From Marine Group I thaumarchaeote (GTDB taxonomy: Archaea > Thermoproteota > Nitrososphaeria > Nitrososphaerales > Nitrosopumilaceae), in assembly GCA_013390745.1 (NCBI GenBank), contig JACASX010000006.1:1-56616 (forward strand): a stretch of DNA of 56,616 nucleotides. The letters run 5' to 3'. Each line of letters begins with the position of its first letter. Within the stretch, counting starts at the first letter, position 1. A program made the translations under genes and the position numbers. The notes below the pieces were generated by a model. The model searched no databases and was not told the origin of the DNA. It saw only the letters and a program-made list of their open reading frames with translations. This document shows, in pieces, positions 1 to 56,616 of the stretch.

Positions 1-2
1 GT

Positions 3-296
3 GATATGTTAGGCCATGCTCTCTCTCAAATTGGAGATCTAAACGGTGATGGAATTAACGACATTGCTGTAGGCTCACCCTATTCAGATTCTCAAAACAA
101 AGTGCTACCTGACACAGGCTCAATTCACATTCTATTCTTAAATTCTGATGGTACGGTTAAATCTAATACTACATTTCCAAATTTTGAATCAAATACTTCT
201 GAATTTAATTTCATTGCAATTCTAATTTTGATATGCGCCGTTGCTATTGGAATATTTCTTTTAATAAAAAGAAGGGATAGGCTGACAGCAAAATAG
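3..296 (+). CDS. FG-GAP repeat surface protein, C-terminal fragment
   Basis: This is the 3' end of a longer gene; the frame is open to the left edge of the window, so the ATG at 6 is probably internal. The visible part starts with an FG-GAP/integrin-alpha-like calcium-binding repeat (QIGDLNGDGINDIAVGSPY), whose DxNxDGxxD loop is the signature of these seven-bladed propellers. A polar linker follows, then one hydrophobic helix near residues 68-87 and a basic RRDR tail. That is a C-terminal membrane anchor with the propeller outside the cell. Archaeal FG-GAP proteins are usually secreted or anchored surface proteins; the ligand cannot be inferred. The gene sits at the left border of the glycan locus and shares its strand with the next small membrane protein, 73 bases away. 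Confidence 0.8.
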   Translation, partial: DMLGHALSQIGDLNGDGINDIAVGSPYSDSQNKVLPDTGSIHILFLNSDGTVKSNTTFPNFESNTSEFNFIAILILICAVAIGIFLLIKRRDRLTAK

Positions 297-340
297 ATCT
301 AAAATTTTAATCGAATGATTAGTTTCTGTATAGTGAAATT

Positions 341-350
341 GATATATTAT
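341..350 (+). promoter_or_regulatory. TATA-like box upstream of 370 gene
   Basis: An A/T-only stretch (atatattat) centred about 24 bases before the ATG at 370. This is the spacing expected for an archaeal TATA box driving a leaderless or nearly leaderless transcript. Called by eye in an AT-rich background. Confidence 0.35.
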
Positions 351-369
351 AACTGAATTTTTACCTAAT

Positions 370-870
370 ATGTATAAAAATAGTGTTCCTTTTCGCGCAT
401 GGTACTATTTTAGAATGGGTTGGTCGACATATTTTGCATTTATCTTAGCAGCAATCAACACATTAACTGTAACATATTTTCTTGCAATTGACAATTACCC
501 TTCATTGAAATCAGTTTTCCCATCATTTGAAGTCTATATTCTCATAATTGTAAGTGTTGGAATCCCAGTTTTAATAGCGATTGGATATGCACATTTTAAA
601 AGAACTCAAGCCTTTAAATCTGAAATTGATGTTATGATAGAAAGTAACCCGTATCAACGAAGAAATACAGTTAATAATGAAATAAATCTTCGCATGAATT
701 TACAATTGATGAAGTTATTAACAAAATTAGTAAATAATGAAAAACTTGATACGTCAGAATCAGAAAATTTAAAAAAATTAATTAAAACATATGAGGAATT
801 TACCGAAAATCGTTCTTTTGTAAATAACTCTGATATCGATTTTATTAAAGAAGAAATACAGAAAAAATAA
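370..870 (+). CDS. Small two-helix membrane protein, unknown function
   Basis: I do not recognise a family. The 166-residue protein has a short aromatic-rich N-terminus (FRAWYYFRMGWSTY) and two hydrophobic segments near residues 18-40 and 52-73. A charged, probably cytoplasmic helical tail rich in K, E and N follows and may form a coiled coil (residues about 85-166). It has no signal-peptide cleavage motif and no catalytic motif. It ends one base before the convergent PIG-L gene. A TATA-like box about 24 bases upstream of the ATG supports this start. A small membrane-bound regulatory or scaffold protein is possible but not demonstrated. Confidence 0.7.
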   Translation: MYKNSVPFRAWYYFRMGWSTYFAFILAAINTLTVTYFLAIDNYPSLKSVFPSFEVYILIIVSVGIPVLIAIGYAHFKRTQAFKSEIDVMIESNPYQRRNTVNNEINLRMNLQLMKLLTKLVNNEKLDTSESENLKKLIKTYEEFTENRSFVNNSDIDFIKEEIQKK

Positions 871-871
871 T

Positions 872-1507
872 CTATTTGTTTATTTTTTGAATTAACTCAA
901 ACCCCTCGGCTTTTTTTAATCCCACTTCAATTCCTCTGAGAACTGCCAGGTTTTCAATCGCGGTAATGGATCTTGCGTTTGGAAACTCTTCAATTTCTGA
1001 TTTATACATTTTAAATCCCTTAATTTTAAAAACAAATTCGTTCTCAATATTTTCAAAAATATTTGGTCTGAATGGCGTTTTTGTGCGTCCCTGTAATTCA
1101 TAGCATAATATTTTTTTTACACCAGATTTTGGTCTACACGTAACTAATGTCGAATCGAAAACAGACTGATGATCCAAATTTAGATCATTCCTGGGTGCTG
1201 TATAGACAACTTCAGGCTTAAATTTTTTTATAATCTCCTCCAATTTTTTATTAATATCTAGATGCGATAAATTTAATCTCATATCTGGAAAATCTAAAAA
1301 TATAGTTTTTGAAATACCCAAAATTTTTGAACATTTTTTACATGCGTTCTTTCTAACTTGAATCATTTTTTTGTCCTTATATTGAGCAGTAGCCCCTTCA
1401 GAAACAACACATAAAATAATTCTATTTTTTTTACTTAATTTTTTTATGGTACCGCCCATTCCTAAAACTTCATCATCTGGATGCGGTGAAATAACTAAAA
1501 TATTCAT
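872..1507 (-). CDS. PIG-L/LmbE family N-deacetylase (copy 1)
   Basis: A 211-residue PIG-L family protein. The N-terminal PHPDDEVLGMGG motif (His9, Asp11, Asp12) and the DLNLDH motif (about residues 108-113) together form the zinc site and catalytic Asp of GlcNAc-type deacetylases such as MshB, PIG-L and LmbE. Members remove the N-acetyl group from GlcNAc-containing substrates in the cytoplasm. The length is typical for the family. It is the last gene of a minus-strand set with a frameshifted DegT aminotransferase and a CapD/PglF-like dehydratase. That context suggests a UDP-linked amino-sugar substrate. A paralogue at 44480-45169 lies beside a second dehydratase and a second LpxD-like gene. 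The family call is firm; the substrate is inferred. Confidence 0.88.
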   Translation of the reverse strand: MNILVISPHPDDEVLGMGGTIKKLSKKNRIILCVVSEGATAQYKDKKMIQVRKNACKKCSKILGISKTIFLDFPDMRLNLSHLDINKKLEEIIKKFKPEVVYTAPRNDLNLDHQSVFDSTLVTCRPKSGVKKILCYELQGRTKTPFRPNIFENIENEFVFKIKGFKMYKSEIEEFPNARSITAIENLAVLRGIEVGLKKAEGFELIQKINK

Positions 1508-1560
1508 TATATCTATGCGTGAATTATCTAGATAATAATTATAACTACAAATTAATTATA

Positions 1561-2704
1561 TCATAACTTCTCTAAGAATTCACTAATTGAACCAGTAATC
1601 TCGTTAATCTCCTCTTTTGTTAATTCTGGATACATAGGCAGTGATAAAATTCGTTCTGAGACTGTTTCAGTAACTTTTAATTTTTTTTGTTTGATTTTAT
1701 AATTAGAAAAATGTTTTGTAAGATGGATCGGTTCGAAAAATACTTTAGACATTATTCCTTTTTTTGCTAAAAACCTAGACATACCATCCCTGATTCTTTT
1801 TGATGGTAACTGGATTGAAAATAGTTGATACACATGTTTGTATCCTTTAGGCTCTGTGTGAATTTTTATTCTCTCAATTTTTGCCAGTTTTTTCTGGTAA
1901 TATTTTGCATTTTGGCGTCTTAAATTGATCAATTTCTCAATTTTATTCAATTGTGATAAGCACAATGCAGCAGTAATTGATGACATTCTCCAATTATATC
2001 CTAATTCAACGTACTGTGGGGTTTGAATGTTCGAAAAATAATTTTTTATGGTTTTTCTTCCATGTGAACGAATTAATTTCAGTTTCTCAAATTTCTCTTT
2101 TGAATCAGTTACTACTGCTCCACCTTCTCCTGAAGTAAGAATCTTATTTCCAGCAAAACTAAAAATTGCTACTTCCCCAAATGTACCAACTTTTTGTTTG
2201 TTAATTTTAGATCCAATAGATTCAGCAGCGTCTTCGATTAGAGTTATTTTATTTTTTTTTGAAATACGCCTGATCTCATCAATTTTACACGGTAATCCTG
2301 CATAATGAGTTGGCATTATTATTTTTGTTTTTTTTAGAAATGGATTCTTCAATATTTTTTGGATTCATACCATAGTTTATCTCTTCTATATCTACAAATT
2401 TTGTTATTGCATTAACCATTAATGGCCAGTTTGCTGTTGCAATAAAGCTAAATGATGGAACCAAAACTTGATCATTATTTTTTAAATTATAAGACAACAA
2501 AGCTGCATGTCCTGCAGATGTACCTGAATTGAATGATACACAATACTTAGTACCAATATATTTTGCTAAATCATTCTCAAATTTTTCTACTTCTGGTCCT
2601 ATTGCCCAATCCATACCTCTTTTGATAACTTTTGAAATAGCTTTGATCTCACTGCTATCATTTGAAACTTTATACAGTGGGATTCTCCAATTAGTTTTTT
2701 TCAA
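1561..2704 (-). pseudogene. DegT/DnrJ/EryC1 aminotransferase split by a +1 frameshift
   Basis: Two overlapping frames together encode one full PLP-dependent sugar aminotransferase. The N-terminal half (2704 down to about 2330) carries the SGTSAGHAAL cofactor-loop region. The C-terminal half (about 2335 down to 1561) carries IEDAAESIG and the PLP-lysine region SFAGNKILTSGEGG. The join falls in an A8 run on the coding strand (T8 at 2328-2335). Removing one A gives continuous S-K-K-T-K-I-I-M-P-T-H, as expected for this fold. As it stands, translation runs out of frame for about 15 codons to a stop near 2285. It may be a true pseudogene, a phase-variable tract or a sequencing indel. In the family, these enzymes transfer an amino group from glutamate to a keto-sugar nucleotide. 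Its neighbours (dehydratase upstream, PIG-L downstream) fit C4 amination of a UDP-4-keto-6-deoxy-GlcNAc. Confidence 0.85.
2328..2335. repeat. T8/A8 homopolymer at the aminotransferase frameshift
   Basis: Eight consecutive T on the plus strand (A8 on the coding strand) lie exactly where the two aminotransferase frames meet. Seven bases would restore one continuous frame. Mononucleotide runs of this kind slip readily in replication and in sequencing. Confidence 0.8.
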
Positions 2705-2710
2705 TTTGTT

Positions 2711-3730
2711 TTAATACGTAATGTATTCATTCATTAATTCATTGATAATTTTTTCTAATTCTTTTTTCGAAATTTTCTTTGAAGTCTCTGAACTTAATTC
2801 ATTTATTGAAATCGGTTTTTTATTTTCTATTTTTGATATTTTATACATTTGACCAATATCATGACAATAAGGTAGTTCTTCATTTGTAATTAAAAATTCA
2901 TGAAACCGTTCTCTTTCTCTTGATTTTAGGATTTTAATTTTATTGTTTATTTTATGGCTGGAAAATTTCTTTTCAAATACTTGAAGCATTCCTCTCGCTA
3001 ACTCCTCTATCTTCACTGATGGCATTTTTAAAATAAATATTTCTCCATCCTTTGCAATTTTTGTAACTTTTAAAATCATTTTAGATGCGTCTGAAATTGA
3101 CATGATAAATCTTGTCATTCTTGCGTCTGTAACTGTTAATGGATTATGAGTAAGAATTTGTTTCTGGAATATCTGAAATACAGAGCCTCTTGAACCCAAA
3201 ACATTCCCAAATCGAACAATTGTAAAAACTGTTTTGCTGTTTCCTATGTATGAACTTGCATCTAAAGTTAATCTTTCAGCCAATAATTTACTTGCTCCTA
3301 ATGTACTTGATGGGTTTGTAGCTTTGTCTGTACTTATGAAAATTACTTTTGAAACATTCTCAATTATTGATGTTTCTAATATATTGCTGGTTCCTATAAC
3401 ATTAGTTTTGACAGCATCAAATGGATTTTGTTCACAAATATCAATATGTTTCATTGCGGCCGCATGAAAAACAATATCTACATTTCTTATAGCTAATTGC
3501 AATCTATCTTTATCTCTTACATCCCCGACCATGAACTGGAAAATTTTATTATTTCCTATCGTCTCTTTTACCTCTACTATTGAATTTTCATCATTTGAAA
3601 AAATCCTGATTTGTTTTGGTTGAAAATTCATCAATTGTTTTATTATTCCTAATCCGATTGAACCCGTGCCTCCAGTAATGAGAATCACTTTATTTTTGAA
3701 TTCATTTTTTAAATTACCATCAATTTTCAT
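2711..3730 (-). CDS. CapD/PglF-like UDP-N-acetylhexosamine 4,6-dehydratase (short, soluble form)
   Basis: A 339-residue extended SDR of the polysaccharide-biosynthesis (CapD/PseB) family. The NAD-binding GGTGSIG lies at residues 20-26, HAAAMKHID near 89-97 and the catalytic region STDKATNP at 133-140, followed by LGASK. The usual YxxxK tyrosine position is Leu144 with Lys148 kept; the paralogue at 43437 has a true YGATK. In retaining FlaA1/PglF/CapD-type 4,6-dehydratases this Tyr is typically replaced by Met, so this copy resembles that group rather than inverting PseB. It lacks the N-terminal membrane domain of long PglF. Expected reaction: UDP-GlcNAc to a UDP-4-keto-6-deoxy-HexNAc. It leads the minus-strand cassette with the split aminotransferase and PIG-L. 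The retaining-type assignment is inference. Confidence 0.85.
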   Translation of the reverse strand: MKIDGNLKNEFKNKVILITGGTGSIGLGIIKQLMNFQPKQIRIFSNDENSIVEVKETIGNNKIFQFMVGDVRDKDRLQLAIRNVDIVFHAAAMKHIDICEQNPFDAVKTNVIGTSNILETSIIENVSKVIFISTDKATNPSSTLGASKLLAERLTLDASSYIGNSKTVFTIVRFGNVLGSRGSVFQIFQKQILTHNPLTVTDARMTRFIMSISDASKMILKVTKIAKDGEIFILKMPSVKIEELARGMLQVFEKKFSSHKINNKIKILKSRERERFHEFLITNEELPYCHDIGQMYKISKIENKKPISINELSSETSKKISKKELEKIINELMNEYITY

Positions 3731-3862
3731 CTTATGTCAGATTTTAATCGTTAATTAGATAAACTATTCTTATAAAACCTATTTTTGTGAATGTTTATTG
3801 CATTAATTAAACGAATATTTTTCTGGTAAACTATTAATTCATTGATTTTTTTAATAATTCAA

Positions 3863-4804
3863 TTGTTTGAACTTAAAACGACAAAAATATCGATAAAAAA
3901 AATTGCTACTTTTTTAAAAAGCAATTACACTGATAAAAATTTCCATGTATCATTAATTTCTTCACTTGATAATGTAAAAAATAACTCCATACTTTTTTAT
4001 TCTGAAATGTCGGATCAAAATTTTAATTTAAAAGATACTATTAATTATGATTTAAAAAAATTACAAAATTACAAAAATATCGTACTAATTTGTGATGAAA
4101 AAACAAAAAAACGATTGAAAAACATACCAGTTTTAGTTTCAAAAAACCCAAGACTAGATTTTTCACGTGTAATGATGAAATTTTTTGTTAACGATGAATT
4201 CAAACCTGGCATTCACTCATCAAGCATTATTGAAAAAAATTTAACAATAGGAAAAAATGTTTACATTGGTCCACATTGTTATATTGGAAAAAATGTCAAA
4301 ATAGGAAATAATGTAAAGATATTAAGCAACACATCAGTTTTCGGCAAGACAGAAATTGGTCAAAATTCAGTGATTTTATCAAATACTACTATTGGAAGTG
4401 AAGGGTTTGGTTTTATTTTCGATGGAACAAGTAGCCAACATTTTCCTCACGTGGGTTCAATTACTATTGGAAAAAATGTTTGGATTGGTTCTAATTCTAC
4501 TATAGATAAATCTGCTTTAGATAATACAATTATTTGTGATGATGTAAAAATTGATACGTTAGTAAACGTGGGTCATAATACTAGTATTGGCAAATCAACA
4601 TGGATTTCTGCTAATAGTACAATTTGTGGTAGAGCTAAAATTGGTAAGAATTGTTTAATTGCACCAAACTCAGTTATTGATGTTGGGGTAAAACTTGGTG
4701 ATAGATGTATTGTTGGCTCTTCTAGTTTGGTAAGAAAAAATTTTCCTAACAACTCTGTTCTTGTAGGTTCTCCTGCACGAATACTAAGAAAAAATCCTAG
4801 ATGA
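3863..4804 (+). CDS. LpxD-like hexapeptide-repeat N-acyltransferase (copy 1)
   Basis: A left-handed beta-helix acyltransferase with an N-terminal LpxD-like uridine-binding-type domain (about 100 residues) and then many hexapeptide repeats (IGKNVYIGPHCYIG, IGKNVKIGNN). The motif VGHNTSIG carries the His that matches the catalytic base of LpxD. In bacteria LpxD moves a hydroxyacyl chain from acyl carrier protein to the 2-amino group of a UDP-glucosamine. Archaea have no lipid A, so the acceptor here is probably another UDP-amino-sugar. I prefer the TTG at 3863, because it aligns with the ATG of the paralogue at 45192; the frame is open to a TTG at 3842. It is divergent from the CapD-like gene and next to the PIG-L cassette. 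Confidence 0.8.
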   Translation: MFELKTTKISIKKIATFLKSNYTDKNFHVSLISSLDNVKNNSILFYSEMSDQNFNLKDTINYDLKKLQNYKNIVLICDEKTKKRLKNIPVLVSKNPRLDFSRVMMKFFVNDEFKPGIHSSSIIEKNLTIGKNVYIGPHCYIGKNVKIGNNVKILSNTSVFGKTEIGQNSVILSNTTIGSEGFGFIFDGTSSQHFPHVGSITIGKNVWIGSNSTIDKSALDNTIICDDVKIDTLVNVGHNTSIGKSTWISANSTICGRAKIGKNCLIAPNSVIDVGVKLGDRCIVGSSSLVRKNFPNNSVLVGSPARILRKNPR

Positions 4805-4811
4805 TTTCTAA

Positions 4812-6959
4812 ATGAATAATATATCAAATTCTAAATCTAATTTAATAGAACGAGTTTTTGAAGAAACAATGTTTACAGATCATAAAATAGTTACCGAAGA
4901 ATTATCAAAAGCAATTTTAAAAAAATATAAAATTAATGTACCTGAATTCGTTCTCGTTAACTCCTCAGATGAAGCAGTAAGTGTAGCAAAAAAACTAGGT
5001 TTTCCATTAGTAATGAAAGTGGTTTCTCCACAAATTCTTCACAAAACTGATGTTGGTGGAATAAAAATTGGTATAGATAATGTAACAGATATCAAAAAAA
5101 CATTTGTTGACATGCATCGTAGTTTATCAAAGAAAAAAGGCGTAAATGTTAAAGGAATTCTTTTAGAAAAAATGGTTCCAAATGGTGTTGAACTAATAAT
5201 TGGTTTACAAAACGATCCGCAATTCGGTCCAGTCATAATGGTGGGATTAGGTGGCGTGATGACTGATATATTTAAAGACGTTTCATTTCGGATGCTGCCA
5301 ATTACAACTTCAGACGCAAAATCAATGTTAAATGAATTGAAAGGTTCAAAGTTGCTAAATGGCTTTAGAGGAAGCACCCCAATTAACGCCGATATGATTG
5401 CAAAAGTTCTAGTTCAAATTGGAAAGATGTGTCTTGAAAATGCTGATTATATTAATAGTATTGACTTTAATCCTGTAATAGTTTATCCAGAATCTTACTA
5501 TGTTGTAGACGCAAAAATTATTCTAAACAATAAACTAAAAAAGAGTTCAATCTCCAAGGCAAAACCAAACATTAATTCCATCGAGAAATTTTTCACACCA
5601 AAATCTGTTGCTTTAGTAGGTGCGTCTTCAAAACCTGAAAAGATATCAAATTCAGTTTTAAAATCACTACAAAACAAAAATTTCAAAGGAAAAGTATATC
5701 CAGTTAATCCAAAAGAGAAAAAAATTCTTGGCCTAAAATGTTATGCATCTTTAGAAGCAATATCTGCCAAAATTGATCTTGTAGTGGTTTGTGTTGATCT
5801 TGCTAATTGTGCATCCATTATGGAATCGTGTGCAAAAAAAGGTATTCATGATGTTGTAATCGTTTCTGGTGGTGGTAAAGAACTAGGTGGAGATAGAGCA
5901 AAAATGGAATATGAAATTCAAGAATTAGCGCTAAAACACAAAATACGAGTTATTGGACCAAATTGTATTGGAGTGTATAACGCTGCAAACAGATTTGATA
6001 CTACATTTTTTGATGAATCTAGAATGATACGTCCAAAATTAGGAAATGTTGCATTTTTCTCACAAAGTGGAACAATTGGTGTTAGTATGTTAGAGACATC
6101 TGATTCTTTTGGTTTATCAAAGATGATCAGCTACGGAAATCGTTCTGACGTAGATGAAGCAGATATGATTTGGTATGCTGCCAATGATCCCCAAACCAAA
6201 GTCATTGGTTTATACATTGAAGGATTTGGAGATGGAAGAAAGTTCATTAATACTGCAAAACGTGTAATTAAAGAAAAGAAAAAACCTGTTGTTGTCTGGA
6301 AGAGTGGTAGAACTACTGTAGGCGTAAAGCAAGCTACATTGCATACTGGTTCACTAGGTGGTTCAAACGCAGTTATTATGGGTGCATTGAAACAAGCAGG
6401 TATTATATCAGTTGAAAGTTATCAGGAATTATCTGGAGTACTCAAAGCACTCGCTTGGCAACCTCCTGCAAAAGGAAATCGTGTAGCAATGTGTACTAAT
6501 GGTGCAGGACCTATAGTTGCATCTGTTGATTATATCCAAAAAATGCAATTAAAACTGTCTTTATTGTCCCCCGACAAAATCAAAAAAATTCTGAATCATT
6601 TTCCACCAAATTACATTCTTGGAAAATCTGGAAATCCTATAGATATTCCAGGTGCATCACATGGGGCTACAGCTGATGATTATTATTTTATCATTAAACA
6701 ATTCTATGATGAAAATAATGTTGATATTGTTATGCCGTGGTTTGTCTTCCAAGATAATCCTCTGGCGGAGACAATAGTAAAATACCTGGCTGAATTTTCA
6801 AAGAAGAAAAAGAAACCAATTTTAGTTGGAGGAAATGGTGGCCCATACACTGAAAAAATGTCCAAATTAATTGAAAAACAGAAAATACCTGTATTTGATG
6901 ATCTTAGAATATGGATAGCTGCTGCTTCTGCATTGCATCGTTTTGGAAGGAATTTGTAA
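4812..6959 (+). CDS. ADP-forming acyl-CoA ligase (hydroxybutyrate/hydroxypropionate-CoA type)
   Basis: A 715-residue fused ADP-forming acyl-CoA synthetase. The N-terminal ATP-grasp (beta) part has the HKTDVGG motif with His77. The CoA-binding Rossmann domain starts near residue 255 ([18 protein letters not shown]). Succinyl-CoA-ligase-like domains follow, with the phosphohistidine motif TLHTGSLGG near residue 515. Members convert an acid, ATP and CoA to acyl-CoA, ADP and Pi through a phosphohistidine relay. In Nitrosopumilus maritimus two such fused enzymes activate 3-hydroxypropionate and 4-hydroxybutyrate in the CO2-fixation cycle. This gene could be either, or an acetate/other-acid ligase; I cannot separate them by eye. 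It starts 7 bases after the LpxD-like gene yet looks like core metabolism. It abuts the convergent KamA-like gene with no gap. Confidence 0.88.
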
Positions 6960-8135
6960 TTATTTTTTAACTCGATTAATTGGAATAGAGAAATAGTGTT
7001 CCATGTCAGCTTTCTTATTTGAAATTTGCAGACTATCATTATCGTCTTTCCCATCTGGATACCATACTCTCAAAAAGCCATTTTTATCTTCAAAACATGA
7101 TTTTGGAACTTCCCATGATGGGTTTCGAAATTTGAAATCATCTATTGTATAGTGAGATTGAATCAACAATTCATTTTTTTCATTACGCTCTAAAATTGTT
7201 CCATGAACCAATGTGACTTTTCCTAAATCTGTCATTAGAGTATACATTGGTTTAGCACGTCCTGAAATAGAACCAGAATTTATAATCTGTGATGCAATTT
7301 CTAATCCTTTTTGAACAGACGTTCTGTGACGCTCCATTCCCTGCATTGGAATACAATGAAAAAGATAATGTGATTCTATTCCTAGATATCTGAATCCATC
7401 ATACAATTCATTAAGAATTTCAACATTATCATTAACTCCTTTTAGTAATACCGACTGATCATAAATTTTGAATGCAGCTTTGTAAATGTCGGTATAAGCC
7501 TTTTTAGATTCCGCAGTTAATTCTGATGGATGATTGATGTTTGTTCCAATTTCTAATTTAATAGGATCAGCTGTTTTTAATATATCAATTAACTCTCTGT
7601 TTATTTTTGCAGGGTCTTGAACTGGTACTCTTGTTCCAATACGTATTATTTCTATATTTGGAGCAAATTTGTTGATTTGTGAAAAAATATATTCTAACCT
7701 TTTTGGCACCATCAGCGGATCTCCTCCTGTAACCAATACTTCTTTGAGATCTTCTTTTACTTCATCACTACCTGTATATTTTGCAAAATTTGTAATCTCA
7801 TTTTCAGTTAAACCAAACTGAGGATATTGTCCTCTTAAACACCAACGACAATGAGCTGCACAGACCATGGTAGGTTCTAAGAGAATTGTTCTGCGATACA
7901 ATCTTTCAACTCCTCTCAAAGCTTTTCCTTCATAATGGACATGTACCTCTGATTGGTAATGTCTCAAACGATCTTCGTGGTTTATTTTGTCTTCATCTTC
8001 TGATTTGATATATTGTCTTTCAAATGCCTTATACTCTTCTGAATCAATCCCATATTTTTCACTGGTTTCAACAAGTTTCTGTTTTAAGTATGGAGTAAGC
8101 TTCTCAGCAAAATTTGAATTTTTTGCTCCTGCCAT
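6960..8135 (-). CDS. KamA-family radical SAM protein (lysine 2,3-aminomutase-like)
   Basis: A 391-residue radical SAM enzyme with the CxxxCxxC iron-sulfur motif CAAHCRWC (Cys92, Cys96, Cys99), then LVTGGDPLM and RIGTRVPV, which align with lysine 2,3-aminomutase. The QSVLLKGVND segment also matches KamA. A Lys in TDLGKVTL aligns with the PLP lysine, although the GGGGK loop is shortened. The clostridial QCD segment, which supplies an Asp to the lysine side chain, reads HCI here. The substrate may therefore not be lysine; a related beta-amino acid or a protein-modifying role is possible. A TATA-like box about 26 bases upstream on the minus strand supports the ATG at 8135. Confident on family, uncertain on reaction. 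Confidence 0.82.
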   Translation of the reverse strand: MAGAKNSNFAEKLTPYLKQKLVETSEKYGIDSEEYKAFERQYIKSEDEDKINHEDRLRHYQSEVHVHYEGKALRGVERLYRRTILLEPTMVCAAHCRWCLRGQYPQFGLTENEITNFAKYTGSDEVKEDLKEVLVTGGDPLMVPKRLEYIFSQINKFAPNIEIIRIGTRVPVQDPAKINRELIDILKTADPIKLEIGTNINHPSELTAESKKAYTDIYKAAFKIYDQSVLLKGVNDNVEILNELYDGFRYLGIESHYLFHCIPMQGMERHRTSVQKGLEIASQIINSGSISGRAKPMYTLMTDLGKVTLVHGTILERNEKNELLIQSHYTIDDFKFRNPSWEVPKSCFEDKNGFLRVWYPDGKDDNDSLQISNKKADMEHYFSIPINRVKK

Positions 8136-8158
8136 AACTCAGGTATCTATGATTTAGG

Positions 8159-8166
8159 TTATAAAT
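8159..8166 (-). promoter_or_regulatory. TATA-like box for the KamA-like gene
   Basis: On the minus strand this reads atttataa, centred about 27 bases before the ATG at 8135. The spacing fits a leaderless archaeal transcript. Confidence 0.4.
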
Positions 8167-8183
8167 AATTAGATTCTTTTCTA

Positions 8184-9422
8184 TCAGGAATTGTATAATG
8201 TCTGTCCTTCATACTTGTGCTGTTTTCTTAAAATGAAATTCATAATTTTAAAAGTGTATATACGATTTCCTAAAAGAAAACCAATCATTCTCAATTTTAC
8301 CTTAAAAGGCGATGAATTTTTTCGAATTGTTCCATATTCTTCAAAAACTTTTTCAAACAAATTATCCCACCATTCTGCAAACTTTATAGGGTTTGCAATT
8401 TCATTTACAAAATCACGTTCTTGAGACAATAATTTTTCTCTAAATTCTTTTGATTCAACTATGTTATCAATTATTTTTGCAATTGATTTTGGATCTTTAG
8501 AAAATGGTTGAAATGGAGATTCCAATTCAGTTCCGTTTACAATTATTTTTTTTTCTTTATCTGTATATTGGATAACTGGAGTTCCGCACATGACACTTTC
8601 CAACCCAACTAATTCAAATACCCCAAAAAATAAATTTGCTATTACTGCATCGGCAAATGTATAATACCTTGCAATTTCTGATCTTTTGATTATAGGTATA
8701 AATTTTACCTGTTCTGGTTTTTCACTAAGCATTCTTTTTTTAAAGTCTCTTTCTTCTTGTGTTCTTTCACCAAACCATTCTACACTCAAAATCTCAAAAT
8801 CTGACTTGCAGAATTTTAAAGCCTGCCATAGTAGTTCTGTTCCCTTAAATTTTTCCATTCTCATAGGACAAAAAAATGTGAATTTTGTTTTTTTTCTTTC
8901 AATCGGTTTTATATTCGGATTAAATTCTTCAATATCAATAGGCAGTCTGGCGTTTCTTCTTCCATTTTTTGTGTATTTTTCCAACTCGGTAAATTGCCAG
9001 ACCCCAGCAACATGTGCTATTGCATTTTTAAACGCATTCCAATAAAATTTTCTTTCGAAGATATTACGTGAATGTACACTATCATCACCCTCCGCTGCAG
9101 AATCCTTTGGATTTTTCTTAAATCTTGGAGCTTCAATATCTCCTCCTACATAATATGATATGTAATTAAGATCTGCTAAATATGCAACTCTTTCACTAGA
9201 CATGGTTAAGCATACATCATAATCATCTTTTATCTCGTTAATTTTTTGAACATGTTCTTTCACTTTCCATGTTTTGAAAGTTTCAATATTATCTGGATCA
9301 GTAAAAGTAGCTGAACCATCTATTGGATACTTAATCAGACGAATTTTTGATTTTTTTGAGTATTTTTGGAGTGTTCTGACAACATTTCCTACATCTCCTA
9401 TAGCCAGGACTTTTATTGGCAT
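8184..9422 (-). CDS. GT4-like (GT-B) glycosyltransferase
   Basis: A 412-residue GT-B fold glycosyltransferase. The C-terminal nucleotide-sugar region shows FCPMRMEKFKGTELLWQAL (about 184-202) and the acidic motif FELVGLESVMCGTPVI, the E(x7)E-type signature of GT4 retaining enzymes. No membrane helix or signal is seen, so it should work in the cytoplasm or at the membrane face. The N-terminal half is divergent, so donor and acceptor are unknown. It is a single minus-strand gene, divergent from the sulfotransferase operon. A TATA-like box at 9441-9450 supports the ATG at 9422. Probably involved in building the surface glycan. Confidence 0.8.
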   Translation of the reverse strand: MPIKVLAIGDVGNVVRTLQKYSKKSKIRLIKYPIDGSATFTDPDNIETFKTWKVKEHVQKINEIKDDYDVCLTMSSERVAYLADLNYISYYVGGDIEAPRFKKNPKDSAAEGDDSVHSRNIFERKFYWNAFKNAIAHVAGVWQFTELEKYTKNGRRNARLPIDIEEFNPNIKPIERKKTKFTFFCPMRMEKFKGTELLWQALKFCKSDFEILSVEWFGERTQEERDFKKRMLSEKPEQVKFIPIIKRSEIARYYTFADAVIANLFFGVFELVGLESVMCGTPVIQYTDKEKKIIVNGTELESPFQPFSKDPKSIAKIIDNIVESKEFREKLLSQERDFVNEIANPIKFAEWWDNLFEKVFEEYGTIRKNSSPFKVKLRMIGFLLGNRIYTFKIMNFILRKQHKYEGQTLYNS

Positions 9423-9440
9423 TTGAGTTTATTATTTTTA

Positions 9441-9450
9441 AAATTTTATA
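9441..9450 (-). promoter_or_regulatory. TATA-like box for GT4 gene
   Basis: Reads tataaaattt on the minus strand, centred about 25 bases before the ATG at 9422. Fits leaderless transcription. Confidence 0.4.
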
Positions 9451-9512
9451 TCTCTTGTTACGGAATTATTACAAATTTCCATCAAAAAATAATTTTAATT
9501 TTATAGTGACTT

Positions 9513-9521
9513 TGATATATA
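9513..9521 (+). promoter_or_regulatory. TATA-like box for sulfotransferase operon
   Basis: Reads tgatatata and is centred about 24 bases before the ATG at 9541. It forms a divergent promoter pair with the box at 9441-9450. Confidence 0.38.
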
Positions 9522-9540
9522 TCCAAAATGAAAATTTTTT

Positions 9541-10422
9541 ATGAGTTTAAAATCTAATCTTAGAGGTATTTTATTAACTCATCCAAGAATTAATCCTTAT
9601 AGATTTTCTCTAAATTACACGTTTAGGCTTTTAACAAGTTCATTTAGGCATTTACCACATTTTTTAATTATTGGAACTAGCAAAGCTGGAAAACACAGTG
9701 TTTTATCTTATCTAAATCAACATCCTGATGTTAAAGCTGGAACTAAACATAATGTCGGAGTTTATTATTTTGATTCTACTTTCGAATACAAATCATTATC
9801 TTGGTATAAATCCCACTTCCCCACAAAATTCTCAAAGTTTAAAATTATTGGAGAAGCGTCTGGAACATACCTAAATCATCCATTAGCCCCAAAACGAATT
9901 AAACAAACATTGCCTAATGTTAAATTAGTAAACTTTTTTCGAAATCCAATCGATAGAGCTTACTCTGCATATAATCATGCATTCAGATTAGGATGGGAAC
10001 ACTCAAGTTTTGAGAATGCGATAGAATCTGAAATTGAAAGAATTAATTTACTTAATGATAATCCTGAAATGAAAATAGATAACATTGACACTGTGAACTT
10101 TCTACAATTTTCCTATTTACGCCATGGATTATACGCATTAAATCTAGAAAACTGGTTTAAAATTTTTGAAAAAAATCAATTCCGGCATTTTTCAACGGAA
10201 GCATTAGATAAAGACTATTCTGAAATAATGAATTCTTTATTCACATTTTTTGGCATTAAAAAAATAAAATTGCAAAAAGAAGAAAGAAAGAATATAGGAA
10301 TTGGTATGGGTCCATATGATCCAATGAAAGAGAAAACAAGAAACTTTCTGCTTGACTTTTACAAACCACACAATTCGAATTTATACAAATTACTTGGCAA
10401 AAAATTTGATTGGGATGTATGA
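9541..10422 (+). CDS. Sulfotransferase-like protein
   Basis: A 293-residue member of the PAPS-dependent sulfotransferase superfamily. The 5'-phosphosulfate loop is at residues 45-53 (GTSKAGKHS; the family usually has K-x-G-T-T). The 3'-phosphate-binding element FFRNPIDRAYSAYNH lies near residues 133-147, and the remaining fold matches Sulfotransfer-type enzymes acting on sugars. The usual loop Thr is replaced by Lys-His, which may alter PAPS binding. It is first in a plus-strand run with the fibrillarin-like protein (4-base spacing) and the LPG-synthase-like membrane protein. Likely role: sulfation of a surface glycan. Acceptor unknown. Confidence 0.82.
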   Translation: MSLKSNLRGILLTHPRINPYRFSLNYTFRLLTSSFRHLPHFLIIGTSKAGKHSVLSYLNQHPDVKAGTKHNVGVYYFDSTFEYKSLSWYKSHFPTKFSKFKIIGEASGTYLNHPLAPKRIKQTLPNVKLVNFFRNPIDRAYSAYNHAFRLGWEHSSFENAIESEIERINLLNDNPEMKIDNIDTVNFLQFSYLRHGLYALNLENWFKIFEKNQFRHFSTEALDKDYSEIMNSLFTFFGIKKIKLQKEERKNIGIGMGPYDPMKEKTRNFLLDFYKPHNSNLYKLLGKKFDWDV

Positions 10423-10425
10423 CTT

Positions 10426-11043
10426 ATGAAATTTAATGAAATTGTGAAGTGGAAAACAAGTATAGGTGATTTTCCTTGTACAAGAAAATTTGATTCTGAT
10501 AATTTATCAGTAGATGATTCATCGAAAAAACATCTAAGAGTTTGGAATTCATTTAAAAGCACATTATCTGCGGCAATTATTTGTGGTTTAGAAATCATGC
10601 CGATTAATAAGACTACAAACATTCTTTATATTGGAACATTAGATGATGACATCAAACTAAATTTTTTAGATCTTGTTGAAAATAATCAAGAAATTATTGT
10701 TCTTAATGAAAATAATCCAAAAACAAATGGTGATTATAATCCGACTCCGACACGCAATGCGAGTATAAAATACGTTAACAGTTTAGAACAAATCCAAGGA
10801 AAATTTCTTGTAATATATATCGATGATGTCGATTTTACACTTGAAAAAATTGCTAATCTTTCTAATCAATTTTTAAACAATTCTGGATATTTGATAATTT
10901 CATTGAAAAAATCATCTAGAGAAAAATTTGAAAAAATATTTTCAAATTTATCTCAAAGTTTTCAAATCATCCAAGAATTAAATATTGAAAGTTATTTTCG
11001 CAATAAATCTTTATTTTTATTTAAAAATAGAAATGTTAAATAG
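10426..11043 (+). CDS. Degenerate fibrillarin (FlpA)-like protein
   Basis: A 205-residue protein that aligns by eye along its length with archaeal FlpA, the C/D-box-guided 2'-O-methyltransferase. RVWNSFKSTLSAAIICGL matches the FlpA R-x-W-x-x-x-R-S-K-L-x-A-A-I helix, and NILYIG matches VLYLG. YIDDVDFTLEKIANLSNQFL matches the DVAQ strand and helix, GYLIISLKKSS matches GYxxIAxKxRS, and the ending ELNIESYFRNKSLFLF matches the FlpA terminus. The glycine-rich SAM motif (G-x-A-S-G-T-T) is lost (GTLDDDIKLNF), and the catalytic-region His (Y-x-K-D-H) is replaced. Methyltransferase activity is therefore unlikely. It lies between a sulfotransferase and a membrane-protein gene. It may keep an RNA- or Nop5-binding role, or be a relic; codon and base use match its neighbours. 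Confidence 0.68.
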   Translation: MKFNEIVKWKTSIGDFPCTRKFDSDNLSVDDSSKKHLRVWNSFKSTLSAAIICGLEIMPINKTTNILYIGTLDDDIKLNFLDLVENNQEIIVLNENNPKTNGDYNPTPTRNASIKYVNSLEQIQGKFLVIYIDDVDFTLEKIANLSNQFLNNSGYLIISLKKSSREKFEKIFSNLSQSFQIIQELNIESYFRNKSLFLFKNRNVK

Positions 11044-11067
11044 CATTCATAAATTTGTGGTCTACTT

Positions 11068-12006
11068 ATGAAATTAAATAAAAAAATCTTTGTTTTTCTA
11101 ATCATTTCTATTATTGTTTATGCATCTTTTCTCATTCTATCTGATTTTAACAAATTAGCTGATAAAATTACTGATTTTAAAATAGAATATCTGCCATTAA
11201 TTTTAATTTTAGTTCCATTGGGTTGGCTTGCTTTGTATGCTCGTTGGGTATTTTTATTAAGAAATTTGAATTATATTTTACCTCACAAACAAAACTTCAA
11301 AATTTTTCTTAGTGGATTTGCATTAGGTGTGACACCTGGAAAAGTTGGTGAATTATTAAAATGCCAATTACTAAAAGATAGTTTTGATGTACCAAAAAGA
11401 ATCACTGCACCGGTGATTTTGATTGAGAGATTTTATAATGCAATTGGTATTGTTATAATATCTATTTTTGGAATTTGGTTTTTTGATTTTAGTGGAATTG
11501 TGATATTAATAATAGCATGTATACTTGTAATTATATTTATTTTGTTGCGTAGCAAAAAATTATTCTCATCATTAATTCAAAAAACTTCTAAAATAAAATT
11601 TATCTCAAAGTTTTCAAATTCATTTTCAGATTCTTATGATGTAATAAATCTGTCAATAAAACCTAAAATTTTTATCGTTTCATCATTATTTTCTGCATCT
11701 TATTGGATTTTAGAATCAATATCTGTTTATTACATTTTTGAATCATTTGGAATAAATTTTATAGAGTTTTATCAAGTGATCATCACTTATGCAACTTCGA
11801 TAATTCTAGGAGTTGCTTCATTCATTCCTGCAGGAATAGGAGTTTTTGAAGGAACATTAATTGGTCTTCTAAGCATTCAAGGATTGACTATTTCATCTGC
11901 AATTTCACTAACAATTTTTGTACGAGTTTTTACCTTGTGGTATTCTGTGTTAGTAGGGTTCTTTGCCTTGAAATTTTCAGGGGCTTTATCTCTTAATTCT
12001 GATTAA
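11068..12006 (+). CDS. Lysylphosphatidylglycerol synthase TM-like (UPF0104) membrane protein
   Basis: A 312-residue polytopic membrane protein with about eight hydrophobic segments. It has the hallmarks of the LPG_synthase_TM/UPF0104 family: GFALGVTPGKVGELLK near residues 90-105 and FIPAGIGVFEGTLIGLL near residues 250-266. In bacteria the MprF N-terminal part of this family flips lipids, and archaeal members often sit in glycan or glycolipid loci. A lipid or lipid-linked-sugar transport role is plausible but unproven. It is the last gene of the 9541-12006 run, and its end overlaps the convergent aminotransferase by 14 bases. Confidence 0.82.
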   Translation: MKLNKKIFVFLIISIIVYASFLILSDFNKLADKITDFKIEYLPLILILVPLGWLALYARWVFLLRNLNYILPHKQNFKIFLSGFALGVTPGKVGELLKCQLLKDSFDVPKRITAPVILIERFYNAIGIVIISIFGIWFFDFSGIVILIIACILVIIFILLRSKKLFSSLIQKTSKIKFISKFSNSFSDSYDVINLSIKPKIFIVSSLFSASYWILESISVYYIFESFGINFIEFYQVIITYATSIILGVASFIPAGIGVFEGTLIGLLSIQGLTISSAISLTIFVRVFTLWYSVLVGFFALKFSGALSLNSD

Positions 12007-13105
12007 TAAAATTTTTTATTTTTTTACATACAAGATCAATTTCATTATCTTTTAACGTGACTGAGGATGGAAGCCATAATCCATTATCAGAAATATAAGA
12101 TGAATTGGGGTAGTTTTTATCTGATGCTTTGTACGGATTTAACTTATGGATTGATGGGTAGAATATTCTTGTTTCAATACGATTTTTTTTCAAGTGATTG
12201 ATCAATTTATTTTTTTTATTCTTTGAATCCAAAATAAAATCTATCATCCAAGGAGTAATTTTATTTAAATCAGTTTTAACAAAACTAATTCCTTTTACAT
12301 TGCATAATAAATCATGATATTTTTTGAACATTTCTTTCTTTTTGATAATGCGTTTTGGAAGTTTTTTCATTTGAGCAACTCCAATCGCAGCCTGAAACTC
12401 TGTGAATTTAAAATTATATCCTATTGTGGGGTGATCAAAAGCCATACGCATATTTTGTTTTGTGCCAGATTTTCGACCAAAGTCTTTCACAGCTTTACAT
12501 TTTTCATATAATTTTTTATTATTAGTTACAATCATTCCTCCTTGCCCTGTTGTGATTATTTTTGGTGTACTAAAAGAAAAAATTCCAATATCACTCATGG
12601 TACCAACATGCTTTTTATCATAAAAACAACCCAAACCATGAGCTGCGTCCTCTATTAATGATAAATTATGTTGATTCGCTAGTTCAGTTATGTTTTTTAT
12701 ATCAACAGCACGACCATTGAAATCAACTGGCATTATTGCCCTAGTCCGTTTAGTAATAGATTGTTTAATTTTTTTTAAATCAAGATTTAGGGAGTCTTGT
12801 TCTATATCAACTAAAATCGGTTTTGCTCCAATTGCCTCAACTGAGTTAGGGCCGGCTACAAAAGTTAAATCTGGTACTATAACTTCATCACCTCTACCAA
12901 TTCCAAGCGCTTTTAATCCTACATAGAGAGCAGTAGTACCACTTGTTACTGCGCACGCATATTTTACCCCAACAAAATCAGCAATCATTTTTTCAAATTG
13001 TCTTGTTTTTGCAGCTTCAGTAAACCAACCCGAATCGATTACAGTGTTCAATTCTTTTTTTTCATCATTATTCATATGTGGCTCAATTTGATTGATTTTT
13101 TTCAA
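11993..13105 (-). CDS. DegT/DnrJ/EryC1 sugar aminotransferase
   Basis: A 370-residue PLP-dependent sugar aminotransferase, intact and of normal length. Motifs in order: DSGWFTEAAKTRQFE (substrate loop), TSGTTALYVGLKALG (PLP phosphate loop), LIEDAAHGLGC (Asp binding the pyridine nitrogen) and FSFSTPKIITTGQGG (PLP Lys). These enzymes aminate C3 or C4 of keto-deoxysugar nucleotides using glutamate. The start is TTG at 13105; the first ATG (13075) would remove the conserved N-terminal IEP region. It is divergent from the epimerase gene at 13163, sharing an AT-rich spacer, and may supply an amino group to a sugar made by the epimerase/dehydratase pair. Exact sugar unknown. Confidence 0.88.
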   Translation of the reverse strand: MKKINQIEPHMNNDEKKELNTVIDSGWFTEAAKTRQFEKMIADFVGVKYACAVTSGTTALYVGLKALGIGRGDEVIVPDLTFVAGPNSVEAIGAKPILVDIEQDSLNLDLKKIKQSITKRTRAIMPVDFNGRAVDIKNITELANQHNLSLIEDAAHGLGCFYDKKHVGTMSDIGIFSFSTPKIITTGQGGMIVTNNKKLYEKCKAVKDFGRKSGTKQNMRMAFDHPTIGYNFKFTEFQAAIGVAQMKKLPKRIIKKKEMFKKYHDLLCNVKGISFVKTDLNKITPWMIDFILDSKNKKNKLINHLKKNRIETRIFYPSIHKLNPYKASDKNYPNSSYISDNGLWLPSSVTLKDNEIDLVCKKIKNFINQN

Positions 13106-13162
13106 AATATCACATGTTTTTTTATAGAACGATAAATAAAGATGACTTACAATTATTCAGGA

Positions 13163-14158
13163 ATGAGTAAATTTTCTAATATACTTGTTACCGGAGGAGC
13201 TGGATATATTGGAAGTGTTCTCACAAGAAAGTTAGTATCATCAAAATATAACGTTAAAGTTTTAGATTCATTAATTTTTGGCCAAGACGGTATATCGGAT
13301 CTTATTTCTAATAATTCAGTAAAACTTTTTCCGGGAGATATCAGAAATAAAAAAATTCATACAGATGTTCTTAAGGATATTGACTGTGTTGTCCATCTTG
13401 CGGCAATTGTGGGAGAACCATTATGTAGTAAAATTCCGGAGATTGCAAAACAGATCAATGAATTAGCTACTAAACAAATTGTAGACTCTTGTAAGAAAGC
13501 GGGTGTGCAAAGGTTCATTTTTGCATCAACTTGTAGCAATTATGGTTCTGCGTTAGAAACTGTTAATGAGGATACACCGTTAGAATCACTTTCACTTTAT
13601 TCTGAAACTAAGGTCAAATCAGAACTGAATGTTTTGAATTCTCAGGATAAAAATTTTGAACCATGTGTGCTAAGATTTGCTACAGCCTATGGATTATCAC
13701 CTAGAATGAGATTTGATTTACTTCTTCAGGAATTTATTCGAGATGCATTAATAGATAAAAAAATATCAATTTTTGGACCAAATCATTGGAGACCATTAGT
13801 ACACGTAGATGATATAGCATCTTCTTGCATTACTGCAATTGAAAATTCAAAAAATATTTCTGGTGAAATATATAATGTTGGTGACAATGAGCAGAATTAT
13901 ACAAAAAAACATTTAGCTGAGATGATACAAAAACATATTCCATCATCAACCATAGAAGTAACCGAAACCAAACAGGATCCAAGAAATTATAAAGTTTCTT
14001 TTGACAAAATAAAAAATAAACTGAATTTTAATGTATCAAAAACTGCAGAAGATGGCATAGATGAAATATTAAATAAAATCAAATCTGGAAAATTAGATCC
14101 TAGAGATGGTCAATTCTCAAATTTAGCCAAAGCAGTAGAGTGCGTCAAAGTTTTTTGA
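13163..14158 (+). CDS. NAD-dependent epimerase/dehydratase (extended SDR)
   Basis: An extended SDR of about 331 residues with the Rossmann motif VTGGAGYIGS near the N-terminus, HLAAIVGEP, and the active-site region STCSNYG followed by YSETK (catalytic Tyr and Lys). It resembles sugar-nucleotide epimerases of the GalE/CDP-paratose-epimerase group; the exact reaction cannot be read. I chose the ATG at 13163 because it puts the Rossmann motif at the usual position and a TATA-like aataaa element about 26 bases upstream; the frame is open to an ATG at 13142. It is followed after about 50 bases by a second SDR, so the two may act in sequence. Confidence 0.82.
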   Translation: MSKFSNILVTGGAGYIGSVLTRKLVSSKYNVKVLDSLIFGQDGISDLISNNSVKLFPGDIRNKKIHTDVLKDIDCVVHLAAIVGEPLCSKIPEIAKQINELATKQIVDSCKKAGVQRFIFASTCSNYGSALETVNEDTPLESLSLYSETKVKSELNVLNSQDKNFEPCVLRFATAYGLSPRMRFDLLLQEFIRDALIDKKISIFGPNHWRPLVHVDDIASSCITAIENSKNISGEIYNVGDNEQNYTKKHLAEMIQKHIPSSTIEVTETKQDPRNYKVSFDKIKNKLNFNVSKTAEDGIDEILNKIKSGKLDPRDGQFSNLAKAVECVKVF

Positions 14159-14177
14159 GTCTAATTTTTGATTCGCA

Positions 14178-14186
14178 ATATATAAT
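14178..14186 (+). promoter_or_regulatory. TATA-like box for the second SDR
   Basis: Reads atatataat, centred 27-28 bases before the ATG at 14210. One of the clearest leaderless-promoter patterns in the window. Confidence 0.45.
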
Positions 14187-14209
14187 ACACGTTTAACATT
14201 CGAATTTCT

Positions 14210-15178
14210 ATGCGTATTTTTATTACTGGTACAACTGGATTTTTGGGACAACAACTATCAAATTCGTTGATAAAAAAAGGCCATAAAATTGGAACATTAG
14301 CTAGAAATATAGCAAAGTCTGATCGAGCAATTGCTTCAAATACTGAATCAATGATACAAGGTGAAAAACATAAAGGAATATCATATTATTTTGGTGATCT
14401 AACTGATTATCTTAACATTCAAGATGTTTTAACCAATTTTAAACCAGATGTAATAGTTCATCTTGCTGCGCAAACGTCTGTTGCTTATAGTTTTACTCAT
14501 ACTACTGAAATATTCAATGTAAATTTCTTAGGTGTTGTGAATATGGCTGAAGCTGCACGCAGAGTTCTTCCTAAACTCAAGAGATTCATTTTTTCTGGTT
14601 CTGTCGAAGAATATGGAATTCAAACCAAGTTTCCAACAAAAGAAACTGCAGAACTAATGGCTGCTAGTCCATACGGAGTAGCAAAAATTGCAGCAGAAAA
14701 ACATCTGAAATATTTGTATCAAGCCTATGGATTTCCGGCAATTATATTCAGGAACGCAAACTCGTATGGAAGAAGATACAACCACCAATTTGTAATAGAA
14801 AGTATGATATACCAAATGCGTCAGGGGAAATCTCCAATCAAATTAGGTGATCCAACTCCTTACCGTGATTTTATTTTTGAGCCAGATTTACTTTCTGCAT
14901 ATATTTCAGCCGCTGAAAGTAATAATAAAAAAATTATTGGAGAGTCAATCAATATAGGAACTGGAAAATCTCTATCAATAAAACAATTAGGAGAAAAAAT
15001 TAGAAAAATTACTGGCTACAAAGGAAAGATTCAATGGAATAGCTTCCCAAAACGTTCACTAGAAATACCTAAACTAGAAGTAGATAATACAAAAGCAAAA
15101 AAATTATTAAAATGGAAACCAAAATTCACCTTGGATCAAGGTTTAAAGATCACAGCGTCATATTACACAAATAACTAG
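14210..15178 (+). CDS. NAD(P)-dependent sugar dehydratase/reductase (extended SDR)
   Basis: A 322-residue extended SDR. The nucleotide motif is TGTTGFLGQQL (residues 6-16), followed by HLAAQTSVAYS, the active-site SGSVEEYG and catalytic SPYGVAK. RDFIFEPDLLSAYISA marks the sugar-nucleotide side. The pattern resembles GDP-6-deoxy-mannose reductase/GDP-mannose 4,6-dehydratase relatives (S-x-E-E-Y-G), so a 6-deoxysugar step is plausible but not settled. It has its own TATA-like box 27 bases upstream although it follows the 13163 gene closely. The end overlaps the convergent GNAT gene by 4 bases. Confidence 0.82.
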   Translation: MRIFITGTTGFLGQQLSNSLIKKGHKIGTLARNIAKSDRAIASNTESMIQGEKHKGISYYFGDLTDYLNIQDVLTNFKPDVIVHLAAQTSVAYSFTHTTEIFNVNFLGVVNMAEAARRVLPKLKRFIFSGSVEEYGIQTKFPTKETAELMAASPYGVAKIAAEKHLKYLYQAYGFPAIIFRNANSYGRRYNHQFVIESMIYQMRQGKSPIKLGDPTPYRDFIFEPDLLSAYISAAESNNKKIIGESINIGTGKSLSIKQLGEKIRKITGYKGKIQWNSFPKRSLEIPKLEVDNTKAKKLLKWKPKFTLDQGLKITASYYTNN

Positions 15179-15747
15179 CCACTGATTTTTTCAAATTTTT
15201 TGATTATCCATTTTATATCTGGAATAGGAACCTGCTCTTCATTATATGCAATCATTTTTTTAAATAAACTTCTTGAAGTTTTTAAAATACATGCCAAGAA
15301 GAAAATTCCAATTTTTGTATTAAAACATCTAAGAAATTTTTTTACTATAATGCCCCTCTTTTTGAAAATTATTATTTTAATGTCTTGAATAACATCTTTA
15401 GAATAATGTATTCTAAATATTGTTTCATAGCCTAACCCATCATGCATTTTTATAGATGCGTCATTTCTAGGATCTACAAAAACTGTTACAAATGAGTAAT
15501 TCCTTTTTCTTGCTTCATTAACTAATTCTTTCTGTATTTTTTCTCCATATCCTTTTCCTCTAAATTTTTCATGAATGTTAATACTTGAAGTATGAAATAT
15601 TCCGCCTATACCAGCTGCACCCAAAATTTGATTATCTATTGTCTCATAAACAACCCAATCTGACGATTCTAAACTCTTCATTTCAGTTGAAATATCAAAT
15701 TTCTGTAACTGGTTAATTATATCCTGAGTTGTATTTGCAGTATTCAT
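15175..15747 (-). CDS. GNAT-family N-acetyltransferase
   Basis: A 190-residue protein with a GNAT core: the acetyl-CoA pyrophosphate loop FRGKGYGEKIQKELVNEAR (about residues 81-99) and the VDPRNDASIKMHDGLGYE strand-helix typical of the C-terminal GNAT half. About 60 more residues follow, with a hydrophobic stretch (FFLACILKTSRSLF), longer than a minimal GNAT and possibly membrane- or partner-binding. It could N- or O-acetylate an amino sugar of the nearby pathway. It is a lone minus-strand gene that overlaps the end of the SDR gene by 4 bases. Confidence 0.8.
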   Translation of the reverse strand: MNTANTTQDIINQLQKFDISTEMKSLESSDWVVYETIDNQILGAAGIGGIFHTSSINIHEKFRGKGYGEKIQKELVNEARKRNYSFVTVFVDPRNDASIKMHDGLGYETIFRIHYSKDVIQDIKIIIFKKRGIIVKKFLRCFNTKIGIFFLACILKTSRSLFKKMIAYNEEQVPIPDIKWIIKKFEKISG

Positions 15748-15828
15748 AAAACTACTGAAAATTTTAAGAAATTATACTTTATTACATTCTCATAAGACTA
15801 GTTGACAATCTACACATAAAGTAACAAC

Positions 15829-15838
15829 GTTAAATAAA
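15829..15838 (+). promoter_or_regulatory. TATA-like box for CMAH-like gene 1
   Basis: Reads gttaaataaa, centred 23-26 bases before the TTG codons at 15857/15860. It supports a TTG start and argues against the out-of-frame ATG at 15852. Confidence 0.38.
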
Positions 15839-15856
15839 CAAAAATCAAAATATGTC

Positions 15857-17194
15857 TTGTTGCAAGATGGATTCATTACTTTTGTAAATCATGCATCAGT
15901 AATATTTTCACATAAGAACATTCGACTTATTACTGATCCTTGGTTGTTTGGACCTGCGTTTAATAATGGTTGGAAATTGTTATCACCATCTAAATTTGAT
16001 ATCAGTGATTTTGATAATATTACACATATATGGTTCTCTCATGAACATCCTGATCATTTTAGTATTCAAGTATTAAATGCAATACCTGAAAATATTAGAA
16101 AAAAAATCACAATACTTTTTCAGAATACATTAGATCATCGTGTAGCAAAGAAATGTGAACAACTAAATTTCAAACAAGTCATAGAAATGAAACCTACAGA
16201 ATACATTTCTTTAAATGATGAATTTAAAATCAAATGTGTACCTAATGGCACATACGATTCATGGTTCTATGCTGAAATTGGTGATAAAAAAGTTCTTAAC
16301 ATTAATGATTGTATGGTAGATAGTAATTCACAATCTAAGATTGTAAAGAGAATGATAGGTGATGTAGACATTTTACTAACCCAGTTTGGATATGCTAGCT
16401 GGGTGGGTAATACTGAAGATGCACAATTAAGAGTAGATGCCTCTAGAGAAAAATTACAAAGAATACAAATTCAAGATAAAATCTTCCAACCAAAATTTAT
16501 AATCCCATTTGCAAGTTTTGTTAGATTTTCACATAAGGATAATCATTACATGAATGATCAAATGAATAGAATTGAAAATGTTGAAAAATTTATACATGAA
16601 AAAACTAACTCAGTTCCAATCATTCTATATCCTGGTGATATTTGGTCTGGTAAAGAAAAAATCGATAATTCCCTTTCGATTAACAAGTATGCAGACGATC
16701 TTCAAAAAAATTTAGAATTATATGATGATCCAAAAATTATTGAATTTGATGAATTGCAGAAATTAGCATCTGCATACATTGATAATATTAAAAAGCGTAA
16801 TAATTCGACATTTATAAAATTATTACACAATCTTCATTTTTTTAAAACAACAAATATCTTTCTGAAAGATCTTAACATTTCAGTATCGTTTAACCTAATT
16901 GATGGTTTAAAAAAATCTGTATCTGATAAACTGAATGTAGACATTATCACTGACTCTGATTCTCTTTCATTTGTCTTTTCTTGGGATTATGGGGTTGATA
17001 CATTATTTGTCAACGCTAGATTCCGAACGTCTGGAGGTAAAATAATGAATTTCTTTCGCCTATTTTTAATAGGCACTTTAAATAATAATGGTCGAACTTT
17101 TCCATTTGGTGTTATAGGATTTCTATTGAATGAACGAAGTATGTGGAAAACTAAATTCTTAGAAATTATACTAGGGAAGTATGACTTAAAATGA
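15857..17194 (+). CDS. CMAH-like metallo-beta-lactamase-fold protein (no Rieske domain), copy 1
   Basis: A 445-residue MBL-fold protein. Residues 27-39 read DPWLFGPAFNNGW and residues 62-67 carry the metal motif HEHPDH. The first motif is the signature of the C-terminal domain of CMP-N-acetylneuraminate hydroxylase (CMAH: DPWL-x-GPAF-x-x-GW then ISHMHSDH). The Rieske iron-sulfur domain that starts true CMAH is absent. Further features match: a VLNINDC segment and a downstream IIPFASFV segment like CMAH's CPFAGYFV. About 150 extra C-terminal residues follow. A role on CMP-nonulosonate or a related amino-sugar is attractive because the locus makes such sugars, but this is inference. The start is TTG at 15857 or 15860. 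Twenty bases separate it from the beta-propeller gene. Confidence 0.75.
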   Translation: MLQDGFITFVNHASVIFSHKNIRLITDPWLFGPAFNNGWKLLSPSKFDISDFDNITHIWFSHEHPDHFSIQVLNAIPENIRKKITILFQNTLDHRVAKKCEQLNFKQVIEMKPTEYISLNDEFKIKCVPNGTYDSWFYAEIGDKKVLNINDCMVDSNSQSKIVKRMIGDVDILLTQFGYASWVGNTEDAQLRVDASREKLQRIQIQDKIFQPKFIIPFASFVRFSHKDNHYMNDQMNRIENVEKFIHEKTNSVPIILYPGDIWSGKEKIDNSLSINKYADDLQKNLELYDDPKIIEFDELQKLASAYIDNIKKRNNSTFIKLLHNLHFFKTTNIFLKDLNISVSFNLIDGLKKSVSDKLNVDIITDSDSLSFVFSWDYGVDTLFVNARFRTSGGKIMNFFRLFLIGTLNNNGRTFPFGVIGFLLNERSMWKTKFLEIILGKYDLK

Positions 17195-17213
17195 AACTTT
17201 TTGCATTAAACAT

Positions 17214-18431
17214 ATGAAAAAAACTGTCATTATTGGAATCATTTGTGGATTAGTACTATCCGGATCTTTAATTTACGTATTGTATGATGATACATCTCTT
17301 CGATATAATGTTGGTACATTAGTTGGTGTAAAAGATAAACCACAGATTCTTGATGATAATTTTGTAATAAGTGAAGTGATAGTTGGAATTGAAAGTGTAA
17401 CTGCACTCACTTTTATTGAAAACGACATTCTTTTCCTTGAAAAAGAAAGTGGTAAAATTAGACATATTCAAAATGGTATACTTGTTGATGAACCACTTTG
17501 GGATTTTCAAGTAAAACAGGAAGGATGTAACTGCTATACTGAATCTGGATTATTGGGAATAACTTCAGTAGATTCTTATGTTTATGTCTATGTAACTGAG
17601 GAATTGAATCATGACGAACCAAATGTAGAAAATAGAATCTATAAATTTACATGGAAAGATAACAAATTGCAAAATCCATTATTGCTTCATATTCTACCTG
17701 CAGATGAGCTCGTGCATCATGGTGGTGCGTTGGTTTCAGATTTAGACGAAAATGTTTTTGCTACTGTGGGTGATCAGAACCTTGAAACTTCAATACAAAA
17801 TTATGATAATGATATAATTGCTGATGCAGGAATTATTCTAAGAGTAGGCTATGATCAAAACTTTAAATCTCCATCAGCCTCCATGAATCCCCTTGATCAT
17901 TACTATGCAATAGGAATTAGAAACAGTTTTGGATTAGCTGTTGATCCAATAACAGGATATTTGTGGGATACTGAGAATGGTCCTGCAGTTTATGATGAGA
18001 TAAATCTAGTATTTCCAAAATTTAATAGTGGATGGGCTAAGATTCTTGGACCATCTAACGAAATTGTATCACTAAAACATACTTCTGATTTTAGCTACAG
18101 CGATCCTGAATTCTCTTGGGAGCTTACTGTTGCCCCTACTGGAATCTCATTTGTTGATGAAAAATGGGATAAATATCAAAACAGTCTTTTTGTAGGAGAC
18201 TGTAAAGGAGGTAATCTTTATCGATTTGAACTTAATGATTCTAGAGATGAATTTATTTTTGAAAACCCAGATTTGCAAGATCTTGTTTTAAATGAACTGG
18301 ATGATAATGAAGAAATCGTCTTTGGAAAAGGCTTTGGTTGTATTACTGATCTAGAATACTCATCTGATGGCTATTTGTATGTAATATCTTATCTCAATAA
18401 CGGTGCAATCTATAAAATTCATCCAAAATAA
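17214..18431 (+). CDS. Glucose/sorbosone dehydrogenase-like beta-propeller (copy 1)
   Basis: A 405-residue extracytoplasmic protein with an N-terminal membrane anchor or uncleaved signal (residues about 4-25). It then follows the soluble PQQ aldose-sugar-dehydrogenase fold: a GLLGITS blade, VHHGGALVSDLDENVFATVGD (His-Gly-Gly, catalytic-base region), GIRNSFGLAVDP with TGYLWDTENGP, and a C-terminal YLYVIS blade. The His of the HHGG motif and the Arg of GIRN are kept, so PQQ-type chemistry is possible, though a PQQ source is not visible here. It faces outside and could oxidise or bind a surface glycan. A paralogue at 28832 lacks the motif His. It may be co-transcribed with the CMAH-like gene. 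Confidence 0.82.
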   Translation: MKKTVIIGIICGLVLSGSLIYVLYDDTSLRYNVGTLVGVKDKPQILDDNFVISEVIVGIESVTALTFIENDILFLEKESGKIRHIQNGILVDEPLWDFQVKQEGCNCYTESGLLGITSVDSYVYVYVTEELNHDEPNVENRIYKFTWKDNKLQNPLLLHILPADELVHHGGALVSDLDENVFATVGDQNLETSIQNYDNDIIADAGIILRVGYDQNFKSPSASMNPLDHYYAIGIRNSFGLAVDPITGYLWDTENGPAVYDEINLVFPKFNSGWAKILGPSNEIVSLKHTSDFSYSDPEFSWELTVAPTGISFVDEKWDKYQNSLFVGDCKGGNLYRFELNDSRDEFIFENPDLQDLVLNELDDNEEIVFGKGFGCITDLEYSSDGYLYVISYLNNGAIYKIHPK

Positions 18432-18457
18432 TTTGGTTAGTATCATAGATGTGAAAA

Positions 18458-18467
18458 TTTTAAATTT
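18458..18467 (+). promoter_or_regulatory. TATA-like box for the GT2-GT39 pair
   Basis: Reads ttttaaattt, centred 25-26 bases before the ATG at 18488; leaderless spacing. Confidence 0.38.
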
Positions 18468-18487
18468 ATTAACTGATTGCGAATCAT

Positions 18488-19159
18488 ATGTCAGTTATAG
18501 TTTTTGTTTTAACACTAGATGAAATTGATGGGATATCAGAAATCATGCCTAAAGTCAAAAAAGAATGGGCTGACAGAATTATTTTTGTAGATGGTGGATC
18601 TACTGATGGGACAGTAGAAAAAGCCAAAGAATTAGGATTTGAAGTGATTCACCAAAAAAATAAAGGTGAAGGAAACGCCTGTCGCGTTGGAACTGATGCT
18701 ACGGAATCTGATTTTGTTATGTTTTTTAGTCCTGATGGGAACGACGACCCAGATGATATCCCAAAATTAATTCAAAAAACCAAGGAAGGTCACGATGTGA
18801 TTCATATATCTAGATTTGGAAAAAATTCTGTTAGTGAAGATGCAAATCTTTTAGACAGATTTGGAAATAATATGTTTACTTTTCTTGTAAATACATTCTT
18901 TGGTGGAAATTATACTGATGCATTGAATGGTTTTCGTATTATACGAAGAAAACTTTGGGATGAATTGAAAACTGATGCACAATATCTCAATATTGAACAG
19001 CAAATATGTATTAGACTTGCAAAACGAAAAATCCCAATTTTTGAAATTGATGGTATAGAACCTAAACGAATTGGTGGTGAACGAAAAATGAGACCATTAA
19101 CAACTGGTGCGCAGTTAAGTTACCAAATTATCAAAGAATTCATTTTTTGGAAGTTTTAA
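18488..19159 (+). CDS. GT2 glycosyltransferase, dolichol-phosphate-mannose-synthase-like
   Basis: A 223-residue GT-A glycosyltransferase of family 2. It shows FVDGGSTDGTVEKA (nucleotide-binding), the DxD-like SPDGNDDPDD and the acceptor-side motif ALNGFRIIRRKLW. The C-terminus has no membrane helices, as in the short archaeal DPM1-type enzymes. It would transfer a sugar from a nucleotide donor to polyprenyl phosphate at the inner membrane face. It is followed 4 bases later by a GT39-like membrane protein, which suggests that this enzyme makes the lipid-phospho-sugar that the GT39 enzyme uses outside. Confidence 0.86.
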   Translation: MSVIVFVLTLDEIDGISEIMPKVKKEWADRIIFVDGGSTDGTVEKAKELGFEVIHQKNKGEGNACRVGTDATESDFVMFFSPDGNDDPDDIPKLIQKTKEGHDVIHISRFGKNSVSEDANLLDRFGNNMFTFLVNTFFGGNYTDALNGFRIIRRKLWDELKTDAQYLNIEQQICIRLAKRKIPIFEIDGIEPKRIGGERKMRPLTTGAQLSYQIIKEFIFWKF

Positions 19160-19163
19160 CAAA

Positions 19164-20798
19164 ATGAAAAAAAAAAATATGATATATTATTTAATTTGTA
19201 TTGCATCCATCTCATTATGTTTTAAATTATTTCTTGCGGATTTTTCAATGCCAGTTAATTCTGATAATCTTGGATATGTTCTAAATGGAATCGCACACAG
19301 CAATGGAGATTTTGATCATCCATCAGCACGTTCGATAGGTTGGTCACTCTTTTTGTCACCATTCTTTAGTCTAATGAACTCAAATGATTTTCTTGATTAC
19401 TCAAATGTGGCAAAAATAATCAGTATTGGTATTTCAACAGCGACAATTTTTCTTATTTACAAAGTAGGACGAAAATTCTTTGATGAAAGATATTCCCTTG
19501 TGGCTGCATGTCTTTTTGCTTTTCTTCCCCAATTAAATTATAATTCAGTAATGGCTTTAAGTGAACCTTTGTTTATTTTTTCAGTCATCACATCATTTTA
19601 TTTTTTGTTAAACAGCAAATCAAAATTTATCATAATTGCATTAATTTTTGCAGCTTTTAGTTATTGGATTAGACTTAACGGAATAATTTTGTTCTTAATA
19701 GTATCAATTACATACATACTGACTTTCAAAAAATCTCGTATTTTTTTAAAAAATTATGGTATCGGTTTAGTAGTATTTCTGATAATTATTTCACCAATGC
19801 TATTACAAAAATATGAACAATTTGACGATCCTTTTTATTCTTCATATCAGGGCACAATATTTTCAGAGAATTATGAAGAATTGATATCAAATATTTCATT
19901 AAATACAAAAACTTCCGCATCATTATATATTGAAAATAATGGAATTCTAGATTTTATTTACACATTTTTCATTAGCGGATTTATTAATTCTGTTATATTA
20001 TTATCTAAAATTTCATTTCCTTACCTGTTTATTTTAATTCCATTAGGAATTTTATTTTCATTTAGAGCTTTTGATCAGAAATCACAATATACCAAAGCAA
20101 ATTGGATTTTTATTTTAAGTTCAATATTTCTAATGTCGTTTATTTTATCAATTATTCCTGAACAGCGTTTCTTGTTCTTTTTGATGCCATTTTTAATATT
20201 GTTTTCAGTTATTCCAATACAGCGTGTAACTGAATATGGTCTTAGTACATTTTCATTGTCACGAAAGCAAAAGGATATTTTCCTTGTAATTGTTATAATC
20301 ATTATAATAATTCTTTCAGGATTATTCACATTGAGGTATGAAAAATTGGATCCAGTTTTAGAGAATGAGAAAATGGATTTTGCAAAATATGCTCTGGAAA
20401 ACCTTCATGGTAATACATTAAGGGATTTTGGTGGTGCTACTGATTACATTAATTCTGTAATACTACTTGATCACAATGATTTTCAAGATTTTAAAATTCG
20501 TTCTTGGGCAGACGGTACTGAAAGAAATAAATTTGCTTATCAAGAAACTAGTGTCTCAGCTATCAACATTGAGGATTTAGTTTTAAAAGGAGAGTCACTC
20601 AATCTTAATTATTTGATTTCTAATCAACATACTACATTTTTTTATCCATACATTGATCAAGTCTATCATAACGAAAAACAATATCCATATCTAATCAAAA
20701 TATTTGATTCCAGTGAATATGGATATGAAAAATTAAAGATTAAAGTTTTTGAAATTAATTATGAAAAATTTCATAAAAACTTTGAAATAAAAAATTAA
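19164..20798 (+). CDS. GT39/ArnT-like polytopic glycosyltransferase (copy 1)
   Basis: A 544-residue protein with about 11 hydrophobic segments and a short extracytoplasmic C-terminal domain. The first loop has the acidic pair expected of GT-C enzymes (PVNSDNLGYVLNGIAH, about residues 31-46), and FFDERYSLVAACLFAFLPQL matches the ArnT/PMT region. Family members use dolichyl-phosphate sugars to glycosylate proteins or lipids outside the cell. It sits directly after the DPM-like gene and ends 9 bases from a convergent paralogue (20808), with which it shares the C-terminal pattern NEKQYP, FDSSE and FEINY. Acceptor unknown; the surface layer or lipid is likely. Confidence 0.82.
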   Translation: MKKKNMIYYLICIASISLCFKLFLADFSMPVNSDNLGYVLNGIAHSNGDFDHPSARSIGWSLFLSPFFSLMNSNDFLDYSNVAKIISIGISTATIFLIYKVGRKFFDERYSLVAACLFAFLPQLNYNSVMALSEPLFIFSVITSFYFLLNSKSKFIIIALIFAAFSYWIRLNGIILFLIVSITYILTFKKSRIFLKNYGIGLVVFLIIISPMLLQKYEQFDDPFYSSYQGTIFSENYEELISNISLNTKTSASLYIENNGILDFIYTFFISGFINSVILLSKISFPYLFILIPLGILFSFRAFDQKSQYTKANWIFILSSIFLMSFILSIIPEQRFLFFLMPFLILFSVIPIQRVTEYGLSTFSLSRKQKDIFLVIVIIIIIILSGLFTLRYEKLDPVLENEKMDFAKYALENLHGNTLRDFGGATDYINSVILLDHNDFQDFKIRSWADGTERNKFAYQETSVSAINIEDLVLKGESLNLNYLISNQHTTFFYPYIDQVYHNEKQYPYLIKIFDSSEYGYEKLKIKVFEINYEKFHKNFEIKN

Positions 20799-20807
20799 TA
20801 TAAATTA

Positions 20808-22394
20808 TTATAAAAATAAATCATAATTGATTTCAAATATTTTGATATGAAAATTGTGTCCAGATTCAGATGAATCATACACTTTTTTTAAAAATGGATA
20901 TTGTTTTTCATTTTGAAAAATTTCTTTTAAAAAATGATTATTTATATTATCATTATCCAAAACCAGATGGGTTAAACCTTGTTTTTGTGCAAATACAAAG
21001 TAATCTTCCATAACCGAAAATACATTTCCAGATTTATTTCCCATATTAATTATTTCTATTCTATCCCTCTGTTTTGCGTCCGTACTTAACATGGGAAAAT
21101 TTTCTAAGACATCCGCATCTGACCATTTTAAGTATTGTATTGCAATGTAATCTCTATTAACACTAGTAGCTATCTGATTAATAACAAAAGAAATTTCATA
21201 TTTTTCCTTTTCCGTTTCAAAATCTATAATGGTAAAATTTAAGAAAATGGATGAAACCAAAATTATTGAAATTATAACTCCCGCAAAAAATACCTTAGGT
21301 TTTTTAATTTTTTGTTCAATTAACTGAATAAAATATACTGAAATTATACAAAAGATTGGAAGAAAAATATAGAGATATCTTACATCCTGAAAACCTCTAG
21401 AATATGCATAAAATGCAGGAATTAAAAAGAATAATCCAAAGAGAATTAATGTCCATTTTTTTTCATCCCGTTTCTTGATCAAATTAAAAATTCCATATGG
21501 TAAACAAATCAAAAACAGTGGTATTGAGACTAACAAAAAATATTTGCCTAAAAATGATATTCCTTTACTTAGAAATTCTAAAATTATATTATTTCCTTCA
21601 TCCTCTATCATTCCTGAATAGTATTCTCCGCCTGCTAAAACATGACTTGTTAATCCGTCGTCTCCCGTTGATTCAATACGCAAAAGTCCCATTGGCAACA
21701 AAATCATAGTGAAAATTACAATTGCAATAAAATATGTGAGAATTTGTTTTTTATTTTTGTGAAATCTGACAAAATACATTATTGTCATTGGAATTATAAT
21801 CAGTAAACCTTCATATCTAATTAGACAAAATAATGCTGCAGCTATAAATGAAATTATAATAATTTTATTATTTTTACTTAGAAAAAGAACTAATGTTATA
21901 GTTCCCAATAATAAATAAAGTGGCTCTGTTATTCCTAATAATGAATTTTCAATCAATCTTGGTTCAAACGCAAATAGAGCTGCTACAACAAGAGAATATT
22001 TTTCATTAAAAAATTTCCGACCCAAAAAATAAATCGGGATTACAGTTACTACCGAAATTAAAATACTAATTACTCTCTGAACATTCATGTAATCCAAAAA
22101 ATTTGTTGAGTCAATTAATGAAAAAAATCCTGATAAGAAAATCGGCCACCCATTGTTTGGGAATTGAGTATCAATCTTTGGAGAAATTTCAGTTGGTAAT
22201 TTTCCTAGAATTGAAACATCATTTGCATACCAAAAATATGATGTTCCATCATTGTCCAGTACTAAATCAAACGGAACTAAATACAATCTAATTGCAAGGC
22301 TTAATCCACCAATTAATGCTAGAATGAATATAGGATTTTTGATTAGATTAATTATATTTTTTTCATAATTAATTTGCCTATTTTCTGTCATCAT
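20808..22394 (-). CDS. GT39/ArnT-like polytopic glycosyltransferase (copy 2)
   Basis: A 528-residue multi-span protein, paralogous to the 19164 gene: the acidic loop VLDNDGTSYFWYANDV (about 50-65), then FFNEKYSLVVAALFAFEPRL, and a C-terminal domain ending with NEKQYPFLKKVYDSSE. It would use a dolichyl-phosphate sugar as donor outside the cell. Its start overlaps the flippase gene upstream by 17 bases, which implies translational coupling; the DPM-like GT2 at 23559 lies next upstream. The order GT2-flippase-GT39 mirrors the GT2-GT39 pair on the other strand. The two GT39 genes meet tail to tail. Confidence 0.82.
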   Translation of the reverse strand: MMTENRQINYEKNIINLIKNPIFILALIGGLSLAIRLYLVPFDLVLDNDGTSYFWYANDVSILGKLPTEISPKIDTQFPNNGWPIFLSGFFSLIDSTNFLDYMNVQRVISILISVVTVIPIYFLGRKFFNEKYSLVVAALFAFEPRLIENSLLGITEPLYLLLGTITLVLFLSKNNKIIIISFIAAALFCLIRYEGLLIIIPMTIMYFVRFHKNKKQILTYFIAIVIFTMILLPMGLLRIESTGDDGLTSHVLAGGEYYSGMIEDEGNNIILEFLSKGISFLGKYFLLVSIPLFLICLPYGIFNLIKKRDEKKWTLILFGLFFLIPAFYAYSRGFQDVRYLYIFLPIFCIISVYFIQLIEQKIKKPKVFFAGVIISIILVSSIFLNFTIIDFETEKEKYEISFVINQIATSVNRDYIAIQYLKWSDADVLENFPMLSTDAKQRDRIEIINMGNKSGNVFSVMEDYFVFAQKQGLTHLVLDNDNINNHFLKEIFQNEKQYPFLKKVYDSSESGHNFHIKIFEINYDLFL

Positions 22395-23544
22395 AACCCC
22401 CTTTTTTTATACTTAGCATCAAAATTATTGATTCTACTGCTATTGCGATTACATGTATTATCGCAAGCCCAACAATCCCCAAGATCGGTCCTAACAAAAT
22501 AAATCCTACTATAATAATCCCGACTGAGATTATATTTGAAATTAAAACCGACTTACTTTTTTCTTCAGATAATAATTTTGATGTAAAGATCAGAACTAAA
22601 TTTCCAAAGAAAACACTTAAGCTTAAAATCTGTACCGCTACTACTGTTTCAATATATTCTGGAAATAGAGTAGGAATTATTATTGGGGCTAAAGTTATAC
22701 CTAAAATTGTTATAATTATCGAAAGTGCTACTGCATACTTTTTAACTTTTAGTGTATCTTTTCCAGCAGAATCTAATGGTAAAATAAACTTGAAAATAAT
22801 TGATGAAAATATCATCATCACAGCAATGAATTGTAACGCTAGAGAATAATTTCCTAATAATACAAATCCAAGAATTGGTGCTATGATTAATTTATCAATC
22901 TGCCCGCCGAATCCTCCTGCTAAGGTATTAAAATAATTATTTGCTATAAAACCAGTTCTAGTTTTTAATAATGAAAAATTGGTTTTTGTCGTTTTGAATT
23001 CTTTAATAAAAAAATAACTGTATGGAATGAAACTACTTGCTAACCCATAGATTATTCCTTCTGGACCAAACATAAAATAAAATCCAATTCCCAATGATAG
23101 CGTTAAGCCTTTTTGTAAGATTATCAGTTTTGAATATTTATTAAATAATCTTCTTCCTAGCAGTACTGAGTTTACTGATTCAAATATTACATATCCAAAG
23201 AGTAACGCACTCACATCTAGCCTGGATAATAGAATGTATATGACTATTGAAGAAATAATTGTTGGAACGATCGATAAAATGTATAATGTAGATTGTATAT
23301 TCAGGTTCTTTGCCGAATAAACTGTTAATGCAGATGAATTTCCTACTAATGAAAATAATTGTGCAATTCCTGCAATACTAATGAGATAATGAATTTCTCC
23401 ATATGATTCTGGCGTTAAAACTGCTGCAATATAGAACCAAAAAAATGCGGATAAGCCTGAGCCTAACAGATCTCCAATTCCTATTGGTATTAGACCATTC
23501 TGCATCCCAAATTTTTTGGATATATTTTGCCAAATATCTTTCAA
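22378..23544 (-). CDS. Oligosaccharide flippase (Wzx/MATE-like)
   Basis: A 388-residue protein with about 12 hydrophobic segments and the polysaccharide-transporter (MOP/PST) pattern: an N-terminal GIGDLLGSGLSAFFWFYIA segment, a central NYFNTLAGGFGGQIDKLIIA motif and a C-terminal repeat of helices. Such proteins flip lipid-linked glycans across the membrane. It is the only clear flippase in the window, so it is a candidate exporter of the surface oligosaccharide. Its end overlaps the GT39 start by 17 bases, and 14 bases separate it from the GT2 gene upstream; the three form a minus-strand operon. Confidence 0.84.
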   Translation of the reverse strand: MKDIWQNISKKFGMQNGLIPIGIGDLLGSGLSAFFWFYIAAVLTPESYGEIHYLISIAGIAQLFSLVGNSSALTVYSAKNLNIQSTLYILSIVPTIISSIVIYILLSRLDVSALLFGYVIFESVNSVLLGRRLFNKYSKLIILQKGLTLSLGIGFYFMFGPEGIIYGLASSFIPYSYFFIKEFKTTKTNFSLLKTRTGFIANNYFNTLAGGFGGQIDKLIIAPILGFVLLGNYSLALQFIAVMMIFSSIIFKFILPLDSAGKDTLKVKKYAVALSIIITILGITLAPIIIPTLFPEYIETVVAVQILSLSVFFGNLVLIFTSKLLSEEKSKSVLISNIISVGIIIVGFILLGPILGIVGLAIIHVIAIAVESIILMLSIKKGGYDDRK

Positions 23545-23558
23545 GATGTACCAAAAAT

Positions 23559-24446
23559 TTAATTAGAATTATTTTCTCTTACTACACTAACTAGGCTATA
23601 TAGCAGAATACTTGTAATAAGTAGTACAACCGCAATTAAAACTGTACCTGCCGCAACGATTGTGAGATTTGTATTCAATCTTCCAATTTCCGAATAATAT
23701 TGTGTTGCTGCGTACGTAAAAGAGAAACCAATAATAAAAAATATCAGAGAAGGAATACCATAGAATTTTAATGGGTGCTCAATTGACGTATATTTTATTG
23801 TACTGAGAATTACTGACGAACCGTGTGAGATTGGATTATGCGTTGATGTATCTCCCGAGTATGTAATTTTGATTGGTACCTCTGAGATTCTAAAATTCTT
23901 ACTACTGGCCTTTATCAAAATTTCAGTTGATATTCCCATACCTAATTCTGATGGATTCAATTCATTGATCACTTTTTTTGAGTATGCTCTAAACCCACTC
24001 TGAGAATCAGTTAATTTTTCTTTTATTGTTACATTGGTAATTTTTGTAATTACTTTAATACCTATTTTTCTATAAGACGGAACATCTTTTTCATTCTCAT
24101 CTAAAAATCTAGAACCAATTACAATTTCAGATTCACCGTTAATTATTGGATTTATAACATTTTGAATATCTTGGACTCTATGTTGTCCATCAGCATCAAA
24201 TGTTACTAAAATTTCACCATTCAAGTCTTTTGCCTTTAAAAAAATACTTCTAATAGCTGCTCCATAGCCCATATTTTTTTCATGTTTAATTACTAACGCT
24301 CCTAATTTTTCTGAAATTTTAGATGTTAAATCTGTTGAACCATCATCACACACGATGATTTTATCTGCAATATTCGTTAATTTTGTAATTATTGGGGCAA
24401 TATTCTTTTCTTCATTAAATGCTGGTATTCCTACAATTATCTTCAT
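23559..24446 (-). CDS. GT2 glycosyltransferase with two C-terminal membrane helices
   Basis: A 295-residue DPM/GtrB-like protein. The GT-A domain has VGIPAFNEEKNIAPII (6-ish to 20), VCDDGSTDLTS, DADGQHRVQD (DxD metal site near 104-106) and SQSGFRAYSKKVINEL. Two hydrophobic helices near residues 230-250 and 262-286 anchor it. Expected activity: transfer of a hexose from an NDP donor to polyprenyl phosphate. It leads the minus-strand GT2-flippase-GT39 operon. Donor unknown. Confidence 0.87.
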   Translation of the reverse strand: MKIIVGIPAFNEEKNIAPIITKLTNIADKIIVCDDGSTDLTSKISEKLGALVIKHEKNMGYGAAIRSIFLKAKDLNGEILVTFDADGQHRVQDIQNVINPIINGESEIVIGSRFLDENEKDVPSYRKIGIKVITKITNVTIKEKLTDSQSGFRAYSKKVINELNPSELGMGISTEILIKASSKNFRISEVPIKITYSGDTSTHNPISHGSSVILSTIKYTSIEHPLKFYGIPSLIFFIIGFSFTYAATQYYSEIGRLNTNLTIVAAGTVLIAVVLLITSILLYSLVSVVRENNSN

Positions 24447-24553
24447 TTTTAGTCCTTTTTCTTGGTTTTAGGATTTTAGCCTATAAAATATACTACTCAA
24501 AGTTTTTTCCATTAATCCTAAATTTTTAATACATTTTGATATTTTTCAATAGA

Positions 24554-24563
24554 AAATATAATT
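24554..24563 (+). promoter_or_regulatory. TATA-like box for the dideoxysugar pair
   Basis: Reads aaatataatt, centred about 28 bases before the ATG at 24587, in the 140-base divergent spacer. Confidence 0.38.
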
Positions 24564-24586
24564 AAACTACTTGCGTAGGATTTCCT

Positions 24587-25336
24587 ATGATAATTGAAGA
24601 AATAAAAATACTTTTAGAAAAAAATGGGTATATTACAAATGCTGAAACTCTTATGCGTATTCAGACTATGGTAGAATCTATACGTGATGATAATCAATTA
24701 TACAAACTTGATTATATCATAAAATGGTTCAATAAAAAAAGAGAAGAATCAGATATGACTGTACAAGAAATTGGAATTAATGATCTAGATAAATGGAGTG
24801 TTGATAATAACTCTGGAAACATATCTCATGATTCAAAAGGATTTTTTGAAGTAATTGGTGTCAAAGTAACAAACACTTTTGATCGTGAAGTTGGAAAACA
24901 AGGATGGATGCAACCAATGATTGGGAAAAATCCTGGAGGAATATTGGGTCTACTCATGAAAAAAATTAATGGAGTACCACATTATTTAGTTCAGGCAAAA
25001 GCTGAACCTGGAAATATTGGAAAATTACAATTGTCACCAACTCTTCAAGCAACTACAAGTAATCTTTTGAAAGCTCATGGGGGGCTTAAACCATTGTTTG
25101 CAGAATATTTTGATGAGCCTAAAAATGCAAAAATTATTTATGGAAAATGGCAATCAGAAGACGGTGGAAGATTTCATTTAAAATCAAATTTCAACATGAT
25201 TGTAGAAGTAGATGAGAATGAACAATTACAAATTCCTGATTCATACATTTGGGTAACATTGTTTCAAATAAAGCATCTATTGAAAATTGAAAATTTTGTC
25301 GGACCACATATACGAGGAATAATATCTTATCTTTAG
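24587..25336 (+). CDS. NDP-hexose 2,3-dehydratase, single-repeat form
   Basis: The family is recognised from QAKAEPGN (136-143) followed by QLSPTLQAT (148-156) and a later HGG, the conserved core of NDP-hexose 2,3-dehydratases (EvaA/TylX3/KijB-type). These remove the C2 hydroxyl of dTDP-4-keto-6-deoxyglucose on the way to 2,6-dideoxysugars. The usual bacterial protein is about 450-480 residues with two tandem copies of the domain; this one is 249 residues with one copy plus an N-terminal helical part. It would need to dimerise to rebuild the two-repeat unit. The next gene, 4 bases later, is a matching 3-ketoreductase-like enzyme, which supports the assignment. Confidence 0.8.
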   Translation: MIIEEIKILLEKNGYITNAETLMRIQTMVESIRDDNQLYKLDYIIKWFNKKREESDMTVQEIGINDLDKWSVDNNSGNISHDSKGFFEVIGVKVTNTFDREVGKQGWMQPMIGKNPGGILGLLMKKINGVPHYLVQAKAEPGNIGKLQLSPTLQATTSNLLKAHGGLKPLFAEYFDEPKNAKIIYGKWQSEDGGRFHLKSNFNMIVEVDENEQLQIPDSYIWVTLFQIKHLLKIENFVGPHIRGIISYL

Positions 25337-25340
25337 AACA

Positions 25341-26372
25341 TTGGACAGTATAAAATTTGGAATTATTGGTTGTTCAAGAATTGCTAAAAGATCAGTAATT
25401 CCTGCCATATTAAAATCAGAATTTGCAGAACTTGAAATAATTGGAAGTAGAACACTAGAAAAAGCTAATGAATTTTCTAATGAGTTCAATTGCAAAAAAT
25501 TTGGTACTTATGACAATGTAATATCAGATGATTCAGTTGATGCAGTTTACATTTCAACTCCCATTGGAACTCATAAAGAATGGGTTATGAAAGCAGCTTC
25601 TGCAGGAAAGCATATTTACTGTGAAAAATCTTTTTTTCCTCAAGACATTACACAAGAAACTGCAAAAGAAGTGATTAAGCATGCAAAACAGAATAACGTT
25701 AGAATGATGGAAGGTTTTATGTTCAGATTTCACCCTCAACATCAAAAGGTCAAAGAGTTAATAGATGATAAAAAAATTGGGGATCTTTTCTCATTCAACG
25801 GAAGTTTTGGATTTCCGGCTTTTCCAGAGGGTGATATTAGATATAACAAAGAATTGGGCGGCGGATTTTTGAATGATTCTGGGTGCTATCCAGTTTACGC
25901 AAGCAGAATGATCTTTAATGAAGAACCACTCGCTGTTTTTCACACAAACGTTCTAGATCCAAAGACTGGTGTTGATGTAAAAGGAACGTCTCTTCTCATA
26001 TATGAGAATGAGAAAACTGCAACCATTACCTATGGTAATGGAAATTATTATCAAGCAAAGTACGAAATATGGGGTTCTGACGGAATTATATCGTTAGATA
26101 GAGCTTATTCTGTACCACCTGATTTTACAACTAAAGTGAGTCTACAATATAATATAGAAAACAATTGGAACGGTCGAAGAAACAAAATATTTGAAATCAA
26201 TCCCACGGATCATTTTCTAGAAATGATTGATACTTTTTGTATGGAAATCAATGGAGAAAAGAAAGCTCCATTCAACTTTGAACAAGAATTATTAAATCAA
26301 TCAAAAATCATGTCAGCACATTATAGTTCTTGTTCATCTAAAAAGATGGTTTGGCTTGATGAAGTATCTTAA
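25341..26372 (+). CDS. Gfo/Idh/MocA oxidoreductase, probable NDP-hexose 3-ketoreductase
   Basis: A 343-residue Gfo/Idh/MocA protein: GIIGCSRIAKRS (8-19, NAD(P) loop), STPIGTHKEWV and CEKSFF (94-99), where family members usually have E-K-P (Lys96 kept, Pro replaced by Ser). The C-terminal GGGFLNDSGCYPVY motif follows. KijD10/TylC1-type enzymes reduce the 3-keto group made by the 2,3-dehydratase, and the gene follows a 2,3-dehydratase by 4 bases. The start is TTG at 25341; no in-frame ATG precedes the NAD loop. Together the two genes would make a dTDP-4-keto-2,6-dideoxyhexose. Confident on family and pairing, less on stereochemistry. Confidence 0.84.
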   Translation: MDSIKFGIIGCSRIAKRSVIPAILKSEFAELEIIGSRTLEKANEFSNEFNCKKFGTYDNVISDDSVDAVYISTPIGTHKEWVMKAASAGKHIYCEKSFFPQDITQETAKEVIKHAKQNNVRMMEGFMFRFHPQHQKVKELIDDKKIGDLFSFNGSFGFPAFPEGDIRYNKELGGGFLNDSGCYPVYASRMIFNEEPLAVFHTNVLDPKTGVDVKGTSLLIYENEKTATITYGNGNYYQAKYEIWGSDGIISLDRAYSVPPDFTTKVSLQYNIENNWNGRRNKIFEINPTDHFLEMIDTFCMEINGEKKAPFNFEQELLNQSKIMSAHYSSCSSKKMVWLDEVS

Positions 26373-26379
26373 TAGTGTA

Positions 26380-27540
26380 TTAAGATGATTTGATAACCTT
26401 GATTACGCTATCTTGATGTTTTTTTGAAATAGTTGGAAATAACGGCAGTGCCAAAATTTCATTGTAAATTTTTGATGTGTTAACAACATTAGATACTTTA
26501 GCAAATTTGCGAAACGCACTGTATTTGTGGATAGGCATCCAATAAACAGTCGTTCTAATTCCATTGTATTTTAGTTTCTTAAATAATTGGTTTCTTGATA
26601 ATTTGAAAGGTTTGGTTACACGAATTGTGTATAGATGATACGAATGGCTTTTATCATTTACCATATCTGGCAAAATTATTCCGGGAATATTCTGTAAATT
26701 TTTGTGATAATAGAGTGATGCATTCTTCCGTAGTTCATTAATTTTATTAATTCTCTTTAATTGTGTAATTCCTAATGCAGCTCTAATCTCATCCATTCGG
26801 TAATTATAACCAGGTTCAACAATATCAAATACCCAAGGATAACCACTTGAATAACGACTTTTGAGAGATTTTGTCATGCCATGACTTCGTAACTGCCTAA
26901 TTTTTTCTGCAATTTTTTTTGAGTTTGTAGTAACCATTCCACCTTCAGCAGTTGTAATATTTTTTGTTGGATAAAATGAAAAACAACCAGTCTTTCCCAA
27001 ATTCCCAACATGCTTAGAATTATGAAAAGTTCCTACTGCATGAGCACAATCTTCTATAACTTTAAGATCATTATCACGCGCAACATCTAAGAGCTCTTCA
27101 ATATTACAAACTTGTCCATAAATATGAACGGGAATTATTGCTTTAGTTTTTTTTGTAATATTTTTTTTAACATTTGAGATAGATAAAAAGAAATTTTCTT
27201 TGTTAATGTCAGTAACTATCGGTTTGGCATTACATGCTAAAACCGCATTCGCATCAGCTACAAATGTTAAATCTGGTATTATAACCTCATCATCTTTCTT
27301 AATTCCTAACGCTTTTAATGATAAATGCAATGCAGCGGTGCAATTTGAAACGGCAACTGCGTATTTTGCCTTTGTGTATTTACAAAAATCAGTTTCAAAT
27401 TTTTCTAATTGAGGACCAAAAGTTAGCATACTCTGGTTTAGTGCTTTCTTTACAATTTTTTGATCATCACTTGAAATCCATGGTTCATAAGCTGGAAATT
27501 TTATTTTTGGATCTTTAAAAAAATCTTTTTTCATTTTCAC
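26380..27540 (-). CDS. DegT/DnrJ/EryC1 sugar aminotransferase
   Basis: A 386-residue intact PLP-dependent sugar aminotransferase: SMLTFGPQLEKFE (substrate loop), VSNCTAALHLSLKALGI (phosphate loop), VIEDCAHAVGTFH (pyridine-binding Asp) and FSFYPTKNITTAEGGM (PLP Lys). The P-T-K-N form is common in enzymes aminating C4 or C3 of dTDP- or UDP-keto-sugars. It lies convergent, 7 bases from the ketoreductase, and directly downstream of a GT4 gene on its own strand with no gap. A dTDP-4-amino-trideoxysugar is a plausible product, given the dideoxysugar pair beside it. Confidence 0.88.
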   Translation of the reverse strand: MKMKKDFFKDPKIKFPAYEPWISSDDQKIVKKALNQSMLTFGPQLEKFETDFCKYTKAKYAVAVSNCTAALHLSLKALGIKKDDEVIIPDLTFVADANAVLACNAKPIVTDINKENFFLSISNVKKNITKKTKAIIPVHIYGQVCNIEELLDVARDNDLKVIEDCAHAVGTFHNSKHVGNLGKTGCFSFYPTKNITTAEGGMVTTNSKKIAEKIRQLRSHGMTKSLKSRYSSGYPWVFDIVEPGYNYRMDEIRAALGITQLKRINKINELRKNASLYYHKNLQNIPGIILPDMVNDKSHSYHLYTIRVTKPFKLSRNQLFKKLKYNGIRTTVYWMPIHKYSAFRKFAKVSNVVNTSKIYNEILALPLFPTISKKHQDSVIKVIKSS

Positions 27541-28746
27541 TCACTCATTATTCAACTCATTTTGCATTTCTTCTAATATATCCTCGTATAATTTTAGAGA
27601 ATTTTTAGCCATTGAAACACAATTACATTCTTCATTAACAAAATTATAACCAGACTGTCCTAGCTTTTCTCGTAATTCTGAATCATTTAATAATTTTACA
27701 ATTGCATTTGATAATTCAAGTGAATTTTCAGGTTCGACTAGAATTCCATTTTTGTTATTTTGTACTGTATATGGAATACCATGTGAATTTGTTGAAATTA
27801 CTGGTTTCTTAAACGCAAAAGATTCTAGCGGGACTAGTGGTGATAACTCCCACTGTGATGGCAAAACTAAAAACTCACTTTCTCCATATGCAGATATTAC
27901 ATCATCTCTTGGTGGATTTTTTATAACTTTGATTTCCTCAGACAAATTTAGTTTTTTAATTAATTTTTCCATTTCAGCTTGATAACCAAAATCTACACCC
28001 ATTATTACTAGATGTATGTTAGAATCTTTTAGTTCATTTTTCACAATACTGAACGCATTGATCAAAGTTTCAATTCCTTTGCTTTTTGAAAATCTACCTA
28101 CAAAAAGAATGAAGTTAGAATTTATTTGATATTTTTCTTTAAAATTGTGTTTACTAACTAATTTTTTTAGATTGACACCATTACGAATAATTTCAATTCG
28201 TGATTTTTTGTTTAAACTTGAAAATATTTTTTGTTCGTATTCATTAGCTACGCTAATTACTGATGCATCATTAATTATTTTTTTTATGAAAAAATCTTGA
28301 ATTTTATACAAAGTTTTTAAAAAAAATCCAGATTCAGCCAAAAATGGATGTGTAGTTAAACCACCTTGATCTGATACAACTAAAGGTATGTTTAGTTTTT
28401 TAGAAACTCTCCAAGCAATAATAGATTGAAAACTTCTCAATCCTATTGTATGTATTATATCTGGTTTGTCATTTTCAATTTCTTTTGACATGGACGTATT
28501 AACAAAAAATAATTTTAATGAAAACCATACGTGTGTTCTATTAATCAAAAATTTTCCAAATTTTTCAATTCTTGGTAGTTTTTTATTAAATTTGTTCGAA
28601 CCATTACTAAAATCTAAATCAGTTGTGTATATTGTTACATTATGACCCATTTCAGAAATTTCTTGTGCAAGATCTACCGCTAAAAATACAATCCCACCAA
28701 ATTGTGTTGCGGGTAATGAGGCGGGGCATACTAAAGCAATTTTCAT
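27541..28746 (-). CDS. GT4 glycosyltransferase
   Basis: A 401-residue GT-B enzyme of family 4. The N-terminal FGGIVFLAVDLAQEISEMGH segment forms the acceptor-side glycine loop. The C-terminal domain has FVGRFSKSKGIETLINAF and the ELSPLVPLESFAFKKPVIST donor motif (E(x7)E). It is soluble or peripheral. The stop codon is immediately followed by the aminotransferase gene on the same strand, so the two are likely co-transcribed. It probably adds a sugar to the lipid-linked oligosaccharide. Confidence 0.87.
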   Translation of the reverse strand: MKIALVCPASLPATQFGGIVFLAVDLAQEISEMGHNVTIYTTDLDFSNGSNKFNKKLPRIEKFGKFLINRTHVWFSLKLFFVNTSMSKEIENDKPDIIHTIGLRSFQSIIAWRVSKKLNIPLVVSDQGGLTTHPFLAESGFFLKTLYKIQDFFIKKIINDASVISVANEYEQKIFSSLNKKSRIEIIRNGVNLKKLVSKHNFKEKYQINSNFILFVGRFSKSKGIETLINAFSIVKNELKDSNIHLVIMGVDFGYQAEMEKLIKKLNLSEEIKVIKNPPRDDVISAYGESEFLVLPSQWELSPLVPLESFAFKKPVISTNSHGIPYTVQNNKNGILVEPENSLELSNAIVKLLNDSELREKLGQSGYNFVNEECNCVSMAKNSLKLYEDILEEMQNELNNE

Positions 28747-28831
28747 AAGCTTTTCGTTTTTGCATGCTTTTTAGAGGCTTCTACTAAATTTATTTAAATA
28801 ATTTATTAAAGTAGAATTCTTCATTTGTTTA

Positions 28832-30238
28832 ATGAGAAATTTTTTTGTATTCGCATTGTTGGGTTTTGTGTTATTGTCATTTTATATGGTAAATGATGTA
28901 AACGCAGATTCAAAACAAAATCCAGTTGTTTTAGATTCTGAATTTCAAATTGAAGAATTTGTCTCTGGTTTATCTGTTCCTGTAAATATGGAATTTATTG
29001 GGGATGATCTATTGGTTTTAGAAAAAAATAGTGGAACTGTTAGGCATGTTAAAAATAATGCTTTGTTAGATGTGCCTGTTCTGGATGTAGAAGTTAGTAA
29101 TTATGGTGAACAGGGATTGTTAGGTATTACTTCAATTGAAAATGATGTTTATTTATTTTTTACAGAGGCATATCATGATGGAGGTCGTGCTCTTGAAAAT
29201 AGAGTTTACAAATATTCATGGAATGGAAATGAATTAGTAGAGCCCATTCTTTTAAAGAAAATTCCTGGTTTTGAAAGAGAGTATGTGGGTGGTGAGTTAG
29301 TTAGTGATCTGGATGGCAAAGTGTATGCCATCACTGGTGAGAATTATAAAATCGGTTTATTGCAAAACCATCTTGAAAATGAGAGTTATAGACATTTTAG
29401 TACTGCAGCATCAAAGAACGAAAAATCTCGTCTCACTATTTCTGATAGTTTCGATTACTTACTTTCTTGCATTAAAGTTTCTTTTCAACATTACACTACA
29501 AATCCATTTGGTTGGCAATCTGAACAACCAGATCTTTCTGACAATCCACCAGAATTGAATTTATTTAATATTCTAGGAAATCTTGATTCATGCATAAGGC
29601 AGTTCACTTACGAGAATTTTTCTAATGGTCATTGGAAGGATACTAGCACAATTATTCAAATTGAACCTGAGGGTGATTATGCTGCAATTGGCATTCGTAA
29701 TAGTTTTGGTCTTGCTGTTGATCCTCAGACAGGATATTTGTGGGATACTGAAAATGGACCTGATGTTTATGATGAAATAAATCTAGTTGAAAATAAATTC
29801 AACAGCGGCTGGGCTAAAATTCAAGGTCCTTCGAACGGAAAAACTATCCCACAAGTTCCTGGATATGAAAATTATCATTACAGTGAACCTGAATTTAGTT
29901 GGGAATTACCAGTAGGGGTAACTGCAATTGAATTTCCTAATTCAATTGACTTCAAAAAATACAAAGATTTTCTGTTTGTTGCAGACGCAAATAATGGAAT
30001 AATTTACAAATTCAAACTTGATGACACAAGAACAAAATTCATTTTTCAATCACCGCATTTACAAGATAACATTCTTAATATTTCACAAAATTCTGATGAT
30101 GGTTCTTTAACTGAATCCAGGGCCGAAATTGTATTTGCAAAAAATCTTGGGCTTATTAGTGATATGAAATTTGGACCTGATGGTGCATTATATGTAATTT
30201 CTCTTATGGAAGGTAAAATCTATAAAATTTCTAGTTAG
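28832..30238 (+). CDS. Sugar-dehydrogenase-like beta-propeller, copy 2 (motif His missing)
   Basis: A 468-residue secreted paralogue of the 17214 protein. A cleavable-looking signal peptide (residues 1-25, ending near VNA-DS) precedes the propeller. Shared motifs: LSVPVNMEFIGDDLLVLEKNSG, GLLGITS, GIRNSFGLAVDPQTGYLWD, ENGPDVYDEINLVE and a C-terminal ALYVIS. The HHGG motif of copy 1 reads YVGG here (near residue 153), so the expected catalytic His is gone. About 80 extra residues (about 175-255) with two Cys lie between blades. It may bind a glycan or act as a structural surface protein rather than an enzyme. It is a single plus-strand gene whose end overlaps the GT2 gene by 8 bases. Confidence 0.8.
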   Translation: MRNFFVFALLGFVLLSFYMVNDVNADSKQNPVVLDSEFQIEEFVSGLSVPVNMEFIGDDLLVLEKNSGTVRHVKNNALLDVPVLDVEVSNYGEQGLLGITSIENDVYLFFTEAYHDGGRALENRVYKYSWNGNELVEPILLKKIPGFEREYVGGELVSDLDGKVYAITGENYKIGLLQNHLENESYRHFSTAASKNEKSRLTISDSFDYLLSCIKVSFQHYTTNPFGWQSEQPDLSDNPPELNLFNILGNLDSCIRQFTYENFSNGHWKDTSTIIQIEPEGDYAAIGIRNSFGLAVDPQTGYLWDTENGPDVYDEINLVENKFNSGWAKIQGPSNGKTIPQVPGYENYHYSEPEFSWELPVGVTAIEFPNSIDFKKYKDFLFVADANNGIIYKFKLDDTRTKFIFQSPHLQDNILNISQNSDDGSLTESRAEIVFAKNLGLISDMKFGPDGALYVISLMEGKIYKISS

Positions 30239-31235
30239 ATTCGTTCATACATTTGTTAATAATTTCTGAATAAAGTATATCATCAGCATCTGCTTTTGAA
30301 TTTTTCACCTTTTTAAGAAATGTCTTGAAAAGAATCTTATCTGTGTTAAAGAATGATCTACTTTCTTTCATTTTTGACAAAAGATGTTTTGTCGCTTCTT
30401 TCTTACCACCATTTTTTAAATTTCCTGCAGAAAATTTTAGCAGATTAATTGCTCTGTATGTTGATACCAAACTATAATCCACTTCTATTCCAATTAATTT
30501 TGAAATAATTTTAATTGTTTCAGAATGCTCTTTGAATTCATCTTCAATTTTCATTTGACCATGAAATCGTCCCTGTGTTAAATCCCATGTAATTTGTGGG
30601 TTAGGATTGAACAATATTCTATCACGTTTACATGCTTCCTTGTATGTGAAAATCTCATCTGCATTAATTGGCATATCTGTGAGAAATTTATTTTGATCAT
30701 TCTTTATATCATCTAATCTATAGATTATTGATTGGATTGGTCCAAATGGTAATAATCCTCTATTCAGACATTCTTTTGTAAAGCATTTTGATTGACATTG
30801 AATAATTTCATTAGAAAAAGATTTTTTTACATACGAATTTTTAATTTCCTTTTTTAACAAAGATGAAAATCCAATAGAAATGCTATCATTTTTATCTAAA
30901 ATTTCTAGGCATTCATGAATGCTATTGTGTTGATTTATCTCATCATTTGAAAAAAGGAATATCAGAAATTTTCCTTTTGCTTTTTCTATACAAACATTCC
31001 AATTTTGAATTCTGCCAACGTTTTCTTTGTTCTGTAGAAATATCAAGTTTGGAAACTCATTTTTCAATTCATTTACAATATTACGTGAATTATCAGTTGA
31101 ACAATTGTCCACTACTATTATCTCATACTCTTGAACTGGAATTGTAATATTTCGACATGAAATAATTGCACGTTTTAGATTTTCTCCACCATTATAATTT
31201 GGAATAGCAATTGTTAATCTAGTCATATATTTCAC
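30231..31235 (-). CDS. GT2 glycosyltransferase
   Basis: A 334-residue family 2 enzyme. It shows TIAIPNYNGGENLKRAI (N-terminal nucleotide-binding strand), VVDNCSTDNSRNIV and a metal-site region reading FLFSNDEI, where the usual D-x-D is replaced by S-N-D-E. The C-terminal about 120 residues are charged and helical with no membrane helix. It overlaps the upstream nucleotidyltransferase-kinase gene by 4 bases (ATGA), so translation is coupled. It probably transfers the sugar or polyol activated by the two upstream bifunctional enzymes. Confidence 0.85.
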   Translation of the reverse strand: MKYMTRLTIAIPNYNGGENLKRAIISCRNITIPVQEYEIIVVDNCSTDNSRNIVNELKNEFPNLIFLQNKENVGRIQNWNVCIEKAKGKFLIFLFSNDEINQHNSIHECLEILDKNDSISIGFSSLLKKEIKNSYVKKSFSNEIIQCQSKCFTKECLNRGLLPFGPIQSIIYRLDDIKNDQNKFLTDMPINADEIFTYKEACKRDRILFNPNPQITWDLTQGRFHGQMKIEDEFKEHSETIKIISKLIGIEVDYSLVSTYRAINLLKFSAGNLKNGGKKEATKHLLSKMKESRSFFNTDKILFKTFLKKVKNSKADADDILYSEIINKCMNESN

Positions 31236-32884
31236 ATATTACCAAAAATTTCATTCAGTCTTTGAATACCAACGCTGTAAAATACTACTTGTCTTTCAAA
31301 ATTGTCTTTATGAAGTGGTAACATGGAAATGAATAGCAGTCCCTCAATCATTTTTATTTCATCTAGATTCCAATTTCTTTTGATATTTTTATCAAGTTCA
31401 TCACAAATAATTTGATGGTTTTTTGTTTCAAACACATTAAAATTTATTTCATTTTTTTCATTATATTTTACTGAATATAGACCGTTTGTGATTGTATCAA
31501 AACAACCAACAACAGAATGTCTTATTTTTGCTATATCGTATTTGATATCTCCAGCAATTCCATTGCCCCATCTCCCTCTAGGATCAATCAATTTGAATAT
31601 TTTTTTTTCTGAATCATAAAGTATATTTGAAAAATAAAGATCACCGTGAATTAAACAATTGTCATCATCATTGTACATTGTATTAATTTTTTTCCTAATC
31701 TCATCTTTAATTAATATCCAATTTTTTAACTTTTTTCCGTTAATAGAAATAAAATCTTGTTCAAAAATTTCTTTAAATATTTTATTATCTCTTATTAATT
31801 CATCAATTCTATCTATTGTCTTTTGAAAATATATTGAGTTGTATTCTTCTTTCGTTACGTTTTCACGGTATCTTCTGAATTTTTGAATAATATCAAATAA
31901 ATCTTGAATAATTTCTTTCCAAAAATCAGGTGGAAAATCACTGTATAACCAAAGCTCAGATAATGTTGGATTTTTAATATACTCTAATTTTATGAATGGT
32001 TCATCTTCTATAGTTGAATCTACAATATTTGGAACCAATTTTGAAATTTCCTCAGGAATCTCTTTGTACCAACTGATCTCGTCGATCAATTTTTCTTTAT
32101 TCTTGCTTGTTTTGATAACATTTTTTCCTAAATCATCAAACTGAAGAGAGTTGAAGTATCTTGTTTTAAGAATAAATTGTTTTGTAGAAAAATAATTTTC
32201 TAAATGACCTACATCATGCCATTTTTGTGCTAATTCTGTTTGAAATTCATTTTGGTCTTTAATTTTTTTTATTATTGAACTAATTTCTAGTTTTTCATCA
32301 TCTGTAAATTTGTCTAATACATTCTTTAGCAGATCTATATCATTAAAAAAGTAGCATCCAACTAGCGCATGATATTTTTCATCTTTACGAAATTCTTTTT
32401 TATCAAAAATCTCATCAATAATACTATCTTTCTTTGTAATTACACACCAATTTCTTGTTTCACCAAATTCTTGTGATGTTAGAACACAGTTTTTTCCATT
32501 ATCTGCTAACTTGGTTAAATTATTATCAATTAGTGTATCACCCAATATAATCAACAATTTTTTTTCAAAACAAGACTTCATTGCTGTTTTTATAGAATTA
32601 CCCGGCGGTTTCTCAAATTCTGTTGTAATGAACACTAATTTACATCGGTTTTTGTATTGTTCAGTGACTATTTTTTCTAGAATCTCTTTTTTGTATCCAA
32701 CTGTAATAGAAATTTTTTTTATACCCTCACCAAGTAATTTATCAATAATTCTAAAAATTACTGGTTTTCCATTAATAGGTATTAGCCCCGATGGAATTTT
32801 TCCAAAAATTTTCTCTAATTCATTATCGATTTTTCCTGCGCTTAAAATAAGCACTCTAACATTTTCATCACTCAAACGTTTCAC
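31232..32884 (-). CDS. Nucleotidyltransferase fused to an aminoglycoside-phosphotransferase-like kinase
   Basis: A 550-residue two-domain protein. Residues about 8-235 form a sugar-nucleotidyltransferase fold (VRVLILSAG at the start, SGLIPINGKPVIFRIIDKLL, LIILGDT). The glycine-rich loop is atypical, because G-x-G-T-R is missing. Residues about 255-540 form an APH/choline-kinase-like domain with the catalytic loop LIHGDLYFSN near 410 and the metal Asp in LIDPRGRWGN near 430. One chain therefore appears to phosphorylate a small molecule and couple it to a nucleotide. Choline or ethanolamine, a polyol or a heptose are possible substrates. It shares 4-base overlaps with both neighbours, including the HAD-nucleotidyltransferase gene upstream. 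Confidence 0.78.
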   Translation of the reverse strand: MKRLSDENVRVLILSAGKIDNELEKIFGKIPSGLIPINGKPVIFRIIDKLLGEGIKKISITVGYKKEILEKIVTEQYKNRCKLVFITTEFEKPPGNSIKTAMKSCFEKKLLIILGDTLIDNNLTKLADNGKNCVLTSQEFGETRNWCVITKKDSIIDEIFDKKEFRKDEKYHALVGCYFFNDIDLLKNVLDKFTDDEKLEISSIIKKIKDQNEFQTELAQKWHDVGHLENYFSTKQFILKTRYFNSLQFDDLGKNVIKTSKNKEKLIDEISWYKEIPEEISKLVPNIVDSTIEDEPFIKLEYIKNPTLSELWLYSDFPPDFWKEIIQDLFDIIQKFRRYRENVTKEEYNSIYFQKTIDRIDELIRDNKIFKEIFEQDFISINGKKLKNWILIKDEIRKKINTMYNDDDNCLIHGDLYFSNILYDSEKKIFKLIDPRGRWGNGIAGDIKYDIAKIRHSVVGCFDTITNGLYSVKYNEKNEINFNVFETKNHQIICDELDKNIKRNWNLDEIKMIEGLLFISMLPLHKDNFERQVVFYSVGIQRLNEIFGNM

Positions 32885-33960
32885 TTCATCTCAAATTTCT
32901 TTATGTCCTCAGGAGTGCCAAATGGAATAAATTCTTCCGCAATATCTATCTCAAATTTCTTTCCAGATTTGAGAAGAATATTATATATTTCAGAAACAAA
33001 GAATTCATCTTTTACTCTTCTATCATTTTTTATCATTGTTTCAGCAGCTTCAACGAATTGTCTTACATTACTAAAAACATACAAACCTGTAGATGCTAAA
33101 CTTGAAATTTTTTCTTTTTCTCTAACTCTTTTAACAAGTCCTTTCTCATTTATTTCCACAAAACTTAGATTTTCATCATCTGATGTGAAACATCCTAACA
33201 ATCCATCAATATTTTGATTTTTTAAAGTCAGAATTTTTGATTTAAGACGAGTTGAAATAAAGTGTGTATCTATATTGTATATTATTAATGGATTTTCAGA
33301 ATATATCAACTGCTTTGCGTGTAATACTGTTTCCACTTGCCCTCTTGTAGTTTTTTCAAGATAGATTAATTCATAATTAATTTTAGGATATTTCTCTTTC
33401 ATAATATTTTTTATAAATTTACTTACGCTGAATTCTTTTTCATGTTCCTCTAAACAAATAAAAATTATTTTTCTCGAAATTTCTACCGGTAAACTATCTA
33501 ATGACCATTCAAACAAAGTTTTATTTTGAACTTCAATCATAAATTTTGGTTTTGATATACCCACATCCTTGAATCTTTTTCCATGTCCTGCCATTGGTAT
33601 TACTATATAGGGTTGCAACGATTCAATTTTTTTATCTAGTTTATCCTTAGTTGAAAATTCAATTCCTAAATCATCAACGTATATGTCTGCATGTGGTTTT
33701 CCAAATATTAATTCATCATAAGGCACTTTCCATTTTTCTAACCAATCTTCCGTGATTTTTCCTATTTTTTCAATAACTTTTGATACGTCACCATTACATG
33801 TTCTCATATGTCTACCAGTATGAATAATCAAATAATGCCCATCTTCCTTCAAATCCCTCATTTTTTCAATTACGTCATTTTTTGGAATTACATCAGCATA
33901 CGATTCTGAAGGCTTTTTTAATTCACATATTACGCCATCTAAATCAAACACTATTCTCAT
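32881..33960 (-). CDS. HAD phosphatase fused to a sugar nucleotidyltransferase
   Basis: A 359-residue bifunctional protein. Residues 1-110 form a small HAD phosphatase of the capsule-biosynthesis type (FDLDGV, Asp6 and Asp8; IHTGRH; VDDLGIEF). Residues 118-359 form a nucleotidyltransferase (MAGHGKRF at 123-130, SKPKF at 136-140, IIYNIDTHF, and an FGTPEDI ending). The pair of activities suggests dephosphorylation of one phosphosugar or polyol and activation of another. It overlaps the kinase-fusion gene by 4 bases and leads that operon. The presence of two nucleotidyltransferase domains in adjacent genes, each with a different partner domain, is unusual. Confidence 0.8.
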   Translation of the reverse strand: MRIVFDLDGVICELKKPSESYADVIPKNDVIEKMRDLKEDGHYLIIHTGRHMRTCNGDVSKVIEKIGKITEDWLEKWKVPYDELIFGKPHADIYVDDLGIEFSTKDKLDKKIESLQPYIVIPMAGHGKRFKDVGISKPKFMIEVQNKTLFEWSLDSLPVEISRKIIFICLEEHEKEFSVSKFIKNIMKEKYPKINYELIYLEKTTRGQVETVLHAKQLIYSENPLIIYNIDTHFISTRLKSKILTLKNQNIDGLLGCFTSDDENLSFVEINEKGLVKRVREKEKISSLASTGLYVFSNVRQFVEAAETMIKNDRRVKDEFFVSEIYNILLKSGKKFEIDIAEEFIPFGTPEDIKKFEMK

Positions 33961-34000
33961 TTTATCACGATAATCAAAAATTACTTGATAAGAAAAACGT

Positions 34001-34846
34001 TTAGTATAATTTATCAGATTTATTATGAATAAATTTCTCGAATGACGTGAACTGGAATTTTTCTAACAAATCTTCCATTTTGTTATAAGCTTTGCCAATG
34101 TTATGAAATGTGATGAAATGATCTTTCTTAGACAGTTTCATCTTAGGCATGAATTCAGGCGTTAATTCCCACGAATGAATATAAAAAACTCCAGGTAGAT
34201 TTTCTTTTTCGTAAGATTTTATGGCATTTTCAATTATGCGTGAGGGCAAAGTCCTCAAGTAAAACCCTCCAGCAGCAGGTATTTTTTTCCCTAAGAATTT
34301 TGTTACCATCATGGGAAATTCAATAATTTTTCCATCGTTAGAATTTCCTTCTAAAAATTTACTTGAAATTTTATACGGTTTTTTTTCAGCATTCGGGATT
34401 CCATATAAGCTTGTTTTTGCTGGAACCACACTGCTATCATACACGTAATCATTTTCTTCTAAAACATCAATTAACCACGAACTAGTAGTATTTAGTGAAA
34501 AACTTGGAGCACGGAATCCTTTTGATTTTCCATCAGTTAATTCATCAAACTTTTTTATTTCTTCATTAAACTTTTCTTTAAAATTAGGCGAATCAATTCT
34601 TGTATGTTTCATTGTATGAAATCCAACCTCGTGCCCGTTATCTAAAATAAGATCCAACAACTCTGGTTTGAATTCTAACAGTTCTCCAACAACAAAGAAT
34701 GTTGCTTTTGTATCTTTTTTTCTTAATAGATCTAATATCTTATCTATACCCTGAATAATTTTTGGCTGATTATCTTTTTTAGAAATGTATTTTTGAATTA
34801 ATTCTGGGTGGAACCAATCTTCAAAATCTATTCCTAAAATATTCAT
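34001..34846 (-). CDS. NodB-type polysaccharide deacetylase
   Basis: A 281-residue carbohydrate esterase 4 family protein. Motif 1 is DFEDWFH (7-13, catalytic base and metal Asp), motif 2 is GFHTMKHTR (75-83, metal His77 and His81) and motif 3 is GFRAPSFSL. The C-terminal half fits the DUF3473 extension of exopolysaccharide-locus deacetylases (GGFYLRTLPS, FYIHSWELTPE). It would remove N- or O-acetyl groups from a lipid-linked glycan. There is no signal peptide, so it should act in the cytoplasm. It sits 9 bases after the acyltransferase gene and just before the HAD-nucleotidyltransferase operon on the same strand. Confidence 0.87.
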   Translation of the reverse strand: MNILGIDFEDWFHPELIQKYISKKDNQPKIIQGIDKILDLLRKKDTKATFFVVGELLEFKPELLDLILDNGHEVGFHTMKHTRIDSPNFKEKFNEEIKKFDELTDGKSKGFRAPSFSLNTTSSWLIDVLEENDYVYDSSVVPAKTSLYGIPNAEKKPYKISSKFLEGNSNDGKIIEFPMMVTKFLGKKIPAAGGFYLRTLPSRIIENAIKSYEKENLPGVFYIHSWELTPEFMPKMKLSKKDHFITFHNIGKAYNKMEDLLEKFQFTSFEKFIHNKSDKLY

Positions 34847-34855
34847 AGAAATTCT

Positions 34856-35398
34856 TTAATGATTAATTTTTTTAACAACTCTTGCGGGATTTCCAACAGC
34901 AATACAATAATCTGGGATATCTTGTGTCACGACGCTCCTTGGTGAAATAATTGAATTTTCTCCAACAGTTACACCCGCAATAATTATCGCTCCAGGATTA
35001 ATTACTACCCCTGATTTAATAACTACTTTAGATACTTTTCTAGGATAATCGCCTTGTTTCAAAAATAAATTTGCTGATGGGTTGCTATGAGCAAAAATCA
35101 TTGAGTGTGAACCCAACGTTACATTATTTCCTATCTCAATCATTTTTGGATAGATTAAATCAATCAGTACGTATGGGTTAACATGACAGTTTTTTCCAAT
35201 TTTAACTCCTCTAGCTCTCTGCATTTTAACAGAAAAATTTGATAATGGTGAAGAATATGCTAAAGAATGCAAAATCCAACTTCGTAAAAATTTTGTCTTC
35301 ATTTTCAATCTCCCAAAACTACCTGAATAACCATAGTAATCCATCACTTCTTTTTCATTAATTGGAAAAGTATCCTTTTCATCAGCCATGTTAATCAT
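34856..35398 (-). CDS. Hexapeptide-repeat acyltransferase (WcaF/maltose-acetyltransferase-like)
   Basis: A 180-residue left-handed beta-helix protein. The repeats include IGKNCHVNPYVLID, IGNNVTLGSHSMIF and VTVGENSIISPRSVVT, with the ending VGNPARVVKKI that is typical of sugar O-acetyltransferases. The N-terminal 50 residues are non-helical and tyrosine-rich. An alternative ATG at 35389 is possible. Expected activity is O- or N-acylation of a sugar using acetyl-CoA or another acyl donor. It leads a minus-strand set with the polysaccharide deacetylase, and is divergent from the FkbH-ACP operon, so it is a candidate user of that operon's acyl-ACP. Confidence 0.83.
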   Translation of the reverse strand: MINMADEKDTFPINEKEVMDYYGYSGSFGRLKMKTKFLRSWILHSLAYSSPLSNFSVKMQRARGVKIGKNCHVNPYVLIDLIYPKMIEIGNNVTLGSHSMIFAHSNPSANLFLKQGDYPRKVSKVVIKSGVVINPGAIIIAGVTVGENSIISPRSVVTQDIPDYCIAVGNPARVVKKINH

Positions 35399-35496
35399 TA
35401 TTTTAGCCTATTTTGAAAATCTAAAGCTTACTGATAAAAAATAGTATGATTAATACACAATATTTATTGTTGAATTAGCCTTTTTCACATAGAAGA

Positions 35497-37242
35497 TTGG
35501 AAAAAACACTATCGGAATATATGACATTATCAAAGAATCTTGATGATCTGAAATTAGATAAAAAATTAAAAGTTGCAATACTTCCTAGTTTCACTTTAAA
35601 TGGGTTAGATGAAACATTTCATGTTAAATGCTCAGAGATTGGAATTAGGTATCAATCATACGTTGCAGGTTATAATCAATACAACCAAGAGATTTTAGAT
35701 CCCAAATCCAAGCTTTACTCATTTTCACCGGATATCACATTTCTAATTATTGATATACGTACGTTATTGAATGAAATATTCCACCATCCATATTCTATTT
35801 CTTCATCAGAGCGTAAAAAAATCGTAAAAGAAAAAATTAGTGAATTACGAAACTTGATTCTACAATTTAAAAAAAATTGTGGTTCTAAACTGATTATATC
35901 TAATTTTTCTTTGCCATCATATTCTCCAAGTGGTCTGATTGAAACGAAATCTGAATTTGGGTTTCATGATATGATTAGTGAAATAAATCAAGAACTTTCT
36001 AAAATTGCAAAGGATGAATCTTCTGTCTATGTTTATAATTTTAATCAATTTGTTTCTAAATTTGGTGAAAAGAATATTTTTGATTACAGACAGTTTTTCA
36101 TAGGAGATATCAAAATCGCATTTGATTATATTCCATATTTAGCTAATGACTTGATGGGTTATGTCAAGCCCATGTTGGGTCTTAATAAAAAATGCATAGT
36201 TCTTGATTTAGATAATACGTTATGGGGTGGCATTGTTGGTGAGGATGAATTTGATGGAATTGAACTTGGACAATCATCAAATGGTAAAGCATTTGTTGAA
36301 TTTCAAAAACATCTTTTGTCTCTTTGGCAGCAAGGAATTATTCTAGCAATAAACAGCAAAAATAATTTCGAAGATGCAATTAAGGTTATCAGGGAACATC
36401 CAGACATGGTGTTAAAAGAAGAACATTTTGCAAGCTTGCAGATTAATTGGAATGATAAAGCACAAAATCTTAAAGCAATTTCTGAAGAACTAAACATTGG
36501 ACTTGGCAGTATTGTATATTTTGATGATGACCCAGTTAATCAAGAGAGAATTAAACAGGAAATACCTGAAGTTTTAACTGTAAAATTACCAGAGGATCCG
36601 TCTCAATATACAGACATTCTAATGAGTTTAAATGATTTTAACGTCTTACAGAAAACTGATGAGGATCTAAAAAGAGGTAAAATGTATTCTCAACAAAGGC
36701 AAAGATCAGAACTAGAACAATCTACAAAGAGTATTGATGATTTCTTAAAACAGCTAAATATCAAAGTCAAAATAAAAAAAGCAGACAAATTTACTATACC
36801 AAGAATTTCGCAACTAACTCTAAAAACTAATCAATTTAACCTCACAACAAAGCGATATCAGGAAGAAGACATTATCAAATTTTCAAGTGATAATAATATG
36901 ATAGTAGGATGTGCACAAATCGAAGATAAATTTGGGGATAGTGGGATTACAAACGCCTTCATAATTGAAAAAAATGATAAAGAATGGAAAATTGATACAT
37001 TTCTGCTCAGCTGCAGAGTAATTGGCAGAGGTATTGAAGATGCTATAATTTCTTATATTTTAAACGAGGCCAAGAATCAAGGCGTAGGAAAGATCAGGGC
37101 AGATTTTATTCCAACTAAAAAAAATAGCCCTGCTGAAGCATTCTTACCAAATTGTGGATTCAAAAAAGAAAACGGATATTGGATATATGACCTAAAGGAC
37201 TCAATAAAAACTCCCGATCATTTACTATTGGAAGTAGAATGA
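35497..37242 (+). CDS. FkbH-like HAD-IIIC protein (glyceryl-ACP synthase family)
   Basis: A 581-residue protein: an N-terminal SGNH-like segment (about 25-215), a HAD-IIIC phosphatase core with LDLDNTLWGG (Asp237 and Asp239), FDDDPVNQERIK (around 345) and a C-terminal GNAT-like part (about 420-575). This is the FkbH layout, known in polyketide clusters for dephosphorylating 1,3-bisphosphoglycerate and loading glyceryl onto a carrier protein. The next gene is an acyl carrier protein, overlapping by 4 bases, which supports that role. The start is TTG at 35497; the first ATG is at 35521. A TATA-like aatattta lies about 34 bases upstream. In this locus the product may be glyceryl- or glycolyl-ACP for sugar acylation; this is inference. 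Confidence 0.85.
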   Translation: MEKTLSEYMTLSKNLDDLKLDKKLKVAILPSFTLNGLDETFHVKCSEIGIRYQSYVAGYNQYNQEILDPKSKLYSFSPDITFLIIDIRTLLNEIFHHPYSISSSERKKIVKEKISELRNLILQFKKNCGSKLIISNFSLPSYSPSGLIETKSEFGFHDMISEINQELSKIAKDESSVYVYNFNQFVSKFGEKNIFDYRQFFIGDIKIAFDYIPYLANDLMGYVKPMLGLNKKCIVLDLDNTLWGGIVGEDEFDGIELGQSSNGKAFVEFQKHLLSLWQQGIILAINSKNNFEDAIKVIREHPDMVLKEEHFASLQINWNDKAQNLKAISEELNIGLGSIVYFDDDPVNQERIKQEIPEVLTVKLPEDPSQYTDILMSLNDFNVLQKTDEDLKRGKMYSQQRQRSELEQSTKSIDDFLKQLNIKVKIKKADKFTIPRISQLTLKTNQFNLTTKRYQEEDIIKFSSDNNMIVGCAQIEDKFGDSGITNAFIIEKNDKEWKIDTFLLSCRVIGRGIEDAIISYILNEAKNQGVGKIRADFIPTKKNSPAEAFLPNCGFKKENGYWIYDLKDSIKTPDHLLLEVE

Positions 37243-37481
37243 TGTCCAAAAAACTTTATGATATTATTTCGAAAGTATTTTCCGTCCAAATATCAGAAAT
37301 AAATGATGAATCCAGTCCAGAAACAATTGAATCTTGGGATTCATTTAATGGCTTAATTTTAGTTGATGAACTTGAAAGTAATTTCAATATTAAATTCTCA
37401 ATATCAGAAATAATTGATGTGAAAAATGTGAAAGACATTAAAAGACATCTAAACAATCATGGAGTTGATTTGGATGAGTGA
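37239..37481 (+). CDS. Acyl carrier protein
   Basis: An 80-residue acidic four-helix carrier protein. Ser35 in ESWDSFNGLILVDELE is the 4'-phosphopantetheine attachment site, in the expected D-S-x-x-x-L context. It overlaps FkbH by 4 bases (ATGA) and MaoC by 8 bases, with AcpS two genes later, so it forms a coupled operon with its own activating enzyme. Archaea do not use ACP for membrane lipids, so this ACP most likely carries a small acyl group for glycan or amino-sugar decoration. High confidence on identity. Confidence 0.93.
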   Translation: MMSKKLYDIISKVFSVQISEINDESSPETIESWDSFNGLILVDELESNFNIKFSISEIIDVKNVKDIKRHLNNHGVDLDE

Positions 37482-37905
37482 AAAACCATCAGAATATTCT
37501 TTTGATGAAATTGAACTAGGCATGCAAAAAAGCTTCAAAGTTGATATCTCAAAAAATATGTTGGATGTATTTGGACGTGATACAGGAGATTATAACCCAC
37601 TACATATGAGCGAAGAATATGCTTCTTCGACTTCTTTTAAAAAGAGAGTTTGTAGTGGAATGTTTTTGGCCTCATTTTTCTCCAGACTAGTTGGTATGTA
37701 TTTGCCAGGTAAACATGCGCTTCACATATCTCAATCCTTGACTTTTGTCAATCCATGCTTTATCGGCGAAACGATCACTGTTGAGGGTAAAGTTATTGAC
37801 AAAAGTCCTGCCACTAAAATTATCAAATTAGAAACTACAATTACTAACGAGTCAGGTAAGAGAGTTATTGATGGAAAGGCACGAGTAATTGTTAGAGATG
37901 ATTGA
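37474..37905 (+). CDS. MaoC-like dehydratase
   Basis: A hot-dog-fold protein of about 143 residues. The hydratase motif FGRDTGDYNPLH contains Asp39 and His44, the pair used by (R)-specific enoyl hydratases/MaoC to add or remove water from an acyl thioester. QSLTFVNPCFIGETI matches the substrate-loop region. I chose the ATG at 37474, which overlaps the ACP stop (atgagtga); the frame is open to a TTG at 37459. With the FabG-like SDR (46835) and KAS III-like protein (47604) it would cover dehydration in a short acyl-ACP elongation cycle; no enoyl reductase is visible. Confidence 0.86.
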   Translation: MSEKPSEYSFDEIELGMQKSFKVDISKNMLDVFGRDTGDYNPLHMSEEYASSTSFKKRVCSGMFLASFFSRLVGMYLPGKHALHISQSLTFVNPCFIGETITVEGKVIDKSPATKIIKLETTITNESGKRVIDGKARVIVRDD

Positions 37906-38251
37906 AAATTTAGGAATAGGAATCGATATTATTGAAGTATCACGCTTTAGAAGAAAAAAGTATGAAGAAAACAAGAATTTCTATAAAAAAATTTTTGTTA
38001 AATCAGAAATCAATTACTGCCTAAAATTTAAAAATTCAGCCGAGCGATTTGCAGGAAAATTTGCAATTAAGGAGGCAGTGATAAAATCAATATCAGAAAA
38101 AATCGGATTTCTTGATATAGAAATTGTCTATGTGGGAAGAAAACCAAGAATTAGGCTCAAAAATTCGTTAGAAAAAAAATATAATTTTATTGTATCAGTT
38201 TCACATGAAAAAGAATTTGCAATTGGGATTGTTATTGCAGAAAAAATATAA
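37898..38251 (+). CDS. acpS: Holo-ACP synthase
   Basis: A short phosphopantetheinyl transferase of about 117 residues. GIGIDIIEVSRF carries Asp10, and FAGKFAIKEAVIKS carries Glu59; these correspond to the Mg-binding pair of AcpS. The C-terminal VSVSHEKEFAIGIV is also typical. It transfers phosphopantetheine from CoA to the Ser of ACP. I chose the ATG at 37898, which overlaps the MaoC stop by 8 bases (atgattga); an upstream TTG at 37889 is possible. It is the last gene of the FkbH-ACP-MaoC-AcpS operon. Finding it in this operon indicates a self-contained carrier-protein system. Confidence 0.9.
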   Translation: MIENLGIGIDIIEVSRFRRKKYEENKNFYKKIFVKSEINYCLKFKNSAERFAGKFAIKEAVIKSISEKIGFLDIEIVYVGRKPRIRLKNSLEKKYNFIVSVSHEKEFAIGIVIAEKI

Positions 38252-38264
38252 TGGGAAAATTACT

Positions 38265-39308
38265 TTAAGACAAGATAGATTTTTTAGCTTTTTTACTCAA
38301 TCGTAATAAAATAGAATTAAAGCGTCTATTCACAGAACCTTCTGTGACGTCTACAGGAACGAATATCTCATCAGGAAATTTCTTAACCAATTCTTCATCA
38401 GGCACAATTTTCTTACTTTCAAGTTCTTGGTATTTTTTTTCTATTGATTTTTTGTTTCGTAATATATCAAGATCTGCCTTTATTTTTGCGCCCACAAATC
38501 CCTTTGATAAATAAAAAAACCAAACAAAAAAATCAACTAGCAATAACGACGGTAACATTTTTGCATATGTTTTTTTAGAATAGTGAGTTAGAAGACAGTA
38601 TTTTCTATTTCTTTCTAACCAATAGAATTTTTTAGCACTCCATTTTAGTGAATAACTTTCTGCATGATAAATTATAGAATTAGGAACATAAAATGAATTA
38701 ATACCAAGCTGAGCAGCTCTCCATCCCAAATCCAAGTCGTCATGATACAAAAATAGAAAGGAGTCTAACAACCCTATTTTATCTAAAACTTCTTTTGAAG
38801 TAAAAAGACATGTACCAGAAGCATAACCTATTTTTTCAATATCTGTTTTTATAAGATTATCATTTTTGCCCTTATCCCTTGCAAATCCAAAACCAAAAAT
38901 ATGTAACATATTACCAGTACTTTGCAAAATCTCTGTTTTGTCTAATGAAAGAATTTTCGGTTGGTATAACCCCTCTCCAAATTTATTATATGCAGAAATT
39001 AACTCTTCAATCCAATTAGATTCTACAATTGTATCAGGATTAAGAATTATAATATAATCTCCTTTCGCCTCTCTGATCCCAATATTATTTCCTTCACAGT
39101 ATCCAAAATTTTCATTATTTTGAATCAATGTTATATCTGGATATTTTTCTTTGCATGTTTCCTGACTTTTATCAGTTGAAATATTATCAACTACAATAAT
39201 CTCCAAGTTTTTGTATGCTGATTTTTTGATAGACTCTATACAATTTAGTAATAATTCTCCTGCATTATAGTTCAAGACTATTACGCTAACTAGCGGATTT
39301 TCATTCAT
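38265..39308 (-). CDS. GT2 rhamnosyltransferase-like glycosyltransferase
   Basis: A 347-residue family 2 enzyme of the rhamnosyl/galactofuranosyl-transferase type. It has VSVIVLNYNAGELLLNCIESI (N-terminus), VVDNISTDKSQET, ILNPDTIVESNWI (DxD-like metal site) and YHDDLDLGWRAAQLG (the catalytic ED/DD-W region). One hydrophobic segment near residues 250-270 suggests membrane association. It is a minus-strand gene next to RmlA/RmlB and convergent to AcpS. A dTDP-deoxysugar donor is likely from context. Acceptor unknown. Confidence 0.87.
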   Translation of the reverse strand: MNENPLVSVIVLNYNAGELLLNCIESIKKSAYKNLEIIVVDNISTDKSQETCKEKYPDITLIQNNENFGYCEGNNIGIREAKGDYIIILNPDTIVESNWIEELISAYNKFGEGLYQPKILSLDKTEILQSTGNMLHIFGFGFARDKGKNDNLIKTDIEKIGYASGTCLFTSKEVLDKIGLLDSFLFLYHDDLDLGWRAAQLGINSFYVPNSIIYHAESYSLKWSAKKFYWLERNRKYCLLTHYSKKTYAKMLPSLLLVDFFVWFFYLSKGFVGAKIKADLDILRNKKSIEKKYQELESKKIVPDEELVKKFPDEIFVPVDVTEGSVNRRFNSILLRLSKKAKKSILS

Positions 39309-39360
39309 ATTTCAAACATTTTTCGCTTGGATATTTACTGTTACTAATCAAAAATTTTTC

Positions 39361-40401
39361 TTACAAAGTAATTTTCGTCCCTTCCCCAAGCAAGAAAATT
39401 TTCTTAGTTTTATCTTTATTATTACCATGTAGGTGGCAGTTTGCTGAAACGATGCTATCTTTTATGTTTAAACCACCATCTATTTTACAACCAGACATTA
39501 TTATGGAATTTTCTATAACAACATCAGCTGATATTATTGTATCATCACCTATACTTGTATTAGGACCAATCGAAACAGATCCGTCAATTTCACAATTTTT
39601 ACCAATTATACATGGACGTCTGTAAGTCAAGTCTAGCGAAACCTTGTCGTGTCTGTTAGATTCAAAAACAGCGTCTGCTGTCCCACAAATATGCTCCAGC
39701 ACTTGTCTATTTGCATTTAAGATATCCTCTGGAGTCCCAGTATCTTTCCAGTAGTCCGTTATTGTTTCGTAACCAATATTGTCGTTTTGTTTTAGTAAAT
39801 TATCTAAGGCATCTGTTATCTCTAATTCATTCCGCCAAGACGGTTTCAAATTATCTATAACTTCAAAAATTAGTGGGGTTAACAAGTAAATGCCAGTCAC
39901 TGCTAGATTTGATGTAGGTTTTTTTGGTTTTTCTGTGATTTTTACAATCTTTTTATTTTCAACATCTGCAATTCCAAATCTGCTTGGGTTATCTACTTCA
40001 CATAACAAAACTGTGGCATCATAATCTGATTTATTAAAATTCTTTACAAAATCTGTAATGGATTTTTGTATAATATTATCTCCTAGGAAAACAAGAAATT
40101 TTTCGTTGTTGACAAATTCCTTGCATAATCTAATTGCATGTGCAATTCCCCTAGGCTCATCTTGTTCAATATATGTGATATTTACATTAAATTTTTCGCC
40201 ATTACCATAACGCTCTCTCACTTTGTTTGAACCTAATCCACCTATGATTATTGCAATATCTGTAATACCAGCATCACGAATTGATTCAATACAATATTGT
40301 GACATTGGCTTATTTGCAATTGGTAAAAGCTGTTTTGGACCAGTATGTGTTAACGGTCTTAATCTAGTTCCGTGTCCTCCATGAAGAATAATACCTTTCA
40401 T
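39361..40401 (-). CDS. rmlA: Glucose-1-phosphate thymidylyltransferase, long archaeal form
   Basis: A 346-residue nucleotidyltransferase. GGHGTRLRPLT (8-18) and GPKQLLPIANKPM are the nucleotide and sugar-phosphate sites; FLGDN carries the metal Asp and WKDTGTPEDIL is the late motif typical of RmlA. Beyond about residue 245 a left-handed beta-helix tail (IGKNCEIDGSVSIGPN) is added, as in archaeal long RmlA-type proteins. The reaction makes dTDP-glucose from dTTP and glucose-1-phosphate. The gene lies 31 bases downstream of RmlB on the same strand. No RmlC or RmlD is visible, so the product likely feeds the 2,6-dideoxy or amino-sugar genes. Confidence 0.9.
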   Translation of the reverse strand: MKGIILHGGHGTRLRPLTHTGPKQLLPIANKPMSQYCIESIRDAGITDIAIIIGGLGSNKVRERYGNGEKFNVNITYIEQDEPRGIAHAIRLCKEFVNNEKFLVFLGDNIIQKSITDFVKNFNKSDYDATVLLCEVDNPSRFGIADVENKKIVKITEKPKKPTSNLAVTGIYLLTPLIFEVIDNLKPSWRNELEITDALDNLLKQNDNIGYETITDYWKDTGTPEDILNANRQVLEHICGTADAVFESNRHDKVSLDLTYRRPCIIGKNCEIDGSVSIGPNTSIGDDTIISADVVIENSIIMSGCKIDGGLNIKDSIVSANCHLHGNNKDKTKKIFLLGEGTKITL

Positions 40402-40432
40402 ATTTTATCATAAAAACAATATAGAGTTAAAT

Positions 40433-41419
40433 CTAATTTTTCCATGGTGTTGGATTTAATGCACTTGGTGTTAGATCTTTCCAAATTTCTTCGTGGTTGA
40501 GATACCAATCAACAGTTTTTTGAATACTTTCATCAAAACTAGTTTTTGATTTCCAGCCCATTTCCTTAGAAATTTTGTTTGAGTTCATACTATACCTATA
40601 ATCATGACCAGGTCTATCTTCCACAAATTCTATTAAATCTTCAGATTTTCCCATGATGTCTAAAATTCTTTTTACAATTGTAATATTATCCATTTCGTTA
40701 TTTCCAGAAATATTATACGATTGCCCAGCTTTGCCATCTAAAAGTGATAGTAAGACACCATTACAATGATCATCAACATAAATCCAATCTCTAATGTTAG
40801 TGCCTTTACCATAAATTGGAATTTTTTTTCCCAGTTTTGCTAAAATAATTGTTTTTGGAATCAGTTTTTCTGGGAATTGTCTTGGTCCATAATTATTAGT
40901 ACATCTAGTAATTATTACATCAGAATCATATGTAACAGAATACGAATTTATCAGAAGCTCAGCTGCAGCTTTAGTTGCAGCGTATGGGCTGGATGGATTA
41001 AATTTTGATTCTTCAGTAGCTGTATCAGATGATAAACTCCCAAATACTTCATCAGTGGAAATTTGCACCATCCGCTTTTTTTGCTTGGTTATTATATCTA
41101 GAATAGTAAATGCACCTCTAATATTAGACACTAAGAATGGATTGGCATCACTAATACTACGATCAACAAAAGATTCTGCAGCAAAATTTACAACCACATC
41201 ACATTTGGAAATAGTTTCTCCCATAAGTCGTTTATTTGTTATATTTCCTTTTACAAATTCATATTTTTCATTATTCTGAATATCAGACAAATTTTTTCTA
41301 TTTGCACCATATAACTCAGCGTCCACATTGATTATTTCAAAATTATCTGAGTGATTCAATAATTTTAGAATAAAATTGCTTCCAATAAAGCCCAAACCAC
41401 CAGTTACAAGAATTTTCAT
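40433..41419 (-). CDS. rmlB: dTDP-glucose 4,6-dehydratase
   Basis: A 328-residue extended SDR with the full RmlB signature: VTGGLGFIGSNF (5-16), the NFAAESFVDRS motif, QISTDEVFGSL (active-site T-D-E), SPYAATKAAAE (catalytic Tyr and Lys), RCTNNYGPRQFPEKLIP and RDWIYVDDHC. It converts dTDP-glucose to dTDP-4-keto-6-deoxyglucose, the entry compound for deoxy- and amino-deoxysugars. A TATA-like element on the minus strand (about 41438-41449) fits a leaderless start at 41419. It forms an operon with rmlA. Confidence 0.92.
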   Translation of the reverse strand: MKILVTGGLGFIGSNFILKLLNHSDNFEIINVDAELYGANRKNLSDIQNNEKYEFVKGNITNKRLMGETISKCDVVVNFAAESFVDRSISDANPFLVSNIRGAFTILDIITKQKKRMVQISTDEVFGSLSSDTATEESKFNPSSPYAATKAAAELLINSYSVTYDSDVIITRCTNNYGPRQFPEKLIPKTIILAKLGKKIPIYGKGTNIRDWIYVDDHCNGVLLSLLDGKAGQSYNISGNNEMDNITIVKRILDIMGKSEDLIEFVEDRPGHDYRYSMNSNKISKEMGWKSKTSFDESIQKTVDWYLNHEEIWKDLTPSALNPTPWKN

Positions 41420-41520
41420 ATTTTTCTCAGCTTGTTAATATTAATAAGATATTAGAATGATTTCTCATTAACTCTATTTGATCCAAACTTTTATTCACCA
41501 TTTTTTTTCATCAATACCTA

Positions 41521-42609
41521 TTGGCAATAAAATTATTTCAACCTTCAATTAATCATTTAGAAAAAAATGCAATTGTCAAGGTATTGAAAAGTAAATTTTG
41601 GGCATCCGGTTCTGGTATTGGGAATGTTAGAAAATTCGAAAAAAAATTTCAAAAATTTATCAATTCTGATACTTGTATTTCTGTAAATAGTGGTACTGCT
41701 GCACTTAACTTGGCTCTTTCTCTATGTGAGATTAAGAATAAGGAAGTAATATTGCCATCATTAGGTTTTGTATCTAGTGCAAATGCAGTTTTGCTTAACG
41801 GTGGAATTCCTGTTTTTGTTGACATTGATCCAAAAACACTTTGTATCGGACCTAATGAAATTGAAAGCGCTATTACAAAAAAAACAAAAGTTGTTCTTCC
41901 TGTACATTTTGGTGGATTTCCTTGTAAATTAGATATAATTCAAAAATTATGTAGAAGAAATAATCTATTTCTTGTTGAGGATGCAGCTCATGCTGTAGGC
42001 TCGACTTTCAATAAAACTCAAATTGGCTCACATGGGGATGCAGTATGCTTCAGTTTTCATCCAGTCAAAAATTTGGCTATGCCAACTGGTGGATTAATTT
42101 CCATAAATAATAAAAATCATATAATTTTTCGTAAAAAATTACTATCTAGACGTTGGTGTGGAATTACTGAAAGAAAATCAACATCTTATGATGTGAAAGA
42201 AGTTGGCAATAATTACTATATGAATGAATTTTCGGCTGCCATTGGTTTAGCACAATTGAGCAAACTAAAAAAAATGATTCCAAAACGAAAAATTATTGCA
42301 AAAAAATATTTCAATGAGTTAGAGCTTGAAGATAAAATGCCGTTTTCTACAAATTGTTCCTATCACCTTTATTGGATATCTGTTAAAAACCGTGATAAAT
42401 TTAGAAAAATATTAACTTCTAAAGGAATTGAAAGCGGAACGCACTACAGACCAATTCACAGTTTTAGTCTTTATCACAAAAATTGTTCTTTGCCAAATAC
42501 AGAAAAAATTGGACGTCAGATTGTAACTATACCGATTTATCCAGATTTAACTAACTATGAAATTGATAAAATAATTAATACAATAAATAAAATAAATTCT
42601 AAATTTTAG
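41521..42609 (+). CDS. DegT/PseC-like UDP-4-keto-sugar aminotransferase
   Basis: A 362-residue intact PLP-dependent aminotransferase. WASGSGIGNVRKFEKKF (substrate loop), VNSGTAALNLALSL (phosphate loop), LVEDAAHAVGSTF (pyridine-binding Asp) and SFHPVKNLAMPTGG (PLP Lys) are all present. The F-H-P-V-K form is seen in PseC/LegC-type enzymes that aminate C4 of UDP-4-keto-6-deoxy-HexNAc. It lies beside a NeuB-like synthase and upstream of PseB, which supports that role. The start is TTG at 41521, with a TATA-like ttttatt about 26 bases upstream. Its end overlaps the convergent NeuB-like gene by 11 bases. Confidence 0.86.
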   Translation: MAIKLFQPSINHLEKNAIVKVLKSKFWASGSGIGNVRKFEKKFQKFINSDTCISVNSGTAALNLALSLCEIKNKEVILPSLGFVSSANAVLLNGGIPVFVDIDPKTLCIGPNEIESAITKKTKVVLPVHFGGFPCKLDIIQKLCRRNNLFLVEDAAHAVGSTFNKTQIGSHGDAVCFSFHPVKNLAMPTGGLISINNKNHIIFRKKLLSRRWCGITERKSTSYDVKEVGNNYYMNEFSAAIGLAQLSKLKKMIPKRKIIAKKYFNELELEDKMPFSTNCSYHLYWISVKNRDKFRKILTSKGIESGTHYRPIHSFSLYHKNCSLPNTEKIGRQIVTIPIYPDLTNYEIDKIINTINKINSKF

Positions 42610-43330
42610 AACTTTCAATTAAACGAATTTTTTTAATCATGTATTTGAATTGGTTAACATCTATAGATGTTGAAGCGTCAGGTCCTTTAGAATTTTCTAA
42701 TTTAACATGCTTTTCAATATATGTTTTTTTTGTCCTTGATTGTTTTTTCAAAATTGAAAAAACGATTGGTGCTAAAATCCCCATGGTATGATCTGAAAAT
42801 CCGTCATATTTTTTGGCAGAGATCCAATCAATTTTTCCAAATTCTAAAGGATAATCTGATATGCAATAACAAAATATTTTATCATTTTTTGAAAGAATTT
42901 TTTTAATTTTTTGCTTATTTCCACCCATTCCCATACTAATGAAAACTCTTTTTCTAGTATTTGCTATAGCCTTGAGTGTTTCAAAAGCCCTTGGGTCTTT
43001 GAACAAACATGTTCTTGAAGCAATTTTGTATCTTTTGACCTTTATTTTTTCTAGATAAGTTACAGCTTCTGGATAAAAGGCACTACAAAAAAACTCAATT
43101 CTTTCTTTATCTGAAAAATCTTTTAGCTTTTTGGCTTTTTCAAATGTAAGTTCTGATTTTAATATTACCTTCCAATCTGGATGTGATTTTTTATACAAAT
43201 CACCTGCTCGCCACATTTGAAATTTAACTCCGTCAGCGCCAGCTTGTTTGCATTTTTTAATAATTTTTTTTGCAATATTCAAATCCCCTTCCCAATTGGA
43301 ACCTATTTCTGCAATTATTTCAGATTTCAT
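42599..43330 (-). CDS. Short NeuB-family synthase lacking the SAF domain
   Basis: A 243-residue TIM-barrel protein of the sialic-acid synthase family. Core motifs are kept: EIGSNWEGDLNIAKK (8-22), VKFQMW (Lys36), YKIASRTCL (Lys102), FSDHTMG (His181) and IEKHVKLENSKGPDAS (His208), which match the PEP- and metal-binding positions of NeuB. Normal NeuB/PseI/LegI proteins are about 340-350 residues and end in an antifreeze-like SAF domain that supplies an Arg to the partner's active site. That domain is absent here, and the frame closes normally. It may condense PEP with another sugar, or need the full-length NeuB (48850) as partner. A TATA-like element at 43351-43361 supports the start. Confidence 0.8.
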   Translation of the reverse strand: MKSEIIAEIGSNWEGDLNIAKKIIKKCKQAGADGVKFQMWRAGDLYKKSHPDWKVILKSELTFEKAKKLKDFSDKERIEFFCSAFYPEAVTYLEKIKVKRYKIASRTCLFKDPRAFETLKAIANTRKRVFISMGMGGNKQKIKKILSKNDKIFCYCISDYPLEFGKIDWISAKKYDGFSDHTMGILAPIVFSILKKQSRTKKTYIEKHVKLENSKGPDASTSIDVNQFKYMIKKIRLIESSKI

Positions 43331-43407
43331 AAAATACTGATTTCCTTTTTGAAATTTAATTCTATACTTGGGTAATTCTCATTTGTTCGAAGAAGATGAT
43401 GGTTAAG

Positions 43408-43417
43408 GTTATTTACA
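43408..43417 (+). promoter_or_regulatory. TATA-like box for pseB
   Basis: Reads gttatttaca, centred about 25 bases before the ATG at 43437; leaderless spacing. Confidence 0.35.
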
Positions 43418-43436
43418 GAACTAAAAATGTCTGATT

Positions 43437-44423
43437 ATGTTTGAAGGGAAAAAAATTCTAATAACCGGCGGGACAGGATCATTAGGTCAAGCATTAACAA
43501 AAAGACTGCTAGAACATGACGTTGATGCAATTCGAATTTTTAGTAGAAATGAGAGTAAGCAAATTGATATGGAGTCAAAATTCTCAGATAAGAGATTAAG
43601 ATTTCTTTTAGGTGATATTAGAGATTTTGATCGATTAAACCGTGCATTCGAAGATATTGACATTGTTTTTCACGCTGCTGCGTTAAAACATGTACCTGTA
43701 ATAGAATACAATCCATTTGAAGCAATTAAAACTAATGTGATAGGTTCGCAAAATGTAATTTCTGCTTGCTTACAACAGAATGTTGAAAGAGTAATTTGTA
43801 TTGGAACTGATAAAGCTGTATTTCCAATCAACACATATGGCGCTACTAAATTATTAATGGAAAAATTATTTGTTACAGCCAGTAATTATTTAAATAAAAA
43901 ACGCTATCATACAAAATTCATTACTTTACGCTATGGAAATGTTATAGGAAGTAGTAGTTCAGTAATTCCAAAATTTATTGAACAAATAAAAAATAAAAAA
44001 AGTGTTACCATAACTGATCCAAAAATGACTAGATTTAGTATAACAATGGATGAAGCATTAGATTTTATCCTTAATGCAACAAAAATTGGCCAGGGTTCTG
44101 AAATTTTTGTGCCAAAAATGAAAGCCTATACAATTACTTCTGTAAAAGATGCTCTTTTTGAATTATTAGAAAATACTGGTGAAAAGATTACTGGAATTCG
44201 AGAAGGCGAAAAATTAGATGAAGTTTTAATTAGTGATGTCGAAATGCGATTTTGTTGGGAGCTTGATGATATGTATGTCATACATTCTAGCATAAACAAA
44301 AATTATTATGAAGGTGCTGGAAATTTAAAAAAGATTGAAAGTATGGACTCGTATTCTTCTGCCGGCGCAACTAAATTATCTAATAACGAATTAAAAAAAA
44401 TCATTGAAAATTATTGTCTTTGA
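43437..44423 (+). CDS. pseB: UDP-N-acetylglucosamine 4,6-dehydratase, inverting (PseB-like)
   Basis: A 328-residue short SDR. GGTGSLGQAL (11-20), HAAALKHVPVIEYNP, and the active-site IGTDKAVFP (Thr124-Asp125-Lys126) with INTYGATK (Tyr134, Lys138) match PseB, the inverting UDP-GlcNAc 4,6-dehydratase that starts pseudaminic-acid synthesis. RYGNVIGSSSSVIPKF is also conserved. Compared with the copy at 2711 it keeps the catalytic Tyr. It heads a plus-strand run of PIG-L, LpxD-like, GNAT and SDR genes, so the product may be modified in ways not seen in the standard pathway. Confidence 0.88.
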   Translation: MFEGKKILITGGTGSLGQALTKRLLEHDVDAIRIFSRNESKQIDMESKFSDKRLRFLLGDIRDFDRLNRAFEDIDIVFHAAALKHVPVIEYNPFEAIKTNVIGSQNVISACLQQNVERVICIGTDKAVFPINTYGATKLLMEKLFVTASNYLNKKRYHTKFITLRYGNVIGSSSSVIPKFIEQIKNKKSVTITDPKMTRFSITMDEALDFILNATKIGQGSEIFVPKMKAYTITSVKDALFELLENTGEKITGIREGEKLDEVLISDVEMRFCWELDDMYVIHSSINKNYYEGAGNLKKIESMDSYSSAGATKLSNNELKKIIENYCL

Positions 44424-44479
44424 TTTTTAATAACAATTACATAATATAATTAATATACGAATAATGATTTTTGAAAGCA

Positions 44480-45169
44480 ATGAATATTCTAATTATTGCC
44501 GCACATCCTGATGATGAAATTTTAGGTATGGGTGGTACTATTCTAAAACATACATCTCACAAGGATAATGTTACAATTGTATACATGGCGACAGGTGTTA
44601 CTGCTAGAAAGGCAAGTGAAGATCTTAAATCAAGAGAAGATAAAAACCTACAAAATGAAATTTTGGAATTAAGAAATGATGCATTAAAGGCAGCTAAACT
44701 TCTAAATGTAAAAAATGTCAAATTTTATGATTTCCCGGATAATCAAATGGATAGTATAACATTGTTGAAGGTTGTAAAAGCAATTGAAAAAGAAATTAAA
44801 TCTGTAAAGCCTGAAAGGATATACACAAATCATTATGGTGATCTTAATGTTGATCATAAAATTGTATCAAATGCAACCATAACTGCATGTAGACCGTTAA
44901 AGGGACCTGTCAAAGAGATACTTTCATTTGAAGTTCTTTCTTCAACTGAATGGAGTTATCCATATAGTTTCAAGCCAAATTATTTTGTTAATATCAAAAA
45001 AGAATTACCAAAGAAAATTGATGCTATGAAAATGTTCAAAAGCGAAATTAGAGAATTTCCACATCCACGTTCACCAGAAAATATGAATTATGTAGCAGGT
45101 AGATGGGGATCTGTTTCTGGTTTTGAAGCAGCTGAAGCTTTTGAGATAATCAGAAAAATTGAGGAATAA
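44480..45169 (+). CDS. PIG-L/LmbE family N-deacetylase (copy 2)
   Basis: A PIG-L family protein of about 229 residues with AHPDDEILGMGG (His9, Asp11, Asp12 from the ATG at 44480) and YGDLNVDHK (the second metal and catalytic region). The C-terminal FKSEIREFPHPRSPE block is shared with copy 1 (872). I chose the ATG at 44480; the frame is open to a TTG at 44471. It lies between pseB and the LpxD-like gene. That order suggests deacetylation of the 2-N-acetyl group followed by re-acylation. A TATA-like atataatta lies about 32 bases upstream. Confidence 0.87.
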   Translation: MNILIIAAHPDDEILGMGGTILKHTSHKDNVTIVYMATGVTARKASEDLKSREDKNLQNEILELRNDALKAAKLLNVKNVKFYDFPDNQMDSITLLKVVKAIEKEIKSVKPERIYTNHYGDLNVDHKIVSNATITACRPLKGPVKEILSFEVLSSTEWSYPYSFKPNYFVNIKKELPKKIDAMKMFKSEIREFPHPRSPENMNYVAGRWGSVSGFEAAEAFEIIRKIEE

Positions 45170-45191
45170 TAAGTCATTTTTGTAGGCAAAC

Positions 45192-46172
45192 ATGTATAAA
45201 AAAATAAAAAACTCAATATCTGTAAAAAAAATAGCAGATTTTCTAGATAGTAATTATACTGGTAATGATTTCTATGTAAATGGAATTAGTTCCTTAAATA
45301 ATATTCAAAATAACACTTTACTTTTTTATTCAGATCTTAGTAATGTACATTTTAAAATAAAAGATAATGTTGAATATGATCTAAAAAAATTGGAAGACCA
45401 TGAAAATATTGTTGTTCTTGGAGATGAGAAATTAAAAGAAAAAATAAACGTAGCAATAATTCCTTCCAAAAATCCACGATTAGATTTTGAACGTGTTATC
45501 ATGAAATTTTTTGTAAAGGATGAATTTTCATCTGGCATTCATAAAACAGCTATAATTGAAAATGATGTAGAAATTGGTAATGATGTGTACGTTGGTTCTC
45601 ATTGTTATATTGGTAATGATGTAAAAATTGGTGATGGTACAAAAATACTGCAGAATACATGTATTTATGGAAAAACCATCATTGGTTCAAACTCGGTGAT
45701 AAAATCTAACACTACTGTTGGTAGTGAAGGATTTAGTTTTAGTATTGCAAACAATGAATTCTTTCATTTTCCACATTTAGGCTCAATAATTATTGGTGAT
45801 CATGTCTGGATTGGTTCAAATTGTGCATTAGAACGTGCTCAAATGGACCAAACAATAATTGAAGATCATGTAAAAATTGATGATATGGTTAACATAGCTC
45901 ATAATACTACTATCAAAAAATTTACACAAATAACTGTGGGAAGTATTATTTGTGGTAGAGCAAAAATTGGTCAACGATGTTGGATTGCTCCAAATTCAAT
46001 TGTTGATACAGGATGTGAGATTGGTGATGATTGTTTTGTCGGCGCATCAAGTTTAGTTAGAAAAAATTTTCCAGACAACTCTGTCATAATTGGAACTCCT
46101 GCTAGATTTGTGAGGAAGAATACGCCTGATGCACTTAGCCACTCTGAAAGACACCATGAGAACTTATCATAA
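45192..46172 (+). CDS. LpxD-like hexapeptide-repeat N-acyltransferase (copy 2)
   Basis: A 326-residue paralogue of the 3863 protein, alignable by eye over nearly the full length. It has the N-terminal LpxD-like domain (to about residue 110) and then hexapeptide repeats (IGNDVYVGSHCYIGNDV, IGSNSVIKSNTTVG). The VNIAHNTTIK motif carries the LpxD-type catalytic His. LpxD uses acyl-ACP as donor, and an ACP operon lies in this window. With PIG-L next door, the natural acceptor is a free 2-amino group on the UDP-sugar made by PseB/PseC. Acyl chain unknown. Its 3' end overlaps the GNAT gene by 17 bases. Confidence 0.84.
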   Translation: MYKKIKNSISVKKIADFLDSNYTGNDFYVNGISSLNNIQNNTLLFYSDLSNVHFKIKDNVEYDLKKLEDHENIVVLGDEKLKEKINVAIIPSKNPRLDFERVIMKFFVKDEFSSGIHKTAIIENDVEIGNDVYVGSHCYIGNDVKIGDGTKILQNTCIYGKTIIGSNSVIKSNTTVGSEGFSFSIANNEFFHFPHLGSIIIGDHVWIGSNCALERAQMDQTIIEDHVKIDDMVNIAHNTTIKKFTQITVGSIICGRAKIGQRCWIAPNSIVDTGCEIGDDCFVGASSLVRKNFPDNSVIIGTPARFVRKNTPDALSHSERHHENLS

Positions 46173-46833
46173 AAAATTAAAACAAATAAAGGAACGTGGT
46201 TGTAAAGACTTTATCAAAATTAAATATTCTGGAAAAAATGTGGTTTTGAAATTAGTTGATGGATCAGATGAAACAGTGAAACTATTGACTAATTGGAGGA
46301 TTAAATATAGAGATATGTTTGCTACTGATTTTGTCATAAGTGAAGAAAAAACAAAAAATTGGATTAAACATGATGTTTTAGAAAATCCTGATAAAATTGT
46401 ATTTTTAATATATGTTAAAAATAGAAAAATTGGAATTATTAGTACTTCGAATTATGATGAAAATACAAATTCCTGTATTTTGGATACAATGATGAAAGAG
46501 CCAACGTTTTTCTTACCTGGACTTATGACTACTATTGAAAAAGTGTATTTAAAATGGATGTTTGATGAATTAGCCATATCAAAAATTACAGGATTTTTAT
46601 TTTCAGATAACAAAAAAATGATGGATATTCATACAAAATGTGGTTGGATTATCACTGATGTTGCACCGATTGAAAAGAAATCTATGAATAAAAATTCTGA
46701 AATTATATGGCAAAAGGTAAATTCAAACTCTAATAATGTGAAACCAAAAAGATATTTTAATTTAATTGAACTTACAAGAGAAAATTTAATGAAAAATTTT
46801 AATGATATACAATATGAAGTTATATGTGATTAA
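46156..46833 (+). CDS. GNAT acetyltransferase (PseH-like)
   Basis: A GNAT protein of about 225 residues: an N-terminal basic segment (MRTYHKKLKQIKERG), a core with VKNRKIGIISTSNYDENTN (central strand-turn) and a C-terminal DNKKMMDIHTKCGWI block typical of GNAT acetyltransferases acting on sugars. In the pseudaminic pathway PseH (GNAT) acetylates the 4-amino group, and the position between LpxD-like and SDR genes fits. I chose the ATG at 46156, 17 bases inside the LpxD-like gene; an upstream ATG at 46129 is less likely. The PseH role is inferred. Confidence 0.78.
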   Translation: MRTYHKKLKQIKERGCKDFIKIKYSGKNVVLKLVDGSDETVKLLTNWRIKYRDMFATDFVISEEKTKNWIKHDVLENPDKIVFLIYVKNRKIGIISTSNYDENTNSCILDTMMKEPTFFLPGLMTTIEKVYLKWMFDELAISKITGFLFSDNKKMMDIHTKCGWIITDVAPIEKKSMNKNSEIIWQKVNSNSNNVKPKRYFNLIELTRENLMKNFNDIQYEVICD

Positions 46834-46834
46834 T

Positions 46835-47581
46835 TTGAAAGTGGATAAAAAAATTGTATTAATAACTGGTGGGAGCAGAGGAATAGGAAAATCGATTGCT
46901 GAAAAATTTGTCTCTGATGGTTCAACTGTTATTATTACTTCAAAAAATAAAACAAAATTGAAACAAACATCAAAGGAATTAGGCGACCTTTTTTTTGTCC
47001 CTGGTGATATTAAAAATGAAGTTGATGTAAAAAATGTGATTGATAAAACTATCAAAAAATTTGGTCGAATTGATGTTCTTGTTAATAATGCTGGGATATT
47101 ACCCAAAATGAAACCATTACATCAAATATCTGAAAAAGAATGGAATGAAATTATAGATGTTAATTTAAATGGCCAATTTCGGTTTACAAAAGCTGTTATT
47201 CCACATATGAAAAAACATGGTGGTTCAATAATTAATATATCGTCTGATGCTGGTTTGAAAGCATTTGAAAATTTTCCTGCAGATGCATACATTGCATCAA
47301 AAGCTGCCATGATTCAACTTACAAAATCATGGGCACTAGAATATGCTAAAAATAATATTCGTGTAAATTGTGTTTGTGCTGCAGTAATTGATACTGAAAT
47401 GACGAGAAAATATTGGTTAGATACTAAAGAAAAAAGAAAGGTAACTGCTGCTGAACATCCTTTAGGACGAATTGGTACTGGAAATGATGTTGCTAACGCT
47501 GTTTTGTTTTTTGCAAAAGATGATTCCTCATGGATTACAGGCTCAATTTTACCTGTTGATGGCGGTGTTTCAGCAAAATAA
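46835..47581 (+). CDS. FabG-like short-chain dehydrogenase/reductase
   Basis: A classical SDR of about 248 residues: ITGGSRGIGKSIAEKF (NADPH loop), VNNAGILPKMKPLHQ, the catalytic IINISSDAG and YIASKAAMIQL (Ser, Tyr, Lys), and the C-terminal FAKDDSSWITGSILPVDGG typical of 3-oxoacyl-ACP reductases. It could reduce a 3-ketoacyl-ACP in the ACP module or a keto-sugar intermediate. I chose the TTG at 46835, two bases after the GNAT stop; a GTG at 46841 is also possible. It is convergent to the KAS III-like gene, whose product it could reduce. Family firm, substrate inferred. Confidence 0.86.
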   Translation: MKVDKKIVLITGGSRGIGKSIAEKFVSDGSTVIITSKNKTKLKQTSKELGDLFFVPGDIKNEVDVKNVIDKTIKKFGRIDVLVNNAGILPKMKPLHQISEKEWNEIIDVNLNGQFRFTKAVIPHMKKHGGSIINISSDAGLKAFENFPADAYIASKAAMIQLTKSWALEYAKNNIRVNCVCAAVIDTEMTRKYWLDTKEKRKVTAAEHPLGRIGTGNDVANAVLFFAKDDSSWITGSILPVDGGVSAK

Positions 47582-47603
47582 TAATTTTAGATCGAGTTTT
47601 TCC

Positions 47604-48770
47604 TTATATTTTTTCAACTTCAACTATATCCAAACCAAATCCCATAGTAATTCCGATAAGTAATCCTTTTCCTGAGATTGAATTATTATCAAACATTGCT
47701 TTTTCAAGAACAGTTGGTATGCTTACTCCAGTAAGATTTCCATATTCTTTTAGTGTGTCAAATGATTCCTTTATTTGATTGTTATCGAGTTTATACAAAT
47801 TTTGAAACCCTTCTAAAATTTTTAAACTGCCCGTATGTATCATAACTTTGTTTTGTTTCGTCATAAACTTTTCAACTAACTTTTCATCAAAATTTTCTAT
47901 ATCATTTCCTAGAGATACATTAAGTACTTTTTTTGAATACTCTAATGATCTTTTAAGAATATCACTTTCAGCAGTTAATTCATATTCATACATATGATTT
48001 GCTGAATTACCAACTAATCTTACACACGCCTTTCTATAATCTAGTTCATCAAAATTTACTGCATGTGTGATCTTACTTACTTTTACTCCAGTTGTTTGCA
48101 ATTCATCCATACTTATAACAAAAGCAGCAACTCCATCACCAAAAAGAAATGAAAACATTGTTGAAACCCATTTTGAAATTTGTTTATTTTTATCATATTG
48201 ATCGTTAGAAATTTCCTTTGGATTTCGTACTGTTTGATTATCTTTTAAGTGAGGAAGATACCATCCAGAATTACATCCTGAAATTACAAAAAGTATTTTA
48301 TCGCTTGAATTATGAACAAAATTTTTACCTAATTCTAATAATTTTGGTAAAGTAGAGCATGCCATACCCTGAATATTGAAATGAGGAATGAATTTTGATA
48401 AACCCAATTTGGTTAGAATGATAGAAGATAATCCTGGACTCAGAAAATCACTATCTTCATAAGCTGCAACAATACATGTTATATCACTTTTTTTCAAGTT
48501 TAGATCTGACAAGCATTTTTCAGCAACTTTTACACATAAATCTGAAATCGGTTCTCCATCTGCGTTTGATTTAATACGTTCACTTGATTTAGAAATATAA
48601 CGATCAAACGGTCTAACGAAATATCGGTTTTTTACACCTAATTGGTAAATATTTTCTTTAACATCCTCTGATAGTTTGTTACCCAAAGCTTCAATCATTT
48701 CTTCTGTGTTATACTTAAACTCAGGATATGCTCTTGTTAATCCAGAAATTATTAAATTACTTTCACTCAT
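47604..48770 (-). CDS. KAS III/chalcone-synthase-like condensing enzyme
   Basis: A 388-residue thiolase-fold enzyme. The catalytic triad is visible: Cys138 in NIQGMACSTLPKLLE, His312 in VMIHTGSLKILEGF and Asn345 in EYGNLTGVSIPTVLE. FLFGDGVAAFVIS and the C-terminal IGITMGFGLDIVEVE resemble type III PKS/chalcone-synthase relatives as much as FabH. It would condense an acyl thioester with a malonyl unit, or transfer an acyl group. In this locus it lies convergent to the FabG-like SDR and just downstream of NeuB, about 10 kb from the ACP operon. It may build or extend the acyl group on ACP. Uncertain whether the starter is ACP- or CoA-bound. Confidence 0.82.
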   Translation of the reverse strand: MSESNLIISGLTRAYPEFKYNTEEMIEALGNKLSEDVKENIYQLGVKNRYFVRPFDRYISKSSERIKSNADGEPISDLCVKVAEKCLSDLNLKKSDITCIVAAYEDSDFLSPGLSSIILTKLGLSKFIPHFNIQGMACSTLPKLLELGKNFVHNSSDKILFVISGCNSGWYLPHLKDNQTVRNPKEISNDQYDKNKQISKWVSTMFSFLFGDGVAAFVISMDELQTTGVKVSKITHAVNFDELDYRKACVRLVGNSANHMYEYELTAESDILKRSLEYSKKVLNVSLGNDIENFDEKLVEKFMTKQNKVMIHTGSLKILEGFQNLYKLDNNQIKESFDTLKEYGNLTGVSIPTVLEKAMFDNNSISGKGLLIGITMGFGLDIVEVEKI

Positions 48771-48849
48771 GTTATCACTTAAAAATTAAGACATAACTAC
48801 TTTTGTACTTTCTATGAATCAAATTCATTTCTTCTAAATAATTTTACAT

Positions 48850-49911
48850 CTAAAAATCATCAGAATCAATTAATTTACCTTTCATTATTTCTTTTTTAGA
48901 TTTTTTGCCAAATAACTCAAAAATCATTTTTGGTGGTAACCCATATCCTGGACGGCGTAGCCCTAAATTTTTCTCAGAGAAAATATCTCCTTGCAAAATA
49001 TTTTTTATTGCTACAACACTACGTCTAGCTTTTTCCTTTTCAGTTATTTCTTTTTTTGTAGGCTGAATGGTTTCTGAACCCAACATTATATGTGACATTT
49101 TAATTGAATCTGACCAATTTTTTAATTCATTTGGATCTGCCGAAAACCAATGATCTGGACCTGGAAAATCATGAGATAATGTAAAATGTTTCTCAAACAC
49201 TTTTGCACCAAGCCCAACCGCTATTGATGCTGCTAAATTTCCTTGTGTATGATCCGAATAACCTAATGGAATATTTGGAAAAGTTTTTGAAAGAGTTTTT
49301 AATTTAAGTAAATTCACATCTTCTGATTTTGTAGGATATTCCGAAGTAGTCGACATCAAAATTATTGGATAATTAGTAAATTCATTAAAACATTGTAAAG
49401 TTTCATTTATTTCATCCAAGTTTGACATTCCACATGACATAATAATTGGCAGTCCTGTTGTAGAAAAATCCTTTATCAATGGAATGTTAACTAAATCATC
49501 TGAACCAATTTTTATTACTTTAACATCTAATTCTAATAATAAATCCAGATCTGAACGATTTTCTGGTGTTGAAAAAAATAAAATTTTTTCATCATCACAT
49601 TTTTTCTTAATAGTTAACCATTCTTCTTTAGAAAATTCACAGCGTTCAAACATATCCTTCATTGATTCTGTAATTTTTTTACCTTTTGAAAAATACGTGT
49701 GCTCTAAATTTTTATCTAAAATAAACTCTGACGTTTTATAAGTAAAAAATTTTATCGCATTAACTCCTGATTTTTTTGCTACATGAATCATTTCTATCGC
49801 TTTATCGATATTTCCATTGTGATTAATTCCTGCTTCAGCAATAATGAATGGTTCTGAAAATGAGTTGATTGTGTATTGTCCTATTTTAACACTATTAATT
49901 TTTATCACCAT
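48850..49911 (-). CDS. neuB: NeuB/PseI-type nonulosonic acid synthase
   Basis: A 353-residue full-length synthase. The TIM barrel has IAEAGINHNGNIDKA (24-38), VIKIGSDD, SDHTQG and EKHFTLSHDFPGPDHWFS (metal His and PEP site). The C-terminal SAF domain (about 290-345) carries RRSVVAIKNI and LRRPGYGLPP. It condenses PEP with a 6-carbon amino-sugar to make a 9-carbon nonulosonic acid such as pseudaminic, legionaminic or sialic acid. Its start overlaps the cytidylyltransferase gene by 17 bases, the next enzyme of the pathway. With PseB and PseG present, a pseudaminic-type product is most likely. Confidence 0.9.
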   Translation of the reverse strand: MVIKINSVKIGQYTINSFSEPFIIAEAGINHNGNIDKAIEMIHVAKKSGVNAIKFFTYKTSEFILDKNLEHTYFSKGKKITESMKDMFERCEFSKEEWLTIKKKCDDEKILFFSTPENRSDLDLLLELDVKVIKIGSDDLVNIPLIKDFSTTGLPIIMSCGMSNLDEINETLQCFNEFTNYPIILMSTTSEYPTKSEDVNLLKLKTLSKTFPNIPLGYSDHTQGNLAASIAVGLGAKVFEKHFTLSHDFPGPDHWFSADPNELKNWSDSIKMSHIMLGSETIQPTKKEITEKEKARRSVVAIKNILQGDIFSEKNLGLRRPGYGLPPKMIFELFGKKSKKEIMKGKLIDSDDF

Positions 49912-50671
49912 TGAGTTGATTTACTAATTTTTTATCTTCTTCCAGGGATTTAATATATCCCTCATCTTTTTGATGCCCAGAGTTTATTTGTACTAAATTT
50001 GGATTTTTTTCTAAAAAATTTATTATATCTTTCAGCAAAATTGGACGTGTATCAATCTCTGAAACAATAATTCTTAGTAGTTTCAAGTCTTCTGGATAGT
50101 CCAACGTGATTCTATATTTTGAATAATCCTTTTTACTATGAAAATTAAAATATTTTTTTTTATTTATCTTTTTTAATATATATGGTATCACATGTTCTTT
50201 TTCAGAAGGAAGATTCGCATTTTTCCAGGCATCCTGTAATTTACTGAATTTAAAAATACAATAGTCCACTCCATGTGGAAATTTCCCTTCTGAATTTTCT
50301 ACATAATCATATTTATTCTCTTGAAATTTTTCTATTCCTTCATCTATTAATTCTGGATCAATTAGAGGACAATCTGATGTGATTCTCATAATATTTTTTG
50401 ACCCAAAATATTTTGCACATTGGTAATATCTGTCAAGTACATTCTCACTTTCACCCCTAAAGCATATAATATTTAATTTCTTACACAAATTTACTATCTC
50501 ATCATCTTCGCCTAATGATGTAGTTGCAATTATAATTTTTTTGATTTTATTTGATTTCTTTAATTGAGAGATCAAAAATTCTAAAACTGTTTTTCTTGAA
50601 TCAATTTTTTGAAGAATTTTTTTTGGGAATCTTGTTGATCCCATTCTAGCTTGGATAATACAATCTACCAT
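49895..50671 (-). CDS. CMP-nonulosonate cytidylyltransferase (SpsF/PseF-like)
   Basis: A nucleotidyltransferase of about 258 residues. CIIQARMGSTRFPKKILQ is the SpsF/CMP-KDO-synthetase-type N-terminus (R-M-x-S-T-R), followed by RITSDCPLIDPELI and YRITLDYPEDL, typical of this group. It would activate the NeuB product as a CMP-sugar. The ATG at 50671 is preferred over 50680, because a TATA-like element at 50692-50701 is then 26 bases upstream. It overlaps neuB by 17 bases and is divergent from the CMAH-like gene. SpsF-type proteins may also carry an N-acyl or aminotransferase role; the pathway context decides here. Confidence 0.85.
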   Translation of the reverse strand: MVDCIIQARMGSTRFPKKILQKIDSRKTVLEFLISQLKKSNKIKKIIIATTSLGEDDEIVNLCKKLNIICFRGESENVLDRYYQCAKYFGSKNIMRITSDCPLIDPELIDEGIEKFQENKYDYVENSEGKFPHGVDYCIFKFSKLQDAWKNANLPSEKEHVIPYILKKINKKKYFNFHSKKDYSKYRITLDYPEDLKLLRIIVSEIDTRPILLKDIINFLEKNPNLVQINSGHQKDEGYIKSLEEDKKLVNQLNGDKN

Positions 50672-50691
50672 AACATTCATAATTTTTTTGC

Positions 50692-50701
50692 GTTAATTAA
50701 A
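50692..50701 (-). promoter_or_regulatory. TATA-like box for cytidylyltransferase-neuB operon
   Basis: Reads tttaattaac on the minus strand, centred about 26 bases before the ATG at 50671. It is part of a divergent promoter region with the 50742 element. Confidence 0.35.
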
Positions 50702-50741
50702 TAGTAATTATGAATTATATGTATAATTTCTTAGTAAAACA

Positions 50742-50751
50742 ATATTTAAAT
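50742..50751 (+). promoter_or_regulatory. TATA-like box for CMAH-like gene 2
   Basis: Reads atatttaaat, centred 28 bases before the ATG at 50775. Confidence 0.4.
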
Positions 50752-50774
50752 TCATTTTATAATTATAGTCAGGA

Positions 50775-52040
50775 ATGAAACTGCGATATATTTATTCTGC
50801 ATGTGTTGTAGTGGAAACACCTAATGTTATTGTGCTTAGTGATCCGTGGTTTACTCCTGCAGAATATGGCTCTTGGCATCATTACCCTCCACTCCCACGT
50901 GATCCAGTCGAAATAATAGGAAAGGTTGATTTAATCTATATTTCTCATTTACACTCTGATCATTATGATCCTCTATTTTTAAGAAGATATCTAAAAAAAT
51001 TTCCTGATACTAGAATAATTATTTCTGAAACGAGACATAAGATGTTAGAGCATAGAATGTTATTGGATGGATTCAAACCTAATGTATTCTCGGATGAAAC
51101 CTTTGATGAAACAAGAATTATTCTTACCGTAAATGGTGATGATGAAATTGAAGGTGATACTGGATGTTTAATAATTCATAAGGATTTATCTGTTGCAAAT
51201 ATGAATGATTGTGGAATTGATCAAAAACAAATTAATTTTATAAGAAAAAATTGTCCTAACGGACATCCTACAGTTGCACTTCTTACATATGCTGGGGCAG
51301 GTCCTTACCCTCAAACTTATTATTTTGAAAATTCTGAAGAACGAAAAATTGCAGAAAAAAGAAAACATGATCAATTCTTGAAAATGTATAGTGATTATTG
51401 TGAATTATTAAAGCCTGAAAGAGCAATGCCATTTGCGGGTTCTTATGTATTAGGTGGACCTTTATCTAAACACAACCAAAACCGTGGAGTTGCTGATGCA
51501 GTAGAAGTATTACAATTAGAAAAATGTGGTGATATCTCATTTGTACTTGATGACGGTGGTGATGCAATTTTTGACTTAGAAACACTAACTGCAAATAAAC
51601 TTCGTACAAAACCATATTCTTACGAAGAAATTCAAAAATATCTTGATTCAATTCCGTTTGAAGGTTACAATTATGAAAAAGAGTTTAAACCAATTGGGGA
51701 CAAACCACTCCCTCTAAAGCGTCTTTGTGAAAATGCTTATAAAAAATTAATAAAAAATAGACAAACAAAAGAAGTTTGGTGGATTTGTTTCAAACCAACC
51801 AATCATAGTAAATTTATTGTATTCAATACATCTGTAGATAAAGGCGTATCTGAACTAGATAGTGTTGATCATCTGGAACAAAGATGGGAAATCCATTTGG
51901 ATGAAAGATTACTATTTTTAATTCTAAGTGGATATTATCATTGGGCTAATGCTGAAGGGGGTTCGCATCTTTCATCAAAAAGAGTTCCTAACATTTTTCT
52001 TCACGAGATACAAGATTTTCTTTATTTTCTTGTTCTTTAA
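50775..52040 (+). CDS. CMAH-like metallo-beta-lactamase-fold protein (no Rieske domain), copy 2
   Basis: A 421-residue MBL-fold protein. Residues 23-26 read DPWF and 51-63 read VDLIYISHLHSDH, almost the CMAH motif ADLIYISHMHSDH (His58, His60, Asp62, His63). Later NMNDCGID and AMPFAGSYVLGG match CMAH's VDC and PFAGYFV segments. No Rieske iron-sulfur domain precedes it. In CMAH that domain delivers electrons to hydroxylate the N-acetyl group of CMP-sialic acid, so this protein needs a partner reductase or does a different reaction. It lies between a CMP-sugar transferase gene and pseG, which supports a nonulosonate substrate. Its 3' end overlaps pseG by 53 bases. A TATA-like box supports the ATG. 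Confidence 0.78.
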   Translation: MKLRYIYSACVVVETPNVIVLSDPWFTPAEYGSWHHYPPLPRDPVEIIGKVDLIYISHLHSDHYDPLFLRRYLKKFPDTRIIISETRHKMLEHRMLLDGFKPNVFSDETFDETRIILTVNGDDEIEGDTGCLIIHKDLSVANMNDCGIDQKQINFIRKNCPNGHPTVALLTYAGAGPYPQTYYFENSEERKIAEKRKHDQFLKMYSDYCELLKPERAMPFAGSYVLGGPLSKHNQNRGVADAVEVLQLEKCGDISFVLDDGGDAIFDLETLTANKLRTKPYSYEEIQKYLDSIPFEGYNYEKEFKPIGDKPLPLKRLCENAYKKLIKNRQTKEVWWICFKPTNHSKFIVFNTSVDKGVSELDSVDHLEQRWEIHLDERLLFLILSGYYHWANAEGGSHLSSKRVPNIFLHEIQDFLYFLVL

Positions 52041-53076
52041 TTATCATAATCATTTTTTGACTTATCCTTTCAGCCCCCTTCCCATCAATTAATTTATAAT
52101 TTCTCTCCGACATTTTATTCAAATCACTAATTTTCATATTTATAAAATATTTTACATAATCTTTTACGGATACATTTTTTGCTAAACCTAAATTTTTCAC
52201 ACACCCAATTTTTTCCATTGATTCAGCTGCTAATTTCTGATTTTTTGCGATTATTGATACTAAACTTGGTATTCCTAAATATGCTCTCTCCCACATCATA
52301 CTTCCACTTGCACCAATTCCCAAATCTGAATTTTCCATTAAACCTGAAATATTATTTGTCCCTGAAAAAATCTCAATATTATCAATTTCTTTAGAAATTA
52401 ATTTTAATTTATTTAAAAATTTGTTATATTTTCCAATAACGAGATTTATTTTGTCATATTTCAATTTTGATTTTTTAATAGCTTTCAATACTTTAATTGA
52501 TTGATCAGAGCAATCTTGACCACCAAACGAAATAAAAATTTTTTTTATTTTTGATGTATGTTTTCTTTTTTTACGTACCAAAAACTCTTTTCTTAATAAT
52601 ACATATTTTGGACCTAATAATTTTATACATTTATTTGGAACTAATCCTTTGTATCTCTTTTTAAAATTTACATAAAGATTTTGATCAAGTAATATGTCAC
52701 AATCATGTTTTCTATCAGCTAGATCATCAATTACAAAAATATTTTTTGTCAGTGGTCTTAACCCTTCTTCGTATTTTTTGCCCCAATGATAATTGTCAAT
52801 TATAATGCACGGTATATTCCAATTAAATTTTTTTAAAATTTTTTTAGTATTCTGATAATCATATTCTATTGTATTTTTTGAATTTTTAATTTTATGAATA
52901 GTAAAACCACAAATTTTAATTTTACTAATTAAATTTCCTTTTAAATTTTTACATATAAAATGAATTTCAAAACCTTTTTTTTGTAAAGTTTTAGCTAAAA
53001 TTAGACATCTGTTTAGATGGCCAAATCCAAGGATATCACTTGAATCAACTCTAAAAAAAATACATTTTTTATTCAT
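51988..53076 (-). CDS. pseG: PseG-like UDP-sugar hydrolase
   Basis: A 362-residue GT-B-fold hydrolase. FFRVDSSDILGFGHLNRCL (7-24) contains the PseG motif G-x-G-H with His20; IIIDNYHWG and VIDDLADRKHDCDILLDQN match the UDP-2,4-diacetamido-2,4,6-trideoxy-altropyranose hydrolase pattern. GIGASGSMMWERAYLGIPSL is the UDP site. PseG releases the amino-sugar from UDP before NeuB/PseI condensation. The gene is strongly AT-rich with many Lys codons. It is convergent to the CMAH-like gene, overlapping by 53 bases. It sits about 2 kb from neuB and the cytidylyltransferase, completing a pseudaminic-type set. Confidence 0.87.
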   Translation of the reverse strand: MNKKCIFFRVDSSDILGFGHLNRCLILAKTLQKKGFEIHFICKNLKGNLISKIKICGFTIHKIKNSKNTIEYDYQNTKKILKKFNWNIPCIIIDNYHWGKKYEEGLRPLTKNIFVIDDLADRKHDCDILLDQNLYVNFKKRYKGLVPNKCIKLLGPKYVLLRKEFLVRKKRKHTSKIKKIFISFGGQDCSDQSIKVLKAIKKSKLKYDKINLVIGKYNKFLNKLKLISKEIDNIEIFSGTNNISGLMENSDLGIGASGSMMWERAYLGIPSLVSIIAKNQKLAAESMEKIGCVKNLGLAKNVSVKDYVKYFINMKISDLNKMSERNYKLIDGKGAERISQKMIMIIKEQENKENLVSREEKC

Positions 53077-53181
53077 ATCTGGAAAAAATTTTTCATCATA
53101 AAAAACAATTCTATTTTTTCCTATTTTATATAAAATATTATACTATTGGTTGAAAATTTCTTGCATAGTAATCATTATAAT

Positions 53182-53191
53182 ATTTTATAAA
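53182..53191 (+). promoter_or_regulatory. TATA-like box for PGI/PMI
   Basis: Reads attttataaa, centred 26 bases before the ATG at 53213; a clear leaderless pattern. Confidence 0.45.
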
Positions 53192-53212
53192 TCAAATAAA
53201 GTGCTTTAAATT

Positions 53213-54223
53213 ATGTTAACATCTGACCAAATAAAAAAGATTGATACACAGGACATGTACAAAACATACGAAAATTGGCCTGAAATTGCAGAACAGAGTT
53301 ATTACAAGAAATTTGATAAATTAGATGTAAAGGATATTGATCATATAGTTTTTGCAGGAATGGGTGGATCTGGAACAATTGGGGATATTTTTTCATCAAT
53401 TCTTTCAAAAACAAATCTTCATGTTAGTGTAGTCAAAGGATATTCATTACCAAAAACAGTTAATGAAAGAACCTTGATCATGTGTACAAGTATATCTGGT
53501 AATACGGAAGAAACTTTATCAATTTTAGAAAATGCAAAAAAATCAAATGCTAGATTTGTAAGTATGTCTTCCGGAGGAAAAATGGAAGATTTTTGTGAGA
53601 AAAATAACCTAAAATTTTACAAAATTAAAAAAGATCATTCTCCACGAGCATCTTTGCTTGGATTTTTATATGCTGCTTTGAACATTTTTGAAGAAATAAT
53701 TCAAATAAATAAAAATGATGTAAACGAATCAATTAAGTCTCTATATGAATTAAAGAAGGGAATTTTGGTGGATTCACTTTACAAAAAAAATATGGCTATA
53801 GAATTAGCAGAATGGATTAAGGAAATACCAATGTTGTATTATCCATGGGGATTAGAATCAGTAGCAATTAGATTTAAAAATTCCATGCAAGAAAATGCAA
53901 AAAAACATGTAATGTATGAAGATGTGATTGAAACTTGTCATAATGGAATTGTATCATGGGAAAAATCATCTAATGTGCAACCAATTTTAATTCGTGGAAG
54001 TAATGATCATAAAAAAACGATTGAAAGATGGGATATAATCAAAGAGTTTTTCCAGGAAAAAAATATTAACTATAAAGAAATTTTTTCAGTTGATGGAAAC
54101 ATATTGAGTAAAATAGTTTGTTTGATCTACATATTAGATATGACGTCTATATACAATGCAGTGATTGGGAAAATTGATCCATCACCAGTTAATTCAATCG
54201 ATTTTATTAAAGATAAACTATAA
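53213..54223 (+). CDS. Bifunctional phosphoglucose/phosphomannose isomerase
   Basis: A 336-residue two-SIS-domain protein. VFAGMGGSGTIGDIFS (48-63) is the phosphate-binding glycine loop, SISGNTEETLSIL (about 94-106) the second sugar-phosphate loop, and RFKNSMQENAKKHVMYE carries the catalytic Glu and Asn region typical of archaeal PGI/PMI. It interconverts glucose-6-P, fructose-6-P and mannose-6-P, feeding both glycolysis and sugar-nucleotide synthesis. The start ATG at 53213 has a TATA-like box 26 bases upstream. It abuts the convergent dehydrogenase-like gene with no gap. Confidence 0.9.
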   Translation: MLTSDQIKKIDTQDMYKTYENWPEIAEQSYYKKFDKLDVKDIDHIVFAGMGGSGTIGDIFSSILSKTNLHVSVVKGYSLPKTVNERTLIMCTSISGNTEETLSILENAKKSNARFVSMSSGGKMEDFCEKNNLKFYKIKKDHSPRASLLGFLYAALNIFEEIIQINKNDVNESIKSLYELKKGILVDSLYKKNMAIELAEWIKEIPMLYYPWGLESVAIRFKNSMQENAKKHVMYEDVIETCHNGIVSWEKSSNVQPILIRGSNDHKKTIERWDIIKEFFQEKNINYKEIFSVDGNILSKIVCLIYILDMTSIYNAVIGKIDPSPVNSIDFIKDKL

Positions 54224-54976
54224 TCAAGTGTTTTTTAAAAATTTCTTAAACATATTGTTCATTTGATTAATTGAATCAAGAGAACGTTCATCAATTAATT
54301 TCAAATTTGGAATTACACAATGCCCACCAATAAAACCAGGAAACATTTTTGGCCTATTACCTAAAAATTTATGAATTTCTTCTGAAAATGACCACATTTC
54401 ATCATAATTTACACCGTGTTTTTCAGCAATCATTCTACTCATTTGTGCATAATTTATCAGCCAACCATAGTATGAAGTATCACAAATAATTTTTGAGAGT
54501 TCCAGAGTAATCGGATTAGAAACTTTTTTTGTTTTTATTCCACATTTTTTCATCAGATTAACATAATTTTTAGACATTAATACAGAATTTCGCATTTTAC
54601 TGTCAAGCGCAAAAAATTTTGTATATCTTTTTAAATCAATAATCATTCTTTTATGAATACCACGTGTAGCACTGTAAATAATTGGAATAGATAATTTTTT
54701 TTGAAGGTTTTGAGTGGTTTTCGGCTTAACAGTACTATGTATTATAATTGATTTTGGTGAGAATTTTTTATTTAATTTTAAAACATTAGAGAAAAATTTT
54801 TTGTTATAAGGAATACAGATATGAAGAAAACGTACTGAATAGTTTTCAAATTTTTTTGGATTATTAGGAATTAATTTTTTATCTATATCGTAACCATGGG
54901 TAGGAAAATTTTTTGATATAATCGTATAAATCGGAAGTCCAATTTCACCTAAACCAACCACTAGATCTTTTTCCAC
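54224..54976 (-). CDS. Truncated UDP-glucose/GDP-mannose dehydrogenase-like protein
   Basis: A 250-residue protein matching the first two domains of nucleotide-sugar 6-dehydrogenases. VVGLGEIGLPIY (6-17) is the NAD loop, IIHSTVKPKTTQNL is the strand-helix of the first domain, and ELSKIICDTSYYGWLINYAQ with MIAEKHGVNYDEMW is the central dimer helix carrying Lys. FIGGHCVIPN contains the Cys of the usual G-G-H-C catalytic motif. The C-terminal UDP-binding domain (about 150 residues) is missing and the frame closes normally. It may be an oxidoreductase for a small acid or a pared-down dehydrogenase. The GTG at 54976 is the start. It is convergent to PGI/PMI. Confidence 0.72.
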   Translation of the reverse strand: MEKDLVVGLGEIGLPIYTIISKNFPTHGYDIDKKLIPNNPKKFENYSVRFLHICIPYNKKFFSNVLKLNKKFSPKSIIIHSTVKPKTTQNLQKKLSIPIIYSATRGIHKRMIIDLKRYTKFFALDSKMRNSVLMSKNYVNLMKKCGIKTKKVSNPITLELSKIICDTSYYGWLINYAQMSRMIAEKHGVNYDEMWSFSEEIHKFLGNRPKMFPGFIGGHCVIPNLKLIDERSLDSINQMNNMFKKFLKNT

Positions 54977-55046
54977 AGTTTTGAAAATATTATTATGAAT
55001 ATTAAGATGACTTAGAAGTTTGCAGTATCAGAATTTGAATAAATCT

Positions 55047-56222
55047 TTATTTATTTTCTTCATTAGATATGATTTCATCTAAAACACGTAAAACTTCAAA
55101 AACATCATTTTCAGTGAAAACTAATGGAGGAAGTAATCGAAATATATTTTTATCAGAATATAAAGAAAATAGGAATATTACATGATGTTTAATAGCATCA
55201 ATTAGTAAATTTTTTACATCAACTTCAAACTCTATTGCAATCATCAAACCTTTACCACGAATTTCACGAATAATATGATGCTTATTTTTTAATTTTTCTA
55301 ACCCAGACAAAAGCAAAGAACCCATTTTGGCAGAATTATCAACTAGTCCATCAGTAGTCAATGCAGTTAATGTTGCAATAGATGCCGCGCACGCAAGAGG
55401 GTTTCCACCAAACGTTGAAGATTGTTCTCCTTTTTTCATACTGCCTAAAATCTCAGGTTTTGTTAAGGTAGCACTCATTGGGATTCCTCCAGCGAGGCCT
55501 TTAGATGTACATAGTATGTCAGGAATAGTATTCCAATGTTCACATGCCCACATTTTACCAGTACGTCCTAAACCACATTGAACTTCATCAAAAACAAGTA
55601 TGATATTCTTTTCATCACATAATTTTCTTATTTGTTGTAAAAATCCATCAGGAGCAGGATGAATACCACTTTCTCCTTGGATTGGTTCCACTATAATAAA
55701 CCCAGTATCAGAATTAATTTTTGACTCTAATTCATGAATATTCCCAAATTCACAAAATTGTGTATTTTCCACCAAAGGTTCAAATGATTTTTTATATTTT
55801 GGGGCAAAAGTTAATGATAAAGATCCCATTGTTCGTCCATGGTATGAACCCTTCATAGCAATCATGCCTTTTTTCCCGGAATATTTTCTAGAAAACTTTA
55901 TCGCCGCCTCAACTGCTTCAGTTCCACTATTTCCAAGATAGATGTTTGAAAGTTTTTTTGGTGAAACACGTAATAATGCTTCAAGAAAATTTTCACGTGT
56001 TTTATTATAAAACGAACTATGAACCGAAATAATTTTTTCAATTTGATTTTTTATTGCATCATTAACACGTTGGTTTTTGTGCCCAACAATCGCAACACCA
56101 TACGCACCCATACAATCGATGAATTCATTTCCATCAACATCCCAAACATGAGAACCAAGACCCTTTTCAATAGTAATAGGTAATTTCTGGTATAAATTTC
56201 CTAAAGTTATATCTTCAAGCAT
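55047..56222 (-). CDS. lysJ: Acetylornithine/LysW-aminoadipate-type aminotransferase
   Basis: A 391-residue class III PLP aminotransferase. LGNSGTEAVEAAIKFSRK (96-113) is the phosphate loop, GSYHGRTMGSLS the aromatic stacking region, VFDEVQCGLGRTG the cofactor Asp, and CTSKGLAGGIPMSA the PLP Lys. In Thaumarchaeota a single LysJ/ArgD-type enzyme serves lysine and arginine synthesis with LysW-bound intermediates. Exact substrate is inferred from the group, not visible here. It follows a DUF1858 gene by 31 bases on the same strand and belongs to core metabolism, marking the right border of the glycan locus. Confidence 0.87.
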   Translation of the reverse strand: MLEDITLGNLYQKLPITIEKGLGSHVWDVDGNEFIDCMGAYGVAIVGHKNQRVNDAIKNQIEKIISVHSSFYNKTRENFLEALLRVSPKKLSNIYLGNSGTEAVEAAIKFSRKYSGKKGMIAMKGSYHGRTMGSLSLTFAPKYKKSFEPLVENTQFCEFGNIHELESKINSDTGFIIVEPIQGESGIHPAPDGFLQQIRKLCDEKNIILVFDEVQCGLGRTGKMWACEHWNTIPDILCTSKGLAGGIPMSATLTKPEILGSMKKGEQSSTFGGNPLACAASIATLTALTTDGLVDNSAKMGSLLLSGLEKLKNKHHIIREIRGKGLMIAIEFEVDVKNLLIDAIKHHVIFLFSLYSDKNIFRLLPPLVFTENDVFEVLRVLDEIISNEENK

Positions 56223-56253
56223 TTTTGTCCATCTCTTTATGTATTAACTATAT

Positions 56254-56616
56254 TTAGTTCAACTGGATCTGGTCATTTTTTATAGTATTTTGTAATTCTA
56301 AGATTAGTTTCTTGGTTGAATTACTATCTATTCCATGCTGACGACATCCATCCTCGACAGTTTCACCAGTAGAAAATTCACACCCTGCACAAAAAAGACC
56401 ATATTTTTCAAAGATTTTAATTATGTTTTCATCACCTTTTTCAATTATATCTGCAATAGACAAAGTTAATTTTATTCTAGTAGATCCATTTTGAATTAAA
56501 TTATTTTGCCTCGCTTTCCAAGGAACATGTAAAACTTTTTCAAAATGTGGGTTGTAGATATCTGGATTTCTTGAAAATGTACACCAATAACCACCCATAA
56601 TTTCATCCCAATACAG
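56254..56616 (-). CDS. DUF1858-domain protein, 5' end may lie outside the window
   Basis: A C-terminal DUF1858-like domain starts near LSIADIIEKGDENIIKIF. It carries the CxxC pair in GLFCAGCEFSTGETV, followed by a further Cys in EDGCRQHGID. Such domains often bind metal or have redox roles. About 45 residues before it include GGYWCTFSRNPDIYN and are not recognised. The frame stays open to the right edge (codons reading L-Y-W-D-E-I precede the ATG at 56598), so the true start may be upstream. It precedes lysJ on the same strand. Function unknown. Confidence 0.7.
   Translation of the reverse strand: MYWDEIMGGYWCTFSRNPDIYNPHFEKVLHVPWKARQNNLIQNGSTRIKLTLSIADIIEKGDENIIKIFEKYGLFCAGCEFSTGETVEDGCRQHGIDSNSTKKLILELQNTIKNDQIQLN

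Follow-up and report, generated by a model that had tools for sequence, protein, structure and literature searches.

Why should a marine ammonia-oxidising archaeon keep an acyl carrier protein (ACP) and a holo-ACP synthase? Archaeal fatty acid synthesis has been proposed to be independent of ACP, and ACP with its processing enzymes has been reported in few unrelated archaea, where it was ascribed to transfer from bacteria (PMC3533463). The question is raised by four adjacent genes, FkbH-ACP-MaoC-AcpS (35497-38251), which lie in an island of surface-sugar genes within the window, i.e. the whole stretch of 56,616 nucleotides analysed. The host is a Nitrosopumilaceae archaeon, as the preliminary description had correctly taken it to be archaeal, and is Nitrosopelagicus-like, its closest named relatives being Nitrosopelagicus-like marine thaumarchaea. 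Its genome is a draft of 1.08 Mb in 18 contigs, 86 % complete.

A role in membrane fatty acid synthesis, which had already been doubted, is not supported by the gene inventory. In the 86 % complete draft no FabD was matched by PF00698, and for ketoacyl synthases PF00109 gave matches only below the cut-off; type II fatty acid synthesis was therefore rejected. Scanning of the genome with PF00550 gave a single match, the ACP of the operon, which is thus the only carrier protein detected; this status could change, since the genome is an incomplete draft and the profile is weak here (it missed the ACP in seven of ten relatives tested, and in four of these seven tblastn places an ACP next to FkbH). 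Phosphoglycerate kinase, which can make 1,3-bisphosphoglycerate (1,3-BPG), is present in the genome.

Genes around the carrier protein

The four genes are all on the plus strand and are linked by the ATGA-type or 8-base overlaps claimed for them at first reading. The first (35497..37242) starts with TTG and encodes a 581 amino acid protein with the complete architecture of the FkbH family: an FkbH_N domain (PF21211, 56 bits), a HAD-IIIC domain with the DxDxT motif (DLDNTLWGG) and a GNAT-like C-terminal domain with a conserved cysteine in the motif SCR. The match to TIGR01686 scores 316 bits (cut-off 147), and Asp237, Asp239, Lys321, Asp343/344 and Cys506 are invariant in an alignment of 47 archaeal and bacterial sequences. 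In the AF2 model (pLDDT 89.5) the N-terminal two thirds match 3slr (BF1531) and the C-terminal part matches GNAT folds. The protein is the proposed loader, a putative glyceryl-S-ACP synthase.

The FkbH stop codon (TGA, 37240-37242) overlaps the start of a free-standing ACP (37239..37481; ATG at 37239 or 37242), which is retained in nearly all archaeal loci. Its PF00550 score of 23 bits is barely above the cut-off of 20.8, and the phosphopantetheine site, Ser35 in the 80 amino acid form or Ser34 in the 79 amino acid form, lies in the motif DSF and is invariant, as is W32. The third gene (37474..37905), which overlaps the ACP gene by 8 bases if it starts at the most likely ATG, 37474 (the ACP gene ending at 37481), encodes a MaoC or (R)-specific enoyl-thioester hydratase-like protein matching the hot-dog family profile PF01575 with 62 bits. 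Its catalytic Asp39 and His44 are invariant in 24 sequences and its best solved relatives are the (R)-specific enoyl-CoA hydratases 5cpg and 1iq6. The fourth gene (37898..38251) starts at ATG 37898, again with an 8-base overlap (MaoC end 37905), and encodes an AcpS-type holo-ACP synthase (PF01648, 53 bits) which matches the solved AcpS structures 3hyk and 1f7l. Asp10, Lys58 and Glu59 are invariant, so that the Asp and Glu of the Mg/CoA site, like the ACP serine, are intact as had been stated. Compared codon by codon with L032, the closest of the named relatives, the five genes tested gave dN/dS values of 0.10-0.27, indicating purifying selection on functioning genes rather than chance open reading frames.

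The preliminary description regarded the operon as self-contained. The four genes are real, but two divergent genes on the minus strand (34001-35398), which it did not mention, belong to the unit as well. The one facing FkbH (34856..35398) encodes a left-handed beta-helix (hexapeptide, PF00132) acyltransferase, hereafter called LbH, and directly downstream of it on the same strand (34001..34846) is a NodB-type polysaccharide deacetylase (PF01522 and DUF3473, PF11959). The AF2 model of LbH (pLDDT 94) has the hexapeptide fold and matches both O-acetyltransferase and N-acyltransferase folds in structure searches, the maltose/galactoside O-acetyltransferases being nearer (TM about 0.65) than AntD-type sugar N-acyltransferases (TM about 0.45). 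The His-Pro position of the family is Asn-Pro in LbH, and an invariant His104 is found two residues upstream.

Distribution and exchange of loader and tailoring genes

Some 30 Nitrosopumilaceae loci keep the order deacetylase, LbH / FkbH, ACP, X, AcpS, where X is an exchangeable tailoring gene, and in most of them a GT2 glycosyltransferase, an RmlA-like nucleotidyltransferase and an RmlB-like SDR follow. The last three are at 38265..41419 on the minus strand in the window, the GT2 being identified with PF00535 and the RmlA-like and RmlB-like proteins from sequence and clustering; the GT2 and RmlA clusters are each found beside the cassette in 27 loci. A survey of the family for the same four-gene order had been advised, and although the order recurs, the set is not fixed, as a VOC protein can stand in place of MaoC and an AMP-ligase in place of FkbH. 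One named strain, Ca. Nitrosotenuis chungbukensis MY2 (L035), carries the set. Chance open reading frames and contamination were ruled out, because the unit is found in many independent genomes, including this strain record and single-contig assemblies.

FkbH was above the cut-off in 33 of 250 family genomes and AcpS in 43 of 250. Every one of the 33 genomes with FkbH also has AcpS, which the family scan detected in 30 of them and tblastn in the other three (G236, G175 and G038; loci L002, L022 and L031). When the tblastn matches are included, 46 genomes have AcpS: 33 with FkbH, eight without FkbH but with LbH, two with FkbH fragments and three in which it lies in longer open reading frames (238-271 amino acids). 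AcpS is rare in family genomes without the unit. Orthologues of LbH (E < 1e-48) are found in about 44 genomes, and LbH adjoins FkbH in almost all family loci. The gene next to LbH belongs to the same single deacetylase sequence cluster in 26 of 32 LbH loci; of the other six, one is truncated by the end of its contig, L042 and L043 carry a gene of another cluster in that position, one has the deacetylase two genes off, and in L079 and L080 there is no deacetylase next to LbH. According to Pfam a different PF01522 subfamily adjoins LbH in L042 and L121.

Glycan genes surround the cassette in almost all family loci. Occurrence of the operon away from such genes had been named at the outset as evidence against a link with surface sugars; a few cassettes do lie outside glycan islands (L083, L042, L043), but they retain the acyltransferase, and the polysaccharide deacetylase too in the two scanned for it (L083, L042), and a role in glycan acylation was therefore not taken as refuted.

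The unit is also found in other lineages. FkbH and ACP adjoin LbH, a PF01522 deacetylase-type gene and a VOC gene in three genomes of the archaeal family f14, rearranged compared with Nitrosopumilaceae yet together; in two of these loci (L119, L121) AcpS and the oligosaccharyltransferase STT3/AglB are also adjacent, the arrangement being AcpS-FkbH-ACP and LbH-deacetylase-VOC. Two Nitrospinota (Nitrospina) contigs have LbH, MaoC, SDR, FkbH, ACP and GT2 genes with a PIG-L GlcNAc deacetylase, which is unrelated to the PF01522 type. In the FkbH tree the Nitrososphaeria sequences group in a single clade (support 100/99), with acidobacterial and Nitrospinota branches nearest. A further contig filed as Nitrospina sp. 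(L039, PBKP01000031) falls in the archaeal Nitrosopelagicus clade for both FkbH and LbH, and is probably a mis-binned archaeal contig.

In the window, as in many relatives, position X holds MaoC; in about 12 relatives it holds a VOC protein (methylmalonyl-CoA epimerase/glyoxalase-like), and the FkbH tree calls for at least three changes between the two. The X gene is absent from L042 and L043, in which LbH, FkbH, ACP and AcpS are present. The loader is exchanged in a similar manner. Eight genomes (G024, G082, G176, G069, G075, G143, G167 and G188, the last with a distant LbH match) have kept AcpS and LbH without FkbH, and in four of them (G082, G176, G069, G075) the gap is filled by genes for an ACP and for a ligase of the AMP-binding type, about 478 amino acids long. 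The ligase is also in the place of FkbH in G024, where no ACP was called by the open reading frame rule used; genes of similar size are nearby in a different arrangement in G143 and G188, and the locus is split across contig ends in G167. Pfam confirmed the AMP-ligases of G024 (L088) and G082 (L089). The LbH tree calls for at least four changes of loader, some on weakly supported branches. Since LbH and AcpS persist when FkbH is replaced in situ by ACP and AMP-ligase, LbH appears to go with the carrier protein and not with FkbH as such. Protein identity between the window and L032 is 92-97 % over the HAD-GNAT part of FkbH, ACP and MaoC and 60-86 % on both sides, suggesting that the shared cassette segment was exchanged by recombination.

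A possible second ACP system was observed in L104 (G064), with an Antibiotic_NAT gene, a 79 amino acid open reading frame without Pfam match, VOC, AMP-ligase and formyl transferase genes, and AcpS on the other strand.

A proposed route for acylation of a surface sugar

On balance the unit is probably a dedicated ACP-dependent acylation system for a cell-surface glycan, in which FkbH would load a glyceryl group and LbH transfer it to a sugar. The preliminary description had proposed a small acyl-ACP for decorating a surface sugar; this is still the best reading and has been strengthened by the sugar-type acyltransferase, the polysaccharide deacetylase and the recurring gene order, while the chemistry and the acceptor can only be put conditionally. 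We infer the substrate, the individual reactions, their order and the acceptor sugar as follows. AcpS would put phosphopantetheine on the ACP. FkbH would take a glyceryl group from 1,3-BPG, its HAD domain removing the phosphate, and Cys506, which we take to be the carrier of the glyceryl group, would pass the acyl to ACP to give glyceryl-S-ACP. Glyceryl is the group predicted from the FkbH family, whose members in the pathways to tetronates and methoxymalonyl units are described as using 1,3-BPG to form glyceryl-ACP (PMC7489565). As a conjecture, MaoC might modify the ACP-bound acyl by hydration or dehydration at C2-C3, and in other lineages VOC might epimerise it at C2, also acting at the alpha carbon. 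LbH, proposed as the terminal acyltransferase from its co-occurrence with ACP and AcpS whatever the loader, would move the finished acyl to the sugar, plausibly onto an amine exposed by the polysaccharide deacetylase. The deacetylase thus suggests N-acylation of a glycan, without fixing the acceptor.

More tentatively, and with a chance that we would put well short of even, ammonia-oxidising archaea may possess a modular ACP-based system for de-N-acetylation and re-acylation, in which loaders (FkbH or AMP-ligase) and tailoring enzymes (MaoC, VOC, SDR) are recombined round a constant core of ACP, AcpS, LbH and deacetylase, altering the acyl epitope seen by phages or neighbours.

Several points count against glycan acylation. 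The enzymes closest to LbH are sugar O-acetyltransferases that depend on CoA, and the histidine of their His-Pro motif is replaced in it, so that its use of acyl-ACP is putative, as is transfer to N rather than O. It is hard to see what a MaoC hydratase would do with glyceryl-ACP. The marine relative Np. piranensis, which may or may not carry the cassette, showed no detectable N-glycan (PMC12153357).

Alternatively, FkbH might load a group other than glyceryl and MaoC act on a short 3-hydroxyacyl, e.g. 3-hydroxybutyryl, as in the viosamine island of Pseudomonas syringae, which has ACP, FabG-like and KAS III genes and a sugar with an N-(3-hydroxybutyryl) group (PMC3927599). The kinship of MaoC with (R)-specific enoyl-CoA hydratases and the SDR which accompanies it in L081, L082, L045 and L054 agree with this, but it is unlikely, as no KAS is conserved in the unit, FkbH from archaea falls in a single clade beside bacterial FkbH and keeps every HAD and Cys motif known for its family, and VOC replaces MaoC beside the same FkbH. 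To our knowledge, VOC has no role in 3-hydroxyacyl synthesis.

Transfer of the acyl to lipid, with LbH acylating an archaeal lipid headgroup or a prenyl-linked intermediate in the manner of the bacterial heptaprenylglyceryl phosphate O-acetyltransferase, is distinctly unlikely. That enzyme family (NF058585) is the best NCBIfam match of LbH, and the AF2 model has a helical N-terminal segment, but the score of 65 bits is far below the cut-off of 300, and the neighbours are polysaccharide deacetylase, glycosyltransferase and sugar-nucleotide genes, with STT3/AglB in f14. It is highly improbable that the unit, like FkbH clusters of bacteria, makes a secreted small molecule such as a tetronate or a metabolite of hydroxymalonyl type. 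Tetronates are made by FkbH together with ACP and a FabH-like synthase (PMC7489565), and about 9 kb from the cassette are genes for a KAS III-like protein (47604-48770) and a FabG-like SDR (46802-47581), but the former occurs in just 2 of the 31 genomes of the genus, for which reason this pair was rejected as the core of the pathway; the flanks of relatives gave no match to KAS, and no malonyltransferase was found in the 86 % complete genome.

Related systems and other genes of the islands

The unit resembles several known systems. The glyceryl-loading modules of polyketide and tetronate pathways share an FkbH-like protein and a free-standing ACP with the archaeal unit (PMC7489565), which in contrast has no polyketide synthase or FabH-like partner and has a sugar-type transferase and a deacetylase. 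In the flagellin glycosylation locus of Campylobacter jejuni, cj1302 has an FkbH domain and cj1301 is annotated as an epimerase (PMC7099621), and flagellin of strain 11168 bears a glyceric acid-derived group, a di-O-methylglyceric acid derivative of pseudaminic acid (PMC3958885), to which cj1302 may be linked. The likeness, drawn by description only, is that of an FkbH-domain gene and an epimerase-annotated gene in a surface-glycan locus; that locus is bacterial and no loader swap is described for it. The viosamine island (VioS, VioR, ACP, VioB) likewise has a dedicated ACP in a glycan island, providing an acyl for a sugar (PMC3927599), but is bacterial, with KAS III as the loader and 3-hydroxybutyryl as the acyl. 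It differs in these respects from the archaeal unit.

Rhizobial Nod factors are decorated by the NodB deacetylase, the founding member of PF01522, with the ACP NodF and the acyltransferase NodA. If the glycan-acylation model is right the two systems are alike, a sugar being deacetylated and then re-acylated from a dedicated ACP, but this is resemblance only: the systems are not homologous as such, NodA is unrelated to LbH, and the Nod acyl is a fatty acyl as opposed to a three-carbon group.

FkbH or ACP systems are thus already known from glycan loci of bacteria, whereas a modular archaeal kit was not found described in the literature covered, mostly other than subscription papers; similarly, no archaeal FkbH appeared in the titles and abstracts of the papers there that name both FkbH and archaea. 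Neither 'acyl' nor 'glyceryl' occurs in the text of the Nitrososphaerota glycan paper (PMC12153357). The unit indicates that a major marine archaeal group retains an ACP system whose apparent use is the acylation of surface sugars. It gives a testable prediction for the surface glycan of abundant, hard-to-culture archaea, a three-carbon acyl (+88 Da if glyceryl), and the cassette predicts which strains should differ, the swapped modules forming a natural set for the study of FkbH-dependent tailoring.

Other genes of the islands were also noted. The KAS III-like gene, on the minus strand, is also chalcone synthase-like, has visible Cys, His and Asn residues and adjoins NeuB genes. Two LmbE-like genes are present in the window (872-1507, minus strand; 44471-45169, plus strand), the latter a PIG-L deacetylase by Pfam, and inside the glycan island are genes for two predicted proteins that resemble each other and, by eye, sorbosone dehydrogenases (17214-18431 and 28832-30238). 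In L074, L076, L087 and L089 a gene pair which from sequence alone resembles MBOAT and SGNH/AlgJ-type proteins (clusters 38 and 39) is adjacent to the cassette or several kb from it.
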